Assembly (NCBI RefSeq): GCF_014486675.1
Contig: NZ_JACTAC010000001.1
Span: 62,001-126,000, forward strand
Direction: 5' to 3'
Length of the DNA stretch: 64,000 nucleotides
Source: Flavobacterium macrobrachii
Lineage (GTDB): Bacteria > Bacteroidota > Bacteroidia > Flavobacteriales > Flavobacteriaceae
Shown here: one piece after another, positions 1 to 64,000 of the stretch
Numbering within the stretch: position 1 is the stretch's first letter
Layout of the letters: each line of letters opens with the position of its first letter
Notes under the pieces: generated by a model
Database searches by the model: none
Seen by the model: only the letters and a program-made list of their open reading frames with translations
What the model was told of the DNA's origin: nothing
Made by a program: the position numbers and the translations under genes

Positions 1-128
1 AATAGTTTTTTGGTTTTTTCAATCTTTTTTTGATTTCTGTAAATGGCAACTATATTTTCTTCATTTTCTGCTAAATGAAGTAATAAATGTGCTCCAACTA
101 AACCGGTTCCGCCTGTGACTAAAATCAT
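1..128 (-). CDS. NAD-dependent epimerase/dehydratase, N-terminal fragment
   Basis: Reverse-strand reading frame from an ATG at 126-128 running off the left edge of the window. The first 42 residues are visible and begin MILVTGGTGLVGAHLL, the glycine-rich dinucleotide-binding motif TGGTGxxG of extended short-chain dehydrogenases, followed by the beta-2 region IVAIYRN. In this family the loop binds NAD(P) in enzymes acting on nucleotide sugars or related substrates. The catalytic YxxxK motif lies outside the window, so the substrate cannot be inferred. Cytoplasmic; no signal sequence. Confidence 0.8.
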   Translation of the reverse strand, partial: MILVTGGTGLVGAHLLLHLAENEENIVAIYRNQKKIEKTKKL

Positions 129-219
129 GTTGTAAAGATAAGTTTAAAAGTTTATAGTTTAAAAGTTTAAAAGGAATTGGTTTTGAAATAATGTTTTCTT
201 GGTAAGACAAATACTGTTT

Positions 220-305
220 AGCCCTGATTGAAGTGGAAATCCTTTATAAATTGCCACGGGTTTAAACTCGTGGCAATTTATAAAGATTGAAACGGAAAGC
301 AGGAG
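220..305 (+). repeat. Dispersed intergenic repeat family 1, copy a
   Basis: Begins AGCCCTGATTGAAG and ends CGGAAAGCAGGAG, the two conserved ends shared with the copies near 13.57, 28.17, 38.97, 43.32 and 48.56 kb. Between them is a perfect 17-bp inverted repeat (242-258 with 269-285), so the transcript would form a long hairpin. It lies between two divergent genes. Confidence 0.7.
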
Positions 306-417
306 AATGGATAACAGATAAATTCCAAGCGATTCGCTCAACATAATTAATTTTTGATATTAAAATTGCTATTGTCATTGGTTTTTGAATTGTTATCTTT
401 GTCAAAATTTTGAAAAA

Positions 418-1710
418 ATGAAGAATTTAGTAGAAGAATTGCAATGGCGTGGATTGGTTCATGATATCATGCCTGGAACGGAAGAACAACTTTTAAAGGA
501 AATGACAACGACGTATATTGGGTTTGATCCAACGAGCGATTCATTGCATATTGGGAGTTTGGTTCCGATAATTCTTTTAGTTCATTTGGAGAAATTTGGG
601 CATAAACCTATTGCTTTGGTTGGTGGCGCAACAGGAATGATTGGCGATCCATCGGGGAAAAGTGACGAAAGAAATTTGCTGGATGAAGCTACTTTGGATA
701 AAAATGTGGCTGGAATTAAAGCGGTTTTGTCACGATTTTTGGATTTTAATTCTACTGCTGCGAATGCTCCGATTTTGGTTAATAACTATGATTGGATGAA
801 GGATTTTTCGTTTATCAATTTTGCACGTGATGTGGGAAAACGTATTACTGTAAACTACATGATGGCAAAGGATTCTGTGAAGAAAAGATTAAGTGCTGAA
901 GGCGAAGGAATGAGTTTCACGGAGTTTACCTATCAATTAATTCAGGGTTATGATTTTCATCATTTGTATAAAGCGCACAATTGTTTGCTACAAATGGGTG
1001 GAAGCGATCAATGGGGAAATATTACGACTGGAACGGAATTGGTTCGTAGAATGAATAGCGAATCGGCAAAAGCTTTTGCAATGACTTGTCCTTTGATAAC
1101 TAAAGCTGATGGTTCTAAATTTGGAAAATCCGAAGGTGGAAATGTTTGGTTAACTGCGGATAAAACTTCGGTCTATAAATTCTACCAATTTTGGTTGAAT
1201 ACAACTGATGTTGATGCGGAGAAATACATTAAGATTTTTACGTTTTTGGATAAAAACACGATTGATAGTTTAGTTGCTGAACATCAAACTGCTCCACATT
1301 TACGTGTTTTACAAAAGCGTTTGGCGGAAGAAATCACCACTTTTGTTCATGGAAAAGAAGAGTTGGAGAAAGCAGTTTTTGCTTCGAGTGCTTTTTTTAG
1401 TCCAACGATGGATGATTTAAAAAAATTGGATGTTGCTACTTTTTTAGAGGTTTTTGATGGTGTTCCACAAGCTGAGGTTTCAACTGATGATTTGAACGAA
1501 GGTTTGGATATGATTGCAGCGCTTTCTGCTAAAACAGGTTTCTTGGCTTCTAATAGTGACGCAAGACGTGAATTGCAGCAGAATTCGATTTCGTTAAATA
1601 AAGAAAAAATAGCAGCAGATTATAAAATTACAGCATCTGATTTAATTCACAATCAGTTTGTAATGTTGCAAAAAGGAAAGAAAAATTATTACTTGATAAA
1701 AATGGTTTAA
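418..1710 (+). CDS. tyrS: Tyrosyl-tRNA synthetase
   Basis: Class I aminoacyl-tRNA synthetase that charges tRNA-Tyr with tyrosine in the cytoplasm. From the ATG at 418 the protein is 430 residues, the normal length for bacterial TyrRS. Visible marks are the HIGH-type motif (DSLHIGSL, about residues 46-53), the tyrosine-binding region with YQLIQGYDF and GGSDQWGN, the KMSKS-type loop as KFGKS (about residue 237), and a C-terminal S4-like RNA-binding region. The frame extends upstream to a TTG at 385, but the extra 11 residues do not fit the family, so ATG 418 is preferred. A strong terminator follows directly. Confidence 0.95.
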
Positions 1711-1713
1711 TAC

Positions 1714-1740
1714 AAAAAGGAGCAAATTTTGCTCCTTTTT
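1714..1740. terminator. Bidirectional Rho-independent terminator
   Basis: AAAAAGGAGCAAA directly followed by its complement TTTTGCTCCTTTTT. The A-run and T-run on either side make it usable from both strands, fitting its place between the convergent tyrS and the secreted-protein gene ending at 1740. Confidence 0.85.
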
Positions 1741-2411
1741 TATTCTCTAAAATTAATTTCAACTTTATTGGAAGTAAACCAACCTTTGATAAAGTTTTTG
1801 TCTTTTAGGATTTCGTTTTGTTCTTTTTCGGAAAATTTTGAAAGCAATTCTTCTTTCATCAAATTGATATGTAATTCATAAAAATGTGGTTCTTTTTCGT
1901 CAATGTAATATTCCATAACATCGTTTTTGAAATAGCGATTTTTATCCCAATTAAAAGTTGTTGAAAATTCTTTTGTTTGATTTGATTTAATTTCTTGAAT
2001 GTTTTTGATTGTTCGGGCTTTACTTTCTTGTATAACTTGTTCAGCAGTTCTGTTTATAAATGTATCAGTTATTGAGTCATTGTATTTTTTTACTTCTGCT
2101 TCGTCCTTAAAAGTCCTAATAGTTTTTTTTGCTGTAAAGATTCCACTCACATCAATTGATTTTTCTTTTTCATAAACTTTATAATAAACACTAGGATTCA
2201 AAGAACCAGCACTAATCGGAATTAGATTGTCTGGATTTAATATAAAATGAATGGTTTTATTTGTTTTGTTTGTAATTGAATATTTTATAGTAAATGTTCT
2301 TACTTCTGGAGTTTCATCCAAAGAAGTCAGGCTTTCAATCTTAATCTCAACGGTTTTTTGTCCAAATAGAAATGTGGAATAAAGTAAAATTAAAATCAGT
2401 TTTATCCTCAT
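1740..2411 (-). CDS. Secreted protein of unknown function, tandem paralogue 1
   Basis: About 223 residues from ATG 2411 (start MRIKLILILLYSTFLFGQ), a Sec signal peptide with cleavage expected near FGQ. An upstream in-frame Met at 2432 would overlap the preceding gene by 17 nt; the inner start leaves a 4-nt gap and begins at the signal peptide, so it is preferred. It is clearly homologous to the neighbour at 2416-3150: both share an N-terminal YSITNKT/YQIENKT region, NRY.KND in the middle, and a C-terminal NFIKG.FTSNK block. No recognised domain or catalytic motif. Probably periplasmic or surface-exposed. Confidence 0.75.
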   Translation of the reverse strand: MRIKLILILLYSTFLFGQKTVEIKIESLTSLDETPEVRTFTIKYSITNKTNKTIHFILNPDNLIPISAGSLNPSVYYKVYEKEKSIDVSGIFTAKKTIRTFKDEAEVKKYNDSITDTFINRTAEQVIQESKARTIKNIQEIKSNQTKEFSTTFNWDKNRYFKNDVMEYYIDEKEPHFYELHINLMKEELLSKFSEKEQNEILKDKNFIKGWFTSNKVEINFRE

Positions 2412-2415
2412 GGAA

Positions 2416-3150
2416 TTAATCTTTAAATTCAATTTTCATTTTGTTGGAAGTGAATTGACCTTTGATAAAATTAGGATTTTCTTTGATTTTTTGCAAATCT
2501 TCTTTTGTGAGTTGGTCTTGAAATAAATTGGTTTTCAGGTCGAGAATTAGTTCAATTTCGATAGTGTTATTTTGGTCGAGATAAAACTCTAAATCATCGT
2601 TTTTAATATATCGGTTTTTGTTCCAAAGTGTTTTTATAGTGAATGTTTTGGTTTCGTTTGGCTTCAAAAAAACAATATTGTTGAGCAAACGCAGTCTGTA
2701 ATAAATCCATTGTAAATCATTACTTTCACCACCATTCTCTTTGTATTTTTTATAATTATCCATTGCTATTGTACCTTGAGTTATTTGGATTTTTTTCAAA
2801 AGATTTTTGGCTTCTTCGGATTCTTTATTTTCTATTTTTGAATATTCTAAATCGTCTTTTGTTTCGAATTCGAAAAATGGTCCATCCATATTTTCAAAAA
2901 TACCGTTTTGATATATTTTGTAAACCGGAAAAAGCGTCAAAGAACTAGCCGAATTAGCAATTAATGCATTTGGAATAAGAAAAAACGAAAGTTCGTTTGC
3001 GGTTTTATTTTCTATTTGATAATTGATGTGATATTCCGTTGCTGAGTTGTGAACTGGAAAAGTTTCAATAGAATTGATTATAACTTCAAGTTTTGGATTC
3101 TGGGCGAAAATAGAAAATGAGCAAAGAAATAAAAGGATAAAAATTCGCAT
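2416..3150 (-). CDS. Secreted protein of unknown function, tandem paralogue 2
   Basis: 244 residues beginning MRIFILLFLCSFSIFAQNP, a typical flavobacterial signal peptide ending at FAQ. It pairs with the downstream paralogue (same C-terminal NFIKGQFTSNK block, same NRYIKND segment), so the two arose by tandem duplication and are probably co-transcribed (gap 4 nt). The N-terminal half looks like a beta-sandwich built around ENKT and related strands, but I do not recognise a family. No lipobox cysteine and no T9SS sorting tail, so a periplasmic location is the simplest guess. Confidence 0.75.
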   Translation of the reverse strand: MRIFILLFLCSFSIFAQNPKLEVIINSIETFPVHNSATEYHINYQIENKTANELSFFLIPNALIANSASSLTLFPVYKIYQNGIFENMDGPFFEFETKDDLEYSKIENKESEEAKNLLKKIQITQGTIAMDNYKKYKENGGESNDLQWIYYRLRLLNNIVFLKPNETKTFTIKTLWNKNRYIKNDDLEFYLDQNNTIEIELILDLKTNLFQDQLTKEDLQKIKENPNFIKGQFTSNKMKIEFKD

Positions 3151-3194
3151 AAAGTTACATTAAATAATAAGATAACGTAAAAATATGGATTTTA

Positions 3195-4175
3195 TTACAT
3201 AACCATCAAATTGCAACCTCGAATATCGGAATTGTCAAAACGGCCTAAAATTTCAAAGGAATTGTTGGAATGTTTTTTTCCTAAATCTTGTGTTGCGATA
3301 AATGAACACGAATTAATATTGGCTAAATCAATCACGTTTACACCGCCAGTTTTTCCGAAATCGACATAGGTTAATGCATCTTCGGTGTCGCGAACTAGGA
3401 TTTGCATCCATGATGGGCATTCAAAAATTCCATTGCCCAATGAATAGGCTTGCGATAATAATTCGGTCATGCCATATTCAGAATGAATGTTGGAAACGCT
3501 AAAACCTTTACTTAAAATGGAATGCAATTCTTCTCGAATGATTTCTTTTCGTTTGCCTTTCATTCCGCCAGTTTCCATGATAATGGTATTTTTTAACTGA
3601 AAGTTTTGTTTCTCGATTAAATCTAATAAAGCATAAGTTACACCAATTAAAATTACGTTTTGACCAGATGAATCGAGTTCGATTAGTTTTGCAATTAATT
3701 CGTCATAATTGTGAAGATAAAAACCGCTGTGTTCGTTGTTGGACAATTCGATTAGATCTTTAACCATATAAATCAAAGACGAACCGCAGCGTTCCAAATA
3801 GGATGGAAGCAAAGCCAAAACGGTATAATCTTCAATATTTCCATAAAACTCTGAAAAAGCCAATCGATAACTTTGTTCGTAGAGCGAAACATCAGTAACG
3901 AGATGTTTGCTAGTAATCATTCCTGTTGTTCCGCTACTAGTGAAAGTTTCTTGAATAGCTTCAGTGTTTGAAACCACATCATGACTTTTGAAAAACTGTA
4001 TGGGCAAAAACGGAATTTTCTCAAGTGATTTTACTTTTTGAACATCAGTATTTAGAAAATCACAAAACTCACGATAGACTTTATTGTTTTCGTATTGGTA
4101 ACGAAAAACTTTCAGCGCCATTTTTTCAAATTGCTTTTGAGAAGAAATGGTGAATATGTCTTGTGTGTTTATCAA
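3195..4175 (-). CDS. LuxE-like acyl-protein synthetase
   Basis: Adenylate-forming enzyme related to LuxE, which activates a fatty acid as acyl-AMP and passes it to a protein thiol. Visible are FTSSGTTG (the phosphate-binding loop of the acyl-adenylate family, about residue 85) and HSEYGMTELLSQAY (the adenylate-binding block). There is no ATG near the 5' end. The longest frame starts at a TTG at 4190, but an exact TAnnTTTG promoter element (TACTTTTG) lies over that codon, so the TTG at 4175, giving LINTQDIF, is the more plausible start. Stand-alone here, with no luxCD-type partners. Function in flavobacteria is unknown. Confidence 0.75.
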   Translation of the reverse strand: MINTQDIFTISSQKQFEKMALKVFRYQYENNKVYREFCDFLNTDVQKVKSLEKIPFLPIQFFKSHDVVSNTEAIQETFTSSGTTGMITSKHLVTDVSLYEQSYRLAFSEFYGNIEDYTVLALLPSYLERCGSSLIYMVKDLIELSNNEHSGFYLHNYDELIAKLIELDSSGQNVILIGVTYALLDLIEKQNFQLKNTIIMETGGMKGKRKEIIREELHSILSKGFSVSNIHSEYGMTELLSQAYSLGNGIFECPSWMQILVRDTEDALTYVDFGKTGGVNVIDLANINSCSFIATQDLGKKHSNNSFEILGRFDNSDIRGCNLMVM

Positions 4176-4200
4176 GTAATTTTTTTGCAAAAGTAATAAA

Positions 4201-4230
4201 AATAAAAAAGCCCTAACTTTCGTTAGAGCT
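4201..4230 (-). terminator. Rho-independent terminator
   Basis: Read on the minus strand: AGCTCTAAC GAAA GTTAGGGCT followed by a T-run. One mismatch in a 9-bp stem. It lies just past the stop of the T9SS protein at 4252. Confidence 0.75.
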
Positions 4231-4251
4231 TTTAATATTATAAAAATGGGA

Positions 4252-5958
4252 TTATCTAACCACTAATTTTTTAGTAGCAGTTTTACCTTCTTCAGAAATT
4301 TTAACTACATAAACACCTGCGTTTAATTCGCTAACATTGATTTCGTTTTCAGAAGAAATAGTTTTTAAAACTTGTTTTCCTATTACATCAAAAACAGTAA
4401 CTGTTTTTTCAGCATTAGCAGCAGTTTCGATGAATAAAGTTCCGTTTGAAACTGGGTTTGGATACATTTTTAAACCAGTGATTTCATTTTGAGAAGTTCC
4501 TAAAGTAAAGTTAGGCGTTACATCTACTCTTAGTTCGTCAATAATCATTGTTGGCGTATTTGTATTTCCATCTTGTCTAAAGATTAAACCAGCAATACTA
4601 GTGTATGCAGTAGCAGGAACAACTGCTAATGTTGGAGAAGCAGTTCCGCCAATTGTTGGGTTGATAGTCAACGTTAAAATGTTGTTTGTAAAATCATATC
4701 CTAAAACAATATACTGAATATCGTTTACATTATATAATGTAGTATCCCAATCAGTTGGGGCTGCAGTTGTACCTAAACCATATTGATATTGAGTACCGTT
4801 TTTTCTTATCCAAACTCTACCATTAGTTGTAGCACCTGAATTATCAGTAAAAACAGCAAAATAAGTATTAACAGTTAAGTCAGTAGATGTAATATTTGAT
4901 AAGTCTGTAACAGTAGCGATAAACGAAGCATAAACTGTACCTGTTGTAGTGTTTGTAAATGGAGTTCTTGATTCTGCTCCTGAACCTCCAAAAGTGATTG
5001 AATTTCCAGTAGAAGTAATTCCAGTATAACTTAAGCTTCCTGAATTGATAGTAATATTATCTCCAGAATTTACCGCTGTCCATTTTTGCTCAGCATTTAA
5101 TGAACCTCCAACTGTATATGGGAATGGTTCGCTATATGGTAAAGAATTTACTGGTTTACATTCAGGAGAATTTCCATTAGTATCTAAATTACAAGTTCCA
5201 CCTACAATTGTAACGGAGTAACCTGTATTTTCAGAAATACCTGTAATCGTTATATTTCCTTCTGCGGTTGTTGTTGGATTATCACCTCCAACTGTTCCAG
5301 ATGATGGAGTTATAACATAGTTAGCATTTCCACCTCCAGTAAATGGTATTGTAACTGAATATGTGTCAATACCTAGAGTGGAATTAATACATGAAGTTGT
5401 AGGTGTTCCAAGTGCCAATGTACATGACGATGATACATTACTTAGTTTTATATCATCAATTCTAAATTGTGCAACTGCTGGATTAGGTTGTCTAAATCTT
5501 AATGATAAAGTTGACGATGAAGGTATTTGACCGCCTGGTATAGTTACTAATGACCAATTTGTAGCAGTAACGGTATAAGTTATTGCAGTCCAGTTAGTAC
5601 CATTTGTGCTAAATTCAACAGCAACCTGATTGTTGACATTGTTTGTGTTAAGTCCAAATGATAGTTGAATGTTGGAGGAATTGTAAGCTGATGTATTTAA
5701 TCCATCAATTTGGAAAAATAAATCAGCAGTATTGGTTATGAAAACATTTCTTCCTTGAGAAGCTCCAGCATAAGTACCAGTTGCAAGTGTTGATCTTGTG
5801 TCAGCAGTTCCTGAATACACAATAGGAGTTGAGTTTTGGAATGTATTAGCAGTAATAGATAAAGTTCCAGTTGCAGTTCCAATGTTTTCAGAGTAGAACG
5901 TTTGTCCAAAAGACAAAGAAGTCATTATTAAAAATAATAAAGCGTAAAGTTTTTTCAT
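4252..5958 (-). CDS. T9SS type A sorting domain protein, secreted
   Basis: About 568 residues from the second Met (MKKLYALLFLIMTSLSFGQ, signal peptide; a Met three codons upstream at 5967 is also possible). The C-terminal ~80 residues are a type IX secretion sorting domain: LKMYPNPVSNG, TVFDVIGKQV, LNAGVYVVKI, KLVVR. This region directs outer-membrane translocation, after which the domain is removed. The bulk is Ser/Thr/Asn-rich beta-structure in two parts (about 25-175 and 270-480) joined by a Cys-bearing linker, like lectin-type or choice-of-anchor modules. No catalytic motif recognised; an adhesin or polymer-binding protein is likely. Confidence 0.85.
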   Translation of the reverse strand: MKKLYALLFLIMTSLSFGQTFYSENIGTATGTLSITANTFQNSTPIVYSGTADTRSTLATGTYAGASQGRNVFITNTADLFFQIDGLNTSAYNSSNIQLSFGLNTNNVNNQVAVEFSTNGTNWTAITYTVTATNWSLVTIPGGQIPSSSTLSLRFRQPNPAVAQFRIDDIKLSNVSSSCTLALGTPTTSCINSTLGIDTYSVTIPFTGGGNANYVITPSSGTVGGDNPTTTAEGNITITGISENTGYSVTIVGGTCNLDTNGNSPECKPVNSLPYSEPFPYTVGGSLNAEQKWTAVNSGDNITINSGSLSYTGITSTGNSITFGGSGAESRTPFTNTTTGTVYASFIATVTDLSNITSTDLTVNTYFAVFTDNSGATTNGRVWIRKNGTQYQYGLGTTAAPTDWDTTLYNVNDIQYIVLGYDFTNNILTLTINPTIGGTASPTLAVVPATAYTSIAGLIFRQDGNTNTPTMIIDELRVDVTPNFTLGTSQNEITGLKMYPNPVSNGTLFIETAANAEKTVTVFDVIGKQVLKTISSENEINVSELNAGVYVVKISEEGKTATKKLVVR

Positions 5959-6050
5959 AAATTTCAAAATTAATTAGTATGCAAAGTTAAGCACAAATTT
6001 TTAGTAAAAAAATTATCAAAGTAAAAAAATAGTTAAATATCTAAATTTAA

Positions 6051-6368
6051 CTATCTGACAATTAATTTTCTAGTAACGGTAGTATCTTCTTCTTTGATTT
6101 TAATAATGTAAACTCCTGCTGGAATTGTACTGATATTTAATTCTTTTGAAGAAGTATTGGTTTGTAACACTTTTTTACCTAGTACATCAAAAATTAGTAT
6201 TTCTTTTTCCAAAGTAGTTTTTGATGTGATGTAGATTTTACCATTACTTACAGGATTTGGATAAAAACCAAGCACATCATTTTGTTGAAGTTTTCCTTCT
6301 TGTGATAATGCACTCAAAGAAAACAAACAAAAGAAAAGTGTAATATAGAAGTAGTGTTTTGCCATCAT
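6051..6368 (-). CDS. Mini T9SS protein: signal peptide plus sorting domain only
   Basis: 105 residues. A signal peptide (FYITLFFCLFSLSALSQ) is followed after about ten residues by a complete type A sorting domain (GFYPNPVSNGKIYI, LIFDVLGKKVLQT, IPAGVYIIKI, KLIVR). There is no room for a passenger. The sorting domain is similar to, but not a copy of, that of the gene at 4252-5958. It sits between that gene and the lipoprotein/TonB-receptor pair, all on the same strand. It could be a remnant of a larger exoprotein, or a peptide exported or retained by the T9SS for its own sake. Start at Met1 or Met2. Confidence 0.8.
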   Translation of the reverse strand: MMAKHYFYITLFFCLFSLSALSQEGKLQQNDVLGFYPNPVSNGKIYITSKTTLEKEILIFDVLGKKVLQTNTSSKELNISTIPAGVYIIKIKEEDTTVTRKLIVR

Positions 6369-6419
6369 TATTATTTGGTTAATACAAATATATAAAATTT
6401 ATTTCAAATATTGTACCAA

Positions 6420-6453
6420 AAAAAACTCCTTCTGGTTAGGAAGGAGCTTTTTT
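6420..6453. terminator. Rho-independent terminator
   Basis: CTCCTTC (6426-6432), 7-nt loop, GAAGGAG (6440-6446), flanked by an A-run on the left and a T-run on the right. It ends the minus-strand lipoprotein gene at 6473 and isolates the mini T9SS gene. Confidence 0.8.
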
Positions 6454-6472
6454 GTGAAATTATTAAGAAATA

Positions 6473-7642
6473 TTACAAACCTCTTGTCCAGCCAGTTGCC
6501 CATGTTGGAATTCCAGTTCCATTTCCAGCACCTGTTGCATTTGCATTTTCGGTGTAAACTGAAGTTACATCAATAGCTTCACTAGTGGTGTTTGTACCTT
6601 TTGACTTTGTAGTAACATTATCAAATCTTACGTTTGTTGCTTTTAAAGAACCTGCAGTAACAAAGGCAAGACTTTCGTTGTGTTGAATATCAAAACCTGT
6701 TTTCCAGTTACTTAATACTAAGTTGTCAAAATTTACGTTTGTACCCACTCTCAATTTGATGGCTTGAGGCTCAGAACCAGTATCACCGTTACCAATTAAG
6801 GTAATGTTTCTAAGTGTAGGATTAGAGATTGGAGTAGCCGTGTGGTTGTTTGAATTGTTATCGGCTTCAATTCCTCTGTTTCCAGCATTTGTTCTTTTTC
6901 CATACCAATATTCACCTGTTCCAGTCCAGCCTTCAGTCCAGTCAAAAATATCATCACCAACAGAATTTGAACCATTAAAAGCAACTAAATATTTAGCATT
7001 TACTGTTCCACCAAACCATTCGAAAGCATCGTCTGATCCTTCATAAGATTGTACATATTCGATTAATGTTCCGCTACCAACTCCAAAAAGTGATAAACCA
7101 TTGAATTCTTTTTCGCTGTTGTATGCATATCCTGTGTATTCTAGTCTTAAATATCTGATAGAACCAGAATTGTCATTTGAAATAGCACCACCATATGTTA
7201 ATTCTGAAACTTCGGCAGAAGCTGTTAATCCTTTATTAATTGGAGCTTTACCACAGATTACTAATCCACCCCAACCACCAGGTTGTTTTACACTTGATGT
7301 CATAATAACTGGATTAGATGCTGTTCCTTGAACATCAATTTCTCCACCTTGTGCAATGGCAATATATCTAACAAGTCCATCAGTTGTAGCGTCTGTAGCT
7401 TCAATGATAACTCCTGGTTTGATAACTAATTTTGCTGTTTCTTTAACGATTAATTTTCCAGTTAGTTTGTATGTTCCTGATTCTAATGTTACAGTACCAT
7501 CATTAATTTCTCCTTTCAAATTTTCGCGGTCTAAAACAAAAGTAGATTTGTTTGAATTATTTTCATCATCAGAACAAGACGTCATAAATAACGAAGCAGA
7601 TAAAATTGCTGTTGCTAAAATTCTTGAAATTTGTTTTTTCAT
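6473..7642 (-). CDS. Surface lipoprotein, right-handed beta-helix type
   Basis: 389 residues with a lipoprotein signal ending SLFMTSC (Cys about residue 23), then SDDENN, the acidic stretch after Cys that often marks surface export of lipoproteins in Bacteroidota. The rest is repetitive beta-structure (LKGEINDGTVTL, GEIDVQGTASNPVIM, WGGLVICGKAPIN, YLRLEYTG), typical of parallel beta-helix proteins. It lies immediately downstream of the TonB-dependent receptor on the same strand (gap 101 nt) and is probably its substrate-capture partner, as in SusCD-like pairs, though it is not a SusD homologue. Homologues are often misnamed multidrug transporters. The ligand is unknown. Confidence 0.75.
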   Translation of the reverse strand: MKKQISRILATAILSASLFMTSCSDDENNSNKSTFVLDRENLKGEINDGTVTLESGTYKLTGKLIVKETAKLVIKPGVIIEATDATTDGLVRYIAIAQGGEIDVQGTASNPVIMTSSVKQPGGWGGLVICGKAPINKGLTASAEVSELTYGGAISNDNSGSIRYLRLEYTGYAYNSEKEFNGLSLFGVGSGTLIEYVQSYEGSDDAFEWFGGTVNAKYLVAFNGSNSVGDDIFDWTEGWTGTGEYWYGKRTNAGNRGIEADNNSNNHTATPISNPTLRNITLIGNGDTGSEPQAIKLRVGTNVNFDNLVLSNWKTGFDIQHNESLAFVTAGSLKATNVRFDNVTTKSKGTNTTSEAIDVTSVYTENANATGAGNGTGIPTWATGWTRGL

Positions 7643-7743
7643 TGTGTGTTTATTTTATAGTTATTTTATTTGATTGCAAAATTGAAAATTACAGTTGTAA
7701 TAATAGTTAAGGCTATGTAAACAATAAGTTAATTATCAGTTTG

Positions 7744-10467
7744 TTAAAATTTGTACTCTAATCCTAGTCCAAAAAAGGCACCTTTTTTATAGGTTAGTAC
7801 AGGAACATCTCCACCAGCATTTTCTTGAACCCTTTTGAATGTTGGATTTAAGATGTTTCTTGCATTCAAATTGATACCTAGATTTTTGTTCAGTTTAGTT
7901 TTTAAAACAAAGTCCAATGAACCCATTCCTTTGTCTACTAAATTTCCTTTGGTTTCAACTCCAAGCGCATAAAGTCTATCAGAATAATGAGCATAAATTA
8001 TTGTAGCTGTTACACTTTTATTATTTTGAAAATCTTTAGTATAAGATAAATCAGCATTTAACAAAAAGTCAGAAGCACCAGTAAATCCTGCTCTTTCGTT
8101 TGTTAAGTTAATGTTATAATCGGTTTCATTTCTAACTTTCTCTGAGTCTAATTCTTGATCAGTTTTCATATAAGAAGCATTAAATCCAGCCGAAAGTTTA
8201 TTGGTTAAATCGCCTTCGATTTCGAAGATATTTTTTCTAACTTCCAATTCAATTCCATATGCGTGTCCAGAATCTCCGGTATTGATGAAAGAAATATCAT
8301 TAGTTGAAGAAGCTAAAGTGATTTCGTTTATTGGGTCAATAATGTATTTTCCAAATGCTGTAACTGATATAAGTTCGTCATTTTTAAGGAAATATTCCCA
8401 TTTTAAATCGGCATTGTAATTTTGTGAAGGATATAAATTTGGGTTACCTACTTTTACTTCGGTTACATCTTCATAAATAAAAAGTGCTCTTTCTTTGAAC
8501 TGTGGTAAAGTATAAGTTTTACTTGCGCCAAATCTAAGGTTTTGTTTTTCGTTTACTTCGTATTTTAAAATAAGATTTGGTAAAAACTCATTTCTATTGA
8601 ATGAATTTGTATCAGCACCTAATTGTGTTCTCCATGAAACAGTTTGTTCTACTCTTTCAAAACGTAAACCAACTATTGAACTTAATTTTTCAGTCAATTT
8701 GTATTCTAAACTCGCAAAACTCGCGTGAATATTCTGTTCACCAGTGTAAGTTTGAGGGCGCAAACCACCAAAAGCTTCAATATTAAATAAACCATTACTG
8801 TAGTTTTCTTGGTTTAAAACGGTGTCTAGGTTATCTGGATTTACAACAGTATTCAACAAACCGTCAAAAAATCTAAAGTTAAATTGAATGGCTTCAAAAT
8901 CTCTGTTTTTAAATCTTCCGTTGTAACCAAGTGTGATTTTTCCTTTGGCTTCTCCATTTTCTTTATCGCCCAAAGCATAATTAAGCGCAAGATTAGCAGC
9001 AATTTCGTCTTCAGTTAAATTTTGATAATATCTGTGATTGTCTGTAATTGTGTTTTGTCCGAAAGTAAAACCATTCAAGTCTTCCTCAAATTTCAAAGTG
9101 TTTTGTGTTCTGTCTGGCATATCGCCTTTGATTTTGTTGTAAGACAAACCCCAGTCAAAATCAATCTTTTTTGTCAATTCGTGATTTCCTAATAATTGAT
9201 TAACAAATAGTGTATTTTCTATGTAAGTTCCTCTTTGTACTAAAATGTCAAATCCTTCAAAATCTCTATTGTAACCAAAATAACTATCCTTTAATTGTTC
9301 GGAAGAATTTACGAATAGAAAGTTGTAAGATATTTTATTCTTGCTATTGATTTTGTAATTTGCATTGAACATTCCAGTTGAATTCGTTTTGTATGCAAAT
9401 CGTTCTTGTTCAAATGATTTTAATTCAGCAGCTTGCGCACTAACACTTTGGTTTATTCCTTCTCTGTATTCATATCCATTGTTAAAGCCAGCGTTTGCAA
9501 ATAAATTTAATTTTCCTTCTTTGCCGATGTCAAATGATTTTCCAGCTTTAATTCCTATGTTTCCACCAAATGGACTTTCTTTTACTGGAACTAAACTGTT
9601 TTGAAAATTGTATCCAGATAATGGATTGTTTGGAACACCATAAGACGAATATCCAAATTGGTTTGGTCCGTCTTGAAGATAAAATTCACCGTTTTTCTCT
9701 ATTGCATTGGTATTGATTGTAGAACCCAAAGAAATTTCCAACATACCATTTCCTTTGTAATTCTTGGAAGAAATATTCACGTTTCCACCAGCAAAATCTC
9801 CCGAAATTCTAGAAGTATATACTTTATCAATAGAAATAGATTCTACAATATCAGTCGAAAAAAGATCAAGTGCAATGTTTTTCTTTTCAGGATCATTTGA
9901 AGGAACAGGTAAACCATTAATAGAAGTTGAATTATATCTGTCGCCAAGTCCACGAACATAAACATTGTTACTTCCTTCTTGTTTAGAAACTCCAGTCGTT
10001 TTAGCAACTGCCGATGCAACATCGCCAACACCTTTTCTGCTTAATTCTTGTGCACCAATTTCTTGTTTAACTTCTACAGCTTTCTTTTGGTCTAACAACA
10101 AAGCCGATTCTTTTTCACGATTTGTGGCTTTTTGAACAATAACATCTTGAAGCGTATAACTTCCAGAACCAATTGATTTATTTACAATAATGGTTTCGTT
10201 TTCTTTTACAATTACTTTTTCGGTAGCATTTTCATAACCTAGAAAACTAAATTCCAAAATATATTCTCCTGGAACGATAGCAATACTGAAACTTCCGTTT
10301 TCATCTGTATTAACCGCAATATTTTGTCCTTTTACCACTACATTTGCAAAAGGCAAAGGTTCGTTATTCAAATCTTTATCAGTAACAACACCTTTTATTG
10401 TTCCTTTGGTTTGAGCAAATCCTAAAACCGTAAATAACAAAGTGATAACAATTAATTTAAATTTCAT
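7744..10467 (-). CDS. TonB-dependent outer-membrane receptor with carboxypeptidase-like N-domain
   Basis: 907 residues. Signal peptide to about residue 18 (FTVLGFAQ), then a carboxypeptidase-regulatory-like beta-sandwich (GVVTDKDLNNEPLPFANVVV to about residue 95), the plug domain (about 110-230, with VYVRGLGDRYN and SISIDKVYTS) and a C-terminal 22-strand-type barrel ending in the aromatic KGAFFGLGLEYKF. Such receptors import large or scarce nutrients using TonB energy. It is divergent from a PhoB/PhoR-like pair (193-nt spacer), which suggests, but does not prove, phosphate or other nutrient control. The lipoprotein at 6473-7642 is the likely partner. Confidence 0.9.
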   Translation of the reverse strand: MKFKLIVITLLFTVLGFAQTKGTIKGVVTDKDLNNEPLPFANVVVKGQNIAVNTDENGSFSIAIVPGEYILEFSFLGYENATEKVIVKENETIIVNKSIGSGSYTLQDVIVQKATNREKESALLLDQKKAVEVKQEIGAQELSRKGVGDVASAVAKTTGVSKQEGSNNVYVRGLGDRYNSTSINGLPVPSNDPEKKNIALDLFSTDIVESISIDKVYTSRISGDFAGGNVNISSKNYKGNGMLEISLGSTINTNAIEKNGEFYLQDGPNQFGYSSYGVPNNPLSGYNFQNSLVPVKESPFGGNIGIKAGKSFDIGKEGKLNLFANAGFNNGYEYREGINQSVSAQAAELKSFEQERFAYKTNSTGMFNANYKINSKNKISYNFLFVNSSEQLKDSYFGYNRDFEGFDILVQRGTYIENTLFVNQLLGNHELTKKIDFDWGLSYNKIKGDMPDRTQNTLKFEEDLNGFTFGQNTITDNHRYYQNLTEDEIAANLALNYALGDKENGEAKGKITLGYNGRFKNRDFEAIQFNFRFFDGLLNTVVNPDNLDTVLNQENYSNGLFNIEAFGGLRPQTYTGEQNIHASFASLEYKLTEKLSSIVGLRFERVEQTVSWRTQLGADTNSFNRNEFLPNLILKYEVNEKQNLRFGASKTYTLPQFKERALFIYEDVTEVKVGNPNLYPSQNYNADLKWEYFLKNDELISVTAFGKYIIDPINEITLASSTNDISFINTGDSGHAYGIELEVRKNIFEIEGDLTNKLSAGFNASYMKTDQELDSEKVRNETDYNINLTNERAGFTGASDFLLNADLSYTKDFQNNKSVTATIIYAHYSDRLYALGVETKGNLVDKGMGSLDFVLKTKLNKNLGINLNARNILNPTFKRVQENAGGDVPVLTYKKGAFFGLGLEYKF

Positions 10468-10624
10468 TTTTGTTGTGTTTTATTTTGGCGCAAAGGAACT
10501 ACTCCAATGTAAAGACCACGTTACTCACTTATTAGTATTTTGTTTTGAAAATATTACCAAATTGTTATCATATTAAATAATGGTTAACTCAGTATTTCAT
10601 TTACGTATCATTTTGTATTATCTT

Positions 10625-10632
10625 TACTTTTG
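10625..10632 (+). promoter_or_regulatory. Bacteroidota -7 promoter element (TACTTTTG)
   Basis: Exact match to TAnnTTTG, 28 nt before the response-regulator ATG at 10661. The -33 half is weak. The 193-nt divergent spacer (10468-10660) is AT-rich and probably also holds the receptor promoter. Confidence 0.6.
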
Positions 10633-10660
10633 CATTGCTATTCTAAAATGATTGCATCAC

Positions 10661-11344
10661 ATGAAAAAAAAGGAAATTACCATTTTATTAGTCGATGACG
10701 AGCAAGATATTCTCGAAATTGTTGGCTACAATCTTGAGCAAGAAGGTTATCAAATCATCACGGCTTCCGATGGAAAAGAAGCTATTGCTAAAGCCAAAAA
10801 ACATTTGCCACAATTGATCATCATGGACGTAATGATGCCCGAAATGGATGGAATGGAAGCTTGCGAAAACATTAGAATACTTCCTGAACTTAGCAATGTA
10901 ATCATTACTTTCTTAACGGCTCGAAGCGAAGATTATTCTCAAGTAGCAGGTTTTGATGCTGGTGCCGATGATTATATTACAAAGCCAATCAAACCAAAAT
11001 TGTTGGTTAGTAAAGTAAAAGCATTACTACGAAGATTAAAAGAAGACGAAAAATCTACCGAAACTTTAAACGTAGCCGGAATCGAAATCAACCGCGAAGA
11101 ATACAAAATAATCAAAGACGGAAAAGAAATTATTTTGCCTCGAAAAGAATTTGAACTATTCTATCTTTTAGCTTCAAAACCTGGAAAAGTATTCAAGCGC
11201 GAAGAAATTCTGGATAAAGTTTGGGGTAACGAAGTTATCGTTGGCGGACGAACAATTGACGTACATATTCGTAAATTGCGCGAAAAAATCGACGAAGATT
11301 TATTCAAAACCATTAAAGGTGTTGGATACAAATTAGAAGGATAA
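10661..11344 (+). CDS. OmpR/PhoB-family response regulator
   Basis: 227 residues from ATG 10661 (a TTG three codons earlier is less likely). N-terminal receiver domain: acidic pair DDE (about residues 12-14), phospho-acceptor Asp in IIMDVMMPEMDG (about 54), FLTA and the KP near residue 106. The C-terminal winged helix (about 130-227) has PRKEFELFYLLASKPGKVFKREEIL and GGRTIDVHIRKLREKI, the DNA-recognition region of OmpR/PhoB proteins. The partner kinase starts 2 nt after the stop. The closest functional analogue is PhoB, but the signal here is unknown; the divergent TonB receptor is a plausible target. Confidence 0.9.
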   Translation: MKKKEITILLVDDEQDILEIVGYNLEQEGYQIITASDGKEAIAKAKKHLPQLIIMDVMMPEMDGMEACENIRILPELSNVIITFLTARSEDYSQVAGFDAGADDYITKPIKPKLLVSKVKALLRRLKEDEKSTETLNVAGIEINREEYKIIKDGKEIILPRKEFELFYLLASKPGKVFKREEILDKVWGNEVIVGGRTIDVHIRKLREKIDEDLFKTIKGVGYKLEG

Positions 11345-11346
11345 TA

Positions 11347-12390
11347 ATGGCAATAAAATTCAAGAAAACATACCGGTTTGCACTAGTTTCAACCACTTAT
11401 ATTACCCTTTTTTCAACTGGTTTTCTTGGATTATTATTGTGGTTTTTTGGCAAATTTTCATTCTCAATTTGTTTGCTTTTTGCCGTTTCAATGGCAACAT
11501 TTTCCTTCTTTGTGATACAATATCGTGTCGAAAAATTCATTTATCGAAGAGTAAAAAAAATCTACGATGATGTTTCGTTTCTCGAATCGACTTCCTTTAT
11601 CAATCAACCCATTACTACTGATATGGCAACGCTAACCAAACAGGTTAAAAAGTTTGCTACCGATAAAAAACTCGAAATCGAAACCCTAAAAGTCCGCGAA
11701 GAATACCGTAGAGAATTTATGGGAAATGTTTCTCACGAATTAAAAACACCACTTTTTACCGTTCAAGGTTATATATCAACACTGCTTGAAGGTGCAATGG
11801 ACGATAAAAAAGTGAGAAAAAAATACCTCGAACGTGCCGAAAAAGGTGTCGAACGATTGGTTTATATCGTAGAAGATTTAGACATGATTGCCAAATTTGA
11901 AATGGGCGAAATGAACCTCGATTTGTCTAAATTTAATATTGTGGAAGTTATTCAAAATGTTTTCGATTTGCTCGAAATGAACGCCGACAAAAAGAACATT
12001 ATTTTGATGTTTGACCGAAAGTATAACAAAGCCATCAACGTTTTTGCTGACAAGGATAAAATCCAGCAAGTTGTCACTAATTTGGTGATGAATTCCATAA
12101 AATACGGTAAAGAAAACGGCACAACAGAAGTTACCATTGAAGATTTAGTCGATAGTAAATTGATTGTTCGTATTCGAGATAACGGCGAAGGAATTGCAAA
12201 ACAACATCTTTCCAGAATTTTTGAACGCTTTTTTCGTGTGGATAAAAGTGGTGCGCGAAGCGAAGGTGGTTCTGGACTTGGACTTTCCATCGTAAAGCAT
12301 ATTATTGAAGCACACGGCGAATCGATTTATGTAGAAAGCGAATTTGGTAAAGGTTCCGAGTTTTCATTTACTATCGAAAAGGATAAATAA
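11347..12390 (+). CDS. PhoR-like sensor histidine kinase
   Basis: 347 residues. Two transmembrane helices (about 14-34 and 39-60) with almost no periplasmic loop, so the signal is probably sensed in or at the membrane. A short linker leads to the HisKA domain (VSHELKTPLFTVQGY, phospho-His about residue 130) and a HATPase domain with N box (VTNLVMNSIKYG), G1 (IRDNGEGI), F (FERFFRV) and G2 (GGSGLGLSIVKHI). Translationally close to the response regulator. Its 3' end overlaps the convergent glycosyltransferase gene by 27 nt. Confidence 0.9.
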   Translation: MAIKFKKTYRFALVSTTYITLFSTGFLGLLLWFFGKFSFSICLLFAVSMATFSFFVIQYRVEKFIYRRVKKIYDDVSFLESTSFINQPITTDMATLTKQVKKFATDKKLEIETLKVREEYRREFMGNVSHELKTPLFTVQGYISTLLEGAMDDKKVRKKYLERAEKGVERLVYIVEDLDMIAKFEMGEMNLDLSKFNIVEVIQNVFDLLEMNADKKNIILMFDRKYNKAINVFADKDKIQQVVTNLVMNSIKYGKENGTTEVTIEDLVDSKLIVRIRDNGEGIAKQHLSRIFERFFRVDKSGARSEGGSGLGLSIVKHIIEAHGESIYVESEFGKGSEFSFTIEKDK

Positions 12391-13440
12391 TTGTTTCCAA
12401 TGTATTTCTTCACTGATCTTTGGAAAACCACTGTATAACTGAATTTCTTGTAATTTTTCAATTCTAAAATCATCCTGATTTGCAAAAGGAATAATTCCTT
12501 TTTTCTTCAATCGTTTGGCGAGATATTCCTGTTCAAATTGTCCTGGAGTTGGAATAAAAAACGCTTTTTTCTCCAGTTTTACTAAATCCATAATTGTGGT
12601 ATAACCCGAACGACAAAGAACAGTTTCACTTTCGTTAAAAGCCTTTTCCAGTTCGGTTGAAGTCATAAAATTGCAAAAAGTGACGTGATTTTTTTGCTCC
12701 ATTTTTTGCGTTTCTTCCACTTTTCCTTTGATGAAAAGAATGTTACCGTCAAGGCTTTCAATTTCGTCAATTAGTTTGTCTTCCAAAATCGTTCGTTGCG
12801 GTTCTGGACCAGAAAGCAAAACCATCAAATCATATTTTTTAGGCAATTCTTTTTTCTCCAATCGGCTGAGAATTCCAATGTATTTTAAGTTTAGCGAATT
12901 GTCTTTTAAATGACCTAATTTTCCTGAAAAATTCACATTTTTATCAAAATCGGGAACCCAACATTCGGTAAAATTTTTAATAAAAAACTGATGCATTTTG
13001 CTCGAAATCCAAGTCGTTTTTCCCGATAAAACCGTGAGTTGATGCGTAATAAAAACACTCGGAATTTTTTTGCTATAAACACCAAGTCGATTGTCTGAAA
13101 TAATACCACACAAATCAAATTCCTTCACCCATTTTTTTACAATTTTTTTCTCTTCCAAAATAGCGTGAATGGTTTTTGGACTATTTTTTATCAATTTCCA
13201 CTTAAAATTTTCGGCTTTTTTGGCATATTCAATTTGATACGAAGGCAAATCTAAATGCATTAATTCAGGAAATTCTTTTTTGAGCAACGCCAAAGCATTT
13301 CCATCGGAAGCAATGATTGGTGTAAAACCATTTTTTTGCAATTCCCGAATGATTGGAATACATCGCGTAGCATGACCTAAACCCCAATTTAACGGAGCAA
13401 TCAAGATGTTTTTTTTATTTTGAGCGAATGGTTCGGGCAT
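12364..13440 (-). CDS. MurG-like (GT28-type) glycosyltransferase
   Basis: 358 residues from ATG 13440 (MPEPFAQNKKNILIAPLNWGLGHATR). The longer frame to 13518 adds a Lys/Arg-rich stretch in low-complexity DNA and is not favoured. The GLGHATR loop and the C-terminal block CRSGYTTIMDLVKLEKKAFFIPTPGQFEQEYLA are hallmarks of the GT-B fold shared with MurG and diacylglycerol glucosyltransferases: Gly-rich acceptor loop and UDP-sugar-binding site. It probably moves a sugar from a UDP donor to a lipid or surface acceptor on the inner face of the membrane. Convergent with and overlapping the kinase gene. Confidence 0.75.
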   Translation of the reverse strand: MPEPFAQNKKNILIAPLNWGLGHATRCIPIIRELQKNGFTPIIASDGNALALLKKEFPELMHLDLPSYQIEYAKKAENFKWKLIKNSPKTIHAILEEKKIVKKWVKEFDLCGIISDNRLGVYSKKIPSVFITHQLTVLSGKTTWISSKMHQFFIKNFTECWVPDFDKNVNFSGKLGHLKDNSLNLKYIGILSRLEKKELPKKYDLMVLLSGPEPQRTILEDKLIDEIESLDGNILFIKGKVEETQKMEQKNHVTFCNFMTSTELEKAFNESETVLCRSGYTTIMDLVKLEKKAFFIPTPGQFEQEYLAKRLKKKGIIPFANQDDFRIEKLQEIQLYSGFPKISEEIHWKQLFILFDSK

Positions 13441-13571
13441 TTTTGCTTTCCGTTTTCCCGCTTTCCGTTTCAATCTTTTATAATTACTTCTGTAATTATA
13501 AAAGGATTTCCACTTCAATCGGGGCTAATTTTTTTCTATTCGTTTACTAGGAATCAAATGGTTTACAGCTT

Positions 13572-13632
13572 TAACCCTGATTGAAGCGAAAATTTCCCGA
13601 TTTTTTTTCGGGAATTGTAGCGAAAAGCAGGA
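13572..13632 (+). repeat. Dispersed intergenic repeat family 1, copy b
   Basis: AACCCTGATTGAAGCGAAAA ... TAGCGAAAAGCAGGAA, with a central TTTCCCGA/TCGGGAA hairpin. Same ends and orientation as the copy near 220. The rest of the 13441-13737 gap is AT-rich with no further gene seen. Confidence 0.65.
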
Positions 13633-13737
13633 ATTACAATTACTGAAACAAACTACCGATTCGTTCCTAATCAAATGTAAAGATAAAACAGTTTGGTTTA
13701 CTGTATATTTCCTTATTTTTACCAAAAATTTAAGTTT

Positions 13738-14412
13738 GTGGGAAGTAAGAATAAATTAAAGCGATTTAAAGAAAACGATACGTTTGAAAATGTGTTGCAA
13801 CCAACTAGAGAAGAAGTTGTTAGTGGAAATTTTCAGTATAAAGGAAAATGGAATTCAGAGTTTTTCAAGAATGATAATCCGATTATTGTGGAGTTAGGCT
13901 GTGGAAAAGGTGAATATACGATTGGTTTGGCGCAACGAAATCCAAATGCAAACTATATTGGAATTGATGTAAAAGGTGCGCGTTTTTGGCGTGGTGCAAA
14001 AACGGCAGTTGAAAGCGGAATGAACAATACAGCGTTTGTTCGCACGCAAATTGAGTTGATTGAAGATATTTTTGCTGCACATGAAGTTGCCGAGATTTGG
14101 ATTACGTTTCCCGATCCGCAAATTAAATATAAGCGAACGAAACATAGAATGACCAATTCGGAGTTTTTGAAAATGTACAAACGAATTCTAAAACCCGATG
14201 GCGTTGTAAATTTAAAAACTGATAGCGAATTTATGCACGGTTATACACTTGGATTGCTTCATGGCGAAGGTCACGAGGTTTTGTATGCCAATCATAATGT
14301 GTATAAAAATGAAGGTTCGCCAAAAGAAGTAACTGAAATTCAAACGTTTTACGAAAATCAATATTTAGAAATTAACAAAGCAATTACGTATATTCGTTTT
14401 AAGATTAAATAG
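13738..14412 (+). CDS. trmB: tRNA (guanine-N7-)-methyltransferase
   Basis: SAM-dependent enzyme making m7G46 in the tRNA variable loop. Seen: the SAM-binding motif VELGCGKGEY, YIGIDVKGARFWRGA, and the family block IWITFPDPQIKYKRTKHRM, followed by KPDGVVNLKTDS. The frame extends upstream to 13693, but the family N-terminus GSKNKLKRF begins at a GTG at 13738, which gives 224 residues, the usual size. A GTG start is therefore assigned. Cytoplasmic; no close operon partners. Confidence 0.93.
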   Translation: MGSKNKLKRFKENDTFENVLQPTREEVVSGNFQYKGKWNSEFFKNDNPIIVELGCGKGEYTIGLAQRNPNANYIGIDVKGARFWRGAKTAVESGMNNTAFVRTQIELIEDIFAAHEVAEIWITFPDPQIKYKRTKHRMTNSEFLKMYKRILKPDGVVNLKTDSEFMHGYTLGLLHGEGHEVLYANHNVYKNEGSPKEVTEIQTFYENQYLEINKAITYIRFKIK

Positions 14413-14497
14413 TTTTTATTTGTATAATGTAAACTGTAAAATTGTATAATGTAATTATTCGGTTTTTCAATGTACAATATACATTTTACAATATACA

Positions 14498-15139
14498 ATG
14501 AGTGTTATACTTCCATTCTTATCGGGATTTGTAGCTGCGATTATTGGCATTTTTCCGCCAGGATTAATCAATATGACCGCAGCAAAAGTTAGTGTTACTG
14601 ACGGAAGAAGACGTGCTTTGGTGTTTGTTCTCGGTGCTTTGTTGGTAATTCTTGTCCAAACGTATATTTCGGTGATTTTTGCTCGATATATCAATAAGAA
14701 CGAAGAAGTTGTAGTATTGCTACGCGAAATTGGTTTGGGAATTTTTACCGTGATTTCGTTTTATTTTTTATTTTTTGCTAAAACTCCAAAAAAACAAATC
14801 GATAAAGAAAGCATTCAACTGAAAAGCAAACGAAGTCGTTTTTTTATGGGAATGTTGATTTCGGCAATTAATTTTTTCCCAATTCCATATTATGTTTTAG
14901 TAAGTATAACATTGGCATCTTATAAAATCTTCACTTTTGATGCTGTTTCTATTTATAGTTTGGTTTTTGGCGTAGTTGTTGGTTCGTTCTCGGTGTTTTA
15001 CTGTTATGTAGTTTTCTTCGAAAAGCTAAAATCCAAAACTGATTATTTCATAAAAAATATGAATACCATTATTGGTTTGGTTACAGGTTTTGTGGCAATT
15101 TTAACGTTAATAAATATCTTGAATTACCATTTTAATTAA
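14498..15139 (+). CDS. LysE-family small-molecule exporter
   Basis: 213 residues, about six transmembrane helices. The N-terminus (LPFLSGFVAAIIGIFPPGLINMTAAKVSVTDGRRRA) matches the LysE/RhtB pattern of a first helix with a PPG motif followed by a polar, basic loop. Family members export amino acids or related metabolites by proton exchange; the substrate here cannot be told. The 85 nt upstream contain an imperfect inverted repeat made of TGTATAATGTA / TACAATATACA units, low-complexity rather than clearly regulatory. The next gene starts 98 nt downstream. Confidence 0.8.
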   Translation: MSVILPFLSGFVAAIIGIFPPGLINMTAAKVSVTDGRRRALVFVLGALLVILVQTYISVIFARYINKNEEVVVLLREIGLGIFTVISFYFLFFAKTPKKQIDKESIQLKSKRSRFFMGMLISAINFFPIPYYVLVSITLASYKIFTFDAVSIYSLVFGVVVGSFSVFYCYVVFFEKLKSKTDYFIKNMNTIIGLVTGFVAILTLINILNYHFN

Positions 15140-15237
15140 GTTATTTCAAAAATCGGCTTTAATTTCAAAAACCAAAATCTGTAAATCTTTGGCAAAAAAA
15201 GAAATCCGATTAAAACTATTTAGAGAATTTCTATAAC

Positions 15238-15582
15238 ATGAAAAAAACATCAGAGAACGATAATTTTTTTGAACGAGTTTATGAAGTCGTTCGTCAAATT
15301 CCCGAAGGAAAAGTCACGTCGTATGGTGCAATTGCAAAAGCTTTGGGAGCAGCTCGTTCGGCTAGAATGGTTGGTTGGGCAATGAATGCAAGCCACAATA
15401 TAGAAGATGTTCCAGCGCATCGTGTCGTCAATAGAAAAGGATTACTTTCGGGGAAACATCATTTTGAAGGAACCAATTTAATGCAACAACTGTTGGAAAA
15501 CGAAGGAATTGAAATAGTTGATAATCAAATTGTAGATTTTGAAAAGCATTTTTGGATTCCAGAAATTAGTGAGCAGTTATGA
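15238..15582 (+). CDS. Alkyltransferase-like (ATL) DNA repair protein
   Basis: 114 residues homologous to the C-terminal DNA-binding domain of O6-methylguanine-DNA methyltransferase: KVTSYGAIAKALG (helix-turn-helix) and RMVGWAMN with the Arg finger. The active-site PCHRV is replaced by PAHRV (Ala60), so the protein cannot accept an alkyl group. In established ATL proteins this change gives binding of alkylated bases and hand-over to nucleotide-excision repair; that role is inferred here. The stop overlaps the start of the next gene by 4 nt (ATGA), so the two are translationally coupled. Confidence 0.88.
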   Translation: MKKTSENDNFFERVYEVVRQIPEGKVTSYGAIAKALGAARSARMVGWAMNASHNIEDVPAHRVVNRKGLLSGKHHFEGTNLMQQLLENEGIEIVDNQIVDFEKHFWIPEISEQL

Positions 15583-16469
15583 GAAAAGTAATTTTTATAT
15601 TCTTGGTATTGTTGTTTTCTTTTTGTTCCAAGAAAAAAGAGAATAATTTGCCACGACTTATTGTTCCAAAACAGAAAAATGTAGTTGAGGTCAATAGTAA
15701 AGAGATGCTACATATTTTTTATGCTAATATTTTAGCTCAAGGATTTGAAGAAGATATTAATGTAAATTATAATAAAGGTTTCTCGGAGGATAATCATAAA
15801 AACAATTATCAATGTTGTAAACATTTTGACACTATTTTACCCAAATATAATTTACACGTTATTATTGATACTTCATACACAGTAACTAATAATGGTTTTG
15901 AATATAAGTTTGTTAAAGTTCCACCAAAAGAATATCGATTTAAAAGAGTTGGTCTTATTGGCGGTAAATTACCTTCAAAAACTCTCAAAGAAAAATCCAT
16001 CAAGTTAATGCAACAATATATAAATACTTGTGTTAATCAAGAAAAAGCTATGGTAAATTGCTTTCCAGTTTTAATTAAAAATTGTGGTAATACAACCGCA
16101 TTTATAAAAGATGCTTATATTAAAATAATTCAAGAAGCAAAAGATGTTGATGGCATATGGAAACCAATCGAGTTTTCTTATAAAAGGTATGGTTGTATTG
16201 TCACAAGTCGATTATACAAGCTTAAACCTAAAAAATACATCGGTCTTTCAATGATTAAATACTACGGTAATTTCAAAACAAAAATTAGAACCAAACTTCA
16301 AATTAATAAACACTATTATTACTCAAATGAAATTGAAGGTAAAATAAATAGATCTCAATTTAATCAAGATAAAATATACGATTATGTTGATTTTGATTTA
16401 CAAAGGAAATTGGATTTAAAGGATTTTAATGAAATTAAAAGCCACTGTCTATTAAAAAATGATTTGTAA
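15579..16469 (+). CDS. Hypothetical lipoprotein
   Basis: 296 residues starting MRKVIFIFLVLLFSFCSKKKEN: a short lipoprotein signal with Cys about residue 16 followed by a Lys-rich stretch, which argues for inner-leaflet or periplasm-facing anchoring. The remaining sequence is Lys/Tyr-rich with a Cys-pair region (YQCCKHFD, about 77-84) and further Cys residues. I do not recognise a family. Coupled by a 4-nt overlap to the ATL gene, which has no obvious functional link. Ends inside a perfect inverted repeat shared with the convergent kinase gene. Confidence 0.6.
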   Translation: MRKVIFIFLVLLFSFCSKKKENNLPRLIVPKQKNVVEVNSKEMLHIFYANILAQGFEEDINVNYNKGFSEDNHKNNYQCCKHFDTILPKYNLHVIIDTSYTVTNNGFEYKFVKVPPKEYRFKRVGLIGGKLPSKTLKEKSIKLMQQYINTCVNQEKAMVNCFPVLIKNCGNTTAFIKDAYIKIIQEAKDVDGIWKPIEFSYKRYGCIVTSRLYKLKPKKYIGLSMIKYYGNFKTKIRTKLQINKHYYYSNEIEGKINRSQFNQDKIYDYVDFDLQRKLDLKDFNEIKSHCLLKNDL

Positions 16470-16510
16470 TTATTTCCTAATTTTCAAAAATTTACAAATA
16501 ATTACAAATC
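16461..16510. terminator. 15-bp perfect inverted repeat between convergent genes
   Basis: GATTTGTAATTATTT (16461-16475) and its exact complement (16496-16510), 20-nt loop. The left arm contains the stop of the lipoprotein gene and the right arm reaches the stop of the kinase gene. No long T-run, so it may act as an mRNA 3' stabiliser as much as a terminator. Confidence 0.6.
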
Positions 16511-17841
16511 TACTCCAACAAACAAACCGTAAATTTCGTTTGATTTTCTCCATTTTCAAAAGCCAAATAACCACCGTGAGCTTCAATAATATTTTTCGAT
16601 AACGTCAGTCCAATTCCAGCGCCATCTTTTCGGGTAGTAAAAAACGGAAGGAAAATTTTGTCTTCAATTTCAGTATCAATTCCAGTTCCAGTATCCGTAA
16701 TGATGAGGTAAATTCGTTTATCTTTGACTTCAGCTGAAAGCGTAATTTCTTTTGTTTCTTTTGCTTCCAAAGCATACATACTATTGGTCAATAAATTGAT
16801 GATTACTTGTTCCATTTGATTTTTATCGACTAAAATCCAACGACTAAAATCGATAGTATTTTTAACAGAAATGGCCTCTTTCTTAAACAATGGCTGCATG
16901 ATTTTTAAACAATCATTGATTAATTCTGAAAGCTCTGTTTTTTCTTTTCTTGGCGAAGGAAGCATCGCCAGTTTTCGATAACTTTCTACAAATTCTTGCA
17001 AGTGATTGCTTCGGTTGTGCATTGTTGCCACACTTTGTTTAATGTCTTCCAAATCTTCAGTTGAAAGTGTTTCTTGTTGGACCAATTCACTTAAATTTTG
17101 AGAAAGCGAACGAATTGGTGTAAGCGAATTTAATAACTCGTGCGAAATCACTTTCATCAAGTTAATCCAAGCTTCTTTTTCTTTTTTCTCAACCACTTTT
17201 TGAATGCTGTCGAGTAAAATAATGTAGTATTCCTGATTGAATGTTCGAGTTGCAGAGGTTTGAATAATGAAGGTTTGTGTATCTTGTTTGTTCACTCTAA
17301 TTTGCAACGATGTTTTCATTTCCTGAAAATGTTGCTCTTCAATAATTTCGCAAAGCGATGGTAATTGATTTTTTAAATAATGCCATTTGGAAACTTTTGG
17401 CACAGTAAAATGTTTGGAAAAATAATCATTCATCAAAAAGATATTCCAATCGTCATTTTCCTTCTGCAAAATGATAATTCCGGTTTCAATATTGTTTAAA
17501 ATCGAACGATAAATAATGTCTTTTGAAAGTTCTTCGTGTTGTTTGTTTTTTAGCCTACCATACAATTGGAATAAACTGGAATAATTTTCATAGGATTTAT
17601 GTTTAGAAAAATCGGCAGAAAAATCATTTTGTAATATAGACGCAATCGTTCGGTCATAAATCAAAAAAGCATTTTTGATAAAAAAATAAATTTCAGAAAG
17701 CAACAAAACAGAAATAAATACTACGAAAAATCCAGTGTAAAGCAAGCCTTTTGAAAATAAAAACATACTCAAACCAATACTGATTAAAACCAGTATCAAC
17801 CGAAAAAAAAGTTGATGATATAGTTGTTGATTTTTGAACAC
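16510..17841 (-). CDS. NtrY-like sensor histidine kinase
   Basis: 443 residues. Two N-terminal membrane helices (about 13-30 and 33-55), a region resembling HAMP/PAS (about 60-215) and the transmitter: VISHELLNSLTPIRSLSQNL (phospho-His about residue 235, the HELxNxLTPI form typical of NtrY kinases), N box INLLTNSMYAL, ITDTGTGI, and GAGIGLTLSKNIIEAHGG. Its gene starts 1 nt after the NtrC-type regulator stop, so the two form one operon. The pair is divergent from an ABC efflux operon, which is its likely target. Confidence 0.9.
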   Translation of the reverse strand: MFKNQQLYHQLFFRLILVLISIGLSMFLFSKGLLYTGFFVVFISVLLLSEIYFFIKNAFLIYDRTIASILQNDFSADFSKHKSYENYSSLFQLYGRLKNKQHEELSKDIIYRSILNNIETGIIILQKENDDWNIFLMNDYFSKHFTVPKVSKWHYLKNQLPSLCEIIEEQHFQEMKTSLQIRVNKQDTQTFIIQTSATRTFNQEYYIILLDSIQKVVEKKEKEAWINLMKVISHELLNSLTPIRSLSQNLSELVQQETLSTEDLEDIKQSVATMHNRSNHLQEFVESYRKLAMLPSPRKEKTELSELINDCLKIMQPLFKKEAISVKNTIDFSRWILVDKNQMEQVIINLLTNSMYALEAKETKEITLSAEVKDKRIYLIITDTGTGIDTEIEDKIFLPFFTTRKDGAGIGLTLSKNIIEAHGGYLAFENGENQTKFTVCLLE

Positions 17842-17842
17842 T

Positions 17843-19189
17843 TTACGAATTACTAATGTTGTATTTTTCCATTCTTCGATATAAAGCCGCGCGAGACAAA
17901 CCGAGTTCTTCTGCCGATTTACTAATGTTGTAATCGTGTTTTACTAATACTTTTTCTATCGTCATTTTTTCTCTATCCGAAAGCGGAATATCATCACGGT
18001 TTTCAAAAGTAGTAATTTGTTCTAAATCCAAATCGGAAGCCGAAATAGTGTTGTTTTCACATAAAATTACAGCTCTTTCAATTCGGTTTTCCATTTCACG
18101 AATGTTGCCATTCCAAGCGTGCTTTTCTATTTGTTCCAATGTTTTTTCACTGAAAATTATTTCATTTCGATTGTATTTTGAAATCATTTTTTCCAATAAA
18201 AATTGCGCCAACGGAATTTTATCTTCTTTACGTTCTTTTAATGAAGGCAAGGTAATTTCCATCGTGTTGATGCGATAATACAAATCTTCACGGAAATACT
18301 TTTGGTTGACTTCTTCTTTCAAATTCAAATTGGTTGCCGTAATGATTCTAACGTCCAATGGTCGCGCTTTTGATTCGCCTAAACGAGTAACGGTTTTGGT
18401 TTGAATAACCTGTAATAATTTGGATTGTAAATGCAACGGAACGTTTCCAATTTCGTCTAAAAAAATAGTGCCGTTTTGTGCGTTTTCAAATCGTCCAGCG
18501 GTATCTGTTTTGGCATCGGTAAAAGCACCTTTGGCATAACCAAAAAGTTCGCTTTCAAAAATGTTATCATTCAACGAACCCAAATCAACATGAACAAAAG
18601 CATTATTTTTTCGATCAGAATTCTGATGAATATAATGTGCCATTACAAATTTTCCAGTACCGTTTTCGCCTAAAATCAACACATTAGCATCGGTTTTGGC
18701 TACTTTTTCTCCCAAAGAGTAGGCTTTTTGTATCGATTTAGATTCACCAATAAAATAATTTTCTGCTGGAGTTTCTTTTTTGGCTTTTTTTCTCGTTTTT
18801 CTTGATTCGTCAACAGCTTGTTTTACCGTTTCAAGTAGTTTTTCGTTTTCCCAAGGCTTCAATACATAATCAAAAGCGCCATTTTTCAAGCCTTCAACAG
18901 CAGTTTCAACTTTTCCAAAAGCTGTCATTAAAATCACAATCGTTTTTGGCGAAAGCGTTTTTATTTCTTTCAAAAAATACAAACCTTCGCGTCCATCTTC
19001 AAAACCAATGCGATAGTTCATGTCCAAAAGCACAACATCAATATCATTTTCGGCTAATAATTGGATGACATTCTTTGGATTATTGAGCGTAAAAATGGTT
19101 TCGAAATGTTTCTTCAAAAGCATTTTTGCGGCAAAAAGAATATCTTCTTGATCGTCAATAACTAAAATGTTGGCATTGGTTTTTTTCAT
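17843..19189 (-). CDS. NtrC-family sigma-54-dependent response regulator
   Basis: 448 residues in three domains. Receiver (about 1-125; IDDQEDI, phospho-Asp in VVLLDMNY). AAA+ activator domain (about 150-380) with a variant Walker A GENGTGKF, the sigma-54 contact loop as GAFTDA instead of GAFTGA, Walker B GTIFLDEIG and the FREDLYYRI region. C-terminal Fis-type helix-turn-helix (NISKSAEELGLSRAALYRRM). It would activate RNA polymerase-sigma54 from upstream dyad sites after phosphorylation by the adjacent kinase. Candidate sites are found at 19302-19340. Confidence 0.92.
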   Translation of the reverse strand: MKKTNANILVIDDQEDILFAAKMLLKKHFETIFTLNNPKNVIQLLAENDIDVVLLDMNYRIGFEDGREGLYFLKEIKTLSPKTIVILMTAFGKVETAVEGLKNGAFDYVLKPWENEKLLETVKQAVDESRKTRKKAKKETPAENYFIGESKSIQKAYSLGEKVAKTDANVLILGENGTGKFVMAHYIHQNSDRKNNAFVHVDLGSLNDNIFESELFGYAKGAFTDAKTDTAGRFENAQNGTIFLDEIGNVPLHLQSKLLQVIQTKTVTRLGESKARPLDVRIITATNLNLKEEVNQKYFREDLYYRINTMEITLPSLKERKEDKIPLAQFLLEKMISKYNRNEIIFSEKTLEQIEKHAWNGNIREMENRIERAVILCENNTISASDLDLEQITTFENRDDIPLSDREKMTIEKVLVKHDYNISKSAEELGLSRAALYRRMEKYNISNS

Positions 19190-19202
19190 CTATTTTATGT
19201 TT

Positions 19203-19272
19203 AAACCATTAAGATGTTAAGAAAATTAAGCTTTGTAATGCTCTAAATGAACCTTAATTTCTTAATGGTTTA
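19203..19272. repeat. Dispersed inverted repeat family 2, copy a
   Basis: Starts AAACCATTAAGATGTTAAG and ends CTTAATTTCTTAATGGTTTA, the two ends being complementary. Related copies lie near 37604 and 40615. It sits directly upstream of the NtrC-type gene. Confidence 0.6.
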
Positions 19273-19301
19273 TATTTTTTTATAATTACTGTTTTTTCAA
19301 A

Positions 19302-19340
19302 GTGTTCGGTTTCGTACAAATGGTGTTCGATAATGAACAC
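19302..19340 (+). promoter_or_regulatory. Candidate enhancer: two tandem dyad sites for the NtrC-type regulator
   Basis: Site 2 is a perfect dyad, GTGTTC-6-GAACAC (19323-19340). Site 1 is a degenerate version, GTGTTC-6-GTACAA (19302-19319). Their centres are 21 bp apart, two helical turns, so dimers would sit on the same face. They lie about 60-100 bp upstream of the -24/-12-like motif and 101-139 bp before the adaptor ATG. Confidence 0.6.
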
Positions 19341-19400
19341 TGTTGAAAATTAATCGACTTGTAATTTATTTAAAATCAAATGATTGTGTTTTTTAAAACT

Positions 19401-19415
19401 TTGGCACAAAATTGT
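19401..19415 (+). promoter_or_regulatory. Weak sigma-54-like -24/-12 element
   Basis: TTGGCACAAAATTGT resembles TTGGCACN5TTGC, but the spacer is one base short and the -12 GC is GT. An AACTTTG just before could alternatively be part of a degenerate -7 element. Downstream gene start is 19441. Confidence 0.35.
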
Positions 19416-19440
19416 ATTTATGCATACCAAAGAATTTAAA

Positions 19441-20679
19441 ATGGACACAGTCATCAATCGTAAAAGTAACAAAAAAAAATATCTGGCAATAGCAATTTTC
19501 GCCATTATAGTTTTGGGATATGGCGCTTTTTCAATGATTACCAAAAAGAGAACTTTCAATGTGAAAAAATCCGAGATTACAATTAAATCGGTGGAAGAAG
19601 ACTATTTTGAAGATTTTATGGTATTTCAAGCACGAGTTGAGCCAATGAATTCGATGTTAGTGAATATTGTTGAAGGTGGATCAGTTCAAGAAATTTTTGT
19701 TAGTAATGGTGATATGGTTGTGCAAGGTCAACCGTTGGCAAGATTGTACAATCCAAATACGGAATTGAATTACATGCAACAAGAAACCGCCATTATTGAG
19801 CAAATTAATAATCTGAATAAAGCAAAATTGGATTTAAGAAATCAAGAGTTGAATTTGGCAAAAGATTTGGTTTCAATCGAACATGATTTTTTGGATGCTA
19901 AAAATTTATATGATTTGAATAAAAAACTTTTTGAACAAGAAATTTTGGCTAAAAACGAATGGGAAAAAACACAAGAGAATTTTCGTTTTCAAAAAGAGCG
20001 AATGAATATTATCAAACAAAGTGTAACTAAAGAAAAGCAAGCCAATCAAATCCAAATCGGACAACTCAATCAATCCATCGGAATTATGGAGAAAAGTTTG
20101 GGAATTTTGAGAACCAACAAAAAGAATTTTCTAATTGTTGCACCACTTTCAGGAAGATTGTCATCTTTTGAACCAGTTTTGGGACAAAGCTATCAACAAG
20201 GACAAACGTTAGGTAAAATAGATGTGATGAAAGGTTATAAATTATTGGCAGATGTAGATGAATTTTATTTGTCAAAAGTAAAACAAGGTCAAAATGGAAC
20301 GGTTGATTTTAATGGTAAAGAAGTAAAAGTTACTATTGCTAAAGTCATTCCCGAAATAAAAAGTGGAAGATTTCAGGTGGAATTGAATTTTGTGTCCAAT
20401 GAAAATTTAGATTTACAACAAGGATTGAGTTTTGCCGTTCGCTTAACCTTGTCTGAAAAAACAAAATCGGTAGTGCTTTCCAAAGGAAGTTTTAATCAAG
20501 ATACTTCGGGCAAATGGATTTTTGTGGTAAACGGAAACAAAGCAGAAAGAAGAAACATCGAAATTGGAAGGGAAAATCCGCTATATTTCGAAATCATCAG
20601 CGGATTGAAACCTGGCGAACAAGTGGTAACATCAAGTTATAAAGATTATCAAGAAGCAGAAATATTAAATTTTGAATAA
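19441..20679 (+). CDS. HlyD/MacA-type periplasmic adaptor of an ABC efflux pump
   Basis: 412 residues from ATG 19441 (MDTVINRKSNKKKYLAIAIF); the frame extends 19 codons upstream, but into the promoter region. One N-terminal membrane anchor (about 13-34), a lipoyl-like half motif (VQEIFVSNGDMVVQGQPLARL, about 85), a long alpha-hairpin coiled coil (about 115-215), the second lipoyl half (VAPLSGRLSS) and beta-barrel/membrane-proximal domains. It would bridge the inner-membrane permease and the TolC-like channel encoded downstream. First gene of a six-gene operon. Confidence 0.9.
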   Translation: MDTVINRKSNKKKYLAIAIFAIIVLGYGAFSMITKKRTFNVKKSEITIKSVEEDYFEDFMVFQARVEPMNSMLVNIVEGGSVQEIFVSNGDMVVQGQPLARLYNPNTELNYMQQETAIIEQINNLNKAKLDLRNQELNLAKDLVSIEHDFLDAKNLYDLNKKLFEQEILAKNEWEKTQENFRFQKERMNIIKQSVTKEKQANQIQIGQLNQSIGIMEKSLGILRTNKKNFLIVAPLSGRLSSFEPVLGQSYQQGQTLGKIDVMKGYKLLADVDEFYLSKVKQGQNGTVDFNGKEVKVTIAKVIPEIKSGRFQVELNFVSNENLDLQQGLSFAVRLTLSEKTKSVVLSKGSFNQDTSGKWIFVVNGNKAERRNIEIGRENPLYFEIISGLKPGEQVVTSSYKDYQEAEILNFE

Positions 20680-20680
20680 A

Positions 20681-21094
20681 ATGAAAAGTATCGTATTCTT
20701 ATTATTATGTGCAATTAGTTTAAATGCACAAACCATCAAATCAAGTGGAACTCATTTTCTTGATGGGATAAAAGATAAAAGTTGGGCAAACGCCAATGGA
20801 GAAAATTTTGCGAATGCAAAATTCAAATCTTATACAGGAACTTGTTATACTTTATTGGAAGTTGATGAAACGGTTGAAGTTAGTTTTCAAGCCTTTTCTA
20901 TTATAAAAGCAGGACGACTTGAATTCAAATTAATCGATGAAAAAGAAAATCAGTATTTTTATTGTAGCGCAACAAAAGAATGTGAATTGTTGAAAGACGT
21001 TATCCTTGAAAAAGGCAAAAAATACAAACTGCTTTTCACAGGAACAAATGCCAATGGAAATTATGAAGTTACGTGGAAAATAAGAAAAAAATAA
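20681..21094 (+). CDS. Small secreted protein in the efflux operon, unknown function
   Basis: 137 residues from ATG 20681, 1 nt after the adaptor stop. The signal peptide ends at SLNAQ. The mature part is a compact beta-rich domain with three Cys (YTGTCYTLL, FYCSATKECELL), possibly a disulfide in the periplasm. No family recognised. Its place between adaptor and ATPase suggests a role with the pump, perhaps substrate binding, but this is inference. Efflux operons of this type do not normally include such a gene. Confidence 0.65.
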   Translation: MKSIVFLLLCAISLNAQTIKSSGTHFLDGIKDKSWANANGENFANAKFKSYTGTCYTLLEVDETVEVSFQAFSIIKAGRLEFKLIDEKENQYFYCSATKECELLKDVILEKGKKYKLLFTGTNANGNYEVTWKIRKK

Positions 21095-21118
21095 AAGTCA
21101 ATCAAAAAACGAACAGTC

Positions 21119-21820
21119 ATGATAAAAATCGAAAAAATTTCAAAAGTCTTCAGAACGGAAGAAGTAGAGACAAAAGCACTTAGCGAAGTTTCAATCACAA
21201 TCAATCAAGGAGAATTTGTAACCATTATGGGTGCATCAGGAAGTGGGAAATCGACACTTCTAAACATCGTTGGACTTTTAGATGGTGCAACAAGTGGAAG
21301 TTACCAATTATTAAATCAAGAAATGATTGGCATGAAAGAACAAGAAAAATCAAAAATTAGAAAACAAAATATTGGTTTCATCTTCCAAAATTTTAACCTG
21401 ATAGACGAACTTTCAGTTTTTGATAATATCGAATTACCATTGATTTATAACAATGTTCCATCATCGGAACGAAAGAAAAAAGTTGAAGCAATTGCCGAAA
21501 GACTAGGAATTTCGCATCGATTGAAACATTATCCGCAACAACTTTCGGGCGGACAACAGCAAAGAGTTGCTGTGGCTAGAGCGTTGATTAACGATCCAAA
21601 AATCATTTTAGCCGATGAACCAACAGGAAATTTAGATAGTAAAAACGGAAACGAAGTCATGGAATTATTGACGGATTTACATGCTAATGGTTCCACTATT
21701 TTAATGGTTACACATTCCGATTATGATGCGTCTTTTTCGCAAAGAACGATTATAATGAAAGACGGAATGGTGCTTTCAGAAAAAACAAATAGCAGAAACG
21801 TAGATGTTTTTGTATCTTAA
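21119..21820 (+). CDS. MacB/LolD-type ABC transporter ATPase
   Basis: 233 residues, a complete nucleotide-binding domain: Walker A GASGSGKST (about 38-46), Q-loop FIFQNFNL, signature LSGGQQQRVAVARAL, Walker B IILADEPTGNLD and the H-loop VTHSDYD. The close match to the LolD/MacB/FtsE branch fits the FtsX-type permease encoded two genes on. It powers the mechanotransmission cycle that opens the TolC exit path; the transported substrate is unknown. Confidence 0.92.
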   Translation: MIKIEKISKVFRTEEVETKALSEVSITINQGEFVTIMGASGSGKSTLLNIVGLLDGATSGSYQLLNQEMIGMKEQEKSKIRKQNIGFIFQNFNLIDELSVFDNIELPLIYNNVPSSERKKKVEAIAERLGISHRLKHYPQQLSGGQQQRVAVARALINDPKIILADEPTGNLDSKNGNEVMELLTDLHANGSTILMVTHSDYDASFSQRTIIMKDGMVLSEKTNSRNVDVFVS

Positions 21821-21846
21821 AACAATAATTTAAAAAACATAAAATC

Positions 21847-22632
21847 ATGACTAAATTAATTTTAACAATTACCTCATTATTAGTAGGTTTAGTAGCAACA
21901 GCGCAAGTTTCTGAAAACAGAAATGTAAGCGATTTTTCAAAATTGAAAGCTTCACAAGGAATTGAAGTTTTTTATACCGTTTCCAATTCAAATAGTATAA
22001 AAGTTGAAACGGATGACAATGAAAGAATGCAAATGATTAAAACCGAAGTAGAAGGCCAAACCTTGAAAATTTTTGTTGATACTGAAAATTCCAAAAAGCC
22101 AAAATCAAAAAAGTGGAACAACAGAACTATCAACGGCGTTAGTTTTAATGTTATAAAAGTGTACGTAACTGGAAAATCATTATCTGAAATCAAAGCCAGT
22201 TCTTCGGCAAGTATCAAAATTCAAAATTTGAATACAACTGAAAGATTAGAAGTTGCAGCAAGTTCATCTGGAAGTGTTTCTGGGAATTTTGAATGCGTTG
22301 ATTTTAAAGCCGATGTTTCTTCAAGTGGCGATGTCAAAGGAAATATCAATACCAAAACAATTTATGTAGAAGTGAGTAGTTCAGGCGATGTTTCTTTAGA
22401 CGGAAAAGCAACTTCGCTTGAAGTAAAAGCTAGTAGTTCGGGCGATTGTAATTTGAGAGGTTTATCAGTGGAAAACGCAACAGTAAAAGCCAGCAGTTCT
22501 GCCGATGTTACACTAACCGTTACAAAATCGTTAGAAGCTGCAGCGTCATCGAGTGCTGATGTTAATTATTATGGAAATCCTTCGCAAGTGAATGCTGATA
22601 AAAGTTCATCGGGTTCGGTGAATAGGAGATAA
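21847..22632 (+). CDS. DUF2807 (head GIN domain) secreted beta-helix protein
   Basis: 261 residues. Signal peptide ending VGLVATAQ, then the DUF2807 pattern: RNVSDFSKLKASQGIEVFY followed by a ladder of about eight short repeats with SSS(G/A)DV at each turn (for example VSSSGDVKGN, ASSSGDCNL, ASSSADVTL), a right-handed beta-helix. A single Cys sits in some turns. Members are exported and of unknown function, perhaps adhesive or carbohydrate-binding. It is embedded in the efflux operon (26 nt after the ATPase, 46 nt before the permease), so its product may be linked with the pump. Confidence 0.8.
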   Translation: MTKLILTITSLLVGLVATAQVSENRNVSDFSKLKASQGIEVFYTVSNSNSIKVETDDNERMQMIKTEVEGQTLKIFVDTENSKKPKSKKWNNRTINGVSFNVIKVYVTGKSLSEIKASSSASIKIQNLNTTERLEVAASSSGSVSGNFECVDFKADVSSSGDVKGNINTKTIYVEVSSSGDVSLDGKATSLEVKASSSGDCNLRGLSVENATVKASSSADVTLTVTKSLEAAASSSADVNYYGNPSQVNADKSSSGSVNRR

Positions 22633-22678
22633 TAGTTAAAAGTAATCATCAAAATCATTATCAAAAAACGAATAAATC

Positions 22679-25111
22679 ATGCTAAAAAACTGGCTACACC
22701 TATTTTTATATCAAATCAAAAACAACAAACTGTTTACAGCTTTGAATGTTTTGGGATTGAGTATTGGAATCGCAGGATTAATTTTTGCCATTCTGTATTG
22801 GAATGACGAGCAAAGTTACAATGCTTGGAATCCAAACAAAGACAAAGTTTTTCAATCCATTAGTCAAGTTGCTCCAGACATGTATTGGGCAAGTAATGTT
22901 GCGGCATTAAAAACATATTTCGAAAAAGATTTCCCCGAATTAGAAGCTTATTGTTATCTCGAAAATTGGTACTACGAGGAATTAGTTCAATATAAAAGCA
23001 AAAAAGAAATTCTAAAAATAACCGATTCTCAAAATAAATTTTTTGAATTTTTCCCGTTTCCGTTTATTAAAGGTTCTTCAAAAACCGCTTTGAAAGACAA
23101 TGCAAGTATGGCAATTTCGACAAAAGCTGCTGAAAGACTTTTTGGCAATGAAGATCCGATAGGCAAAGAAGTGCGTTATTCAGGAAGAACTTTTGTAATC
23201 AGAGGTGTTTATGAAATCACTGGTAAATCATCGTTAATGCCAGAAGCAGTTACAAATTTGATTGAACCAAAAATACAGGAAAACATCAATCATTGGGGAA
23301 ATTTTAATCACGGATTATTGTTAAAACTCAAAAATCCAGATGATGCTCCAAAAGTTGTTGCCCGAATGGAGAAAATCATGTTCGAAAATCGAGTAGTACG
23401 ATGGGCAAAAGAAGAAGGAATATCGGTTGATGAATGGCTGAAAAAGAACGGACAGCAAAGTACAATGTTTACCTTGGAACCATTGTCAAAATCACGTTTA
23501 CATTCCGTAACTGATGGTTTTGCAGAAGGAAAAGGAAATTATCAATTCTTGATGATTATGCTCGGATTATCCATCTTAATTTTGATTTTATCTATCGTGA
23601 ATTACATCAATTTGGCTACAGCCAATGCTATAAAAAGGGCAAAAGAAGTTGGTGTGCGAAAAATTATTGGTGCGTCAAAAATGAATATTATCAAGCAATT
23701 TATTTTCGAAACAACACTAATTACTTTGTTTTCTATCTTACTTTCTTTGGTAATTGTTGAACTTTCGTTACCATATTACAATGAATTTTTGAATAAAAAA
23801 TTAATCATTCATGGCGAACAATTTTACCTTCAATTAATTTTAATTTTCTTTTTCACTATAGCCGTAGCAGGTATTTTTCCTGCGATTTATGTGTCAAATT
23901 TCGAAACGTTAAAAGTGCTGAAAGGTAATTTCGGTAGAAGTAAAAGCGGCATTTGGTTGCGAAACGGAATGCTGGTTATGCAATTTGCTATTGCAACATT
24001 TTTCATCATCGGTTCTTATATTGTTTACCAACAAGTACAATTTTTAAATACTAAAGATTTAGGTTTCAAAGGCGAACAAGTACTTTCTATTCGCTACAGA
24101 AATATATACGATTGGAAAGAGAATGATTATAAGCAAAAACTTTTCAGTCGATATTATATGATTAAAGATCAGGTTTCAAAAATAAAAGGCGTAGAACAAG
24201 TTTCCACTGGAGCGTTTGATTTTGGAAATGGTTCGGGTTCGTCTTCTAGTTTTGATTATAATGGGATAACAGTTCAAGGTCAGAACATGGGAATTGATTT
24301 TGGAATGCTCGAAATGATGAAAATCGGGTTAAAAGAAGGAAGATATCTTACCGAAAAACTGGCTTCGGATACTATCAACACAATGTTGATTAATGAAACT
24401 TCGATGAAGCTAATGAAGGAAAAAAATCCATTAGGAAAAGAAGTTGAGTGGAATGGAAATAAACTTAAAATTGTTGGAGTTGTAAAAGATTTTAATTTGT
24501 ATAGTCCACAAGCCGAAGTACCGCCAATGGTGTTTTTTCACTTCAAAACCATCGATTGGATGCTTCAAAATGCTAGTAGAATTCATGTTAAAGTGGATGG
24601 AAAAAACATGGAACAAACTATTGCCGATATTGAAAAATTTTGGACAAAAAATGTCGATTCTGAATATCCATTTGAATATGACTTTGTTGATAAGGCTTAT
24701 GCAAGAACCTATGAAGCTTATGTCAAACAAAGAAATCTATTTTCATTATTAAACGTGATTGTAATCTTGATAGCCATTTTTGGATTATTTGCTTTGGCGT
24801 CATATTCCATCCAACGAAGAATGAAAGAAATCGCCATTAGAAAAACGCTCGGTGCTGAAACCAATGTTTTACTAAAAGAATTATCAAAACAATATGTGTT
24901 TTTCTGTATTATTGGATTTTTAATCGCTGTTTTTCCAGTGTATTATTTACTCGGAAAGTGGCTTGAAAATTTCGCTTCCCGAATAGAGATTAGTTTCGTT
25001 CCGTTTGTCGTTGGATTTGTTGTTTTGTTGATTTTAACTCTAATTGTAGTGCTTTCGCGAGCTTATCAAGCCACAAGAATGGATGTTTTAAAATATTTGA
25101 AATACGAATAA
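22679..25111 (+). CDS. FtsX/MacB-type ABC permease, duplicated form
   Basis: 810 residues with two MacB-periplasmic-core plus FtsX units. Unit one: membrane helix at about 20-40, periplasmic domain to about 280, three helices to about 415. Unit two: helix at about 430-450 (MLVMQFAIATFFIIGSYIV), periplasmic domain, and three C-terminal helices (about 680-800). The block VRKIIGASKMNII and its twin IRKTLGAETNVLL are the cytoplasmic coupling segments that contact the ATPase. This eight-helix single-chain form is common in Bacteroidota. It pairs with the ATPase at 21119. Confidence 0.9.
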   Translation: MLKNWLHLFLYQIKNNKLFTALNVLGLSIGIAGLIFAILYWNDEQSYNAWNPNKDKVFQSISQVAPDMYWASNVAALKTYFEKDFPELEAYCYLENWYYEELVQYKSKKEILKITDSQNKFFEFFPFPFIKGSSKTALKDNASMAISTKAAERLFGNEDPIGKEVRYSGRTFVIRGVYEITGKSSLMPEAVTNLIEPKIQENINHWGNFNHGLLLKLKNPDDAPKVVARMEKIMFENRVVRWAKEEGISVDEWLKKNGQQSTMFTLEPLSKSRLHSVTDGFAEGKGNYQFLMIMLGLSILILILSIVNYINLATANAIKRAKEVGVRKIIGASKMNIIKQFIFETTLITLFSILLSLVIVELSLPYYNEFLNKKLIIHGEQFYLQLILIFFFTIAVAGIFPAIYVSNFETLKVLKGNFGRSKSGIWLRNGMLVMQFAIATFFIIGSYIVYQQVQFLNTKDLGFKGEQVLSIRYRNIYDWKENDYKQKLFSRYYMIKDQVSKIKGVEQVSTGAFDFGNGSGSSSSFDYNGITVQGQNMGIDFGMLEMMKIGLKEGRYLTEKLASDTINTMLINETSMKLMKEKNPLGKEVEWNGNKLKIVGVVKDFNLYSPQAEVPPMVFFHFKTIDWMLQNASRIHVKVDGKNMEQTIADIEKFWTKNVDSEYPFEYDFVDKAYARTYEAYVKQRNLFSLLNVIVILIAIFGLFALASYSIQRRMKEIAIRKTLGAETNVLLKELSKQYVFFCIIGFLIAVFPVYYLLGKWLENFASRIEISFVPFVVGFVVLLILTLIVVLSRAYQATRMDVLKYLKYE

Positions 25112-25123
25112 CAATTTCAAAAA

Positions 25124-25172
25124 TCAACATCAAAAGTCAATTTCAACATCAAAAGTCAATTTCAACATCAAC
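25124..25172 (+). repeat. Short tandem repeat, about 19-bp unit, 2.5 copies
   Basis: Repeats of TCAATTTCAACATCAAAAG in the 115-nt gap between permease and TolC genes. It is followed by AATCCGTGAAATCTGTGGC, a phrase that recurs in part near 63200, so this is flavobacterial intergenic filler rather than a regulatory site I can name. Confidence 0.6.
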
Positions 25173-25226
25173 TTTAAAAATCAAAATCAGTTTAATCCGT
25201 GAAATCTGTGGCAAAAAAATATTGAC

Positions 25227-26525
25227 ATGAATAAAAAAGTTTTTTTTCTAGTTTTCATTTATACACTTTGTTTTTCTGTATTTGGTCAAGAAAATTCCTG
25301 GCCTTTGCAGAAATGCATTTACGAAGCGATGAAGAATTCGATTGACATAAAAATCAGTCAACTTCAAGTAAAAAAATCACAAAAATTGCACAATTCTATA
25401 GCAAATCAAATGTTACCAGCAATTTCTTTTACAGGAAATCAAAGCTATAACTTTGGTTCAACCATTGATCCATCTACCAATGGAAGAGTTAGTTCTAACA
25501 TTCAAAACGATAATTTCTTTTTGAATGCACAAATGAATTTGATTGATTTTAAAAATTTTGCCATGGCGCAAAAGACAAAAATTGACATAGAAAAAGCCAA
25601 AGCTGATTTAGCCGTTATTGAAAACGAATACCAACTTCAAATAGTGGAAAGTTATTATCAAGCACTTTTTACTCAAGAATTGCTTAAAATTCAAAATGAA
25701 CAATTCAAAAACGCACAATTTAACTTGAATCGTGTGCAAAAAGAAGTTGAAATTGGCAGTAAACCTAAAAGCGATTTGTATGATATGCAACTCAGTTTCG
25801 CCCAAGAAGAAATTAGGATTTTACAAGCGGAACAATTGTTTTTAATACAAAAAAAGCAACTTTTTCAATTGATGAATGTTGAAAATCTTTCCATAGCCGA
25901 AGTTTTTTTGGAAAATTTTATTGATAAAAATACTGCCAAAAATTCCGTTGAAAATAATCCAAAAATTCGAGCTGCCGAACTTGGTTATCAAAGTAGTTTG
26001 AAAGATACAAAATTGGAACGAGCTAATAATTTACCAACGTTAACAACCTTTTACGGATTTTCAACTTTTTACTATAAACCATTAAATCAACCCGATGTTG
26101 TAGTAGATAATTTCAACAAACAGGTTAGTGACAATAAAAATCACCAACTCGGACTTCAATTAAGCGTGCCAATTTTTAATGGATTTAGAAATAATCGCCG
26201 AGTTTCAGCAACTAAGATCGAAGCCGAAAAATCGAAACTTGTAATCGAGCAAGAAAAGTTAAAAGTCAAAAACCAAATCGATATCGAAACCCAAAATAAA
26301 GTCAATTTTGAACAATTGGAAAAGAAATTAGAAGAGATGAAAACTTTTGCCGATGCTTCTTTTCGAACATCACAATCAAAATATGCTTCGGGAGTTATCG
26401 ATGCTATCGTTTTTTCGGCAGTTAAAAATCAGTTGCTTTCTGCGGAATACGATTTGCTTAAAAATCAATTGCAAATTCAGTTTGCCGACATCAAAATCAA
26501 TCTAATTCAAGGAAAAGTCTTGTAG
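25227..26525 (+). CDS. TolC-family outer-membrane efflux protein
   Basis: 432 residues. Signal peptide ending CFSVFGQ, then two OEP repeats, each with long coiled-coil helices (about 40-230 and 245-425) and beta-strand segments that enter the barrel (SFTGNQSYNFGS; LTTFYGFSTFYY). Conserved LSVPIFNGFRNN in repeat two is typical of TolC proteins. It is the last gene of the adaptor-ATPase-permease operon and completes a tripartite pump. A 115-nt gap separates it from the permease gene, but the same strand and context support co-function. Confidence 0.9.
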   Translation: MNKKVFFLVFIYTLCFSVFGQENSWPLQKCIYEAMKNSIDIKISQLQVKKSQKLHNSIANQMLPAISFTGNQSYNFGSTIDPSTNGRVSSNIQNDNFFLNAQMNLIDFKNFAMAQKTKIDIEKAKADLAVIENEYQLQIVESYYQALFTQELLKIQNEQFKNAQFNLNRVQKEVEIGSKPKSDLYDMQLSFAQEEIRILQAEQLFLIQKKQLFQLMNVENLSIAEVFLENFIDKNTAKNSVENNPKIRAAELGYQSSLKDTKLERANNLPTLTTFYGFSTFYYKPLNQPDVVVDNFNKQVSDNKNHQLGLQLSVPIFNGFRNNRRVSATKIEAEKSKLVIEQEKLKVKNQIDIETQNKVNFEQLEKKLEEMKTFADASFRTSQSKYASGVIDAIVFSAVKNQLLSAEYDLLKNQLQIQFADIKINLIQGKVL

Positions 26526-26570
26526 CGGTTTTTCCCAATCAAACTATAAATATTTTCAATTCTTTAACTA

Positions 26571-26599
26571 TTGTTTCCAAACATTTCGTAGTATCTTTG
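26571..26599 (+). promoter_or_regulatory. Bacteroidota sigma-A promoter
   Basis: TTG (26571-26573), 18-nt spacer, TATCTTTG (26592-26599), an exact TAnnTTTG. It drives the Mrp/ApbC gene, giving a leader of about 70 nt. Confidence 0.75.
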
Positions 26600-26673
26600 C
26601 AATTCATATTAAGTTTAAATAAAAAGTCTATCAACTTTTAAATTTTTAAACTCATAAACTTTTAAATAAGAAG

Positions 26674-27804
26674 ATGAAGCTAGATAGAAAAGAAATCCTA
26701 AAAGCGTTAGAAACTATTACTATTGCTGGTGAAGGAAAAAATATGGTAGAAAGTGGTGCGGTTAAAAACGTACTTATTTTTGGCGATGAGGTAACAATAG
26801 ATTTGCTGATTGCAACACCTGCAATGCACATAAAAAAACGTGCCGAAGACGATATTAAAAAATTAATTCACGAGCAGTTTTCTCCAAATGCAGTCGTGAA
26901 AGTAAATATTAAAGTTGAAGCCAAAGAAAATCCAAACGAAATCAAAGGAAAAGCCATTCCCGGAATTTCAAATATTATTGCAGTAGCTTCAGGAAAAGGT
27001 GGCGTTGGAAAATCTACAACTACAGCAAATTTAGCCGTTACTTTAGCCAAAATGGGATTCAAAGTTGGAGTTCTTGATGCCGATATTTATGGTCCAAGTA
27101 TGCCAATAATGTTCGATGTAGAAAACGAAAAACCAATCTCTGTAGAAGTTGACGGAAAATCAAAAATGAAACCTATTGAAAGTTATGAAATAAAATTACT
27201 TTCAATCGGATTTTTCACTTCTCCAAGTCAGGCTGTTATTTGGCGTGGACCAATGGCTTCTAAAGCATTAAACCAAATGATTTTTGATGCCGATTGGGGA
27301 AATCTTGACTTCATGTTAATCGATTTACCACCAGGAACAGGCGATATTCATTTGTCAATCATGCAGTCGTTACCAATAACAGGTGCAGTTGTCGTAAGTA
27401 CGCCACAAGCCGTTGCTCTAGCCGATGCTAAAAAAGGAGTTTCCATGTTTTTATCAGAAGCTATCAATGTTCCTGTTCTCGGAATTATAGAAAATATGGC
27501 CTATTTCACTCCAGAAGAACTACCAAATAATAAATACTACATCTTCGGTCAAGAAGGTGCAAAAAATCTTGCGCTTGACCTTCAAGTTCCATTTCTTGGC
27601 GAAGTTCCAATTGTTCAGAGCATTCGCGAAGCAGGAGATTATGGTCGACCAGCAGCGTTACAAACAGGTTCTGTCATAGAAACAGTTTTTGAAGAAATTA
27701 CAAGAAATGTAGTTGAAGAAACGGTAAAAAGAAACGAAACACTTGCTCCAACCGAAGCAATAAAAATAACAACAATGGCAGGATGTTCTGCTGTGAAAAA
27801 ATAG
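26674..27804 (+). CDS. apbC: Mrp/ApbC P-loop iron-sulfur cluster carrier
   Basis: 376 residues. N-terminal MIP18-like domain (about 1-85), then the Mrp ATPase with the deviant Walker A GKGGVGKST (about 107-115), LDADIYGPSMP, and DLPPGTGDIHLS. The protein carries and delivers Fe-S clusters in the cytoplasm. The usual CxxC pair seen in many Mrp proteins near residue 280 (ENMAYF region) is absent here; a Cys remains near the C-terminus (AGCSAVKK). Flavobacterial homologues of this length are normal. Followed 78 nt later by a NifU-type gene, a sensible partner. Confidence 0.9.
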   Translation: MKLDRKEILKALETITIAGEGKNMVESGAVKNVLIFGDEVTIDLLIATPAMHIKKRAEDDIKKLIHEQFSPNAVVKVNIKVEAKENPNEIKGKAIPGISNIIAVASGKGGVGKSTTTANLAVTLAKMGFKVGVLDADIYGPSMPIMFDVENEKPISVEVDGKSKMKPIESYEIKLLSIGFFTSPSQAVIWRGPMASKALNQMIFDADWGNLDFMLIDLPPGTGDIHLSIMQSLPITGAVVVSTPQAVALADAKKGVSMFLSEAINVPVLGIIENMAYFTPEELPNNKYYIFGQEGAKNLALDLQVPFLGEVPIVQSIREAGDYGRPAALQTGSVIETVFEEITRNVVEETVKRNETLAPTEAIKITTMAGCSAVKK

Positions 27805-27882
27805 TACTCAGTTTACAGTCTCAGTTTATAGTTTACACTGTTTTCTGCGACTGAAAACTGCGACTGAAAACTAAAATAAAGT

Positions 27883-28122
27883 ATGACAAACGAAGAATTA
27901 ATTTTAAACATCGAAAAAGCACTGAACGAAATCAGACCATTTTTGAATTCGGATGGTGGCGATATTAGTTTGGTTTCTGTTGAAGATGAAAAGCACGTAA
28001 AAGTTCGTCTTCAAGGCGCGTGTACGTCTTGTAGTTTAAGCATCAGCACTATGAAAGCTGGCGTTGAAACTACAATCAAAAAATATGCACCGCAAATTGA
28101 AACTGTAGAAAACGTAGCTTAA
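27883..28122 (+). CDS. NifU C-terminal domain Fe-S scaffold protein
   Basis: 79 residues, the stand-alone NifU/Nfu domain. The motif GACTSCSLS has the CxxC that binds a 4Fe-4S cluster at the dimer interface. Preceded by the family block NSDGGDISLVSV and followed by GVETTIKKYAP. It probably receives or donates clusters together with the Mrp/ApbC protein just upstream. The 78-nt spacer between the two is low-complexity (GCGACTGAAAACT twice). Confidence 0.92.
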   Translation: MTNEELILNIEKALNEIRPFLNSDGGDISLVSVEDEKHVKVRLQGACTSCSLSISTMKAGVETTIKKYAPQIETVENVA

Positions 28123-28166
28123 TTTTATTTTGGCGTTACCAGTTTGCTTCGTGCCTCGCAATGACT

Positions 28167-28233
28167 GGTCGGGCTATTCGCTGTATCTTTTGTTCCGTAA
28201 ACTCCACAAAAGGATGCCGCTTCTATCCCTAAC
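28167..28233 (-). repeat. Dispersed intergenic repeat family 1, copy c
   Basis: GGTCGGGCTATTCGCTGTATC ... ACAAAAGGATGCCGCTTC, the reverse orientation of copies a and b. The 210-nt gap 28123-28332 otherwise holds only AT-rich sequence. Confidence 0.65.
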
Positions 28234-28332
28234 GCAAATCCATGAACTGACAAATGTCATATAATAAAAAAATTATGTTTTAGACTTTTGTATGTATAAA
28301 CTTCTAAACACATAAACCCATAAACTTTTATA

Positions 28333-29391
28333 ATGATTACAACAGATATACTTATCATTGGCGCAGGTCCAACAGGACTTTTTGCCGTTTTTGAAGCCGG
28401 ATTATTAAAATTAAAATGTCATATAATTGATGCTTTGCCACAACCTGGTGGACAATTAGCCGAACTATATCCCAAAAAACCAATATTTGATATTCCAGGT
28501 TATCCCGAAGTTCTTGCGGGCGATTTGGTTACCAATTTAATGGAACAAATAAAGCAGTTTCAACCTGGTTTTACTCTCGGAGAAACCGCCGAAACCATCG
28601 AAAAATTAGAAGACGGAAGTTTTGTAGTAACAACCAATGAAGGAACAAAACATCATGCAAAAGCAATCGCCATTGCTGGTGGATTAGGAACTTTTGAACC
28701 TAGAAAACCAATTCTAAAAGATTTAGAGTTCTACGAAAAAGAAGATCGAGGTGTTGATTATTTTGTGAAAGATCCAGAAAAATATAGAGGAAAAAAAGTA
28801 GTGATTTCTGGTGGTGGCGATTCGGCATTAGATTGGTCAATCTTTTTGTCCAATGTAGCTTCTTCAGTAACTTTAGTGCATAGAAGAAACGAATTCCGTG
28901 GTGCTTTAGATTCAGTTGATAAAGTACAAGAGTTAAAGCAAGAAGGAAAAATAAAATTAATTACTCCAGCAGAAGTTGTTGGTTTCAAAGGTTCAGAAAG
29001 AATTGAAGCAGTAGATATTGAAATCAATGGAGCAAGAATGAACGTTGAGACTGATTATTTTATTCCGTTATTTGGATTGACGCCTAAACTTGGAGCAATT
29101 GCCAATTGGGGATTAGAAATAGAAAAAAACGCTATTAAAGTAAACAACGCATTAGATTATCAAACCAACATCGACGGAATTTACGCCATTGGTGATGTGA
29201 ATACGTATCCAGGAAAATTGAAGTTAATTCTTTGCGGTTTTCACGAAGCAACATTGATGTGTCAAAGTGTTTACAATAGATTAAATCCTGGAAAAAAATA
29301 CGTATTAAAATATACAACGGTTTCCGGAGTTGATGGTTTTGACGGAACAAGAAAAGAAGCGGAAAAAGCAGTTGTAAAATCAATTGATTAA
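28333..29391 (+). CDS. Ferredoxin/flavodoxin--NADP reductase, thioredoxin-reductase-like
   Basis: 352 residues. FAD-binding GAGPTGLFAVFEAG (about 9-22), QPGGQL, the NADP-binding GGGDSALDW (about 158-166), HRRNEFRG, and the second FAD motif YAIGDVNTYPGKL. It lacks the redox CxxC of thioredoxin reductase, as in the TrxR-like ferredoxin-NADP reductases of Bacillus and Bacteroidota. It would shuttle electrons between NADPH and a ferredoxin; a 2Fe-2S ferredoxin gene follows 48 nt downstream. Cytoplasmic. Confidence 0.88.
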   Translation: MITTDILIIGAGPTGLFAVFEAGLLKLKCHIIDALPQPGGQLAELYPKKPIFDIPGYPEVLAGDLVTNLMEQIKQFQPGFTLGETAETIEKLEDGSFVVTTNEGTKHHAKAIAIAGGLGTFEPRKPILKDLEFYEKEDRGVDYFVKDPEKYRGKKVVISGGGDSALDWSIFLSNVASSVTLVHRRNEFRGALDSVDKVQELKQEGKIKLITPAEVVGFKGSERIEAVDIEINGARMNVETDYFIPLFGLTPKLGAIANWGLEIEKNAIKVNNALDYQTNIDGIYAIGDVNTYPGKLKLILCGFHEATLMCQSVYNRLNPGKKYVLKYTTVSGVDGFDGTRKEAEKAVVKSID

Positions 29392-29439
29392 TTATCCTGC
29401 AAGGTTTTTAAAACCTTGTAGGTGTTTATAAAAAGTAAA

Positions 29440-29772
29440 ATGCCACAAGACATCACTCTAAAAATAACCGACCGAAACGGACAAATTCACGAAATTCAAG
29501 CACCAACAGACATGAACTTAAATGTCATGGAAGTTATTCGAATGTATGAGTTAGCCGAAGAAGGAACCGTTGGTGTTTGTGGCGGAATGGCAATGTGTGC
29601 ATCATGTCAATGCTACGTTTTAAATGATGTAATTTCGTTAGAACGAAATCCCGATGAAGAAGCTATGCTTTGGGAAGCGTATCATGTTAAAGACAATTCA
29701 CGATTGGGTTGTCAAATACGAATTACCGAAGAAATTGATGGATTAGAACTTGAAATTGCACCAGAACAATAA
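29440..29772 (+). CDS. 2Fe-2S ferredoxin
   Basis: 110 residues from ATG 29440 (MPQDITLKITDRNG); the GTG at 29422 is less likely. Cluster ligands are in VGVCGGMAMCASCQCYV (C-x5-C-x2-C) plus the distal Cys in RLGCQIRI, the adrenodoxin/ISC-type spacing. It is likely the redox partner of the reductase just upstream and may serve Fe-S assembly or a hydroxylase. A strong terminator follows, closing this unit. Confidence 0.9.
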   Translation: MPQDITLKITDRNGQIHEIQAPTDMNLNVMEVIRMYELAEEGTVGVCGGMAMCASCQCYVLNDVISLERNPDEEAMLWEAYHVKDNSRLGCQIRITEEIDGLELEIAPEQ

Positions 29773-29775
29773 TAG

Positions 29776-29802
29776 AAGCGAGATGAAATTCTCGCTTTTT
29801 TT
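29776..29802 (+). terminator. Rho-independent terminator
   Basis: AAGCGAGA (29776-29783), 6-nt loop, TCTCGCTT (29790-29797), then a T-run. Ends the ferredoxin transcript and separates it from the speD-like operon. Confidence 0.85.
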
Positions 29803-29868
29803 GTAACAAAATTTTAACACTTACGTATAAAAGAATATCTCATCAAATCAATTGGGATTTTACTTTTA

Positions 29869-30231
29869 ATGGATCAAAACACCTATTCTCCGGGATTACA
29901 TAAATTAGTCACACTTCAAGTAGATGAGGTAGATTTGCTAACTAACAGCAGTGCTTTTATCGAGTTTTCTGAAAAAATCATTCAAGATTTTGAACTTGAA
30001 AAAGTTGGAATAATTACCCACAATTTTGAAAATAATAGTTTTACCATTGCTATTTGTTTAAAAGAATCTCATATTTGTATTCATACTTGGCCTGAATTTA
30101 GACAGCTTACGTTGGATGTTTACTTGTGCAATTATTTACAAGATAACACTCAAAAAGTAAAAAGTATTACCAATGAGTTTGTAACCTTTTTTAAGGCAAT
30201 TGTTTTAAAAGATTTTGAAATTAATAGATAA
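29869..30231 (+). CDS. SpeD-like S-adenosylmethionine decarboxylase
   Basis: 120 residues. The autoprocessing motif KESHICIHTWPE (Ser67 would become the pyruvoyl cofactor) and the later LDVYLC with Cys87 match bacterial class 1b AdoMetDC. The enzyme makes decarboxylated SAM, the aminopropyl donor. It is the first gene of a seven-gene operon that also encodes a spermidine-synthase-like enzyme, so the decarboxylated SAM is probably used in that pathway. The next gene starts 8 nt after the stop. Cytoplasmic. Confidence 0.85.
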   Translation: MDQNTYSPGLHKLVTLQVDEVDLLTNSSAFIEFSEKIIQDFELEKVGIITHNFENNSFTIAICLKESHICIHTWPEFRQLTLDVYLCNYLQDNTQKVKSITNEFVTFFKAIVLKDFEINR

Positions 30232-30239
30232 ATTTGAGT

Positions 30240-31445
30240 ATGGATTTTTCTTGCTATCATTGTAATACGGTTACCAAACTTGATGTAAAAATTGAGGTTT
30301 CTTATTTTTCCTGCCCAAATTGTGCAACTATTTATAGTAGAAACGATTCTAATGATTTTGTTTTCAAAGAAAGACACAAAAAAGTTGATTATAACAATGC
30401 CTTTTCTATTGGCCAAAAAGCAGAATTTCATGGAAGTGTATTTACAATCATTGGTTTTTTGGTTAAAAGCGGTGATTACAATATCAGATGGATTGAATAT
30501 GTGTTGCAAAATGATAAAAAAGAATTTTTATATCTTTCAGAATCATCGGGAAACTTTATACTATTAGAACAAATTGAGTTTGAAAAAAAAGTAGGCAATC
30601 ACCCATTAACGGTTGACTATTTGGATAATACCTATGATAGATTTGATTATTCCTATCCAAAACTTGATTATGCGGCTGGTTTTTTTGATTTTAATGTTTT
30701 GAACAATGCAGAATTAATCGAATATATAAATCCGCCATTTATCCTGTCATTTGAAAAATTTGGACAAGAGCAAACCGCGTTTTACGGTAAGCATATTTCA
30801 AGAAGTGCTGTAAAAAAAGCATTCAACACATCGGCAATACCATCAAAATCAGAGATTGGAATGGTAGAACCTTTCTTTATTAATGTTAGAAATTTGGTCT
30901 TGACTTTTTGTGCAGTTGGGTTTTTAATCATTTTTACCCATTGGTATTTCAACCAAGATAGATTAGAACAAGAGGTTTTGAATGCCTCAATTCCATTTGA
31001 AAGTTTTACTTCCAAAGAATATGTAAGTCCATCTTTTGAGTTAAAAGGAAGTTCGGCACCTTTACAAATTTCGGTTTATTCAAATGTGAATAATTCTTGG
31101 GCAAATGTTCAAGTAGCTTTAGTAAACGAAAATACTAATGAAGAAGTTTATGCCTCTAAAGATATCGAGTATTATCACGGTAATACTGATGGAGAAAGTT
31201 GGTCTGAAGGAAGTACATCAGAGAATTTTAATATTTGTGGCGTTGCAGAAGGTAAATACCATTTATCAATTACACCTTCCAAAGCTCCAGAGGATTTGTC
31301 AAATAGTTTGCTGGTTGTAAGTGCAACATGGAACAAACCTTCGATGCGAAATATTTTTATGACATTTATTTTTATGACAGTTTTTGTTGTTATAATTTTT
31401 TACCTTTCAAAGTATTTCGAAGAAAAAAGATGGGGTAATTACTAA
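30240..31445 (+). CDS. DUF4178 membrane protein with zinc ribbon
   Basis: 401 residues from ATG 30240. N-terminal zinc ribbon (CYHC ... CPNC, about 5-27), a DUF4178-like beta domain (about 45-190, FSIGQKAEFHGSVFTIIGF and WIEYVLQ), a membrane helix (about 220-240), a likely periplasmic beta domain (about 250-365) and a C-terminal membrane helix (about 370-392). DUF4178 genes are known to neighbour speD/speE-like and DUF350 genes in other bacteria. The function is unknown; a scaffold or sensor on the inner membrane is a reasonable guess. Confidence 0.75.
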   Translation: MDFSCYHCNTVTKLDVKIEVSYFSCPNCATIYSRNDSNDFVFKERHKKVDYNNAFSIGQKAEFHGSVFTIIGFLVKSGDYNIRWIEYVLQNDKKEFLYLSESSGNFILLEQIEFEKKVGNHPLTVDYLDNTYDRFDYSYPKLDYAAGFFDFNVLNNAELIEYINPPFILSFEKFGQEQTAFYGKHISRSAVKKAFNTSAIPSKSEIGMVEPFFINVRNLVLTFCAVGFLIIFTHWYFNQDRLEQEVLNASIPFESFTSKEYVSPSFELKGSSAPLQISVYSNVNNSWANVQVALVNENTNEEVYASKDIEYYHGNTDGESWSEGSTSENFNICGVAEGKYHLSITPSKAPEDLSNSLLVVSATWNKPSMRNIFMTFIFMTVFVVIIFYLSKYFEEKRWGNY

Positions 31446-31457
31446 TATTAATTTCAA

Positions 31458-31640
31458 ATGGAAAAAGTATCAGATTTTATTAAAGAAAATTATCTATCAA
31501 TTATAATAGCTATAGGTTTTTATGGGTTATTCCTATATTATACAACGCAAGGTAATAGTTTATGCGACTGTGAATCGACTGAAAATTACAAACCCACAAA
31601 TTCAGGACGTAGTTCTGTAAATCGTTTTTATCATAAATAA
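31458..31640 (+). CDS. Tiny single-pass membrane protein in the polyamine-type operon
   Basis: 60 residues. One hydrophobic helix (LSIIIAIGFYGLFLYYTT, about 13-30) followed by CDCES and a polar tail. No family recognised. It has a start codon 12 nt after the DUF4178 gene and a 16-nt gap to the DUF350 gene, so it is embedded in the operon and probably translated. The paired Cys (CDC) just outside the membrane may bind metal or form a disulfide; this is speculation. Confidence 0.55.
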   Translation: MEKVSDFIKENYLSIIIAIGFYGLFLYYTTQGNSLCDCESTENYKPTNSGRSSVNRFYHK

Positions 31641-31656
31641 CTAAAAATATAATATC

Positions 31657-31866
31657 ATGAATATATCACAACTTGTTATCAACTCATTAGTGTTTTCTGC
31701 CGTTGGAATTGCAATACTTTTTATTGCTTATTTTATCATTGAAAAAATTACTCCCGAAAATACCTGGAAAAAAATTACTCAAGAAAATAATGTTGCTGTA
31801 GCTATTGTTTTCGCAGCCTTAATTATTGGAATTTCAATGATTATTAGCGCAGCAATTCATGGGTAA
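31657..31866 (+). CDS. DUF350 (YjfL-like) small membrane protein
   Basis: 69 residues, two membrane helices (about 7-29 and 45-66) separated by ENTWKKITQENN, matching one half of DUF350, which in other bacteria is a duplicated four-helix protein. The GISMIISAAIHG end is typical of the family. It overlaps the start of the following synthase gene by 8 nt, so the two are translationally coupled. Family members are of unknown function; small ion-channel-like proteins have been suggested. Confidence 0.75.
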   Translation: MNISQLVINSLVFSAVGIAILFIAYFIIEKITPENTWKKITQENNVAVAIVFAALIIGISMIISAAIHG

Positions 31867-33376
31867 AAAATTCCTTAAATTTGAATATTTACTACTTTTT
31901 GCTGTTTTTACCATTGCCACTTGCGGACTAGTTTACGAGTTAGTTGCAGGAACTTTGGCTAGTTATTTATTGGGTGATTCAGTAAAGCAATTTTCTTTCA
32001 TCATTGGAGTGTATCTCTTCTCGATGGGAATTGGGTCGTATTTTTCAAAATTTATTACCAAAAATCTACTCAATACTTTTGTAGAAATAGAAATTCTAGT
32101 CGGATTAATTGGTGGATTGAGTTCGGTTATTCTTTTTTTGTTGTTTGAAACCGCTTTTGCCTTTCAATTTATTCTTTATTTTTTAGTTTTCATCACAGGA
32201 TGTCTTGTCGGATTGGAAATTCCGTTACTAATGAATATTCTTAAAGATAAAGTAGAATTCAAAGATTTGGTTTCCAACGTTTTTACATTTGATTACATTG
32301 GAGCTTTATTAGCATCCATTCTTTTTCCGTTAATTTTAGTTCCAAAACTCGGAATTATTGGAACATCTTTATTCTTCGGAATGATTAATATTTCTATTGC
32401 TATTGTACTTTGTTATTTGTTAAAATCAGAATTAAAAAAAGTAAAATTACTCAGAGCAAAAGCCATTTTTTCTTTTCTAGTTTTATTGATTACTTTCTTT
32501 TTCTCCGAAAATATCCTGTCCTATTCAGAAGGTAAATTGTATGGCGAAAATATCATTTATACCAATTCAACGCAATACCAACGTATCGTTTTAACCCATA
32601 ATAAAAGCGATTATCGATTATATTTAAACAACAATCTTCAATTTAGTTCTGCCGACGAGTATCGTTATCACGAAGCTTTGGTTCATCCAGCAATGTCAAT
32701 GGCAAAAAAAATTGAACATGTATTAGTTCTTGGCGGTGGCGATGGTTTGGCTGTTCGAGAAGTTTTAAAATATAAAGAGGTAAAAAAAGTTACTTTGGTC
32801 GATTTGGATGAAGGAATGACCAAGTTGTTTAAAACCAATCAGGTATTGGTTGATTTCAATAAAAATGCTTTGAATAATCCCAAAGTTACGGTTTACAACA
32901 AAGACGCTTACATTTGGGCAAAAGAAACCAAAGAGAAATTTGATGTAGTTATTATCGATTTTCCAGATCCTTCCAATTACAGTTTGGGTAAGTTGTATTC
33001 ATTGAATTTTTACAGTACGATGCAACAACTACTGTCACCAGATGCAGTTGTGGTAATTCAAACGACTTCGCCTTATTTTGCTCCAAAATCTTTTTGGTGC
33101 ATCAACAAAACGGTAATGCAAGTTTTTCCACAAATTGATGCTTATCATGCATATGTTCCATCGTTTGGAGAATGGGGTTTTACCATAGCAATAAATGGTT
33201 TTGGGACTAATTTCAATAAAGTAAATAGAACCGTTGACGGATTGCGATTTTACAATTATCAGTTTGAAAAATTCAATTATTTTTCCCAAGATATGATTTC
33301 AAAAGACATTGAAATTAATCGATTAGATAACCAAGTTTTAGTACGCTATTTCGATGAAGAATGGGGGAAATTATAG
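31859..33376 (+). CDS. Membrane-fused spermidine-synthase-like enzyme
   Basis: 505 residues. About seven membrane helices (10-215) are followed by an aminopropyltransferase-type Rossmann domain with LGGGDGLAVREVL (about 290-302), VTLVDLDEG (dcSAM-binding acidic residue) and VVIIDFPDPSNYSLGKLYS (catalytic Asp region). Known membrane-fused SpeE-like proteins use decarboxylated SAM or SAM; a SpeD-like gene in the same operon supports an aminopropyl-transfer role. The acceptor is unknown. Coupled to DUF350 upstream (8-nt overlap) and to the flavoprotein downstream (23-nt overlap). Confidence 0.85.
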   Translation: MGKKFLKFEYLLLFAVFTIATCGLVYELVAGTLASYLLGDSVKQFSFIIGVYLFSMGIGSYFSKFITKNLLNTFVEIEILVGLIGGLSSVILFLLFETAFAFQFILYFLVFITGCLVGLEIPLLMNILKDKVEFKDLVSNVFTFDYIGALLASILFPLILVPKLGIIGTSLFFGMINISIAIVLCYLLKSELKKVKLLRAKAIFSFLVLLITFFFSENILSYSEGKLYGENIIYTNSTQYQRIVLTHNKSDYRLYLNNNLQFSSADEYRYHEALVHPAMSMAKKIEHVLVLGGGDGLAVREVLKYKEVKKVTLVDLDEGMTKLFKTNQVLVDFNKNALNNPKVTVYNKDAYIWAKETKEKFDVVIIDFPDPSNYSLGKLYSLNFYSTMQQLLSPDAVVVIQTTSPYFAPKSFWCINKTVMQVFPQIDAYHAYVPSFGEWGFTIAINGFGTNFNKVNRTVDGLRFYNYQFEKFNYFSQDMISKDIEINRLDNQVLVRYFDEEWGKL

Positions 33377-34961
33377 TAGTTCGAGAAGGAATTTCTTCAA
33401 ATTTTTAGGAGCAACTTTACTGATTGTTCCGCTTCTCGATGCTTGTAAAGAAAAAGTAATTACGCTTTTAATTCGGCTATCAGGAACCAATCATATTTTA
33501 GGACATAAACTTCGCGTTAAGAATTTTCCAAAAGCTTCTAATCAAATTTCTATTCCGTATTTAATTGTTGGTGGCGGAATTACCGGTTTATCTGCTGCAA
33601 GACAACTTTCTAAAAAAGGAATTTCCGAATTTTTGTTGGTTGAATTAGAAAATCATTTGGGTGGAAATTCTTCCAATGGTGAAAATCAATATTCTAAATT
33701 TCCTCTTGGTGCGCATTATTTGCCTCTACCAAACCAAGAAGATAAAGAGTTACTGCAATTTCTAGAAGAAGAAAAAATTATTTTAGGTTATGATGAAAAA
33801 GGATTTCCAAAGTTTGATGAAACGCAACTAACGTTTTCACCAGACGAACGATTATTCTACAAAAACAACTGGCAAGAAGGAATTGTTCCGAAAGTTGGAA
33901 ATTCAGCAGAGGAAGACGCAGAATTACTTCGATTTTTTTCGATGATGGATGATTTTAGAACTAAAAAAGATGACTTTGGTTTGTATTGGTTCAATATTCC
34001 GATGGCTTTATCTTCTCAAAATGATGCCGTTAAAAGTTTGGACCAACTAACTATGAAAGAATGGTTAGAACAACAAAATTTTAAATCAAATCCGCTTTTG
34101 GTTTATGTAGATTATTGTTGCAGAGATGATTTTGGTTTAGGATTTGAATTCGTTTCTGCTTACGCCGGAATTCACTATTTTGCTGCGAGAAAACAAAACA
34201 GTACGCAAGATAAAAATGATAACGTTTTAACTTGGCCCGAAGGTAACGCAAGATTAACGCATCATTTAAAAAAATATTCCAAAGGAAAAACATTGCAAAA
34301 TCATTTGGTTTATGAAGTGAAAATCGAAAATGGTAAAGCAGTAGCCTTGGTTTTTGATGATAAAACAAAAACTTCTATTGAGATTATTGCCGACAAAATT
34401 ATTATGGCAACTCCGCAATTTGTTAATCAATATTTGTTTGAAGACAGAAAAGAATTTACCAAAGATTTTCATTATGCACCTTGGCTTTTGGCAACATTAG
34501 TAGTTTCCGATTTAACCGATAATTTTAGTTTTCCTTTGTGTTGGGATAATGTGGCTCACGATTCAAAAGGATTGGGTTATATTTACGATCAACATCAGTC
34601 TTTGCAGCAAATTCACGATAAAAAAGTGATTACGTATTATTACAGTTTCTCCTCATCAGATTGTGGGAAAAGCAGACGAGAAATCTATAAAAAACCAAAA
34701 GAGCATTGGAAGAATATAGTATTTGAAGATTTAAAAGTTGCGCATCCTAACATAGAAGAAGTAACAGAAAGTATTGATATTCATCTTCTAGGACACGGAA
34801 TGATTAGTCCTAAAAACGGATTTTTATTTGGCGAAAGCAAACAAAAAGCAGCGCAATCTATTGATGATAAAATCTATTTTGCACATTCGGATTTATCGGG
34901 AATATCTATTTTTGAAGAAGCTTTTCATCAAGGTATTAATGTAGTAAATAAAATAGTGTAA
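33354..34961 (+). CDS. Tat-exported lipidated FAD-dependent amine-oxidase-like protein
   Basis: 535 residues. The N-terminus has a twin-arginine signal SSRRNFFKFLG and a lipobox-like IVPLLDAC (Cys about residue 31), so it is probably folded with FAD in the cytoplasm, exported by Tat and lipid-anchored in the periplasm. FAD-binding VGGGITGLSAARQL (about 72-85) and LVELENHLGGNS follow. It resembles flavin amine oxidases and phytoene-desaturase-like enzymes; an oxidation of a polyamine-type product is inferred from context only. ATG 33354 overlaps the synthase gene by 23 nt. Confidence 0.8.
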   Translation: MKNGGNYSSSRRNFFKFLGATLLIVPLLDACKEKVITLLIRLSGTNHILGHKLRVKNFPKASNQISIPYLIVGGGITGLSAARQLSKKGISEFLLVELENHLGGNSSNGENQYSKFPLGAHYLPLPNQEDKELLQFLEEEKIILGYDEKGFPKFDETQLTFSPDERLFYKNNWQEGIVPKVGNSAEEDAELLRFFSMMDDFRTKKDDFGLYWFNIPMALSSQNDAVKSLDQLTMKEWLEQQNFKSNPLLVYVDYCCRDDFGLGFEFVSAYAGIHYFAARKQNSTQDKNDNVLTWPEGNARLTHHLKKYSKGKTLQNHLVYEVKIENGKAVALVFDDKTKTSIEIIADKIIMATPQFVNQYLFEDRKEFTKDFHYAPWLLATLVVSDLTDNFSFPLCWDNVAHDSKGLGYIYDQHQSLQQIHDKKVITYYYSFSSSDCGKSRREIYKKPKEHWKNIVFEDLKVAHPNIEEVTESIDIHLLGHGMISPKNGFLFGESKQKAAQSIDDKIYFAHSDLSGISIFEEAFHQGINVVNKIV

Positions 34962-35974
34962 TGGTTCAACCTTGGATACATAAAGCCAAAACCGACGGAG
35001 TTTTTATACTTGCACCATCATTTATTGTGTTGGCAATTGTTTTGTTATTTCAAAATTGGTTAACAGATATCGAAGAAAGTTATTCGTTTTATACTTGGTT
35101 GTTTTTAATTGTTTTTATTGATGTTGCTCATGTTTATTCTACATTATTTAAAACCTATTTTGTTGCTTCAGAATTTCAAAGAAGGAAACAATTGTACATT
35201 GGATTACCTATTTTTTGCTTCTTAATTGGTTTCATTTTATTTTTATTTGGAAGTCAGGTATTTTGGTCTGTTTTGGCTTATGTGGCTGTTTTTCATTTCA
35301 TTCGTCAGCAATATGGTTTTATGCGATTGTACTCTAGAAATGAAGATAAAACCTATGCTTGGATAGATAATTTAATTATTTATTCTGCCACAATTTATCC
35401 TATGTTGTATTGGTTTTTATCGCCAAAACGAAAGTTCAATTGGTTTGTAGAGAACGAATTTTTGAAGTATGAAAATGCAAATATCCTTGAAGTTCTTACA
35501 TGGATTTATTTTGCAATACTCGTATTTTATATTGTTAGAACAATTTATATTTCTATAAAATCTAACTATTTTAATATTCCAAAGAATGCTATTATTGTTG
35601 GAACAATGCTTTCTTGGTATTTTGGGATTGTGTACTTTAATAACGATTTAGTTTTCACATTATTAAACGTTGTCTCTCATGGAATCCCATACATGGCATT
35701 GATTTATATGAACGAAATTGAGAAAAAAACTAAAGAAGATTTGGGTTTTTTAAGTTTACTCAAACAATTTAAAGGTGTGCTAATTTTTATTGTAATCTTA
35801 TTTATTATAGCTTTTTCAGAAGAATTTTTGTGGGAGATTTTAGTTTGGAACGAACAAATTTCAATTACAAATTTCGACTTTTCAAATTGGCAATTTATCT
35901 TAGTTCCTTTGCTAACAGTTCCTCAGTTTACTCATTATTTATTGGATGGATTTATTTGGAAATCCAAAAAGTGA
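34961..35974 (+). CDS. Multi-pass membrane protein with conserved-looking histidines
   Basis: 337 residues, about nine membrane helices. Its start overlaps the flavoprotein stop by 1 nt (TAATG), making it the last gene of the operon. His residues sit near membrane boundaries in DVAHVYST, AVFHFIRQQYG, VVSHGIPYM and QFTHYLLDG, an arrangement reminiscent of di-iron membrane oxygenases or Brp/Blh-like proteins. I do not recognise a family with confidence. It might catalyse an oxidation or transport step of the pathway. Convergent with the SGNH hydrolase gene 5 nt on. Confidence 0.7.
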   Translation: MVQPWIHKAKTDGVFILAPSFIVLAIVLLFQNWLTDIEESYSFYTWLFLIVFIDVAHVYSTLFKTYFVASEFQRRKQLYIGLPIFCFLIGFILFLFGSQVFWSVLAYVAVFHFIRQQYGFMRLYSRNEDKTYAWIDNLIIYSATIYPMLYWFLSPKRKFNWFVENEFLKYENANILEVLTWIYFAILVFYIVRTIYISIKSNYFNIPKNAIIVGTMLSWYFGIVYFNNDLVFTLLNVVSHGIPYMALIYMNEIEKKTKEDLGFLSLLKQFKGVLIFIVILFIIAFSEEFLWEILVWNEQISITNFDFSNWQFILVPLLTVPQFTHYLLDGFIWKSKK

Positions 35975-35979
35975 TTAAG

Positions 35980-36696
35980 TTACAACCCCAAAACCACTTT
36001 CGCTTTAGGAAAAATTCTTTCCACAAATCTAGAATAAGCCAAGTCTGAAGGATGCAAACCATCGTTAGCAACTAAGGTAGGTTGAGCCAAACCTTCTCGA
36101 GTAATGTCAGTAATATTCACAAAAGTGATATTGTTTTGAATACAATAATTTTCTGCGAAATTATTATAAGTATCTATTTGGCTTGAAATAGTTGCATTTC
36201 CATTTCCAAATGGTGTGTAAGCATAATCTGGAATGGAAACAACAATAACATTATCCTTGTTGCCTTTGGCTTTCTCGATGGCAATATTTACCAATTCTGG
36301 AAATTCTTGTTCGTATAAATTAAACGGTTTGTTTTGATATTGATTATTAACCCCAATTAGTAACGTAATCAAATCATAGTTGTTTACTGGATTTTGTGAT
36401 GCAATGGCGTTTTTTAAATTGGTCGTTGTCCAACCTGTTTGAGCTATAATATCAGTCAAAATATTATCTGATGCAGACAAGCTTTGCTTCAGTTTTATTT
36501 TTAACTGAATTGGAAATCGGCAAGTTTCACAAACGCTTTGTCCAATAGTATAACTATCGCCAAGTGCTAAATAACGGTAAGTTTTAGAAATAACAACTGG
36601 AGTTTCATTTTCAATAATTGTATCATTTTCCGCACTGCATCCAAAAAAAAGTGTGCAAATCAAAAAAAATGATATTATTGAGCGAAAACATTTCAT
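35980..36696 (-). CDS. SGNH/GDSL-family hydrolase, lipoprotein
   Basis: 238 residues with a lipoprotein signal (CTLFFGCSAEN, Cys about 20). Block I ALGDSYTIG (nucleophile Ser), block III as LLIGVNNQY, and block V DGLHPSDLAY with the catalytic Asp and His are all visible. Such enzymes cleave ester bonds in lipids or acetylated glycans in the periplasm or at the cell surface. It is 3 nt downstream of the DUF3050 gene on the same strand, so they form an operon. Confidence 0.88.
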   Translation of the reverse strand: MKCFRSIISFFLICTLFFGCSAENDTIIENETPVVISKTYRYLALGDSYTIGQSVCETCRFPIQLKIKLKQSLSASDNILTDIIAQTGWTTTNLKNAIASQNPVNNYDLITLLIGVNNQYQNKPFNLYEQEFPELVNIAIEKAKGNKDNVIVVSIPDYAYTPFGNGNATISSQIDTYNNFAENYCIQNNITFVNITDITREGLAQPTLVANDGLHPSDLAYSRFVERIFPKAKVVLGL

Positions 36697-36699
36697 GGT

Positions 36700-37482
36700 T
36701 TATACTATTTCAACAGTTTTTTCGATTTTTTCTTCAATTGCATCCCAAAGTCCAATTCTTTTTTCCAAAGCAGTGATGGAAACTTCTTTTACTTCGCGCC
36801 ATTTTTGAGCGTCATTTCCACATAAGTCATTAATCATTTGCATTGCCATTGGTCCGTGTTCGTCAGCATCCAATTCGATATGTCTTTCGAAGTAGTAAAT
36901 TAATTTTGATAAATCGGTTTCTGGGAAATTCTGTTGGAAACTTTTTAATATTTCGGTAAACATATTTGGAATTAAATCTTCTCTTCCAAAAGTAAAGGCA
37001 GCAGCAATTTTGTGTGCTTTTCCTTCTTCGATTACTCGGAAAGTAAAATCAAGAAAGTTTTTGATGTTTTGGTGTAAGTTGCTTTGCTTGATGGCAATGA
37101 AAACATTTTTAGTATCAACTACATTTTGCAAAAAAGTATGCAGTTCAATAGTATTTGCACCACAATCTTGCATAGCGTCAACATACATTTCAAAATGGCT
37201 AAGGCGTTTTCCATCCAGAGTCAAATCGCTTTCTTCTGCCAAAACAATTTCGTTGATTAAATATCTTGTTTCTGGATTTGCTGAAGCAAACCAAGGCGTT
37301 GTCGTACACGTTAGTTTACTTTGCAGTGCTTTTAACAGCGACATAAAATCCCAAACGGCATAAACATGACTTTCCAAAAACTGATGCAAATCATCAATTG
37401 TTTTTACTTTTTCATATAATGGATGTTGTAGTAATTGTTGTTTTTGGGGTTGAATTTTGGTGTTTATTTCAAGAATTGTCAT
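36700..37482 (-). CDS. DUF3050 family protein, heme-oxygenase-like fold
   Basis: 260 residues matching the DUF3050 pattern: LLQHPLYEKVKTIDDLHQFLESHVYAVWDFMSL, then LINEIVLAEESD, and HIELDADEHGPMA near the C-terminus. His and Glu residues in these blocks (HVYAVWDF, EIVLAEE, HIELDADEH) fit the metal-ligand helices of heme-oxygenase-like di-iron proteins. The biochemical role is unknown. Cytoplasmic. Cotranscribed with the SGNH hydrolase downstream. Confidence 0.85.
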   Translation of the reverse strand: MTILEINTKIQPQKQQLLQHPLYEKVKTIDDLHQFLESHVYAVWDFMSLLKALQSKLTCTTTPWFASANPETRYLINEIVLAEESDLTLDGKRLSHFEMYVDAMQDCGANTIELHTFLQNVVDTKNVFIAIKQSNLHQNIKNFLDFTFRVIEEGKAHKIAAAFTFGREDLIPNMFTEILKSFQQNFPETDLSKLIYYFERHIELDADEHGPMAMQMINDLCGNDAQKWREVKEVSITALEKRIGLWDAIEEKIEKTVEIV

Positions 37483-37542
37483 AGCTTTTTTTATTATATA
37501 CGAAGTATAATTATTTTAAGATTGTACTTCTCTACAAATGTA

Positions 37543-37572
37543 AAAATGCTTCTCGAAATGAAGAAGCATTTT
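37543..37572 (-). terminator. Rho-independent terminator
   Basis: AAAATGCTTCT (37543-37553) and AGAAGCATTTT (37562-37572), 8-nt loop. Lies downstream of the minus-strand acyl-CoA dehydrogenase gene. Confidence 0.75.
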
Positions 37573-37603
37573 ATATCAATTTTATTTATTGTTTAATTGT
37601 ATT

Positions 37604-37663
37604 TAAACCATTAAGGTATTACGTTTCGTTAAGTCTTAATTCTCTTAACTTGCTTAGTGGTTT
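37604..37663. repeat. Dispersed inverted repeat family 2, copy b
   Basis: AAACCATTAAGGTATTACG ... CTTGCTTAGTGGTTT, with complementary ends as in the copies near 19203 and 40615, although more degenerate. Confidence 0.5.
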
Positions 37664-37678
37664 TAATAAAAAATAAAT

Positions 37679-38857
37679 TTATTTAAACGCTGGAATTCCA
37701 GTAATATCTGCGCCAGTAATCAGCAAGTGAATGTCGTGCGTGCCTTCATAAGTAATTACACTTTCCAAGTTCATACTGTGACGCATAATTGAATATTCTC
37801 CTGTAATTCCCATTCCACCAAGCATTTGACGTGCTTCGCGAGCAATGTTTATTGCCATATCGACGTTGTTTCTTTTTGCCATGGAGATTTGAGCTGTAGT
37901 TGCTTTTCCTTCGTTACGCAAAACGCCTAATCTCCAAGTTAGCAATTGTGCTTTGGTGATTTCGGTAATCATTTCGGCTAATTTTTTTTGTTGCAATTGA
38001 AATCCGCCAATTGGTTTTCCAAACTGAATTCTTTCTTTAGAATATCTCAAAGCTGTGTCATAACAATCCATTGCAGCACCAATTGCACCCCAAGCAATTC
38101 CATATCGAGCAGAATCTAAACACATCATTGGCGCGCCAAGTCCAGATTTTCCTGGTAATAAATTTTCTTTTGGAACTTTTACGTTATCAAAAATTAATTC
38201 GCCTGTTGCACTAGCACGAAGCGACCATTTGTTGTGTGTTTCTGGAGTTGTAAAACCTTCCATGCCGCGTTCTACAATTAATCCGTGAATTCTTCCTTCT
38301 TCATTTTTTGCCCAAACTACAGCAATGTCTGCAAACGGTGCATTTGATATCCACATTTTGGCACCATTCAATAAATAATGATCGCCCATATCTTTGTAAT
38401 TTGTTACCAAATCTGATGGATTTGAACCATAATCTGGTTCAGTCAATCCAAAACAACCCATGAATTCTCCAGTGGCTAACTTTGGTAAATATTTCATTTT
38501 TTGCTCTTCCGTTCCAAATTTCCAAATAGGATACATCACCAAAGATGATTGAACTGATGATGTAGAACGAACTCCAGAATCACCTCTTTCAATTTCTTGC
38601 ATAATCAATCCATACGAAATTTGGTCTAAACCTGCGCCGCCATATTCTTCTGGAATATAAGGTCCAAAACCGCCAATTTCTCCCAAACCTTTAATGATTT
38701 GTTTCGGAAATTCAGCACGTTGTGCATAGTCTTCAATAATTGGCGAAACTTCACGTTTTACCCAAGCACGAGCCGAGTCACGCACTAATTTATGTTCGTC
38801 AGTTAGCAAATCGTCTAACAAATAATAATCTGGTGATTGAAATAAATCTGGTTTCAT
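37679..38857 (-). CDS. Acyl-CoA dehydrogenase, glutaryl-CoA-dehydrogenase-like
   Basis: 392 residues, the full length for the family. Seen: the FAD-binding segment FGLTEPDYGSNPSDL, KMWISNAPFADIAVVW, RIQFGKPIGGFQLQQKKLA and the C-terminal MLGGMGITGEYSIMRHSMNLESVITYEGTHDIHLL. In glutaryl-CoA dehydrogenases the catalytic Glu is the one in YEGTHDIH, which is present. It probably oxidises glutaryl-CoA (lysine/tryptophan breakdown) or a similar acyl-CoA, passing electrons to ETF. Stand-alone gene with its own terminator. Confidence 0.88.
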   Translation of the reverse strand: MKPDLFQSPDYYLLDDLLTDEHKLVRDSARAWVKREVSPIIEDYAQRAEFPKQIIKGLGEIGGFGPYIPEEYGGAGLDQISYGLIMQEIERGDSGVRSTSSVQSSLVMYPIWKFGTEEQKMKYLPKLATGEFMGCFGLTEPDYGSNPSDLVTNYKDMGDHYLLNGAKMWISNAPFADIAVVWAKNEEGRIHGLIVERGMEGFTTPETHNKWSLRASATGELIFDNVKVPKENLLPGKSGLGAPMMCLDSARYGIAWGAIGAAMDCYDTALRYSKERIQFGKPIGGFQLQQKKLAEMITEITKAQLLTWRLGVLRNEGKATTAQISMAKRNNVDMAINIAREARQMLGGMGITGEYSIMRHSMNLESVITYEGTHDIHLLITGADITGIPAFK

Positions 38858-38972
38858 TTTTTATCGTATAAAAGTAAAGTGAAAAAATGTACAACGTTTT
38901 TGTTACGAAAACGTTTGCAAAGGTAATAAAACATATTTGAGTTTCACTTTAACAATTGTTATTTTTTGGAGC

Positions 38973-39042
38973 TTATTCCAGCTGTTCGCTATATCTTTTT
39001 CTTTAAAAAAAAAGAAAAAGGATGCCGCTTCCATCTGGGCTA
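38973..39042 (-). repeat. Dispersed intergenic repeat family 1, copy d
   Basis: TTATTCCAGCTGTTCGCTATATC, central TTTTTCTTTAAAAAAAAAGAAAAA hairpin, GGATGCCGCTTCCATCTGGGCTA. Same ends as copies c and e. The remainder of 38858-39057 is AT-rich with no gene seen. Confidence 0.65.
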
Positions 39043-39057
39043 GAACTTGGTGTTGAA

Positions 39058-39786
39058 TTATCGCTCCAGTTTTTTGAATGCTTCGTTTTTAGTAGTAAGA
39101 AATTCCATGGTTTCTAAAGTGTCTTCGCGTTGCATGATGGCTTTGTAGTTTGCATCGGTTTCACAAAAAGCCATGAATAAATCGAGTTCTTCCAGATTTA
39201 CATCTAATTTTTTATAAAAAAATTCGTTGACATCAAATTTAGAAACAGCATATTCTTTAAAAGAAGCAAATTTTGATGCTCGATCTTTATCTTTCTTTTT
39301 GTTTGACTTGAATATTTTTTTAAAAAGCCCAACAAAATCAACACCATAAGGCATTTCTCCGGTATAAACGCCTAAAACTTTTGGGGAGTTTTCAAACTTT
39401 GCAATTTTTGCCATTCGTATTTCTTCGGGCGAAACAATAAAATTAACTTTTTCTACTTTGTTTATTGTGACTTCATCAAGTTCAATGGGTTTTTTGCTCA
39501 AATTGATGATAAGCTTTTCAAGTTTAAAATCTTCTTTTGTAAGTCTGATTTTAATGTCATAATAGTCATTGGATAACACAAAAAGTTCATCGCTAACTTT
39601 GGCTTCTATACTAAAGTTTCCTACAATATCAGTTGTGCTACTTTTTTTAGAATTCAGATTGACGATGTCGATTTTCTCTAAAGCCATTTCATTAAAAACA
39701 ACTTTACCGTGAATTGTTTTTCTATCTTGAGAAAAGCAGTTCAAAAAAGTAAAAAAGAAAAGGAGTAAAAGTAATTTTTGCTTCAA
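39058..39786 (-). CDS. Secreted protein with carboxypeptidase-regulatory-like domain
   Basis: 242 residues. Signal peptide ending LNCFSQ, then a CarboxypepD_reg-like beta-sandwich (about 23-110: IHGKVVFNEMALEKIDIVNLNSKKSSTTDIVGNFSI) and an alpha-helical Lys-rich C-terminal half (about 120-242). The beta-sandwich is the same fold that precedes TonB-dependent receptors in this phylum, but here there is no barrel. Periplasmic or outer-membrane-associated. Unknown function. Confidence 0.75.
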   Translation of the reverse strand: MKQKLLLLLFFFTFLNCFSQDRKTIHGKVVFNEMALEKIDIVNLNSKKSSTTDIVGNFSIEAKVSDELFVLSNDYYDIKIRLTKEDFKLEKLIINLSKKPIELDEVTINKVEKVNFIVSPEEIRMAKIAKFENSPKVLGVYTGEMPYGVDFVGLFKKIFKSNKKKDKDRASKFASFKEYAVSKFDVNEFFYKKLDVNLEELDLFMAFCETDANYKAIMQREDTLETMEFLTTKNEAFKKLER

Positions 39787-39883
39787 GTGAATCGGTTTTA
39801 GTTTTCAGTTCTAAAAGTATCCGATTTAAGTGATGCTAAATGATAAAGGATTGTTAATTGTGATTTTTTTAATGATTTGACAA

Positions 39884-40597
39884 TTACATTTTAAGGTAAA
39901 AATCCTTAGTTAGATTGATATAATCATCGGTATATTCGTGTCGATTGATTTCAATTACCAATTCGTCAGCCGTTAAAACCGAAAGTTCATAACGTTTAAA
40001 AGCGAGTAAACTTCTAACAATTGGAGTAGTGTGAGAACCTTTTACGCGAGTAACTTTTACTGGAAATAATTCAACTTCGGAACACAAATCAATAAAACGT
40101 TCTTCTTCTTTGTAAGGAATGATTACAGCAAAAATTCCATTTTCTGACAAAAGCAAATCAGCAGCTTCAATCAATTCTTCAAACGGCAAGGCGTCTTGAA
40201 AACGAGCCAAATCTCTTTGAGAATTATCGGTTTTATAATCTTCAGAATAAAACGGCGGATTGGAAATGATGATGTCATATTCGTCTTCGGGTTCTTCAAC
40301 AAATTCGTCTAAACCAGCATGAAAACAAAATAATCGGTCGCTCCAATGCGAAGCTTCAAAGTTTTCTACGCATTGTTCATATGCATCTTCGTCAATTTCA
40401 AGTGCGTCTATTTGTTCGGCGTTAGTTCTTTGTGCTAACATCAATGATAAAACGCCAGTTCCAGCACCAATATCCAAAACCGAAAAAGGATTTTTTTCAA
40501 TTGGACACCAAGCGCCAAGTAACACACTATCGGTTCCAATTTTCATAGCACATTTGTCTTGTTGAACAGAAAATTGTTTGAATGCGAATTTTGACAT
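39884..40597 (-). CDS. tRNA1(Val) (adenine37-N6)-methyltransferase, TrmN6/YfiC-like
   Basis: 237 residues. Motif I LDIGAGTGVLSLMLAQR (SAM-binding), and the catalytic NPPF of N6-adenine methylases in IIISNPPFYSEDYK. N-terminal FAFKQFSVQQDKCAMKIGTDSVLLGAW is typical of YfiC/TrmN6. It would make m6A37 in tRNA-Val. It stands upstream of rimM and rpsP on the same strand order (rpsP-rimM-trmN), all RNA or ribosome functions, with a repeat between rimM and this gene. Confidence 0.88.
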   Translation of the reverse strand: MSKFAFKQFSVQQDKCAMKIGTDSVLLGAWCPIEKNPFSVLDIGAGTGVLSLMLAQRTNAEQIDALEIDEDAYEQCVENFEASHWSDRLFCFHAGLDEFVEEPEDEYDIIISNPPFYSEDYKTDNSQRDLARFQDALPFEELIEAADLLLSENGIFAVIIPYKEEERFIDLCSEVELFPVKVTRVKGSHTTPIVRSLLAFKRYELSVLTADELVIEINRHEYTDDYINLTKDFYLKM

Positions 40598-40614
40598 TTA
40601 TTTTAGAAAATTAA

Positions 40615-40675
40615 AACCATTAAGAAATTAAGTGAATTAAGGCGATGCTTAATGAAACTTAATTTCTTAATGGTT
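40615..40675. repeat. Dispersed inverted repeat family 2, copy c
   Basis: AACCATTAAGAAATTAAG ... CTTAATTTCTTAATGGTT, nearly perfect complementary ends. Could fold as a terminator-like hairpin after rimM. Confidence 0.65.
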
Positions 40676-40694
40676 CAAAATTATTTTTATGTTT

Positions 40695-41219
40695 TTACAA
40701 GTACATTTCTACAAGTCCTTCTGGTAAATCCATGATGACTTTTTTGTTTTCTCTATCAATTTTTACTAAAAATTGATCAATCATTGGTACAAGAATTTCC
40801 ACAGAACCATTAACAACTTCAAACAATGGCTGGGATGAAGAATCGTTGATAGATATAATTTTTCCAAAAACACCTAATCGCTTGTCTTCAATTTCAAAAC
40901 CAATAACTTCGTGAAAATAAAATTTATTACCCGAAAGTTTAGGCAACATCGATAAAGGTAAGTAAATTGCTAGCCCGATTATTTTATCGGCTTCTGCTTC
41001 AGAATCTACATCTTCAAATCGAACACGTAGAAAATCATTTTTGTGGAGTGAGCTGTTTTCAATAAAAAAAGGAACCAGATTTTTGTTGAATTCAACAAAA
41101 ACTGATTCCATATTTTCATATAATTCGGGTTCGTCTGTATCTAAATAGATAAGAACTTCTCCCTTGAAACTAAATTTTTTAGCAATTTTACCTAAATAGA
41201 AACAATCTTCTTTACGCAT
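40695..41219 (-). CDS. rimM: Ribosome maturation factor RimM
   Basis: 174 residues with the RimM N-terminal domain (FYLGKIAKKFSFKGEVLIYLDTD, about 7-30) and the PRC-barrel domain (KFYFHEVIGFEIED, VPMIDQFLVKID). It assists maturation of the 30S head by binding S19. The order rpsP-rimM is the classical arrangement. The gene starts 14 nt after the rpsP stop, so the two are cotranscribed. Confidence 0.93.
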   Translation of the reverse strand: MRKEDCFYLGKIAKKFSFKGEVLIYLDTDEPELYENMESVFVEFNKNLVPFFIENSSLHKNDFLRVRFEDVDSEAEADKIIGLAIYLPLSMLPKLSGNKFYFHEVIGFEIEDKRLGVFGKIISINDSSSQPLFEVVNGSVEILVPMIDQFLVKIDRENKKVIMDLPEGLVEMYL

Positions 41220-41233
41220 AATTGCTTACTAAA

Positions 41234-41815
41234 TTATGCTTCAGTTTCTTCGCTAGCTTCTTCAGCAGCTGGAGCTTCTTCTGTAGCAACTTCTGCAGCT
41301 GTTTCTTCAACAGCAACTTCAGTAGTTTCTTCTGCTACTTCTTCAACAACTTCTTCTGTTTTTGCAGCTTCAACAGCGGCAGCAACACGTTTGTCATTAG
41401 CTTCTTTTTCAGCTTTTAAAGCTTTTGCTTTAGCAGCTTCTTGTGCTTTTGATAAACCTTCTTTTTTAGCGGTTACTTTTCCAGTTTTTTCGTCTAACCA
41501 AGCAGCTAATTTTGCATCAGCTTGTTCTTGAGTTAAAGCACCTTTACGAACTCCGCCATCAAGGTGGTGTTTCAATAAAGCTCCTTTGTAAGAAAGGATT
41601 GCTCTAGCTGTATCTGTTGGTTGAGCACCATTGTGTAACCATTGAACCGCTTGGTCAAGGTTTAAATCAATTGTTGCTGGATTAGTGTTTGGATTGTAAG
41701 TACCAATTTTTTCTAGGTATTTACCATCTCTTTTTGAACGAGCATCAGCTGCTACGATCCAATAAAAAGGTTTCCCTTTTTTTCCGTGTCTTTGTAATCT
41801 AATTTTTACTGACAT
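41234..41815 (-). CDS. rpsP: 30S ribosomal protein S16 with Ala/Glu-rich tail
   Basis: 193 residues against about 80-90 in E. coli. Residues 1-85 are the S16 core (VKIRLQRHGKKGKPFYWIVAADARSKRDG). Then follow a Lys/Ala helix (about 100-145) and an acidic Ala/Glu/Val/Thr tail ending EEASEETEA. Long S16 tails are common in Bacteroidota. The tail is low-complexity, so its exact length may vary between strains. The promoter and a small leader hairpin lie just upstream. Confidence 0.95.
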   Translation of the reverse strand: MSVKIRLQRHGKKGKPFYWIVAADARSKRDGKYLEKIGTYNPNTNPATIDLNLDQAVQWLHNGAQPTDTARAILSYKGALLKHHLDGGVRKGALTQEQADAKLAAWLDEKTGKVTAKKEGLSKAQEAAKAKALKAEKEANDKRVAAAVEAAKTEEVVEEVAEETTEVAVEETAAEVATEEAPAAEEASEETEA

Positions 41816-41832
41816 AATCTTTTTGATTAATT

Positions 41833-41847
41833 TGAGGTTCTCGACCT
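41833..41847 (-). promoter_or_regulatory. Leader hairpin of the rpsP-rimM mRNA
   Basis: GAGGT-CGAGA-ACCTC on the minus strand, about 18 nt before the rpsP ATG. A 5-bp stem in a short leader. It might be a site of feedback control by S16, but no such control is proven. Confidence 0.4.
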
Positions 41848-41863
41848 CGGTTATTTAAGGGGT

Positions 41864-41893
41864 CAAAGATAGTTTTTTTAATTTAAAATACAA
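41864..41893 (-). promoter_or_regulatory. Bacteroidota sigma-A promoter of rpsP
   Basis: On the minus strand TTG, 19-nt spacer, TATCTTTG (complement of 41864-41871), an ideal TTG-N19-TAnnTTTG. Leader about 40 nt. Confidence 0.8.
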
Positions 41894-42014
41894 CTCACGA
41901 ATTCACTTTTTGTTGATAGTGATAATTTTAACTGTAGTTTCAATTGAATTTTTTTGAAAATAAGTTAGTATTTTTGCTTTAAAAAGTTATTTTTGTCAAA
42001 TAATAATTATGAAT

Positions 42015-42728
42015 ATGAAAAGAATATTGCCTCTGTTTCTATTGTTAGTTTCGCTTGTTTCTTGTGAAGAAGATGTTAAGTTTAATACACCTGGTTTTCA
42101 AGGTCAAAGAAATGATGTGTTTTGGAGAGCTAAAGATGCAAGAGCGTATATTTCTTCTTCGGGGGATTTAACAATTGATGGATTAACTCAATATGAAAAA
42201 GTTACTTTAGGAACAACTAGTACTAATTTAGGTAAATATTCATTGGGAACAACTAACCAAAGTAATTTTGCTTCATATACCCTGACTGTTGATGGCGTTT
42301 CTCAAGAGTTTGCTACTATTTCGGTTCCAGGACCAGTTTCAGCTGTAACTTTAGCATCTGGAGGAACTGGTTATACAGCTCAAAGTAATGCTGAGACATC
42401 AGGAGGAACTGGTAGTGGTTTATCCGTATCAACAACAGTTAATACTAGTGGAGCAATCACAAAAATTACTATTGTTGCTCCAGGAAATGGTTATAAAGCT
42501 GGTGATTTAATAACAGTTGTTGGAGGAAATCTGAACGGTAGATTTAGAGTTTTAAACGTTAGAAACAGTAATGGTGAAATTGAAATTACTGAATATGACG
42601 CAACAAAAATGACAGTTTCAGGGAAATTTAAGTTCAATGCTGCAAATGTTAATAGTCCTCAGAGTGGACAAGTATTTAATTTTCAGTACGGAGAATTTTA
42701 TAAGGTTCCGATCTTTCCACAACAATAA
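42015..42728 (+). CDS. Lipoprotein, DUF6252-like, with GxGY-type insert
   Basis: About 237 residues from the second Met (MKRILPLFLLLVSLVSC, Cys about 17; the Met at 42009 is also possible), then EEDVKFNTPGFQG, QRNDVFWRAKDARA and later KFKFNA, which match the DUF6252 pattern of flavobacterial lipoproteins. In the middle (about 108-165) is a Gly/Thr-rich insert with GGTGYTAQ and GNGYKAGD turns, like the repeat units in phage tail and adhesin beta-structures. Unknown function; outer membrane is likely. Confidence 0.65.
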   Translation: MKRILPLFLLLVSLVSCEEDVKFNTPGFQGQRNDVFWRAKDARAYISSSGDLTIDGLTQYEKVTLGTTSTNLGKYSLGTTNQSNFASYTLTVDGVSQEFATISVPGPVSAVTLASGGTGYTAQSNAETSGGTGSGLSVSTTVNTSGAITKITIVAPGNGYKAGDLITVVGGNLNGRFRVLNVRNSNGEIEITEYDATKMTVSGKFKFNAANVNSPQSGQVFNFQYGEFYKVPIFPQQ

Positions 42729-42752
42729 CAAGAGAACAACATAAAAAGTATA

Positions 42753-42774
42753 AAAACCATCCTAGGATGGTTTT
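42753..42774 (+). terminator. Rho-independent terminator
   Basis: AAAACCATCC TA GGATGGTTTT followed by ATTTTTT; perfect 10-bp stem. Confidence 0.8.
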
Positions 42775-42823
42775 ATTTTTTAATAAAATCCAAATAATAA
42801 GCTGATTATAAGTTTATTTAAAC

Positions 42824-42831
42824 TATCTTTG
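42824..42831 (+). promoter_or_regulatory. -7 promoter element (TATCTTTG) of the RRM gene
   Basis: Exact TAnnTTTG, 21 nt before ATG 42853. Confidence 0.6.
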
Positions 42832-42852
42832 ACCAAATTTTAAAAATTTAAT

Positions 42853-43227
42853 ATGAACATTTTTGTTGGAAGTCTTCCTTGGAGTATTGAGGAAGCAGAT
42901 TTAAGAGAGTCTTTTGAGGCTTATGGAGCAGTAGACTCTGTTAAAGTAGTAACTGATAAATTTACTGGAAGAAGTAAAGGTTTCGGTTTTGTTGAAATGT
43001 CAAACGATGATGAGGCATTAAAAGCAATTGAAGAATTAAATGGTGCAACCGTTGAAGGTCGTACAATTGTAGTAAACAAATCTGAACCAAAACCAGAAGG
43101 TGAAAGAAGATCTTTTAACAACAATCGTTCAGGCGGAGGTTATAATGGAGGTGGAAATTCTCGTGGCGGTGGTTACGGTGGTGGAAACAGAGACAATAAT
43201 GGTGGTGGAAATAGAGGAAGATACTAA
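42853..43227 (+). CDS. Glycine-rich RRM RNA-binding protein
   Basis: 124 residues. One RNA-recognition motif (about 1-80) with RNP2 NIFVGSLPW and RNP1 RSKGFGFVEM, both intact, then an Arg/Gly/Asn-rich tail (GGGYNGGGNSRGGGYGG). Such proteins bind single-stranded RNA and often respond to cold in bacteria and cyanobacteria. The gene has its own promoter and terminator, so it is monocistronic. An overlapping frame at 43100-43381 is a by-product of the Gly-rich codons. Confidence 0.9.
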   Translation: MNIFVGSLPWSIEEADLRESFEAYGAVDSVKVVTDKFTGRSKGFGFVEMSNDDEALKAIEELNGATVEGRTIVVNKSEPKPEGERRSFNNNRSGGGYNGGGNSRGGGYGGGNRDNNGGGNRGRY

Positions 43228-43250
43228 TAAATATTCTTTACAAATACCAA

Positions 43251-43282
43251 AAAAGTCAACTCAACCGAGTTGGCTTTTTTTG
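43251..43282 (+). terminator. Rho-independent terminator
   Basis: AAAAGTCAACTC AACC GAGTTGGCTTTTTT with one G-T pair; T-run to 43281. Confidence 0.8.
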
Positions 43283-43314
43283 TTTTTAGAAGCAACACAT
43301 TCAGGCAAAAATAA

Positions 43315-43380
43315 ACCCTATTCCTGCTTTCGCCTTTATCTCTCCATTGCATTACGAGGATATCTGCTCAATCAGGGCTA
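43315..43380 (-). repeat. Dispersed intergenic repeat family 1, copy e
   Basis: CCCTATTCCTGCTTTCGCC ... TCTGCTCAATCAGGGCTA, reverse orientation with a degenerate centre. The 43228-43519 gap also holds a TACTTTTG (43448-43455), a candidate -7 element for dnaE. Confidence 0.6.
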
Positions 43381-43519
43381 GTCAAAAACTTCGAGACACA
43401 AGCACCGTTTGTTGATAACTAAAATTTAAATTATCTACCTTAAATTGTACTTTTGAACGAGGTCAAAAACAACACTTTTTGATATTGACTTTTACAATTG
43501 ATATTGATTTTTGAAAGCT

Positions 43520-46500
43520 ATGTATTTAATATTCGACACCGAAACCACAGGATTACCAAAAAGTTGGGCTGCACCAATTTCTGATACAGACAATTGGCCA
43601 AGATGTATTCAAATTGCATGGCAGTTGCACGACGATATGGGAAATCTTGTTGAACATCAAGATTATCTTATTAATCCAGAAGGTTTCAATATTCCGTATG
43701 ATGCCGAAAGAATTCACGGAATTTCAACCGAATTAGCTCAAGAACAAGGAATCCAACTCAAAGAAATGTTGGAGAAATTCAACATAGCCTTATCTAAAGC
43801 AAAGTATATCGTCGGACAAAACGTTGGGTTTGATATCAACATTATGGGTTGCGAATTCTACCGAATGGGAATCACTTCTCCAATGTCGCAAATGCCGATT
43901 TTAGATACTTGTACCGAAGTTACCGCATCGTTATTAAAACTTCCAGGTGGACGTGGCGGAAAATTCAAATTACCTACATTAACAGAATTACATCAATATC
44001 TTTTCAACGAACCATTTGCAGAAGCACACAACGCAACTGCCGACGTTGAAGCTACAACACGTTGTTTCTTAGAATTAATTCGTACAGAAATTTTTACTAG
44101 AGAAGAACTTGATGTTGAACCCGAATATTTCGAAGATTTTCAATTAAAAAATCCAAGATCAGTTCAATTAATTGGATTGAAGCATATCAATCTTAAAGAA
44201 GCTTCGGAGGAAATCAGAAAAAAACTTCAAAAAAGTGGAGAAGAAACAATTCAAACCTCTATTTCTGAAGCCGATAAAAAAGATTTTAAACAATCTCGAT
44301 TTGCTCATTTACATAATCATACACAATTCTCAGTTTTACAATCTACCATCGGAATTCCGTCACTAGTTGCTGCAGCTGCAAAAACAAAAATGCCTGCTGT
44401 AGCCATGACCGATACCGGAAATATGATGGGTGCCTTTCATTTTGTAAGTGCGGTTATGAATCATAACAAAGCGGTTAAACCTAAAATTGAAGCCGCAATT
44501 GAAAACGGAGAAGAACCATCTGACAATGAAATTATTCCAATCGTAGGTTGCGAGTTCAATATTTGTGACAATCATAAAGACAAAACAAAAAAAGATAACG
44601 GCTATCAAGTAGTTTTTTTGGCGAAAAATAAAAAAGGATATCACAATTTAGCCAAAATGTCTTCTATCGCATACATCGATGGTTTTTATTACGTTCCTAG
44701 GATTGATAAATCAGTTGTGGAGCAATACAAAGAAGATATCATTGTTTTATCAGGAAATTTATATGGAGAAATTCCTAGTAAAATTTTAAATGTCGGAGAA
44801 AATCAAGCTGAAGAAGCGCTAATTTGGTGGAAAGAACAATTTGGGGATGATTTTTATTTAGAAATCATGCGCCACAATCAAGAAGATGAAAATCGTGTCA
44901 ACAAAACCTTGATAGAGTTTTCACAAAAGCACAAAGTAAAATTAGTTGCTACAAATAATACTTACTACGTAAATAAGGAAGATGCCAATGCTCACGATAT
45001 TTTGTTATGTGTTAAAGATGGTGAAAAACAAGCCACACCAATAGGTAGAGGTAGAGGTTATCGTTATGGATTACCCAATCAGGAATATTATTTCAAATCG
45101 GAAGATGAGATGAAAAAACTATTTACTGATTTGCCAGAAGCCATTATCAACGTTCAAGAAATTATTGATAAAGTTGAAACGTATTCATTGTATCGCGATG
45201 TATTACTTCCAAAATTTACTATTCCAGAAGAATTTGTAAATCCAGAAGATGAAGCTGATGGCGGAGTAAGAGGTGAAAATGCTTATTTACGTCATTTAAC
45301 CATGAATGGCGCACAAAAACGTTATGGCGAAATCACTCCAGAAATCCAAGAACGATTGGATTTTGAACTACTAACCATTTCTAATTCCGGTTATCCTGGC
45401 TATTTCTTAATTGTACAAGATTTCATCGCCGAAGCCAGAAAAATGGACGTTTCCGTTGGTCCAGGTCGTGGTTCTGCAGCAGGTTCTGCGGTTGCCTATT
45501 GTTTGGGAATTACCAATATTGACCCAATTAAGTACGATTTGCTTTTTGAGAGATTCTTGAATCCAGACAGGGTTTCAATGCCCGATATTGATATTGACTT
45601 CGACGATGAAGGTCGTGGTCGTGTTATGGATTATGTAATCAATAAATATGGTTCCAATCAAGTAGCTCAGATAATTACTTATGGTAAAATGGCAACTAAA
45701 TCAGCCATTCGAGATACGGCTCGAGTATTGGATTTACCATTGTTTGAAGCCGATAGAATTGCAAAATTAATCCCAGGAATGATGCCTTCCAAATGGAATT
45801 TGGCACGATTTATTTCTGAAAAAGAAGAAGACGTCAAAAAAGCATTACGTTCCGATGAATTTGATAGAGTAAAAGAATTAATTGCGATTGCTAACGACGG
45901 AGAATTATCAGGTGAAACCATTCAACAAGCTAAAGTTTTGGAAGGTTCACTTCGAAATACTGGAATTCATGCTTGTGGTGTGATTATTACGCCAAGTGAT
46001 ATTACGAATTTCGTTCCAGTAACAACAGCCAAAGATTCTGATTTATATGTAACTCAGTTTGATAACTCGGTTGCCGAAAGTGCCGGATTACTAAAAATGG
46101 ACTTCTTGGGTTTGAAAACCCTAACCTTAATAAAAGATACAGTCAAATTAGTAAAATACAGAACTGGAATTCAATTAGATCCTGATACTTTTCCAATTGA
46201 TGATGTTAAAACTTATGAATTGTTCCAAAGAGGTGAAACGGTTGGTATTTTCCAATACGAGTCACCTGGAATGCAAAAATACCTTCGCGATTTAAAGCCA
46301 ACCGTTTTTGGAGATTTAATTGCTATGAACGCACTTTATCGTCCTGGACCATTGGAATATATTCCTTCTTTCGTTCGCAGAAAAAATGGAGAAGAGGAAA
46401 TAAAATACGATTTAGATGCTTGCGAAGAATACTTAGGTGAAACTTATGGAATTACCGTTTATCAAGAGCAGGTAATGCTTTTGTCACAGTCGTTAGCCGA

Positions 46501-48046
46501 TTTCTCTAAAGGTGATGCCGATGTTTTGCGTAAAGCAATGGGTAAAAAAGATCGTGCTACTTTAGATAAAATGAAACCTAAATTTATAGAACAAGCAGCA
46601 ACCAAAGGTCACGATGCTACAGTTTTAGAAAAAATTTGGAAAGATTGGGAAGCTTTTGCAAGTTATGCCTTCAATAAATCGCATTCTACTTGTTATGCTT
46701 GGATTGCTTATCAAACGGCTTATCTAAAAGCGCATTATCCTGCAGAATATATGGCTGCGGTGCTTTCTAATAACATGAACGATATCAAGCAAGTTTCTTT
46801 CTTTATGGAAGAATGTAAACGTATGGGATTGCAAGTTCTTGGTCCAGATGTTAATGAATCGTTTTATAAATTTACGGTAAACGAAAACAATGCCGTACGT
46901 TTTGGAATGGGAGCTGTTAAAGGAGTTGGAGCCAATGCAGTGGACACTATTGTTCAAAGCAGAAAAGATGCGCCTTACAAGTCGATATTTGATTTGGCTA
47001 AAAAAATTGATTTGCGTTCTGCCAATAAAAAAGCTTTTGAAAGTTTGGCTTATGCCGGAGGATTTGACTGTTTTACCGATACACATCGTGCACAATATTT
47101 CCACATTGAAGGCGAAGGAATTACATTTTTAGAAAAAGCCATGCGATATGGTTCAAAATTTCAAGAAAATGAAAACTCATCACAAGTGAGTTTATTTGGA
47201 GAAGCAAGTGATATTCAAATAGCCGAACCAATTGTTCCGCCATGCGAAGAATGGAGTACGATGGAAAAATTGGCTCGCGAGAAAGAAGTTGTTGGAATTT
47301 ATATTTCAGGACATCCATTGGATGATTATAAATTTGAAATGGAATATTTCTGCAATGTAAAATTGGAACAATTAAAATCACTTGAAAGTTTGGTTGGTAA
47401 AACAGTTTCGTTTGGCGGAATTGTAACCAATATTCAACATCGAACTGCCAAAAACGGAAAAGGTTGGGCAACATTTCTTTTGGAAGGTTATGACGAAAGT
47501 TATGAATTCCGAATTTTTGATGAAGAATACTTGAAATTCCGTCATTTTTTAGTTCAAAACCAATTTGTTTATTTCAAAGTTTTGGTAAAAGACGGTTGGG
47601 TAAATCGCGAAACTGGAAAAAAATCCGATCCAAGAATCCAATTCATGGAAGCTAAAATGCTCGCCGATGTATTACCAACCTATGCTAAAAGATTGATAAT
47701 CATATTGAATATAAAAGAGCTTCATCAAGATTTTGTGTACCAATTAAGTCAAATCATGACGCAACATCAAGGTGATCATAGCGTAACATTTGAAGTGTTA
47801 GAAATAGAAAAAGTTAAAAAAGAAATCGAAATTCAACCCGTTATCAATGAAGATACTGAAGAAGTAATGACCGATGAAATTGAAGGTGAAATGACTACAG
47901 AGATAACAATGAATGTAACCGAAACAATCGAAGAAAATAAAGTAATTACTGCTATTTCAATGCCAAGCCGAAAAACAAAAGTAAAAATTTCATCCGAATT
48001 TTTAAACGAATTAGAAAAACTACAAGTTAATTTTAAACTCAATTAA
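43520..48046 (+). CDS. dnaE: DNA polymerase III alpha subunit with fused N-terminal proofreading exonuclease
   Basis: 1508 residues from ATG 43520 (MYLIFDTETTG); a TTG three codons earlier is less likely. The N-terminal DnaQ-type 3'-5' exonuclease (about 1-190) has FDTETTG, VGQNVGFDINIM and HNATADVEAT, so the DEDDh residues are intact. It is followed by the PHP domain (FAHLHNHTQFSVL, about 262-274), the palm with GPGRGSAAGSAVAYCLG and MPDIDIDFDDEGRG (catalytic Asp residues), and a C-terminal OB fold (VSFGGIVTNIQHR). Fused proofreading is known in Bacteroidota. It is the replicative polymerase. Confidence 0.95.
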   Translation: MYLIFDTETTGLPKSWAAPISDTDNWPRCIQIAWQLHDDMGNLVEHQDYLINPEGFNIPYDAERIHGISTELAQEQGIQLKEMLEKFNIALSKAKYIVGQNVGFDINIMGCEFYRMGITSPMSQMPILDTCTEVTASLLKLPGGRGGKFKLPTLTELHQYLFNEPFAEAHNATADVEATTRCFLELIRTEIFTREELDVEPEYFEDFQLKNPRSVQLIGLKHINLKEASEEIRKKLQKSGEETIQTSISEADKKDFKQSRFAHLHNHTQFSVLQSTIGIPSLVAAAAKTKMPAVAMTDTGNMMGAFHFVSAVMNHNKAVKPKIEAAIENGEEPSDNEIIPIVGCEFNICDNHKDKTKKDNGYQVVFLAKNKKGYHNLAKMSSIAYIDGFYYVPRIDKSVVEQYKEDIIVLSGNLYGEIPSKILNVGENQAEEALIWWKEQFGDDFYLEIMRHNQEDENRVNKTLIEFSQKHKVKLVATNNTYYVNKEDANAHDILLCVKDGEKQATPIGRGRGYRYGLPNQEYYFKSEDEMKKLFTDLPEAIINVQEIIDKVETYSLYRDVLLPKFTIPEEFVNPEDEADGGVRGENAYLRHLTMNGAQKRYGEITPEIQERLDFELLTISNSGYPGYFLIVQDFIAEARKMDVSVGPGRGSAAGSAVAYCLGITNIDPIKYDLLFERFLNPDRVSMPDIDIDFDDEGRGRVMDYVINKYGSNQVAQIITYGKMATKSAIRDTARVLDLPLFEADRIAKLIPGMMPSKWNLARFISEKEEDVKKALRSDEFDRVKELIAIANDGELSGETIQQAKVLEGSLRNTGIHACGVIITPSDITNFVPVTTAKDSDLYVTQFDNSVAESAGLLKMDFLGLKTLTLIKDTVKLVKYRTGIQLDPDTFPIDDVKTYELFQRGETVGIFQYESPGMQKYLRDLKPTVFGDLIAMNALYRPGPLEYIPSFVRRKNGEEEIKYDLDACEEYLGETYGITVYQEQVMLLSQSLADFSKGDADVLRKAMGKKDRATLDKMKPKFIEQAATKGHDATVLEKIWKDWEAFASYAFNKSHSTCYAWIAYQTAYLKAHYPAEYMAAVLSNNMNDIKQVSFFMEECKRMGLQVLGPDVNESFYKFTVNENNAVRFGMGAVKGVGANAVDTIVQSRKDAPYKSIFDLAKKIDLRSANKKAFESLAYAGGFDCFTDTHRAQYFHIEGEGITFLEKAMRYGSKFQENENSSQVSLFGEASDIQIAEPIVPPCEEWSTMEKLAREKEVVGIYISGHPLDDYKFEMEYFCNVKLEQLKSLESLVGKTVSFGGIVTNIQHRTAKNGKGWATFLLEGYDESYEFRIFDEEYLKFRHFLVQNQFVYFKVLVKDGWVNRETGKKSDPRIQFMEAKMLADVLPTYAKRLIIILNIKELHQDFVYQLSQIMTQHQGDHSVTFEVLEIEKVKKEIEIQPVINEDTEEVMTDEIEGEMTTEITMNVTETIEENKVITAISMPSRKTKVKISSEFLNELEKLQVNFKLN

Positions 48047-48117
48047 GTATCAATTCTAATGATTTCAGCATAGCCAAAACTAATTTTCAATTAACAATAA
48101 ATTAAGTTTTTAATACT

Positions 48118-48125
48118 TAAATTTG
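48118..48125 (+). promoter_or_regulatory. -7 promoter element (TAAATTTG) of trxA
   Basis: Exact TAnnTTTG 32 nt before the thioredoxin ATG at 48158. Confidence 0.6.
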
Positions 48126-48157
48126 CAACATAATCAATAAACAAAAAATTAAATATA

Positions 48158-48475
48158 ATGGCATTAGCAATAACAGATGCTACTTTTGACGAAGTAGTTT
48201 TACAATCAGACAAACCAGTAGTAGTAGATTTTTGGGCAGCTTGGTGCGGACCATGTAGAATGGTTGGACCAGTTATTGACGAAATCGCAACAGAATATGA
48301 AGGAAAAGCAGTAGTTGGAAAAGTAGACGTAGATGCAAACCAAGAATTTGCTGCAAAATATGGCGTTCGTAACATTCCAACGGTTTTAGTTTTCCAAAAA
48401 GGAGAAGTTGTAGGTCGTCAAGTTGGCGTTGCGCCAAAGAAAACCTATACCGATGCAATCGACGCATTGTTATAA
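48158..48475 (+). CDS. trxA: Thioredoxin
   Basis: 105 residues, normal size. Redox-active site FWAAWCGPCRM (Cys about 32 and 35), cis-Pro in NIPTVLVF, and the buried Asp in VVVDFWA. Cytoplasmic dithiol reductant for ribonucleotide reductase and others. Monocistronic, with its own promoter and a strong terminator. Confidence 0.95.
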   Translation: MALAITDATFDEVVLQSDKPVVVDFWAAWCGPCRMVGPVIDEIATEYEGKAVVGKVDVDANQEFAAKYGVRNIPTVLVFQKGEVVGRQVGVAPKKTYTDAIDALL

Positions 48476-48499
48476 AAAATGATGAAAGAGAATTTAAGA

Positions 48500-48530
48500 A
48501 AGCCTGATTGTAAAGTCAGGCTTTTTTTTT
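48500..48530 (+). terminator. Rho-independent terminator of trxA
   Basis: AGCCTGA (48501-48507), 8-nt loop, TCAGGCT (48516-48522), then nine T. Confidence 0.85.
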
Positions 48531-48561
48531 GAAGCCATTCTATGTGAATAAAATAAACCAT

Positions 48562-48700
48562 TTTCCCGCTTTCCGCAGTATCTTTTTTGTCACGCCGAGC
48601 GCAGTCGAGGCGCTTTTACAAACAAAAAAGGATACTTGCTTCAAATGAAATTCATCGAACTCCAATGAAAAGTATTAACAAAGTGAGATAATCGGGGCTA
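48562..48700 (-). repeat. Dispersed intergenic repeat family 1, copy f (longest)
   Basis: TTCCCGCTTTCCGCAGTATC at one end and ATCGGGGCTA at the other. The centre holds TCACGCCGAGCGCAGTCGAG, a GC-rich phrase unlike its surroundings, which I recognise as common in intergenic DNA of flavobacteria. Confidence 0.6.
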
Positions 48701-48757
48701 AAAAATAAACCATAGCATTTTAATAAACTTTTAGAAGATAGTTTATAAACCTTTCAA

Positions 48758-48765
48758 TATCTTTG
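48758..48765 (+). promoter_or_regulatory. -7 promoter element (TATCTTTG), giving a near-leaderless mRNA
   Basis: Exact TAnnTTTG ending only 5 nt before the DUF58 ATG (48771), so transcription would start at or within a few bases of the start codon. Confidence 0.6.
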
Positions 48766-48770
48766 AAGTT

Positions 48771-49700
48771 ATGAAGATAGAACAACAAAAAGAAATCATA
48801 TCAGGATTTAAACATTTGGAGCTTTTAGCAAACCAAGTAGTTGAAGGATTTATTTCCGGAATGCACAAATCGCCATTTCACGGATTTTCAGCCGAATTTG
48901 CCGAACATAAAATCTATAATTCAGGCGAAAGCACAAAAAATATTGATTGGAAACTTTTTGCCAAAACCGACCGATTATATACTAAAAGGTATCAAGAAGA
49001 AACCAATCTTCGTTGTCATTTAATTATCGATAATTCGTCCTCGATGCATTATCCAAAGTTGAATTCTAACGATTTGTTTTTTCACAACAAAATAGGTTTT
49101 TCCGTCTTAGCATCGGCTGTTTTGATGAATTTGTTAAAGAAACAACGCGATGCCGTTGGACTAAGCGTCTATTCCGATAAATACGAATATTACGCACCCG
49201 AAAAAGGAAGTGATCGTCATCATAGAATGATTTTGAACACCTTGGAAAATTTGCTTGAAAATCCAAAAGAAGCAAAATCGACCGATACCATTACTTATCT
49301 GCATCAAATAGCTGAAAAAGTACATCGTCGCTCGATGATAATTCTCTTTACTGATATGTTTCAAAATACAGCCGATAAAGAAAAACTCTTCAATGCATTA
49401 CAACATTTAAAACACAACAAACATAAAGTAATAATCTTTCATGTTTATGATAAAAAAACCGAAATCAACTTCAATTTTGACAATGCGCCACGAAAATTTA
49501 TCGACCTAGAAACAGGAGAACAAATCAATATTTTTGCCGATAACATCAAAGAAGCCTACGAAGAACAAGTAAATTTATACTTCAAAGAAATTGCAATGAC
49601 CTGCGCTCAGAACAAAATTAAGTACGTTCCAGTAGCTGTTGAAGAAAATTTTGAAAAAATTTTAACGACATATTTAGCTGAAAAACAAATGTTTGGTTAG
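48771..49700 (+). CDS. DUF58 family protein (VWA-like)
   Basis: 309 residues. DUF58 core at about 45-130 (AEHKIYNSGESTKNIDWKLFAKTDRLYTKRYQEETN), with DNSSSM matching the metal-ion site DxSxS of VWA folds. DUF58 proteins usually act with MoxR ATPases and membrane VWA proteins (Bat operon) in envelope or metal-insertion processes. No MoxR gene is adjacent in this window. Cytoplasmic or membrane-peripheral. The last chromosomal gene before the tRNA-Asp/element junction. Confidence 0.85.
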   Translation: MKIEQQKEIISGFKHLELLANQVVEGFISGMHKSPFHGFSAEFAEHKIYNSGESTKNIDWKLFAKTDRLYTKRYQEETNLRCHLIIDNSSSMHYPKLNSNDLFFHNKIGFSVLASAVLMNLLKKQRDAVGLSVYSDKYEYYAPEKGSDRHHRMILNTLENLLENPKEAKSTDTITYLHQIAEKVHRRSMIILFTDMFQNTADKEKLFNALQHLKHNKHKVIIFHVYDKKTEINFNFDNAPRKFIDLETGEQINIFADNIKEAYEEQVNLYFKEIAMTCAQNKIKYVPVAVEENFEKILTTYLAEKQMFG

Positions 49701-49738
49701 TTTTATGAAAAAAAGGCAATATTTTTTTTCAAAAAAAG

Positions 49739-49768
49739 TTGCAAAACTAAAAAAGCGTTGTATATTTG
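49739..49768 (+). promoter_or_regulatory. Promoter of tRNA-Asp
   Basis: TTG (49739-49741), 19-nt spacer, TATATTTG (49761-49768), a perfect match to the Bacteroidota consensus, 18 nt before the tRNA. Confidence 0.8.
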
Positions 49769-49786
49769 CAACCGCAATAAAGCAAA

Positions 49787-49860
49787 GGTTTGGTAGTTCA
49801 GTTGGTTAGAATACATGCCTGTCACGCATGGGGTCGCGGGTTCGAGTCCCGTCCAGACCG
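49787..49860 (+). tRNA. tRNA-Asp (GTC)
   Basis: 74 nt, cloverleaf folds: acceptor GGTTTGG/CCAGACC, D arm, anticodon stem CATGC/GCATG with loop CTGTCAC (anticodon GTC), T arm GCGGG-TTCGAGT-CCCGT, discriminator G. No CCA encoded. The 3' end from 49840 is duplicated at 62974-62997, marking the insertion of an element. The left copy is complete, so the gene stays functional. Confidence 0.97.
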
Positions 49861-49863
49861 CTA
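49840..49863 (+). repeat. attL core: 24-bp direct repeat in the 3' end of tRNA-Asp
   Basis: 24 identical bases with 62974-62997 (GTTCGAGTCCCG then TCCAGACCGCTA). Covers the T arm, acceptor strand and 3 nt past the tRNA, the usual crossover region of tyrosine integrases. Confidence 0.9.
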
Positions 49864-50014
49864 GAAATAGCGAATTTAGGAAAAGGTTTTCAGAGATGAA
49901 AACCTTTTTTGCCCTAAATCCTAAACGGTAGTTGTGTTGTTTACCCGAGTAAAATCGGGCGGTTTAGTAGTTAGACCAAATGAAAAGCTTTCCCTATTGG
50001 GATGGCTTTTTTGC
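49864..50014 (+). ncRNA. Structured tRNA-downstream region, left (element-derived) copy
   Basis: Four hairpins: AGGTTTTC/GAAAACCT (49884-49905) with outer pair TTTAGG/CCTAAA and a T-run; CCCGA/TCGGG (49944-49959); GGTTTA/TAGACC (49961-49977); and TCCC-TATT-GGGA within AAAGC/GGCTTTTTT (about 49984-50012). Linker TAGTTGTGTTGTTT (49929-49942) is identical to the right copy. The first and last are terminator-like. Whether the middle is a separate RNA is unknown. Bases 50015-50253 hold no gene; an AATATTTG near 50217 is a candidate -7 element for dndC. Confidence 0.5.
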
Positions 50015-50253
50015 TTTATAGAAATTTCTATTCGTTGATAAAGGCGAAATTCTTTTTACTTCTTTAGCTTTAATTTGCCCAATATCCATCCCCTAATCCG
50101 TTACCTCAAAACTATACATTTAATTAAGTTTTGTTTTGAACCTCAAAATTGAGTAAAAAAAACAAAGAAAATTAGTAAAAAAATCATAATATTGTAGGAT
50201 TTGAGCAACCCTAAATATTTGTGGTTGTAAATATATATCAGAGAGCAATTAAA

Positions 50254-51582
50254 ATGAATAAGTTTACTCAAAATATAGTTGATGAAATAATCGACCAGTA
50301 CATGTTTGCTGATGATACAAAACGCCCATGGATTATTGGTTTTAGCGGAGGGAAAGATTCAACAGTAATGCTTCAATTAGTTTGGGAAGCATTAACACAA
50401 ATAAAAGATTTTCATGGTGTTGTTGGAAGGGATATTTATGTAGTTTGTAATGATACTATGGTTGAAAATCCTGTGATAACCGAATATGTATATAGGGTTT
50501 TAGATAAAATTTCAGAAGCTGCTAGAGACCAAAATTTACCAATACAAGTTATAAAGACATTACCTAGATTAGAAGACTCTTTTTGGGTTAATTTAATAGG
50601 TAAGGGCTATCCTGCTCCAAATAATGCCTTTAGATGGTGTACTGAGAGATTAAAAATCAAACCAACTTCACGATTTATCCTTGAACAGTTAGACGAATTT
50701 GGAGAAGCCATAATACTAATTGGAACTCGTTCTAGCGAAAGTGCAAGTAGAGCTAAATCAATGAAAAAACATGCTATTAAAGGTAAGAGATTAACAAAAC
50801 ATCCTACCCAAGCAAATACTTATATGTATGCACCAATTAGACATTTAATGCTAGAGCAGGTTTGGTATATAATTAACACAATGCCCTCGCCTTGGGGTGC
50901 TAGTAATGAAGAATTATTTCAAATATATTCAGATGCAAGTGCAGATGATTATGAGTGTCCAACTGTTGTTACTGATAAAGAACACAAATCTTGCGGGCAA
51001 AGTAGATTCGGTTGTTGGGTTTGTACCGTAGTAAAACAAGATAAGTCAATGTCTGCCTTAATTGATAATGGATTGACTTGGCTAAAGCCGTTGCTAACTT
51101 TAAGAAATGAACTAGCAGAGGAGAGAAATATTATTGAAAACAGAATGCCACAAAGAAGAAATGGTACAGATGCCATTAATGGTATGGGACCATATTATCC
51201 TAAATATAGAGCATCAGTACTTGAAAGACTTCTGAAAACTCAAAGAGAAGTACAAAAAGAGAAACCTCATGTTGAATTAATTACCAATCAGGAGTTAATT
51301 GCTATTCAAACAATTTGGTATAGGGATTTTGTTTTCGGTCAGAAAGTTTCAGATATTTACAAGAACGCATATAAAACAGATTTGGATATGAATAACCAAA
51401 ATGAAAAAAGAGAAAAAGAGCTAGAATTACTTAAAAAAACATGTGAAAATAGTCCACAAGATTTTGAGTTAATACAAGAACTTTTAACTCTACAAAAAAA
51501 TAAGTCATTATTAAATAGAAAAAGAGGACTTAAAGACGATATTGAAACAAGAATTGAAGAATATCTAAAAAAAGAGCAATAG
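50254..51582 (+). CDS. dndC: DndC, phosphorothioation sulfurtransferase (PAPS-reductase-like)
   Basis: 442 residues from ATG 50254 (MNKFTQNIVDEI); a GTG 11 codons earlier is less likely. PP-loop SGGKDST (about 31-37) binds ATP to activate the DNA backbone phosphate. Cysteines at about 129 (RWCTERLKIKP), 235, 247, 254 and 257 (CGQSRFGCWVC) are the candidates for the 4Fe-4S cluster and sulfur carrier; the last three match the DndC cluster pattern. DndC inserts sulfur with DndA or IscS, DndD and DndE. No dndA in the element; a chromosomal cysteine desulfurase is presumed. The next gene is 2 nt away. Confidence 0.9.
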   Translation: MNKFTQNIVDEIIDQYMFADDTKRPWIIGFSGGKDSTVMLQLVWEALTQIKDFHGVVGRDIYVVCNDTMVENPVITEYVYRVLDKISEAARDQNLPIQVIKTLPRLEDSFWVNLIGKGYPAPNNAFRWCTERLKIKPTSRFILEQLDEFGEAIILIGTRSSESASRAKSMKKHAIKGKRLTKHPTQANTYMYAPIRHLMLEQVWYIINTMPSPWGASNEELFQIYSDASADDYECPTVVTDKEHKSCGQSRFGCWVCTVVKQDKSMSALIDNGLTWLKPLLTLRNELAEERNIIENRMPQRRNGTDAINGMGPYYPKYRASVLERLLKTQREVQKEKPHVELITNQELIAIQTIWYRDFVFGQKVSDIYKNAYKTDLDMNNQNEKREKELELLKKTCENSPQDFELIQELLTLQKNKSLLNRKRGLKDDIETRIEEYLKKEQ

Positions 51583-51584
51583 AT

Positions 51585-53702
51585 ATGTTCATTAAAGAAA
51601 TTGAGTTAAATAATTTCAGGATATATAAGGGAAGTAACAAAATAAATCTTCTGCCTGAAAAGGATAAAAACATTATTGTTGTTAGTGGTAAAAATGGATT
51701 TGGAAAGACAACTTTTCTAATGTCATTGGTTTGGTGTTTATACGGCAAACAAATGGAAAAAGTAGATGAGTTGTATCAGAAAGAAATTGCCGACAAAGGA
51801 GGTTATGGAAAATACATAGGTAATAGTTTAAATCGTCTTGCAAAAGTTGAAGGAGAAACGAAATTTTCTGTTTCTGTAACTTTTAGAGATGTTAAAATTC
51901 CTGAAATTACATGTAATGAAATAAAAATCACGAGAACTTATGACATTGTTACAAGTGCAAGTGATAAAGTCGAAGTCTTGATTGATGGTTTTCAGAATGA
52001 ATTGATTCAAGATTTAACAACTGATGGCAAACAAGACGGTGAAGAGATATTTATTAGGGACTTTATTTTACCAATAGAAATTGCAAAATTTTTCTTTTTT
52101 GATGCTGAAAAGATAGTTTCACTCGCTGAAATCAATTCTCCCGAGCAAAGAAGATTATTGAGTAAAGCTTACACGGAAGTTTTAGGTATCAAAAAGTATG
52201 AAGATTTAAAAGAGCAATTAGAAAATATTCAGGATGAATATAGAAAGAAGTTTGCTAAACCTCAAGAGAGAACAGAGTTCAATCAGATTATTGCTGACAT
52301 CGATAATCGACAAATAAATATTGATGAAGTTGAATTACAGATTCAACAACTTAATCAAGAAAAAATTGAAAAGCAAAGCAATTCAAATGAAATTCAAATG
52401 AAGCTAATTCAAGAGGGTAATATGATGACTCTTGAACAACTAAACGAGCTTAAAGAATTTGAAAATACGCTAAATGGAAAAATTGGAGATTTACAAAATG
52501 ATTTAAAAGAATTATTTGATTTAATACCATTTGGATTAGCAGGAGAAACACTTATGGATATATCTACTCAATTAGATGTTGAAAAAAGTTACAGAGAGAG
52601 TAAATATAAACAAGAAGATGTAGGAGATAAAACAAATAAAATTCTCAATGATATTGAAGCTCAAAAACGCAATTTTTCGGGTGTAATACCAACTGATATA
52701 AGAGATTTTTATGAAAACCAAATAAAATTTTTAGTAAAAAAATATTTTTATTCAGATTTACCTGAATTAGAAACAAACTTTAATGCTTTACATGATTTTT
52801 CTGATGTTGAAACTAATGAATTAAATTCATTAATCAATAACCTAAAACATACCTTTAAAGATGTATTTACAAAATTGAATGATGAATATACTCGTTCTAA
52901 AAGCGATTTAGATTCTATAAGAAGAAAAATTAGAGCAGCAGAAAAAGATGCTGAAGATGAATATATAGCAAATTTAAGGTCTGAAAAAGAAAGACTTGAT
53001 AAAAGAATTTTTTCTATTGACAAAGACATTTACGATTTAGGGGAAAGAATAGGAGGTTTTAAAAATGAAATTAAAACTTTGAAACAAAGACAAGAAGAGT
53101 TGAGAAAAAAGATTGATGATTCAAGAAGATACTCTGAAAAAGATAAAAAAACCCAAGAATTAATTTCTAAACTCAAAGAATTCATTAAAGAATTTAAAGT
53201 TACAACTAAAAAGAAGTTGGAAGAAAATATATTGAATGAATTAAATACATTAATGCACAAAAAAGGATTTATTAAAAATGTTGTTGTAGATATTAATCAA
53301 GCAGGAGATGATGTTGATATAAATTTATTTAATTCTAGGGGAGAAAAAATTGATAAAGGTTCTCTTTCAATGGGAGAAAGACAGATGTATGCTTCAGCTC
53401 TTTTAAAAGCTTTAGTTGATGAATCTGATATTGAATTCCCTGTATTTATAGATTCTCCAATGCAGAAATTTGATAAAGAACATGCTGAAAATGTAATCAA
53501 AGAGTTTTATCCAAATGTTTCCAAGCAAGTAGTTATTTTTCCACTTATTCATAAAGAATTGACAGAAAGTGAATTTGAATTATTAAAACCAAATATTAGT
53601 AAATCATATATTATACAAAATTTCAGTACAGACGCATCAAAATTTGTTGAGTCAACTCCTGAAAATTTAATTAAAACATACAACGATTTATATGCAAATT
53701 AA
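51585..53702 (+). CDS. dndD: DndD, SMC-like ATPase of the phosphorothioation complex
   Basis: 705 residues. N-terminal Walker A GKNGFGKTT (about 35-43), a long coiled coil (about 200-550) broken by a hinge region near 330-380, and the C-terminal ABC signature SMGERQ (about 594) with Walker B/D-loop FPVFIDSPM (about 619). It is the Rad50/SMC-type ATPase that supplies DNA nicking and energy to the Dnd complex. FFFDAEKI near residue 166 is typical of DndD. Overlaps the downstream dndE-HerA gene by 11 nt. Confidence 0.9.
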   Translation: MFIKEIELNNFRIYKGSNKINLLPEKDKNIIVVSGKNGFGKTTFLMSLVWCLYGKQMEKVDELYQKEIADKGGYGKYIGNSLNRLAKVEGETKFSVSVTFRDVKIPEITCNEIKITRTYDIVTSASDKVEVLIDGFQNELIQDLTTDGKQDGEEIFIRDFILPIEIAKFFFFDAEKIVSLAEINSPEQRRLLSKAYTEVLGIKKYEDLKEQLENIQDEYRKKFAKPQERTEFNQIIADIDNRQINIDEVELQIQQLNQEKIEKQSNSNEIQMKLIQEGNMMTLEQLNELKEFENTLNGKIGDLQNDLKELFDLIPFGLAGETLMDISTQLDVEKSYRESKYKQEDVGDKTNKILNDIEAQKRNFSGVIPTDIRDFYENQIKFLVKKYFYSDLPELETNFNALHDFSDVETNELNSLINNLKHTFKDVFTKLNDEYTRSKSDLDSIRRKIRAAEKDAEDEYIANLRSEKERLDKRIFSIDKDIYDLGERIGGFKNEIKTLKQRQEELRKKIDDSRRYSEKDKKTQELISKLKEFIKEFKVTTKKKLEENILNELNTLMHKKGFIKNVVVDINQAGDDVDINLFNSRGEKIDKGSLSMGERQMYASALLKALVDESDIEFPVFIDSPMQKFDKEHAENVIKEFYPNVSKQVVIFPLIHKELTESEFELLKPNISKSYIIQNFSTDASKFVESTPENLIKTYNDLYAN

Positions 53703-55269
53703 TATAAGGACATCAGAAGCTAATCAAGAGATAGTTAGAAAAATAACATCCAAATTACCAGTTGGCACTAAAGAAAATGTTATTGCTAGAATAGCTCTAG
53801 GATATTCTCTTCAAAATGGTAAAAGATTTACAGTATCAGAATTTAATATTTACGATTCAAAAGGTAAGGAATATAAAGATCACATATTGTTTGATGCAAA
53901 ATATAGAGATTTTTACATTGCTTTAATTTGTCAATACTATGGGATTTATAAAACGCATGAGAATATTCCAAAGTATATAAAGCTTCATATCGACCATGGA
54001 TTAGAGTTAATGGATACTTTATTTGAGAATAATAACAATTACACTTTTTTAGATTTTTTAATTGAACATTTAGACAAAGGTATTTCAATGTTAGATACCG
54101 TAAAAGTAAGTCTTGATGCAGTTAAAAATAACAATCAAGGAATTGAGAAGAGTTATTTTTCTGAACCAATTAAGATTCTCATTGGTAATAAACTTGAAAA
54201 TAAAAATGAAGAGATAGAATTAAATTTTAATAACACATCTCTTTACAACAACAATCATATAGCTGTTGCAGGTAGTTCAGGAACGGGTAAGACCCAATTT
54301 GCGCTACAATTATTAAAAGAAATTTCAGAAAAATCAAATCACCATGTAAACTTTATTTACCTAGATTTTAAAGGATTAAAAGATGATGATTTGATTGAAA
54401 TGCAACCATTTTTTGATAAGACAAAAGCTAAGTTCATTGACGCTCCAAAAACCGCATTTCCAGTAAATCCACTATCTTTTATTGACAGTATAAACGAGGT
54501 CAATAAGCAAATGGGAATAGATAAATTTGTTGATATTATTTGTAAATATTCAAATATTGGAATTAAACAAAGAGGAAAATTAAGAGAAGCAACATATGAA
54601 GCATTTTTAACGAAGAAGCCAGGTGAATATCCAAACTTTTCCGAAATTAATGAGCAGTTATTAGAATTAGTAGGAGATAAACGTGATACGTTGACTGAGA
54701 TTATTGATGAATTAAGTAGATACAACGTTTTTGAGGATAATAAGAAATTAGGTAATTTTTTAAATCAAAATATTTATTTATCATTATCAGGGGATTTATC
54801 TAATTCTGTAAGGTTCACTTCACTTTTTTTAATAATAAATTACATTTACAATGTATTTATGAACATGGAAAACACACCGAATGACAATGGGTATAGGTCT
54901 ATGAGATATGTTTTGTTGATTGATGAAGCTCATGTGATTTTCAAAGAAAAAAAGTATCAAGAAATTTTAGAAAAAATTTTAAGAGAGATTCGTTCAAAAG
55001 GTGTTTCAGTCGTGCTCTTGTCTCAAGGAATTGAGGAGTTTAATCAACCAACATTTGATTTTTCAAGCAATTGTGAAATCTCATTTTTATTAAATGTCAA
55101 AGATAAAAACAATGCAAAAGCTATAAATAAATTTTTAGGTTTTAGTGAAAAAGATGGAATTAAAGCATACAGAAGTTTAGAAAAGATACAAAAAGGTCAA
55201 TCAATTTCTAATATAAAAGAATTTCCTAAAGGAGAATTATTTGAAATAAAACAATTTTACAATAGTTAG
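53692..55269 (+). CDS. DndE domain fused to a HerA/FtsK-type ATPase
   Basis: 525 residues. N-terminal DndE-like domain (about 1-115): TKENVIARIALGYSL, DSKGKEYKDHILFDAKYRDFYIAL and IKLHIDHGLELM fit the phosphorothioation protein DndE, normally about 110-130 residues and free-standing. A linker (about 116-160) leads to an ATPase with Walker A GSSGTGKT (194-201), Walker B VLLIDEAH (407-414) and SQ (444-445), an arrangement of the HerA/FtsK translocases. Overlaps dndD by 11 nt. It may couple nick recognition to DNA movement, or replace the missing restriction module; both are inference. Confidence 0.85.
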   Translation: MQINIRTSEANQEIVRKITSKLPVGTKENVIARIALGYSLQNGKRFTVSEFNIYDSKGKEYKDHILFDAKYRDFYIALICQYYGIYKTHENIPKYIKLHIDHGLELMDTLFENNNNYTFLDFLIEHLDKGISMLDTVKVSLDAVKNNNQGIEKSYFSEPIKILIGNKLENKNEEIELNFNNTSLYNNNHIAVAGSSGTGKTQFALQLLKEISEKSNHHVNFIYLDFKGLKDDDLIEMQPFFDKTKAKFIDAPKTAFPVNPLSFIDSINEVNKQMGIDKFVDIICKYSNIGIKQRGKLREATYEAFLTKKPGEYPNFSEINEQLLELVGDKRDTLTEIIDELSRYNVFEDNKKLGNFLNQNIYLSLSGDLSNSVRFTSLFLIINYIYNVFMNMENTPNDNGYRSMRYVLLIDEAHVIFKEKKYQEILEKILREIRSKGVSVVLLSQGIEEFNQPTFDFSSNCEISFLLNVKDKNNAKAINKFLGFSEKDGIKAYRSLEKIQKGQSISNIKEFPKGELFEIKQFYNS

Positions 55270-55274
55270 TTAAC

Positions 55275-55775
55275 ATGGAGAATGCCAAAGTACCTCATTT
55301 TTTTAAAGAAATTAAAGAAAGAATGAAATTACAATTTTATCCTTTCAATGATTTATATTTAACTTATCTTGTTTTTTTTGTATTACTCATAGGCGGTATT
55401 GGAATTTGGGTTTCAATTTTTCAAGAGTTTAATAAAGATGTAGCAAATTATACAAATGTTGTTTTGAATATGGGTACTTATTATTTAGCATTAATAACAA
55501 CTTCATATATTGATATTACTACAAATGATAAAATTGTAAACAAGAAAAGTTTACAGGTATATTCTTTTATCTTTTTATTTATTGTAGCTTCAATTTTTGT
55601 CTCTTCATTTTTTCTAATAGATAAATATTCACTTTTATTATCATCAATAGGAATAATATTAGGATTATTTATTTGGCATCTTGCAAATTGTGAAAATGAA
55701 AAATTTAATGACGAAAGTTATAGTGCTAAAATTAGAGCTGGAGCAAAAAACACTCATGGTAAAGGCTGGAAATAA
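55275..55775 (+). CDS. Four-helix membrane protein of the Dnd operon, unknown family
   Basis: 166 residues. Four predicted membrane helices at about 26-46, 58-78, 95-115 and 117-137, with a Lys-rich cytoplasmic N-terminus (FKEIKERMKLQF) and a basic tail ending THGKGWK. Starts 5 nt after the dndE-HerA stop and overlaps the dndB start by 1 nt, so it is an integral part of the operon. No known Dnd component is a membrane protein of this kind. Options include an effector acting on the membrane, or an anchor for the HerA ATPase. No family recognised. Confidence 0.7.
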   Translation: MENAKVPHFFKEIKERMKLQFYPFNDLYLTYLVFFVLLIGGIGIWVSIFQEFNKDVANYTNVVLNMGTYYLALITTSYIDITTNDKIVNKKSLQVYSFIFLFIVASIFVSSFFLIDKYSLLLSSIGIILGLFIWHLANCENEKFNDESYSAKIRAGAKNTHGKGWK

Positions 55776-57115
55776 TGAATAATCTAATTAATAATAAAAT
55801 TATAGGTTTCCCAATTTTTCAAAATCAACAAGATTTTATTGTGGGAAAATTTAGCATATCTCAAATTTTCAAATTCACTAGATATACTTCACGAATTTTA
55901 AATTCTTTTGATGAGGAGGGAAAACCATTATATAATAATGAAATTCAGAGAGAGATTGAAAATCCAAGAGCAAATAAGATAGCTGATTTTTTAATTGAAG
56001 ACCCAGAAGCAACATTTCCAACAAATATAGTTTTGCACATTCCTAAAGAAGCAATCGAAGAGCAGAAAGAACATCAAAACTTTGTTGAAATTAAAATAAA
56101 GCAACAAGTTTTTGAAGAATTAAATAAAGCAAATGGGGATATTTACATTACAGTTATTGATGGACAACATAGGGTTAGAGGGATTGAGATTGCATTAAAA
56201 AGAATAAAAGATGAAATTAACAACTTAATTAGTGATATAAATAAATATCCCTCTAAAATCGATTTACAGGAGAAACTAGCATTTAAAAAGCAAAGATTAT
56301 CCGATTTAGAAAAAATAGAGTTAGTTGTTTCTTTTTTTATAGATAAAACAATTGAGTATCAAGCAATGATTTTTTCAACTATAAATAGAACTCAAAAAAG
56401 AGTTTCTCAAAGTTTGGTATATGATTTGTTCGGTTTAGATTTAGACGATACTCCCCAAAAAACAGCAATTCAAGCTATTATTGCTTTGAATGGTCATAAG
56501 ACCTCTCCATTTTACAATAGAATAAAATTTTATGGTGGGGATTATTCTAATGACTATAGTCCACCATTATCTCAAGCTACAATGGCAAAATCTATAGTAA
56601 ATTTAATTTCAGAAAATCTCAGAGAATCAGAAAGGGATAGAAACAGAAAAAGGAATGAACTAAAAACCAGAACTCCTGGGTCAAATAAATTCTTGCCATT
56701 TAGAAAATACTATGCTAATAATCAAGATGAGTATATTTCTGATATTATGTTTTATTATTTCAATTGTGTAAAGTCAACCTTTAAAAATGAGCAAGGAACT
56801 TCATATTGGGAATTTAGGGATTCAACTCTAAAACCAACAAATATTTTACAAACAACAGTTGGTTATGAGGCATTATTAAATATTTTAGTTGATATACTTG
56901 AAAAGGAAAAGTTAACAGAATTCAATGTAAATGTATTTACACCTTTCCTTGACAAATGTAAAAAAATAGATTTTGGAAACACTAACCTTTATACATTCAA
57001 TAATAGAGGGAAAAAGATATTATATTTAAGTATGAGTTTAGCTATTTGGGAAACAAATAAATTAGATTCTCAAGACAATAGATATAAAGAATTAATGGAG
57101 TTAATTAAAGTTTAA
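55775..57115 (+). CDS. dndB: DndB-like DGQHR-domain protein
   Basis: 446 residues. DGQHR motif VIDGQHRVRGIE (about 128-139), preceded by NPRANKIADFLIEDPEATFPTNIVL, typical of the DndB/DGQHR family, and followed by STINRTQKRVSQSLVYDLFGLD. DndB binds upstream of dnd genes and limits modification in canonical systems, where it is divergent from or ahead of dndC. Here it is the last gene of the operon, after the membrane protein (1-nt overlap ATAATGAAT). Its DNA-binding role is inferred by homology. A strong terminator follows. Confidence 0.85.
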   Translation: MNNLINNKIIGFPIFQNQQDFIVGKFSISQIFKFTRYTSRILNSFDEEGKPLYNNEIQREIENPRANKIADFLIEDPEATFPTNIVLHIPKEAIEEQKEHQNFVEIKIKQQVFEELNKANGDIYITVIDGQHRVRGIEIALKRIKDEINNLISDINKYPSKIDLQEKLAFKKQRLSDLEKIELVVSFFIDKTIEYQAMIFSTINRTQKRVSQSLVYDLFGLDLDDTPQKTAIQAIIALNGHKTSPFYNRIKFYGGDYSNDYSPPLSQATMAKSIVNLISENLRESERDRNRKRNELKTRTPGSNKFLPFRKYYANNQDEYISDIMFYYFNCVKSTFKNEQGTSYWEFRDSTLKPTNILQTTVGYEALLNILVDILEKEKLTEFNVNVFTPFLDKCKKIDFGNTNLYTFNNRGKKILYLSMSLAIWETNKLDSQDNRYKELMELIKV

Positions 57116-57131
57116 ATTAGTTATAAACGAA

Positions 57132-57162
57132 AGAGCCAAAATAGATGTTGGCTCTTTTTTTT
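57132..57162 (+). terminator. Rho-independent terminator of the Dnd operon
   Basis: AGAGCCAA (57132-57139), 8-nt loop, TTGGCTCT (57148-57155) and eight T. Ends the five-gene operon. Confidence 0.9.
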
Positions 57163-57308
57163 AGATAATATACTAGAGAGTTTATTTAAACCCATTTTAA
57201 CCAATTATTATTTTTTAAAAATATAGAATTGGGTTTTTACATTATTAAATCATAGAATCAAATAAAAAGACCAAAATCAAAACAAATTAAAAACAAATCG
57301 GCAGTTAA

Positions 57309-57403
57309 TTTATTATGTCCTTGTTATCTTATAATCGCTTTGGCTTATTTATCAATTTCGTTTGGCTTTAAAAGGGTATTCTATTTATTATGTACCTTGT
57401 TAT
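57309..57403. repeat. Short direct repeat in the Dnd/rep spacer
   Basis: TTTATTATGTCCTTGTTAT (57309-57327) recurs as TTTATTATGTACCTTGTTAT (57384-57403), with TTTGGCTT twice between them. The rest of the 57163-57410 gap is AT-rich with no gene. Iteron-like, next to rep, so a possible replication site. Confidence 0.45.
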
Positions 57404-57410
57404 ATTTACA

Positions 57411-58439
57411 TTAGGTATTTATATATCGAAAGTTACCCTTATTATATAACCTGTCTGTTTTCTTCCTTAATTCATACAAAATAATAGCCTTGTAATCCTT
57501 TTCGCTGATAATATGCGATTTGTATATATTCATTAAATCATTAAAAAATTTAGATTTATTGTTTGGCAAAACCATTTTATTAAAGTCTTTTATTGTGTTA
57601 TGTATTCCATTACTTTTCATAAATGAATAGAACCCCCACTTTATAAAATCATTTTTGGAAATTTTCGTTTTATTATTTTCATTGATTACTTCATTCTTTG
57701 AAATAGTATCGACAAATTTAATTGCATTCAGATATTTATAAAGTTCTTTTGGTAATTCATTCCAATTCGATTTTAATGAACTTAATTTGTGATATTTCAT
57801 TTTAAAAGTAGGAATACTAACTTTATTAATGTCTATTTCAAATCTTAGCATTAGATATTTACTGATAATTTTTTTATCCGTTTTGGTAAACTCTTTTTTG
57901 CCTAACATTTCAAGATATTTGTCATAAATTAACAAATCGTAATTAGTAAATCTAAAGTAGATACTGGTTACATTTTTATCATCTCTTTTAGCATTTCTAT
58001 ATTTTACAAAACAATCCAGTATGTCATTAGTAAATGATTTTAATAATAACGTAACACCAATTTCCAATTGGGTAACTTTAAACATTCTCCAGATTTCACC
58101 TTTTTTTAAACCAAGTTTACAACCCAGTATTTCTATACAATCAATAAATTCATAATAGTTTAGGTCTTTTCGAGAATTTTTATCAAAATACCATTTTCTA
58201 ACACTTCCGTTTATTGATAATGAATAAGTACCAGTTTTTAAATTTTCAGTCAATAGCATTCTTAAACTAAACATCCTTGATTTTTTAGTTATATTAGTCT
58301 GTAAATATCTATTTAATTCAAAATCAAGTTCTGTAAACTCTTCATCGTCAATTTCAATCTCTCTCCATTTAAAATTTTCCTTAATGAAGTCGGGATTAAA
58401 ATTTTCAGCCATTAATTTAATTTTATCTATCATATCCAT
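57411..58439 (-). CDS. Phage/plasmid II/X-type replication initiator (G2P-like)
   Basis: 342 residues (or 340 from the second Met, MIDKIKL, the usual family opening). The pattern SINGSVRKWYF ... YYEFIDCIEILGCKLGL ... VTQLEIGVTLLL ... FTNYDLLIYDKYLEM ... LMLRFEIDINKV fits the replication protein of filamentous phages and related plasmids, which nicks one strand to start rolling-circle replication. Remote similarity, so moderate confidence. It overlaps the small-protein gene upstream by 10 nt, and the excisionase-like gene is just before that, making a three-gene operon. Alternative: relaxase-like initiator. Confidence 0.55.
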   Translation of the reverse strand: MDMIDKIKLMAENFNPDFIKENFKWREIEIDDEEFTELDFELNRYLQTNITKKSRMFSLRMLLTENLKTGTYSLSINGSVRKWYFDKNSRKDLNYYEFIDCIEILGCKLGLKKGEIWRMFKVTQLEIGVTLLLKSFTNDILDCFVKYRNAKRDDKNVTSIYFRFTNYDLLIYDKYLEMLGKKEFTKTDKKIISKYLMLRFEIDINKVSIPTFKMKYHKLSSLKSNWNELPKELYKYLNAIKFVDTISKNEVINENNKTKISKNDFIKWGFYSFMKSNGIHNTIKDFNKMVLPNNKSKFFNDLMNIYKSHIISEKDYKAIILYELRKKTDRLYNKGNFRYINT

Positions 58440-58891
58440 GTATCCTTTAAGTGTTTTTCAAGTCTATTTAATTTTTCATAACTAAGATAATCCATACAAA
58501 TACGGTATCTATACTCATCATTTTTATGATATAAAAGCATATGTTTTGATTTAAAAAGTCTTCTTTTTCTAGGAGTAAAAATCAAATCAAGTTCTGTATG
58601 TAATAATTTCAAGCACTCTTCATATTCTTCCTCTGTTAATTCATTTTCTAAATATTCTTGATGGAACCAAAACTTTAATTTGCCCATAATTAATAAGACA
58701 CAAGAATTATCAAGTTCATTGTATATAGTCCATAGTCTTAATGAATACTTTTTTCTCTTCTTAACACTATTGTACAAATCAGCTTTAAAAAATGTTAAAT
58801 TTTTAGTGTCAGATGAGACATCTCTTATCCATTTTATTTTTTTGATTGGATAATAATTTTCACAACATAAGGCGGTATCATATATTATCAT
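58430..58891 (-). CDS. Small element protein, paralogue A (next to rep)
   Basis: 153 residues, no known family. Homologous to the 139-residue protein at 60993-61412: shared LYNS.KK...Y.L.L, G.L..W......, and LT.EEY..C..LL. The common core covers about residues 13-105. Rich in Lys, Tyr and Trp, no signal or membrane helix. Located between the excisionase-like gene (5 nt upstream) and rep (10-nt overlap), suggesting a role in replication or excision. It could be an ssDNA- or Rep-binding protein; this is inference. Confidence 0.6.
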   Translation of the reverse strand: MIIYDTALCCENYYPIKKIKWIRDVSSDTKNLTFFKADLYNSVKKRKKYSLRLWTIYNELDNSCVLLIMGKLKFWFHQEYLENELTEEEYEECLKLLHTELDLIFTPRKRRLFKSKHMLLYHKNDEYRYRICMDYLSYEKLNRLEKHLKDTWI

Positions 58892-58896
58892 GTTTT

Positions 58897-59166
58897 CTAT
58901 TTTTTAGTTAAAAATTTTTCAAGTTCACTTCTTCTGATTAGAATTTTTCCATTTCGGGTTTTCTGATTAGTGTTTAAACCTTTTCTTCTAAATCCATCAA
59001 TGATTTTTCTACTCAATCCGAACTCTACTTCTACATCAGAAATAGACATCCATTCTTTGTTAAATTCGGGACGATTTGATAGTTCCGTTAATAGCTTTTT
59101 AGTTTGGATTACAGTTTTAACTAGGTTGCTGTAAACTCTTCTTTCAATTTCAATTTTTGTTTTCAT
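58897..59166 (-). CDS. Excisionase-like helix-turn-helix protein
   Basis: 89 residues. The C-terminal half (about 40-87) has WMSISDVEVEFGLSRKIIDGFRRKGL ... RNGKILIRRSELEKFLTKK, the winged HTH_17/MerR-like fold of excisionases and plasmid regulators. A coiled coil-like N-terminal helix precedes it. First gene of the three-gene operon with small protein and rep. It may steer excision with the integrase or control rep. Upstream 59167-59300 is AT-rich and holds TTTAACA/TGTTAAA inverted repeats. Confidence 0.65.
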   Translation of the reverse strand: MKTKIEIERRVYSNLVKTVIQTKKLLTELSNRPEFNKEWMSISDVEVEFGLSRKIIDGFRRKGLNTNQKTRNGKILIRRSELEKFLTKK

Positions 59167-59300
59167 ATTTTAAAAAAATTTGCCGTTGTATAAATACATA
59201 ATACTCGGAAATCAATTTTTTTGTTTTGAAAAATGAATAATTTAACATTTTTATTTTGTTAAAAAATATAAACATCAGATAATCAGTATTTTGTATGAAT

Positions 59301-59328
59301 AAAAAAACGACCTGATTTTTTCAGGTCG
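59301..59328 (-). terminator. Rho-independent terminator
   Basis: On the minus strand CGACCTGA, 5-nt loop, TCAGGTCG then a T-run (complement of 59301-59307). It follows the lipoprotein gene that ends at 59357. Confidence 0.8.
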
Positions 59329-59356
59329 CTTTAATAAATTTTAATTTTTTACAATT

Positions 59357-60676
59357 TTAATCCAATCGAAAGTTATATTCAATTTTTCCAATTTGTTTAT
59401 CAGGAGCGTTATTATCGGGTTGCCATTTCGTTCCTAAAGCAGCAATTTTTGAAGCATTCAATAAACAAGCAGATTTATTTGTAGTTCCATTAACTCCAGC
59501 AATTGCGTTAATAACATTTCCATTTTTATCGACAGTAATTTCAACAACTACTTTACCTTGTTCATTACAATTATACTCTGGGGATGGTTTTTTAATAATT
59601 TTTCTTCCGTTCAATCCCGTACCGTTATCATTGTAATTTTCATAATTACTTTTGCTATTGATAGTAGCTTTTAATGGAGTAATGGATAATTCAACCTTGT
59701 AATTTCCTTTTTTAGATGTTTTATTATCAAAGAATATCGTAATTATATCGTCATTATTTACATAAGTTGAATATTCTTTTGTTGTTTCCTCAAGCTTAAA
59801 ATCGGTTTTACTCAAATCAATTATAATATTGTCCAATAGATTTTTATCTGAAAATTCAAAAGTAGTTATTCTGACATCTTTTCTAGTTCCATTATCCCAA
59901 CCAACATAACTTTCTAAATATTGCTTTTCATTAACAAAAGAGTACCATTCATTAAGGGGTTCTTCATTTTTTGGGTAATCAATATTTTTCCAATTAGAAT
60001 TTAATTTTGAATAGATTTCGCTAGATGAAGTTTTTGAAATTAGAATCAATTCAGAAAGATTTTTGACAAGGTTAATTTTTTCTTTTACTGAATTACTCGA
60101 ATTGGAAATGTTGTTAAGTGCGTTATTACTAATCTTATTTTTAGTGTTTTGGTTTTCTTTGTTCGATTTTATATACCCACCATTTATTCTTTTATCTACA
60201 ATTACGATTATAGAGTAACAGTCTTTTGGTAATTTATAATCATCATCAGATTCGGTTTGAATAGTTACAATTCTATTTCCATCTTCATACATTGAATTAG
60301 ATTTCAATCTTCCTTTAAATTCAAATCCTTGATAAACTAGATTTTTTGTTATTCTATTCAATAATTCTTTATCATTAGAAATAAAATTGGTTAGCCACAT
60401 TGTCTGACTAGATAGTAGATCCATTCTTCCGCATTTTTTCAAGACTTGCTTTTTATTTTCTCTATTGTATGAAAAAATATATCGTTCAGTAATAAACCCT
60501 TTCTCTGACGTGTCTTGTTCGGGAGTGTTTAATTTCCAAATTCCTTGTAATTCACTTACCATTTCTTCAACGGTTAGTTCAGAAATTTCAAGTAAATCTT
60601 TTAGATTATTAATTTGAGAATTACAATTTGTTATACCACAAATCAGAAACACTAGTGCAAGTATTATTTTTTTCAT
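59357..60676 (-). CDS. Lipoprotein-like cargo protein with duplicated domain and TonB-C domain
   Basis: 439 residues. Signal peptide (LALVFLICGITNCNS), with a Cys near 19 that could be a lipobox. Two tandem copies of a 130-residue domain follow (about 23-165 and 200-335): L..L..IS ... I..LSELTVEEM/SSSEIY ... IW/NWKN ... LLNRI/LLDNI ... GFEF/DFKL ... I.TI. Then a TonB C-terminal-like domain (about 355-439) with SPEYNCNEQGKVVVEITVDKNGNVINA. Bacteroidota use such TonB-C domains widely outside energy transduction. Function unknown; cargo of the element. Confidence 0.6.
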   Translation of the reverse strand: MKKIILALVFLICGITNCNSQINNLKDLLEISELTVEEMVSELQGIWKLNTPEQDTSEKGFITERYIFSYNRENKKQVLKKCGRMDLLSSQTMWLTNFISNDKELLNRITKNLVYQGFEFKGRLKSNSMYEDGNRIVTIQTESDDDYKLPKDCYSIIVIVDKRINGGYIKSNKENQNTKNKISNNALNNISNSSNSVKEKINLVKNLSELILISKTSSSEIYSKLNSNWKNIDYPKNEEPLNEWYSFVNEKQYLESYVGWDNGTRKDVRITTFEFSDKNLLDNIIIDLSKTDFKLEETTKEYSTYVNNDDIITIFFDNKTSKKGNYKVELSITPLKATINSKSNYENYNDNGTGLNGRKIIKKPSPEYNCNEQGKVVVEITVDKNGNVINAIAGVNGTTNKSACLLNASKIAALGTKWQPDNNAPDKQIGKIEYNFRLD

Positions 60677-60706
60677 TGTCTTAATTTTTCAGCTAAAATA
60701 TAAAAA

Positions 60707-60754
60707 TTGTCGCATTTATTAAGTTTTATTAATGTGGTAAATTTTAAGCGACAA
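60707..60754. promoter_or_regulatory. Candidate operator between divergent lipoprotein and XRE genes
   Basis: TTGTCGC (60707-60713) and GCGACAA (60748-60754), 34-nt apart, in the 96-nt divergent spacer. TAAATTTT beside the right half resembles a -7 element, so the XRE protein bound here could shut off both genes. Confidence 0.5.
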
Positions 60755-60772
60755 ATTTCCAAAATTCGCTGT

Positions 60773-61009
60773 ATGGAAAAGTCAAAAGAAGAATTAGATA
60801 AAGAGATACTACTAGTTGCTGAAAAAATTAAAGCTTTAAGGTTAAAAGCTGGTTTTACAAGCTACGAAACTTTTGCTTTTACAAACGACATTAATAGAGT
60901 ACAATATTATAGAATAGAAAAGGGTCAGAACATTACGCTCAAGACCCTTATCAAAGTGCTTAAAATTCACAACTTAACGTTACAAGAATTTTTTAAAGAT
61001 TTGGAGTAA
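60773..61009 (+). CDS. XRE-family transcriptional regulator
   Basis: 78 residues from ATG 60773 (MEKSKEELDKEI); a TTG-type start 22 codons earlier would run through the operator. HTH_3 fold: KIKALRLKAGFTSYETFAFTNDINRVQYYRIEKGQNITLKTLIKVLKIHNLTLQEFF. The recognition helix is near INRVQYYRIEKG. The only plus-strand gene in the right half, divergent from the lipoprotein gene, and it overlaps the convergent small-protein gene by 17 nt. Likely auto-regulator of the element. Confidence 0.8.
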   Translation: MEKSKEELDKEILLVAEKIKALRLKAGFTSYETFAFTNDINRVQYYRIEKGQNITLKTLIKVLKIHNLTLQEFFKDLE

Positions 61010-61412
61010 ATTTACTTTTGTGTTTTTTACTTCTACTAGTCGGATTTAATAATACGGACAATCTAATTTCAGCATTTTTCATTTTCGCATTTATTAAGTC
61101 ATTTCTTTCAACATCAAGTTGACCTAATAATAAATTTATACAATCTTTGTATTCTTCAACAGTTAGAGTTCTTCCTAGAATTTTTTGAGAATACCAATTG
61201 TTTAAATTACCTCTTACAAGCAAAGTAAATTTTTCCTTATGTTCATCTGCTAGCATGAATAAGGTTAAAAAATAGTTTTCCTTTTTTTTATTACTATTGT
61301 ATAATAAAGCTACAAACAAGGTTTTCTTTTTATAGGTATCATCAACACTTACCCAATTTATTCTTTCTGTTGGGGAGTAATTATAGCAAGTCAATTCAAA
61401 ATTATCTAACAT
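60993..61412 (-). CDS. Small element protein, paralogue B (next to integrase)
   Basis: 139 residues. Paralogue of 58430-58891 (see there): NYSPTERINWVSV versus YYPIKKIKWIRDV, LLYNSNKKKENYFLTL versus DLYNSVKKRKKYSLRL, GNLNNWYSQKILGRTLTVEEYKDCINLL versus GKLKFWFHQEYLENELTEEEYEECLKLL. Starts 1 nt after the integrase stop, so it is cotranscribed with it. The C-terminus is Lys/Arg-rich (SRSKKHKSKF), suggesting nucleic-acid binding. No known family. Confidence 0.6.
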   Translation of the reverse strand: MLDNFELTCYNYSPTERINWVSVDDTYKKKTLFVALLYNSNKKKENYFLTLFMLADEHKEKFTLLVRGNLNNWYSQKILGRTLTVEEYKDCINLLLGQLDVERNDLINAKMKNAEIRLSVLLNPTSRSKKHKSKFTPNL

Positions 61413-61413
61413 A

Positions 61414-62592
61414 TTACAGTCTATTAAGGTTATTATTCTCGTTTTTTGGCTGAAAGTTTACAGTACCCATTATGTCTTTCATTTTATTTACATTAATTCC
61501 AGTATAAGCATAAGTTTGGCTCAATTTTTTATGTCCCATCATTTTAGAAATATAAAATACATTAACATTATTATTTAATAAGGTAGTCCCAAAAGTATGA
61601 CGTGCAACATGAAAATGAAGTGTCTTTTTTAATTCAGCTATCTCTCCAATTTTCTTTAAGTATCTATTTACTGTTTGGTTTTCTATTCGTGGAAAAATAT
61701 TTTCATTCTCTTTCCTTTTAGACCAATATTTACAGATAATTTTTTTGGCTTCTAAATTCACAGGTACTTTTAAATCAACTCCAGTTTTAACTTGTTTTAG
61801 TGTAATTACTCCATTTTTGTAATTTTCCTTTTTTAAAGCTACCACATCACTATAACGCATTCCAGTATAACAACTGAATAGAAACATACATCGGGTTAGT
61901 TCTAAATGCTTTTTTGTAGATAAATCACAAATCTCAATTTGGTTTATTTCAGCAGGAGTTAAATATACCTCTCTAGCATTTGGACTTACATTTTTTAAAC
62001 CTTTCCAAGATTCGTTTTTTAAAACACCTAGCTTTACAGCTTCTTTTAACACAGTTTTTAAAAATTTAATCATGTTGTATCTACCGCTTTTAGTTTCTAC
62101 AAGATAATTATCAAACTCAACCATAAAAGAATAATCAATTTCTGAAACCATTAAGTTCGGTTTAAAGTCGTCTATTTTTTTTCCAAGTGTAGTGTAATGG
62201 ATTTGAGTACTTTCTCTTATAGTTTGGAAATGGCGTTTACAAAAAGATTCATAAAATGTAGAAAACAAAATTTCATTATCGGTTTCAGTTTTTCCATTCC
62301 AAAAGTTTGAAATGTCAGTTTTAGATAATGGTCTGCCAATACTTTTAGATTCTCTGATAAAGTCTTCCAGATTTTGTTTTTTCTTTTTAATTACAGCATT
62401 TAGATTTCCAAAGCCTTTTCCGATACCTTGTTCTTTATCTTTATCCCAATACTTCTCTTCAATAAATTCAGATGTAGAAAATTTTTGAGTTACATTGTTG
62501 TATTGTAGTACAACGTAGATTGGACAAGTTCCATTTTTTCTAATTTTGTCCGTTCTTAAAACGGCTCTTACTGTGTAATAATTAATTGTCAT
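61414..62592 (-). CDS. int: Tyrosine site-specific integrase
   Basis: 392 residues. Arm-binding domain with RTDKIRKNGTCPIYVVLQYN (about 10-30), core-binding SAM-like domain (about 100-190), and the catalytic domain with Arg in SCYTGMRYSDV (about 245), Lys in the beta-hairpin KQVKTG, HxxR as FHVARHTFG (about 331-340), second His/Trp position GHKKL, and nucleophile Tyr in YAYTGI (about 367). It recombines the element with the tRNA-Asp 3' end. Located about 380 bp from attR. Cotranscribed with the paralogue B gene. Confidence 0.92.
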   Translation of the reverse strand: MTINYYTVRAVLRTDKIRKNGTCPIYVVLQYNNVTQKFSTSEFIEEKYWDKDKEQGIGKGFGNLNAVIKKKKQNLEDFIRESKSIGRPLSKTDISNFWNGKTETDNEILFSTFYESFCKRHFQTIRESTQIHYTTLGKKIDDFKPNLMVSEIDYSFMVEFDNYLVETKSGRYNMIKFLKTVLKEAVKLGVLKNESWKGLKNVSPNAREVYLTPAEINQIEICDLSTKKHLELTRCMFLFSCYTGMRYSDVVALKKENYKNGVITLKQVKTGVDLKVPVNLEAKKIICKYWSKRKENENIFPRIENQTVNRYLKKIGEIAELKKTLHFHVARHTFGTTLLNNNVNVFYISKMMGHKKLSQTYAYTGINVNKMKDIMGTVNFQPKNENNNLNRL

Positions 62593-62871
62593 TTTTAAAA
62601 TATTTAATATTAATACTTACATTAACTCTAGTAAGCATTTTTTTCTCTTATTTTTTCAAGAGCTAAATTAGATACTTTTTTACAATTAAACTACTGATTA
62701 TCAAATAATTATAAAAATTTAACTAAATTTGGTAACATTAAATTAACATAAATATAACATTAAAATAACATTAAGAGCCTATTTTTAAGGAAAAAAACTA
62801 CAAAAAATGAATTTTAAATGACAGTTTATTTAAAAAAAGAGATTAGGGAGTGTTTTTTTTGAATAAAATGA

Positions 62872-62879
62872 TATATTTG
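62872..62879 (+). promoter_or_regulatory. -7 promoter element (TATATTTG) facing attR
   Basis: Identical to the -7 of the tRNA-Asp promoter, including GATATATTTGCA versus GTATATTTGCA. No TTG at the right distance for a -33. It would transcribe across attR into the terminator hairpin. Otherwise 62593-62973 is AT-rich with no gene. Confidence 0.4.
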
Positions 62880-62973
62880 CACTGTTGAAATTTACAGGAA
62901 ACATCCCCTAGGACATTACCTATTTAATTCCAACCTTTGTAAAGCCTAGTATTTACTCAAAATATATGGTCGA

Positions 62974-62997
62974 GTTCGAGTCCCGTCCAGACCGCTA
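62974..62997 (+). repeat. attR core: 24-bp direct repeat (tRNA-Asp 3' fragment)
   Basis: Copy of 49840-49863. The sequence just before it (ATATATGGTCGA) is not tRNA, so only the 3' end is duplicated. Confidence 0.9.
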
Positions 62998-63153
62998 AAA
63001 TTGGGAAAAAGGTTTTCGGAAACGAAAACCTTTTTTGCCCAAAAAAGCATTTAAGATTAGTTGTGTTGTTTCGATACGAATTTGTAACTCGTATCACGGT
63101 TTAGTAGTTAGACCAATGAAAAGCTTTCCACTTTTTGTGGATGGCTTTTTTGT
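62998..63153 (+). ncRNA. Structured tRNA-downstream region, right (chromosomal) copy
   Basis: Hairpins in the same order as 49864-50014 but with different bases: GGTTTTCG-GAAA-CGAAAACC (63011-63030) with outer TTGGG/CCCAA; GATACGA/TCGTATC (63073-63095); GGTTTA/TAGACC (63098-63114), identical; and TCCAC-TTTTT-GTGGA within AAAGC/GGCTTTTTT (to 63153). Linker TAGTTGTGTTGTTT (63058-63071) identical. Bases 63154-63288 are low-complexity with a phrase (ATCCGTGGCAAAAAAAT) resembling one near 25195. Confidence 0.5.
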
Positions 63154-63288
63154 TTTTTACGAAAGTTCTAAAAGTGAAAGCCACAAGAATAAATCCATGA
63201 AATCTATATAATCCGTGGCAAAAAAATAATCGTTACAACTGTTTTTTTAACTGTCAATAAATCTTCTCAAAAAATCTTTAGCAAAAAG

Positions 63289-63777
63289 CTAAACAAAATT
63301 CTTCAATGCGATATAGATATAAAGAATAAGAAATGAAAAGCAGACTACAAACTTTATAAAAGTAGAAACCAAAAACCCAATAAACGAACCCAAAGCAGCT
63401 TTCAGCGCGCCATTCGTATCTTTAGAATTATAAAGCATTTCTCCAACAAACGCACCAACAAAAGGTCCAACAACAAAACCTATAGGCGGAAAAAACAACC
63501 CAACAAGTAAACCAATATTCGTTCCCCAAACACCATATTTTGTCCCGCCAAACTTTTTCGTTCCTTTTGCTGGAATAATATAATCAGCAATCGTTATAAA
63601 AATTGTAATCAAAAAAGTAATGCCCAAAACCCAATAATTTGCCTCAACCGTTTTGGTGAAATATAGGCATACAAATCCAAACCAACTCAAAGTTGGACCA
63701 GGTAAAACAGGCAAAAAACTACCAATTAACCCCAAAATCATCAGAATTAGCCCAACAATTAAAAGTAAAGTATCCAT
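63289..63777 (-). CDS. DUF456 family membrane protein
   Basis: 162 residues, about five hydrophobic helices. LPVLPGPTLSWFGFVCL, KKFGGTKYGVWGTNIGLLVGLFFPPIGFVVGPFVGAFVGEML and the GALKAALGSFIGFLVST block match DUF456, a Gly-rich membrane family of unknown function. First chromosomal gene right of the element. Divergent from the following partial gene (61-nt spacer). Confidence 0.85.
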   Translation of the reverse strand: MDTLLLIVGLILMILGLIGSFLPVLPGPTLSWFGFVCLYFTKTVEANYWVLGITFLITIFITIADYIIPAKGTKKFGGTKYGVWGTNIGLLVGLFFPPIGFVVGPFVGAFVGEMLYNSKDTNGALKAALGSFIGFLVSTFIKFVVCFSFLILYIYIALKNFV

Positions 63778-63838
63778 AGAAATTAAATTTTATTACATTT
63801 GGGAAATTAAAAACCCGATTTCTTTCCGGTACTAAAAT

Positions 63839-64000
63839 ATGAGAAAATTTATAGTATTCCTTTTTTTGTCCAATCTCTTTTTCACTTCTTGTCAATTATT
63901 TGACAAAAAAGTGCCTAATGAAAAAGAATTATTGGATAAGCAACTAAAAGAAATCAATTGGAAAGAGGTTGACGAACTACCATCAGTATCAGATTGCGAA
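63839..64000 (+). CDS. Lipoprotein of unknown function, N-terminal fragment
   Basis: 54 residues visible from ATG 63839, running off the window. MRKFIVFLFLSNLFFTSCQLFDKK is a lipoprotein signal (Cys about 18), followed by charged sequence (NEKELLDKQLKEINWKEVDELPSVSDCE). No domain can be named from this part. Confidence 0.75.
   Translation, partial: MRKFIVFLFLSNLFFTSCQLFDKKVPNEKELLDKQLKEINWKEVDELPSVSDCE

Follow-up and report, generated by a model that had tools for sequence, protein, structure and literature searches.

Organization of the locus

The 64,000-nucleotide stretch of the Flavobacterium macrobrachii genome analyzed here (hereafter, the window) contains an integrative element of about 13 kb that carries dnd genes, and at each of its ends a segment of about 150 bp follows the 3' end of tRNA-Asp; these two segments (49864-50014, left, and 62998-63153, right) are related to each other. 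The element has the layout of mobile DNA that restores the tRNA gene it enters: a complete tRNA and a displaced 3' fragment flank it in the same orientation, a tyrosine integrase is encoded within it and the empty site is present in a close relative, F. solisilvae. The 20-base 3' end of tRNA-Asp occurs twice in the window's genome (up to two mismatches), namely in the tRNA and in the displaced fragment. The features of the locus are collected in Table 1. Elsewhere in the window, five matches to the Flavo-1 RNA motif were detected (216-310, 13450-13530, 13569-13638, 28163-28240, and 38971-39045), two of them 38 bases apart on opposite strands.

Table 1. Features of the tRNA-Asp locus and of the element inserted in it (window coordinates).
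Feature	Position	Strand	Remarks
Upstream chromosomal gene (DUF58)	48771..49700	+	93.0% identity over 748 bp with F. solisilvae
Promoter-like TTG-N19-TATATTTG	49739..49768	+	ahead of tRNA-Asp; sole such site upstream of the left RNA copy; from sequence
tRNA-Asp (GTC)	49787..49861	+	5' portion from the chromosome, 3' end contributed by the element
Left attachment core GTTCGAGTCCCGTCCAGACCGCTA (tRNA 3' end)	49840..49863	+	identical to 62974-62997
Hairpin T1 with U-run, element copy	49875..49918	+	
Element-borne RNA copy	49919..50012	+	covariance-model match 71.9 bits, E 3.5e-12; absent from the model-building set
Conserved linker GTTGTGTTGTTT, left copy	49931..49942	+	
Variable stem 1 (CCCGA/TCGGG), left copy	49944..49959	+	
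Conserved hairpin GGTTTAGTAGTTAGACC, left copy	49961..49977	+	
Terminator T2, left copy	49982..50012	+	T2 and following sequence common to the sister element of F. fragile
DNA phosphorothioation (Dnd/Pbe) cargo, whole block	50221..57115	+	
DndC	50221-51582	+	
DndD/PbeC	51585-53702	+	
DndE plus HerA/DndH-like ATPase	53692-55269	+	
DndB-like	55775-57115	+	
Tyrosine integrase (Arm-DNA-bind_5, SAM_5, Phage_integrase)	61414..62592	-	G261 protein 99% identical
Right attachment core (displaced tRNA-Asp 3' fragment)	62974..62997	+	
Hairpin T1, chromosomal copy	63001..63042	+	
Chromosomal (host) RNA copy, severed from the tRNA-Asp promoter	63048..63151	+	covariance-model match 117.7 bits, E 2.7e-22; itself one of the 38 model sequences
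Conserved hairpin GGTTTAGTAGTTAGACC, right copy	63098..63114	+	
Downstream chromosomal gene (DUF456)	63289..63777	-	flank 63161-64000, 94.1% identity over 712 bp with F. solisilvae

Structure and conservation of the RNA

The predicted fold of each segment runs from T1, a hairpin carrying a U-run, through the unpaired linker GTTGTGTTGTTT, a stem of variable sequence and the hairpin GGTTTAGTAGTTAGACC to the terminator T2. The putative RNA spans ~95-105 nt, in which the linker GUUGUGUUGUUU is followed by the sequence-variable stem, the hairpin GGUUUAGUAGUUAGACC and the terminator. Over the first 130 bases after the tRNA end the left and right segments are identical at 101 of the 143 columns of their alignment (70.6%), and the pieces of 137 and 146 nt that cover the two copies fold more stably than dinucleotide shuffles (z -4.8 and -4.3, respectively), none of the 200 shuffles made for each copy folding as well as the real piece. 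A small ORF in T2 (ATGAAAAGC...) was considered and rejected because the loop varies by single bases between species, which breaks the frame.

The original prediction, made from the letters of the window, held that the ~150-bp segments align with identical linkers and that their stems differ by paired changes. Both segments were located and the alignment agrees; the paired stems are CCCGA/TCGGG (49944-49948/49955-49959) vs GATACGA/TCGTATC (63073-63079/63089-63095), and the further pairs TTTAGG/CCTAAA vs TTGGG/CCCAA and TCCC/GGGA vs TCCAC/GTGGA are also present. The stretch CGGTTTAGTAGTTAGACCAA, described there as a linker, is identical in the two copies but is not purely a linker, as it contains the best-conserved hairpin of the RNA, and what had been taken for a conserved middle hairpin is in fact the sequence-variable one.

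Conservation was assessed with pattern searches and with a covariance model. A two-part pattern of linker plus hairpin matched 119 of 150 genomes of the genus, and its reversed control matched none. The 155 distinct copies collected in this way were picked by the linker and the hairpin, whose conservation is therefore partly built in; the stem and T2 lay outside the selection. All 83 distinct stem inserts among these copies form at least five base pairs, with a mean folding energy of -9.1 kcal/mol vs -2.0 for shuffled letters. In an alignment of 38 copies with similar stem length, chosen out of 82 representatives, pairing is kept in 99.3% of the cells, stem 1 changes on both sides in six of its seven pairs and the covariation score reaches 0.261, shuffles giving 0.098; less striking is the count of pair types, one of five measures, whose value is reached by 42 of 500 shuffles. 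The RNAalifold consensus of another alignment (34 copies of mixed stem lengths) lacked stem 1 because MAFFT cannot align stems of unequal length, and the pair counts therefore rest on the 38-copy alignment. That the stem differences compensate each other, as originally claimed, is thus borne out by the stem inserts and by the covariation score.

The covariance model was built from the same 38 copies, which include the right copy of the window and exclude the left one. It detected the RNA in 294 of 299 genomes of the genus with a completeness of 95% or more (E up to 1e-5), most of them with one match, and in 163 of 299 genomes of the family, representing 137 of 236 genera (E up to 0.001), many of these matches being near the limit. 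In a sample of the order (196 genomes) 26 matched, 24 of them of the same family and two from other families with E values of 4.7e-4 and 7.2e-4. Conservation of the linker and hairpin, which is partly built into the pattern searches, is not built into this search of other genomes.

No Rfam 15 family reached its gathering score on either segment (best scores of 19.8-23.6 bits vs cut-offs of 54-100) and relaxed thresholds gave no significant match on the RNA segments. Full-length matches below significance covered 49858-50012 and 62994-63155, with BTnc231, a Bacteroides sRNA (E 0.063), and with the aspC motif (E 0.15). An RNA that occurs family-wide and is missed by the models of Rfam 15 represents an addition to the known repertoire. 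Comparison of two copies of the RNA with 50,697 phage records by blastn returned only short chance matches. A simple seed model was also rejected, as the complement of the linker is unenriched in the window's genome (18 sites, two of which are the RNA copies themselves, vs 17 for the reversed control).

Linkage of the RNA to tRNA-Asp

tRNA-Asp lies within 250 bp upstream in 146 of 159 RNA copies, most commonly at 61-66 bases; these copies were listed from the first 157 loci, retrieved by means of either the tRNA end or the linker pattern, with some loci present more than once. In the other 13 rows the RNA follows a displaced tRNA fragment (8), lies at the edge of the fetched stretch (4) or follows neither (1). 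The original prediction depended on a similar structure being present at tRNA-Asp in relatives, and these counts, together with the 294 RNA-bearing genomes of the genus, agree with it. Likewise, a genome that is a candidate for F. johnsoniae UW101 (G136) has the RNA with tRNA-Asp 64 bases upstream. The flavobacterial tRNA-Asp-RNA locus also appeared in three metagenome bins labeled Candidatus Nitrotoga, Rhizobium, and Bifidobacterium (L041, L092, and L148), probably on misbinned contigs.

The motif TTG-N19-TAnnTTTG, which we take to be the promoter consensus at the sites upstream of tRNA-Asp, is found there in 127 of 134 distinct regions and in none of the 134 after shuffling; it is absent from the spacer between tRNA-Asp and the RNA in all 134 distinct loci. 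In two genomes, both without T1, the linker starts only 10 bases (G584) or 21 bases (G422) past the tRNA end, a spacing that leaves no room for a promoter between tRNA and RNA. Taken together, the pattern counts and these spacings leave the tRNA-Asp promoter as the only one in sight. Counting against co-transcription, T1 resembles a terminator placed between the tRNA and the RNA.

Outside the genus the coupling is looser. Among 28 loci of the family, 17 have tRNA-Asp upstream, two have a displaced fragment, eight have neither and one is cut by a contig end, indicating that the linkage to the tRNA is not universal and that the RNA can have an independent existence; the loci without tRNA-Asp belong to several genera. 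At these eight loci (L256, L264, L265, L267, L268, L272, L275, and L278) the RNA comes after a TAnnTTTG box, spotted by eye somewhere upstream, and adjoins neither tRNA-Asp nor a displaced fragment.

Displaced cores differ from intact loci in their upstream promoter sites. The strict promoter is found within 400 bp upstream of only one of 21 displaced cores, several of which are related to each other, vs 127 of 134 intact tRNA-Asp loci; a TAnnTTTG box occurs at eight of the 21, and the TTG at the right distance is missing in all but one. Hence, insertion seems to silence the host RNA. An outward promoter of the element that would feed the displaced copy was considered for the window and discarded, since the TATATTTG box at 62872-62879 has no TTG at the required spacing. 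This box, which points outward to the right core, recurs in the relatives of this element in G261 and G280, likewise with no TTG at the usual spacing, and in an excised circle it would be directed into the element's RNA copy.

Origin and probable exchange of the two copies

In F. solisilvae SE-s27, whose flanks are 93.0% (748 bp) and 94.1% (712 bp) identical to those of the window, the RNA at the empty site matches the right copy in 151 of 167 columns and has the same stem, vs 124 of 174 columns for the left copy. The left copy thus came with the element, as originally proposed. In agreement with this, a sister element in F. fragile (G261), with a 99% identical integrase, shares the left-copy sequence: over the 130 bases after the left-copy hairpin 128 of 129 columns are identical, vs 83.2% identity in G280 and 56-65% at four element-free loci. 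Since the two copies of the window are homologous alleles of different origin, their paired changes represent divergence between species and not changes within one genome. The resemblance that had been interpreted as a structural mimic is real, and the left segment is better described as a homologous RNA gene.

The left-end copies of this element family (the window, G261, and G280) have three different stem alleles, all of which pair, and the left copy of G261 is a mosaic, 95.4% and 96.9% identical to the other two copies of its array. The shared sequence after the hairpin, together with the differing stem alleles, indicates that the left copy is part of the element and that its body has been replaced; recombination of the two flanking copies is probably the simplest route, as judged from these alignments. 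The G261 array (contig C1, 62646-105565) is a tandem pair of elements at one tRNA-Asp with three RNA copies. The G261 element that is sister to that of the window (L172) has Lamassu-like (LmuA, LmuB) and type II restriction-modification genes in place of the Dnd genes of the window, the two elements presenting one backbone with exchangeable defence cargo.

Carriage of the RNA by other elements at tRNA-Asp

The generality of this arrangement was examined by a search blind to the RNA, in which tRNA-Asp ends with a broken T-stem were sought in 398 genomes of the genus with a strict pattern that missed the displaced end of G280. Eight displaced cores were found in seven genomes and the RNA comes after all eight. 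For six elements (G000, two in G261, G146, G211, and G205) the tRNA side could be resolved, and in 6/6 it has the RNA; each of the six elements has an integrase. Of the other two, the G370 contig ends after T1 on the tRNA side; in G254 a tRNA-Asp end occurs on just one other contig, which lacks the RNA and has a different upstream gene; by eye this gene reads like a LuxR-type response regulator, and it replaces DUF58. This contig, from an 88%-complete genome, may be misbinned or may be a counter-example, and apart from it no resolved element without the RNA was seen. At both ends the RNA is likewise present in four further integrase-bearing elements (an IMG/VR contig, G637, G662, and G596), which were excluded from the count because they had been found through the RNA. 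The integrases fall into two lineages with 24-28% identity between them.

Additional RNA copies occur in arrays in G422, G431, G584, G479, and the distal part of G596, where no integrase was found among the one to three ORFs tested per array, suggesting that these arrays may be remnants. The most distal copy of G431 is decayed (30.0 bits vs 53.8 for the copy linked to the tRNA), and the displaced copies of G422, G596, G584, and G637 score about as high as the linked one; displaced copies are thus not consistently lower-scoring in the arrays compared.

The strongest alternative is that the RNA copy is a functionless passenger: an imprecise excision that formed attP would have taken along ~150-180 bp of chromosome, and recombination with the host would renew the copy. 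This would equally account for the four elements whose left copy agrees with the right one at every position over 130 bp (G146, G211, G205, and G637), and for the mosaic left copy of G261. Truncation or decay would, however, be expected in some elements if the passenger were neutral, and the RNA is complete through T2 in all six resolved elements of the RNA-blind search, a small number that nonetheless covers two integrase lineages, while the foreign allele of the window retains all its stems and linkers. This explanation is considered unlikely; its weight comes chiefly from the four elements with identical copies and from the small size of the unbiased sample, six.

It is still less probable that the segment is a mere double terminator of tRNA-Asp, restored as islands elsewhere restore terminators. 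T1 and T2 do resemble intrinsic terminators, and among viral contigs at large, irrespective of host, the RNA is present in only 3 of 44 stretches with a tRNA core and several displaced cores are followed by a terminator-like hairpin. Yet the best-conserved parts of the segment are the unpaired linker and the hairpin that follows stem 1, neither of which is needed for termination, and the RNA is kept without tRNA-Asp in several genera. The claim that the element restores the terminator region and one hairpin holds for the existence of a restored unit and falls short in its extent, which is the whole RNA. Finally, a role of the segment as a DNA target of the integrase (attB/attP would extend over it and include arm sites, and its inverted repeats would act as DNA) would fit its presence with different integrases and the fact that the stems are also inverted repeats in DNA, but is highly improbable given that the segment is found in nearly all genomes of the genus, mostly as a single match, that the right-end junction lies at the tRNA core and is preceded by unrelated element DNA, and that the stem sequence varies freely with pairing kept, whereas protein sites conserve sequence.

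Discussion

Based on its position, structure and conservation, the gene for the ~100-nt RNA is probably an ancient chromosomal sRNA gene of the flavobacterial family. In the reading preferred here, to which a probability of roughly 70% is assigned, this RNA is a product of the tRNA-Asp transcript; integration uncouples the host copy from it, and tRNA and RNA alike are restored by the element. In Flavobacterium, the RNA would be co-transcribed with tRNA-Asp and cut from the transcript by processing. Crossover in the 3' end of tRNA-Asp, catalyzed by a tyrosine integrase, would put the element between the tRNA gene and the host RNA. The host RNA would lose its promoter and fall silent, and the tRNA 3' end and complete RNA with terminator brought by the element would rebuild the unit "promoter - tRNA-Asp - RNA - terminator." Thus, elements apparently bring their own copy of the RNA because insertion severs the host copy from its promoter.

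The element of the window lies between tRNA-Asp and the host RNA, with its own RNA copy next to the tRNA; selection for replacement may be the reason why this copy is kept. Mosaics and left/right identity suggest that homologous recombination of the two flanking copies may exchange the element-borne copy for host alleles, and the RNA itself probably has a trans-acting regulatory role. A more far-reaching version, namely that a regulatory RNA present almost throughout Flavobacterium and in many members of its family is made only as the trailer of tRNA-Asp and has thereby forced elements at this tRNA to carry a replacement, so that they swap its alleles between species and decide which allele is expressed, is put forward tentatively, with odds a little short of even.

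Regulatory RNAs cut from tRNA transcripts exist, as exemplified by the 3' external transcribed spacer of tRNA-Leu in Escherichia coli. As in that case, the flavobacterial RNA comes directly after the tRNA and probably belongs to the same transcript; unlike the spacer, it has its own conserved fold and terminator and in some genera it occurs without the tRNA.

Genomic islands that restore the tRNA gene they split are well known, and the element of the window resembles those covered in the relevant sections of the Islander report (PMC4383910) in its tyrosine integrase, the complete tRNA at one end and the displaced 3' fragment at the other, their common orientation and the occurrence of tandem arrays. 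Those sections deal with restoration of the tDNA only, whereas here a whole downstream RNA gene is carried and rebuilt. Rebuilding of a host small RNA upon insertion of mobile DNA has a parallel in the pneumococcal phage OXC141, where the prophage rebuilds the sRNA csRNA3L at attL from the native promoter and a part supplied by the phage; attB lies within the sRNA gene and the modified RNA has stronger activity (PMC9764711). In the element of the window, by contrast, the crossover falls outside the sRNA gene: the junction sits at the tRNA, and the element supplies a second RNA that is complete.

Within the genus, the F. psychrophilum sRNA Rfp18 is summarized as a structured, genus-conserved RNA with several stem-loops (PMC9723704), a likeness that is weak, as the trait is common to other RNAs. 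Going by that summary, in which neither tRNA-Asp nor mobile elements appear, Rfp18 could be the tRNA-Asp-linked RNA, the comparison being one of descriptions. A report on an integrative and conjugative element of Chryseobacterium mentions tRNA-Asp (PMC8694125). A search of the open-licence literature found no account of a small RNA after tRNA-Asp in flavobacteria or of its carriage by elements.

Altogether, these observations extend the textbook rule that islands restore the tRNA they split to an RNA gene located downstream of the tRNA. They also imply that one allele of a host RNA can be traded for another through insertion, and the elements found at tRNA-Asp provide a natural test of the importance of this RNA.
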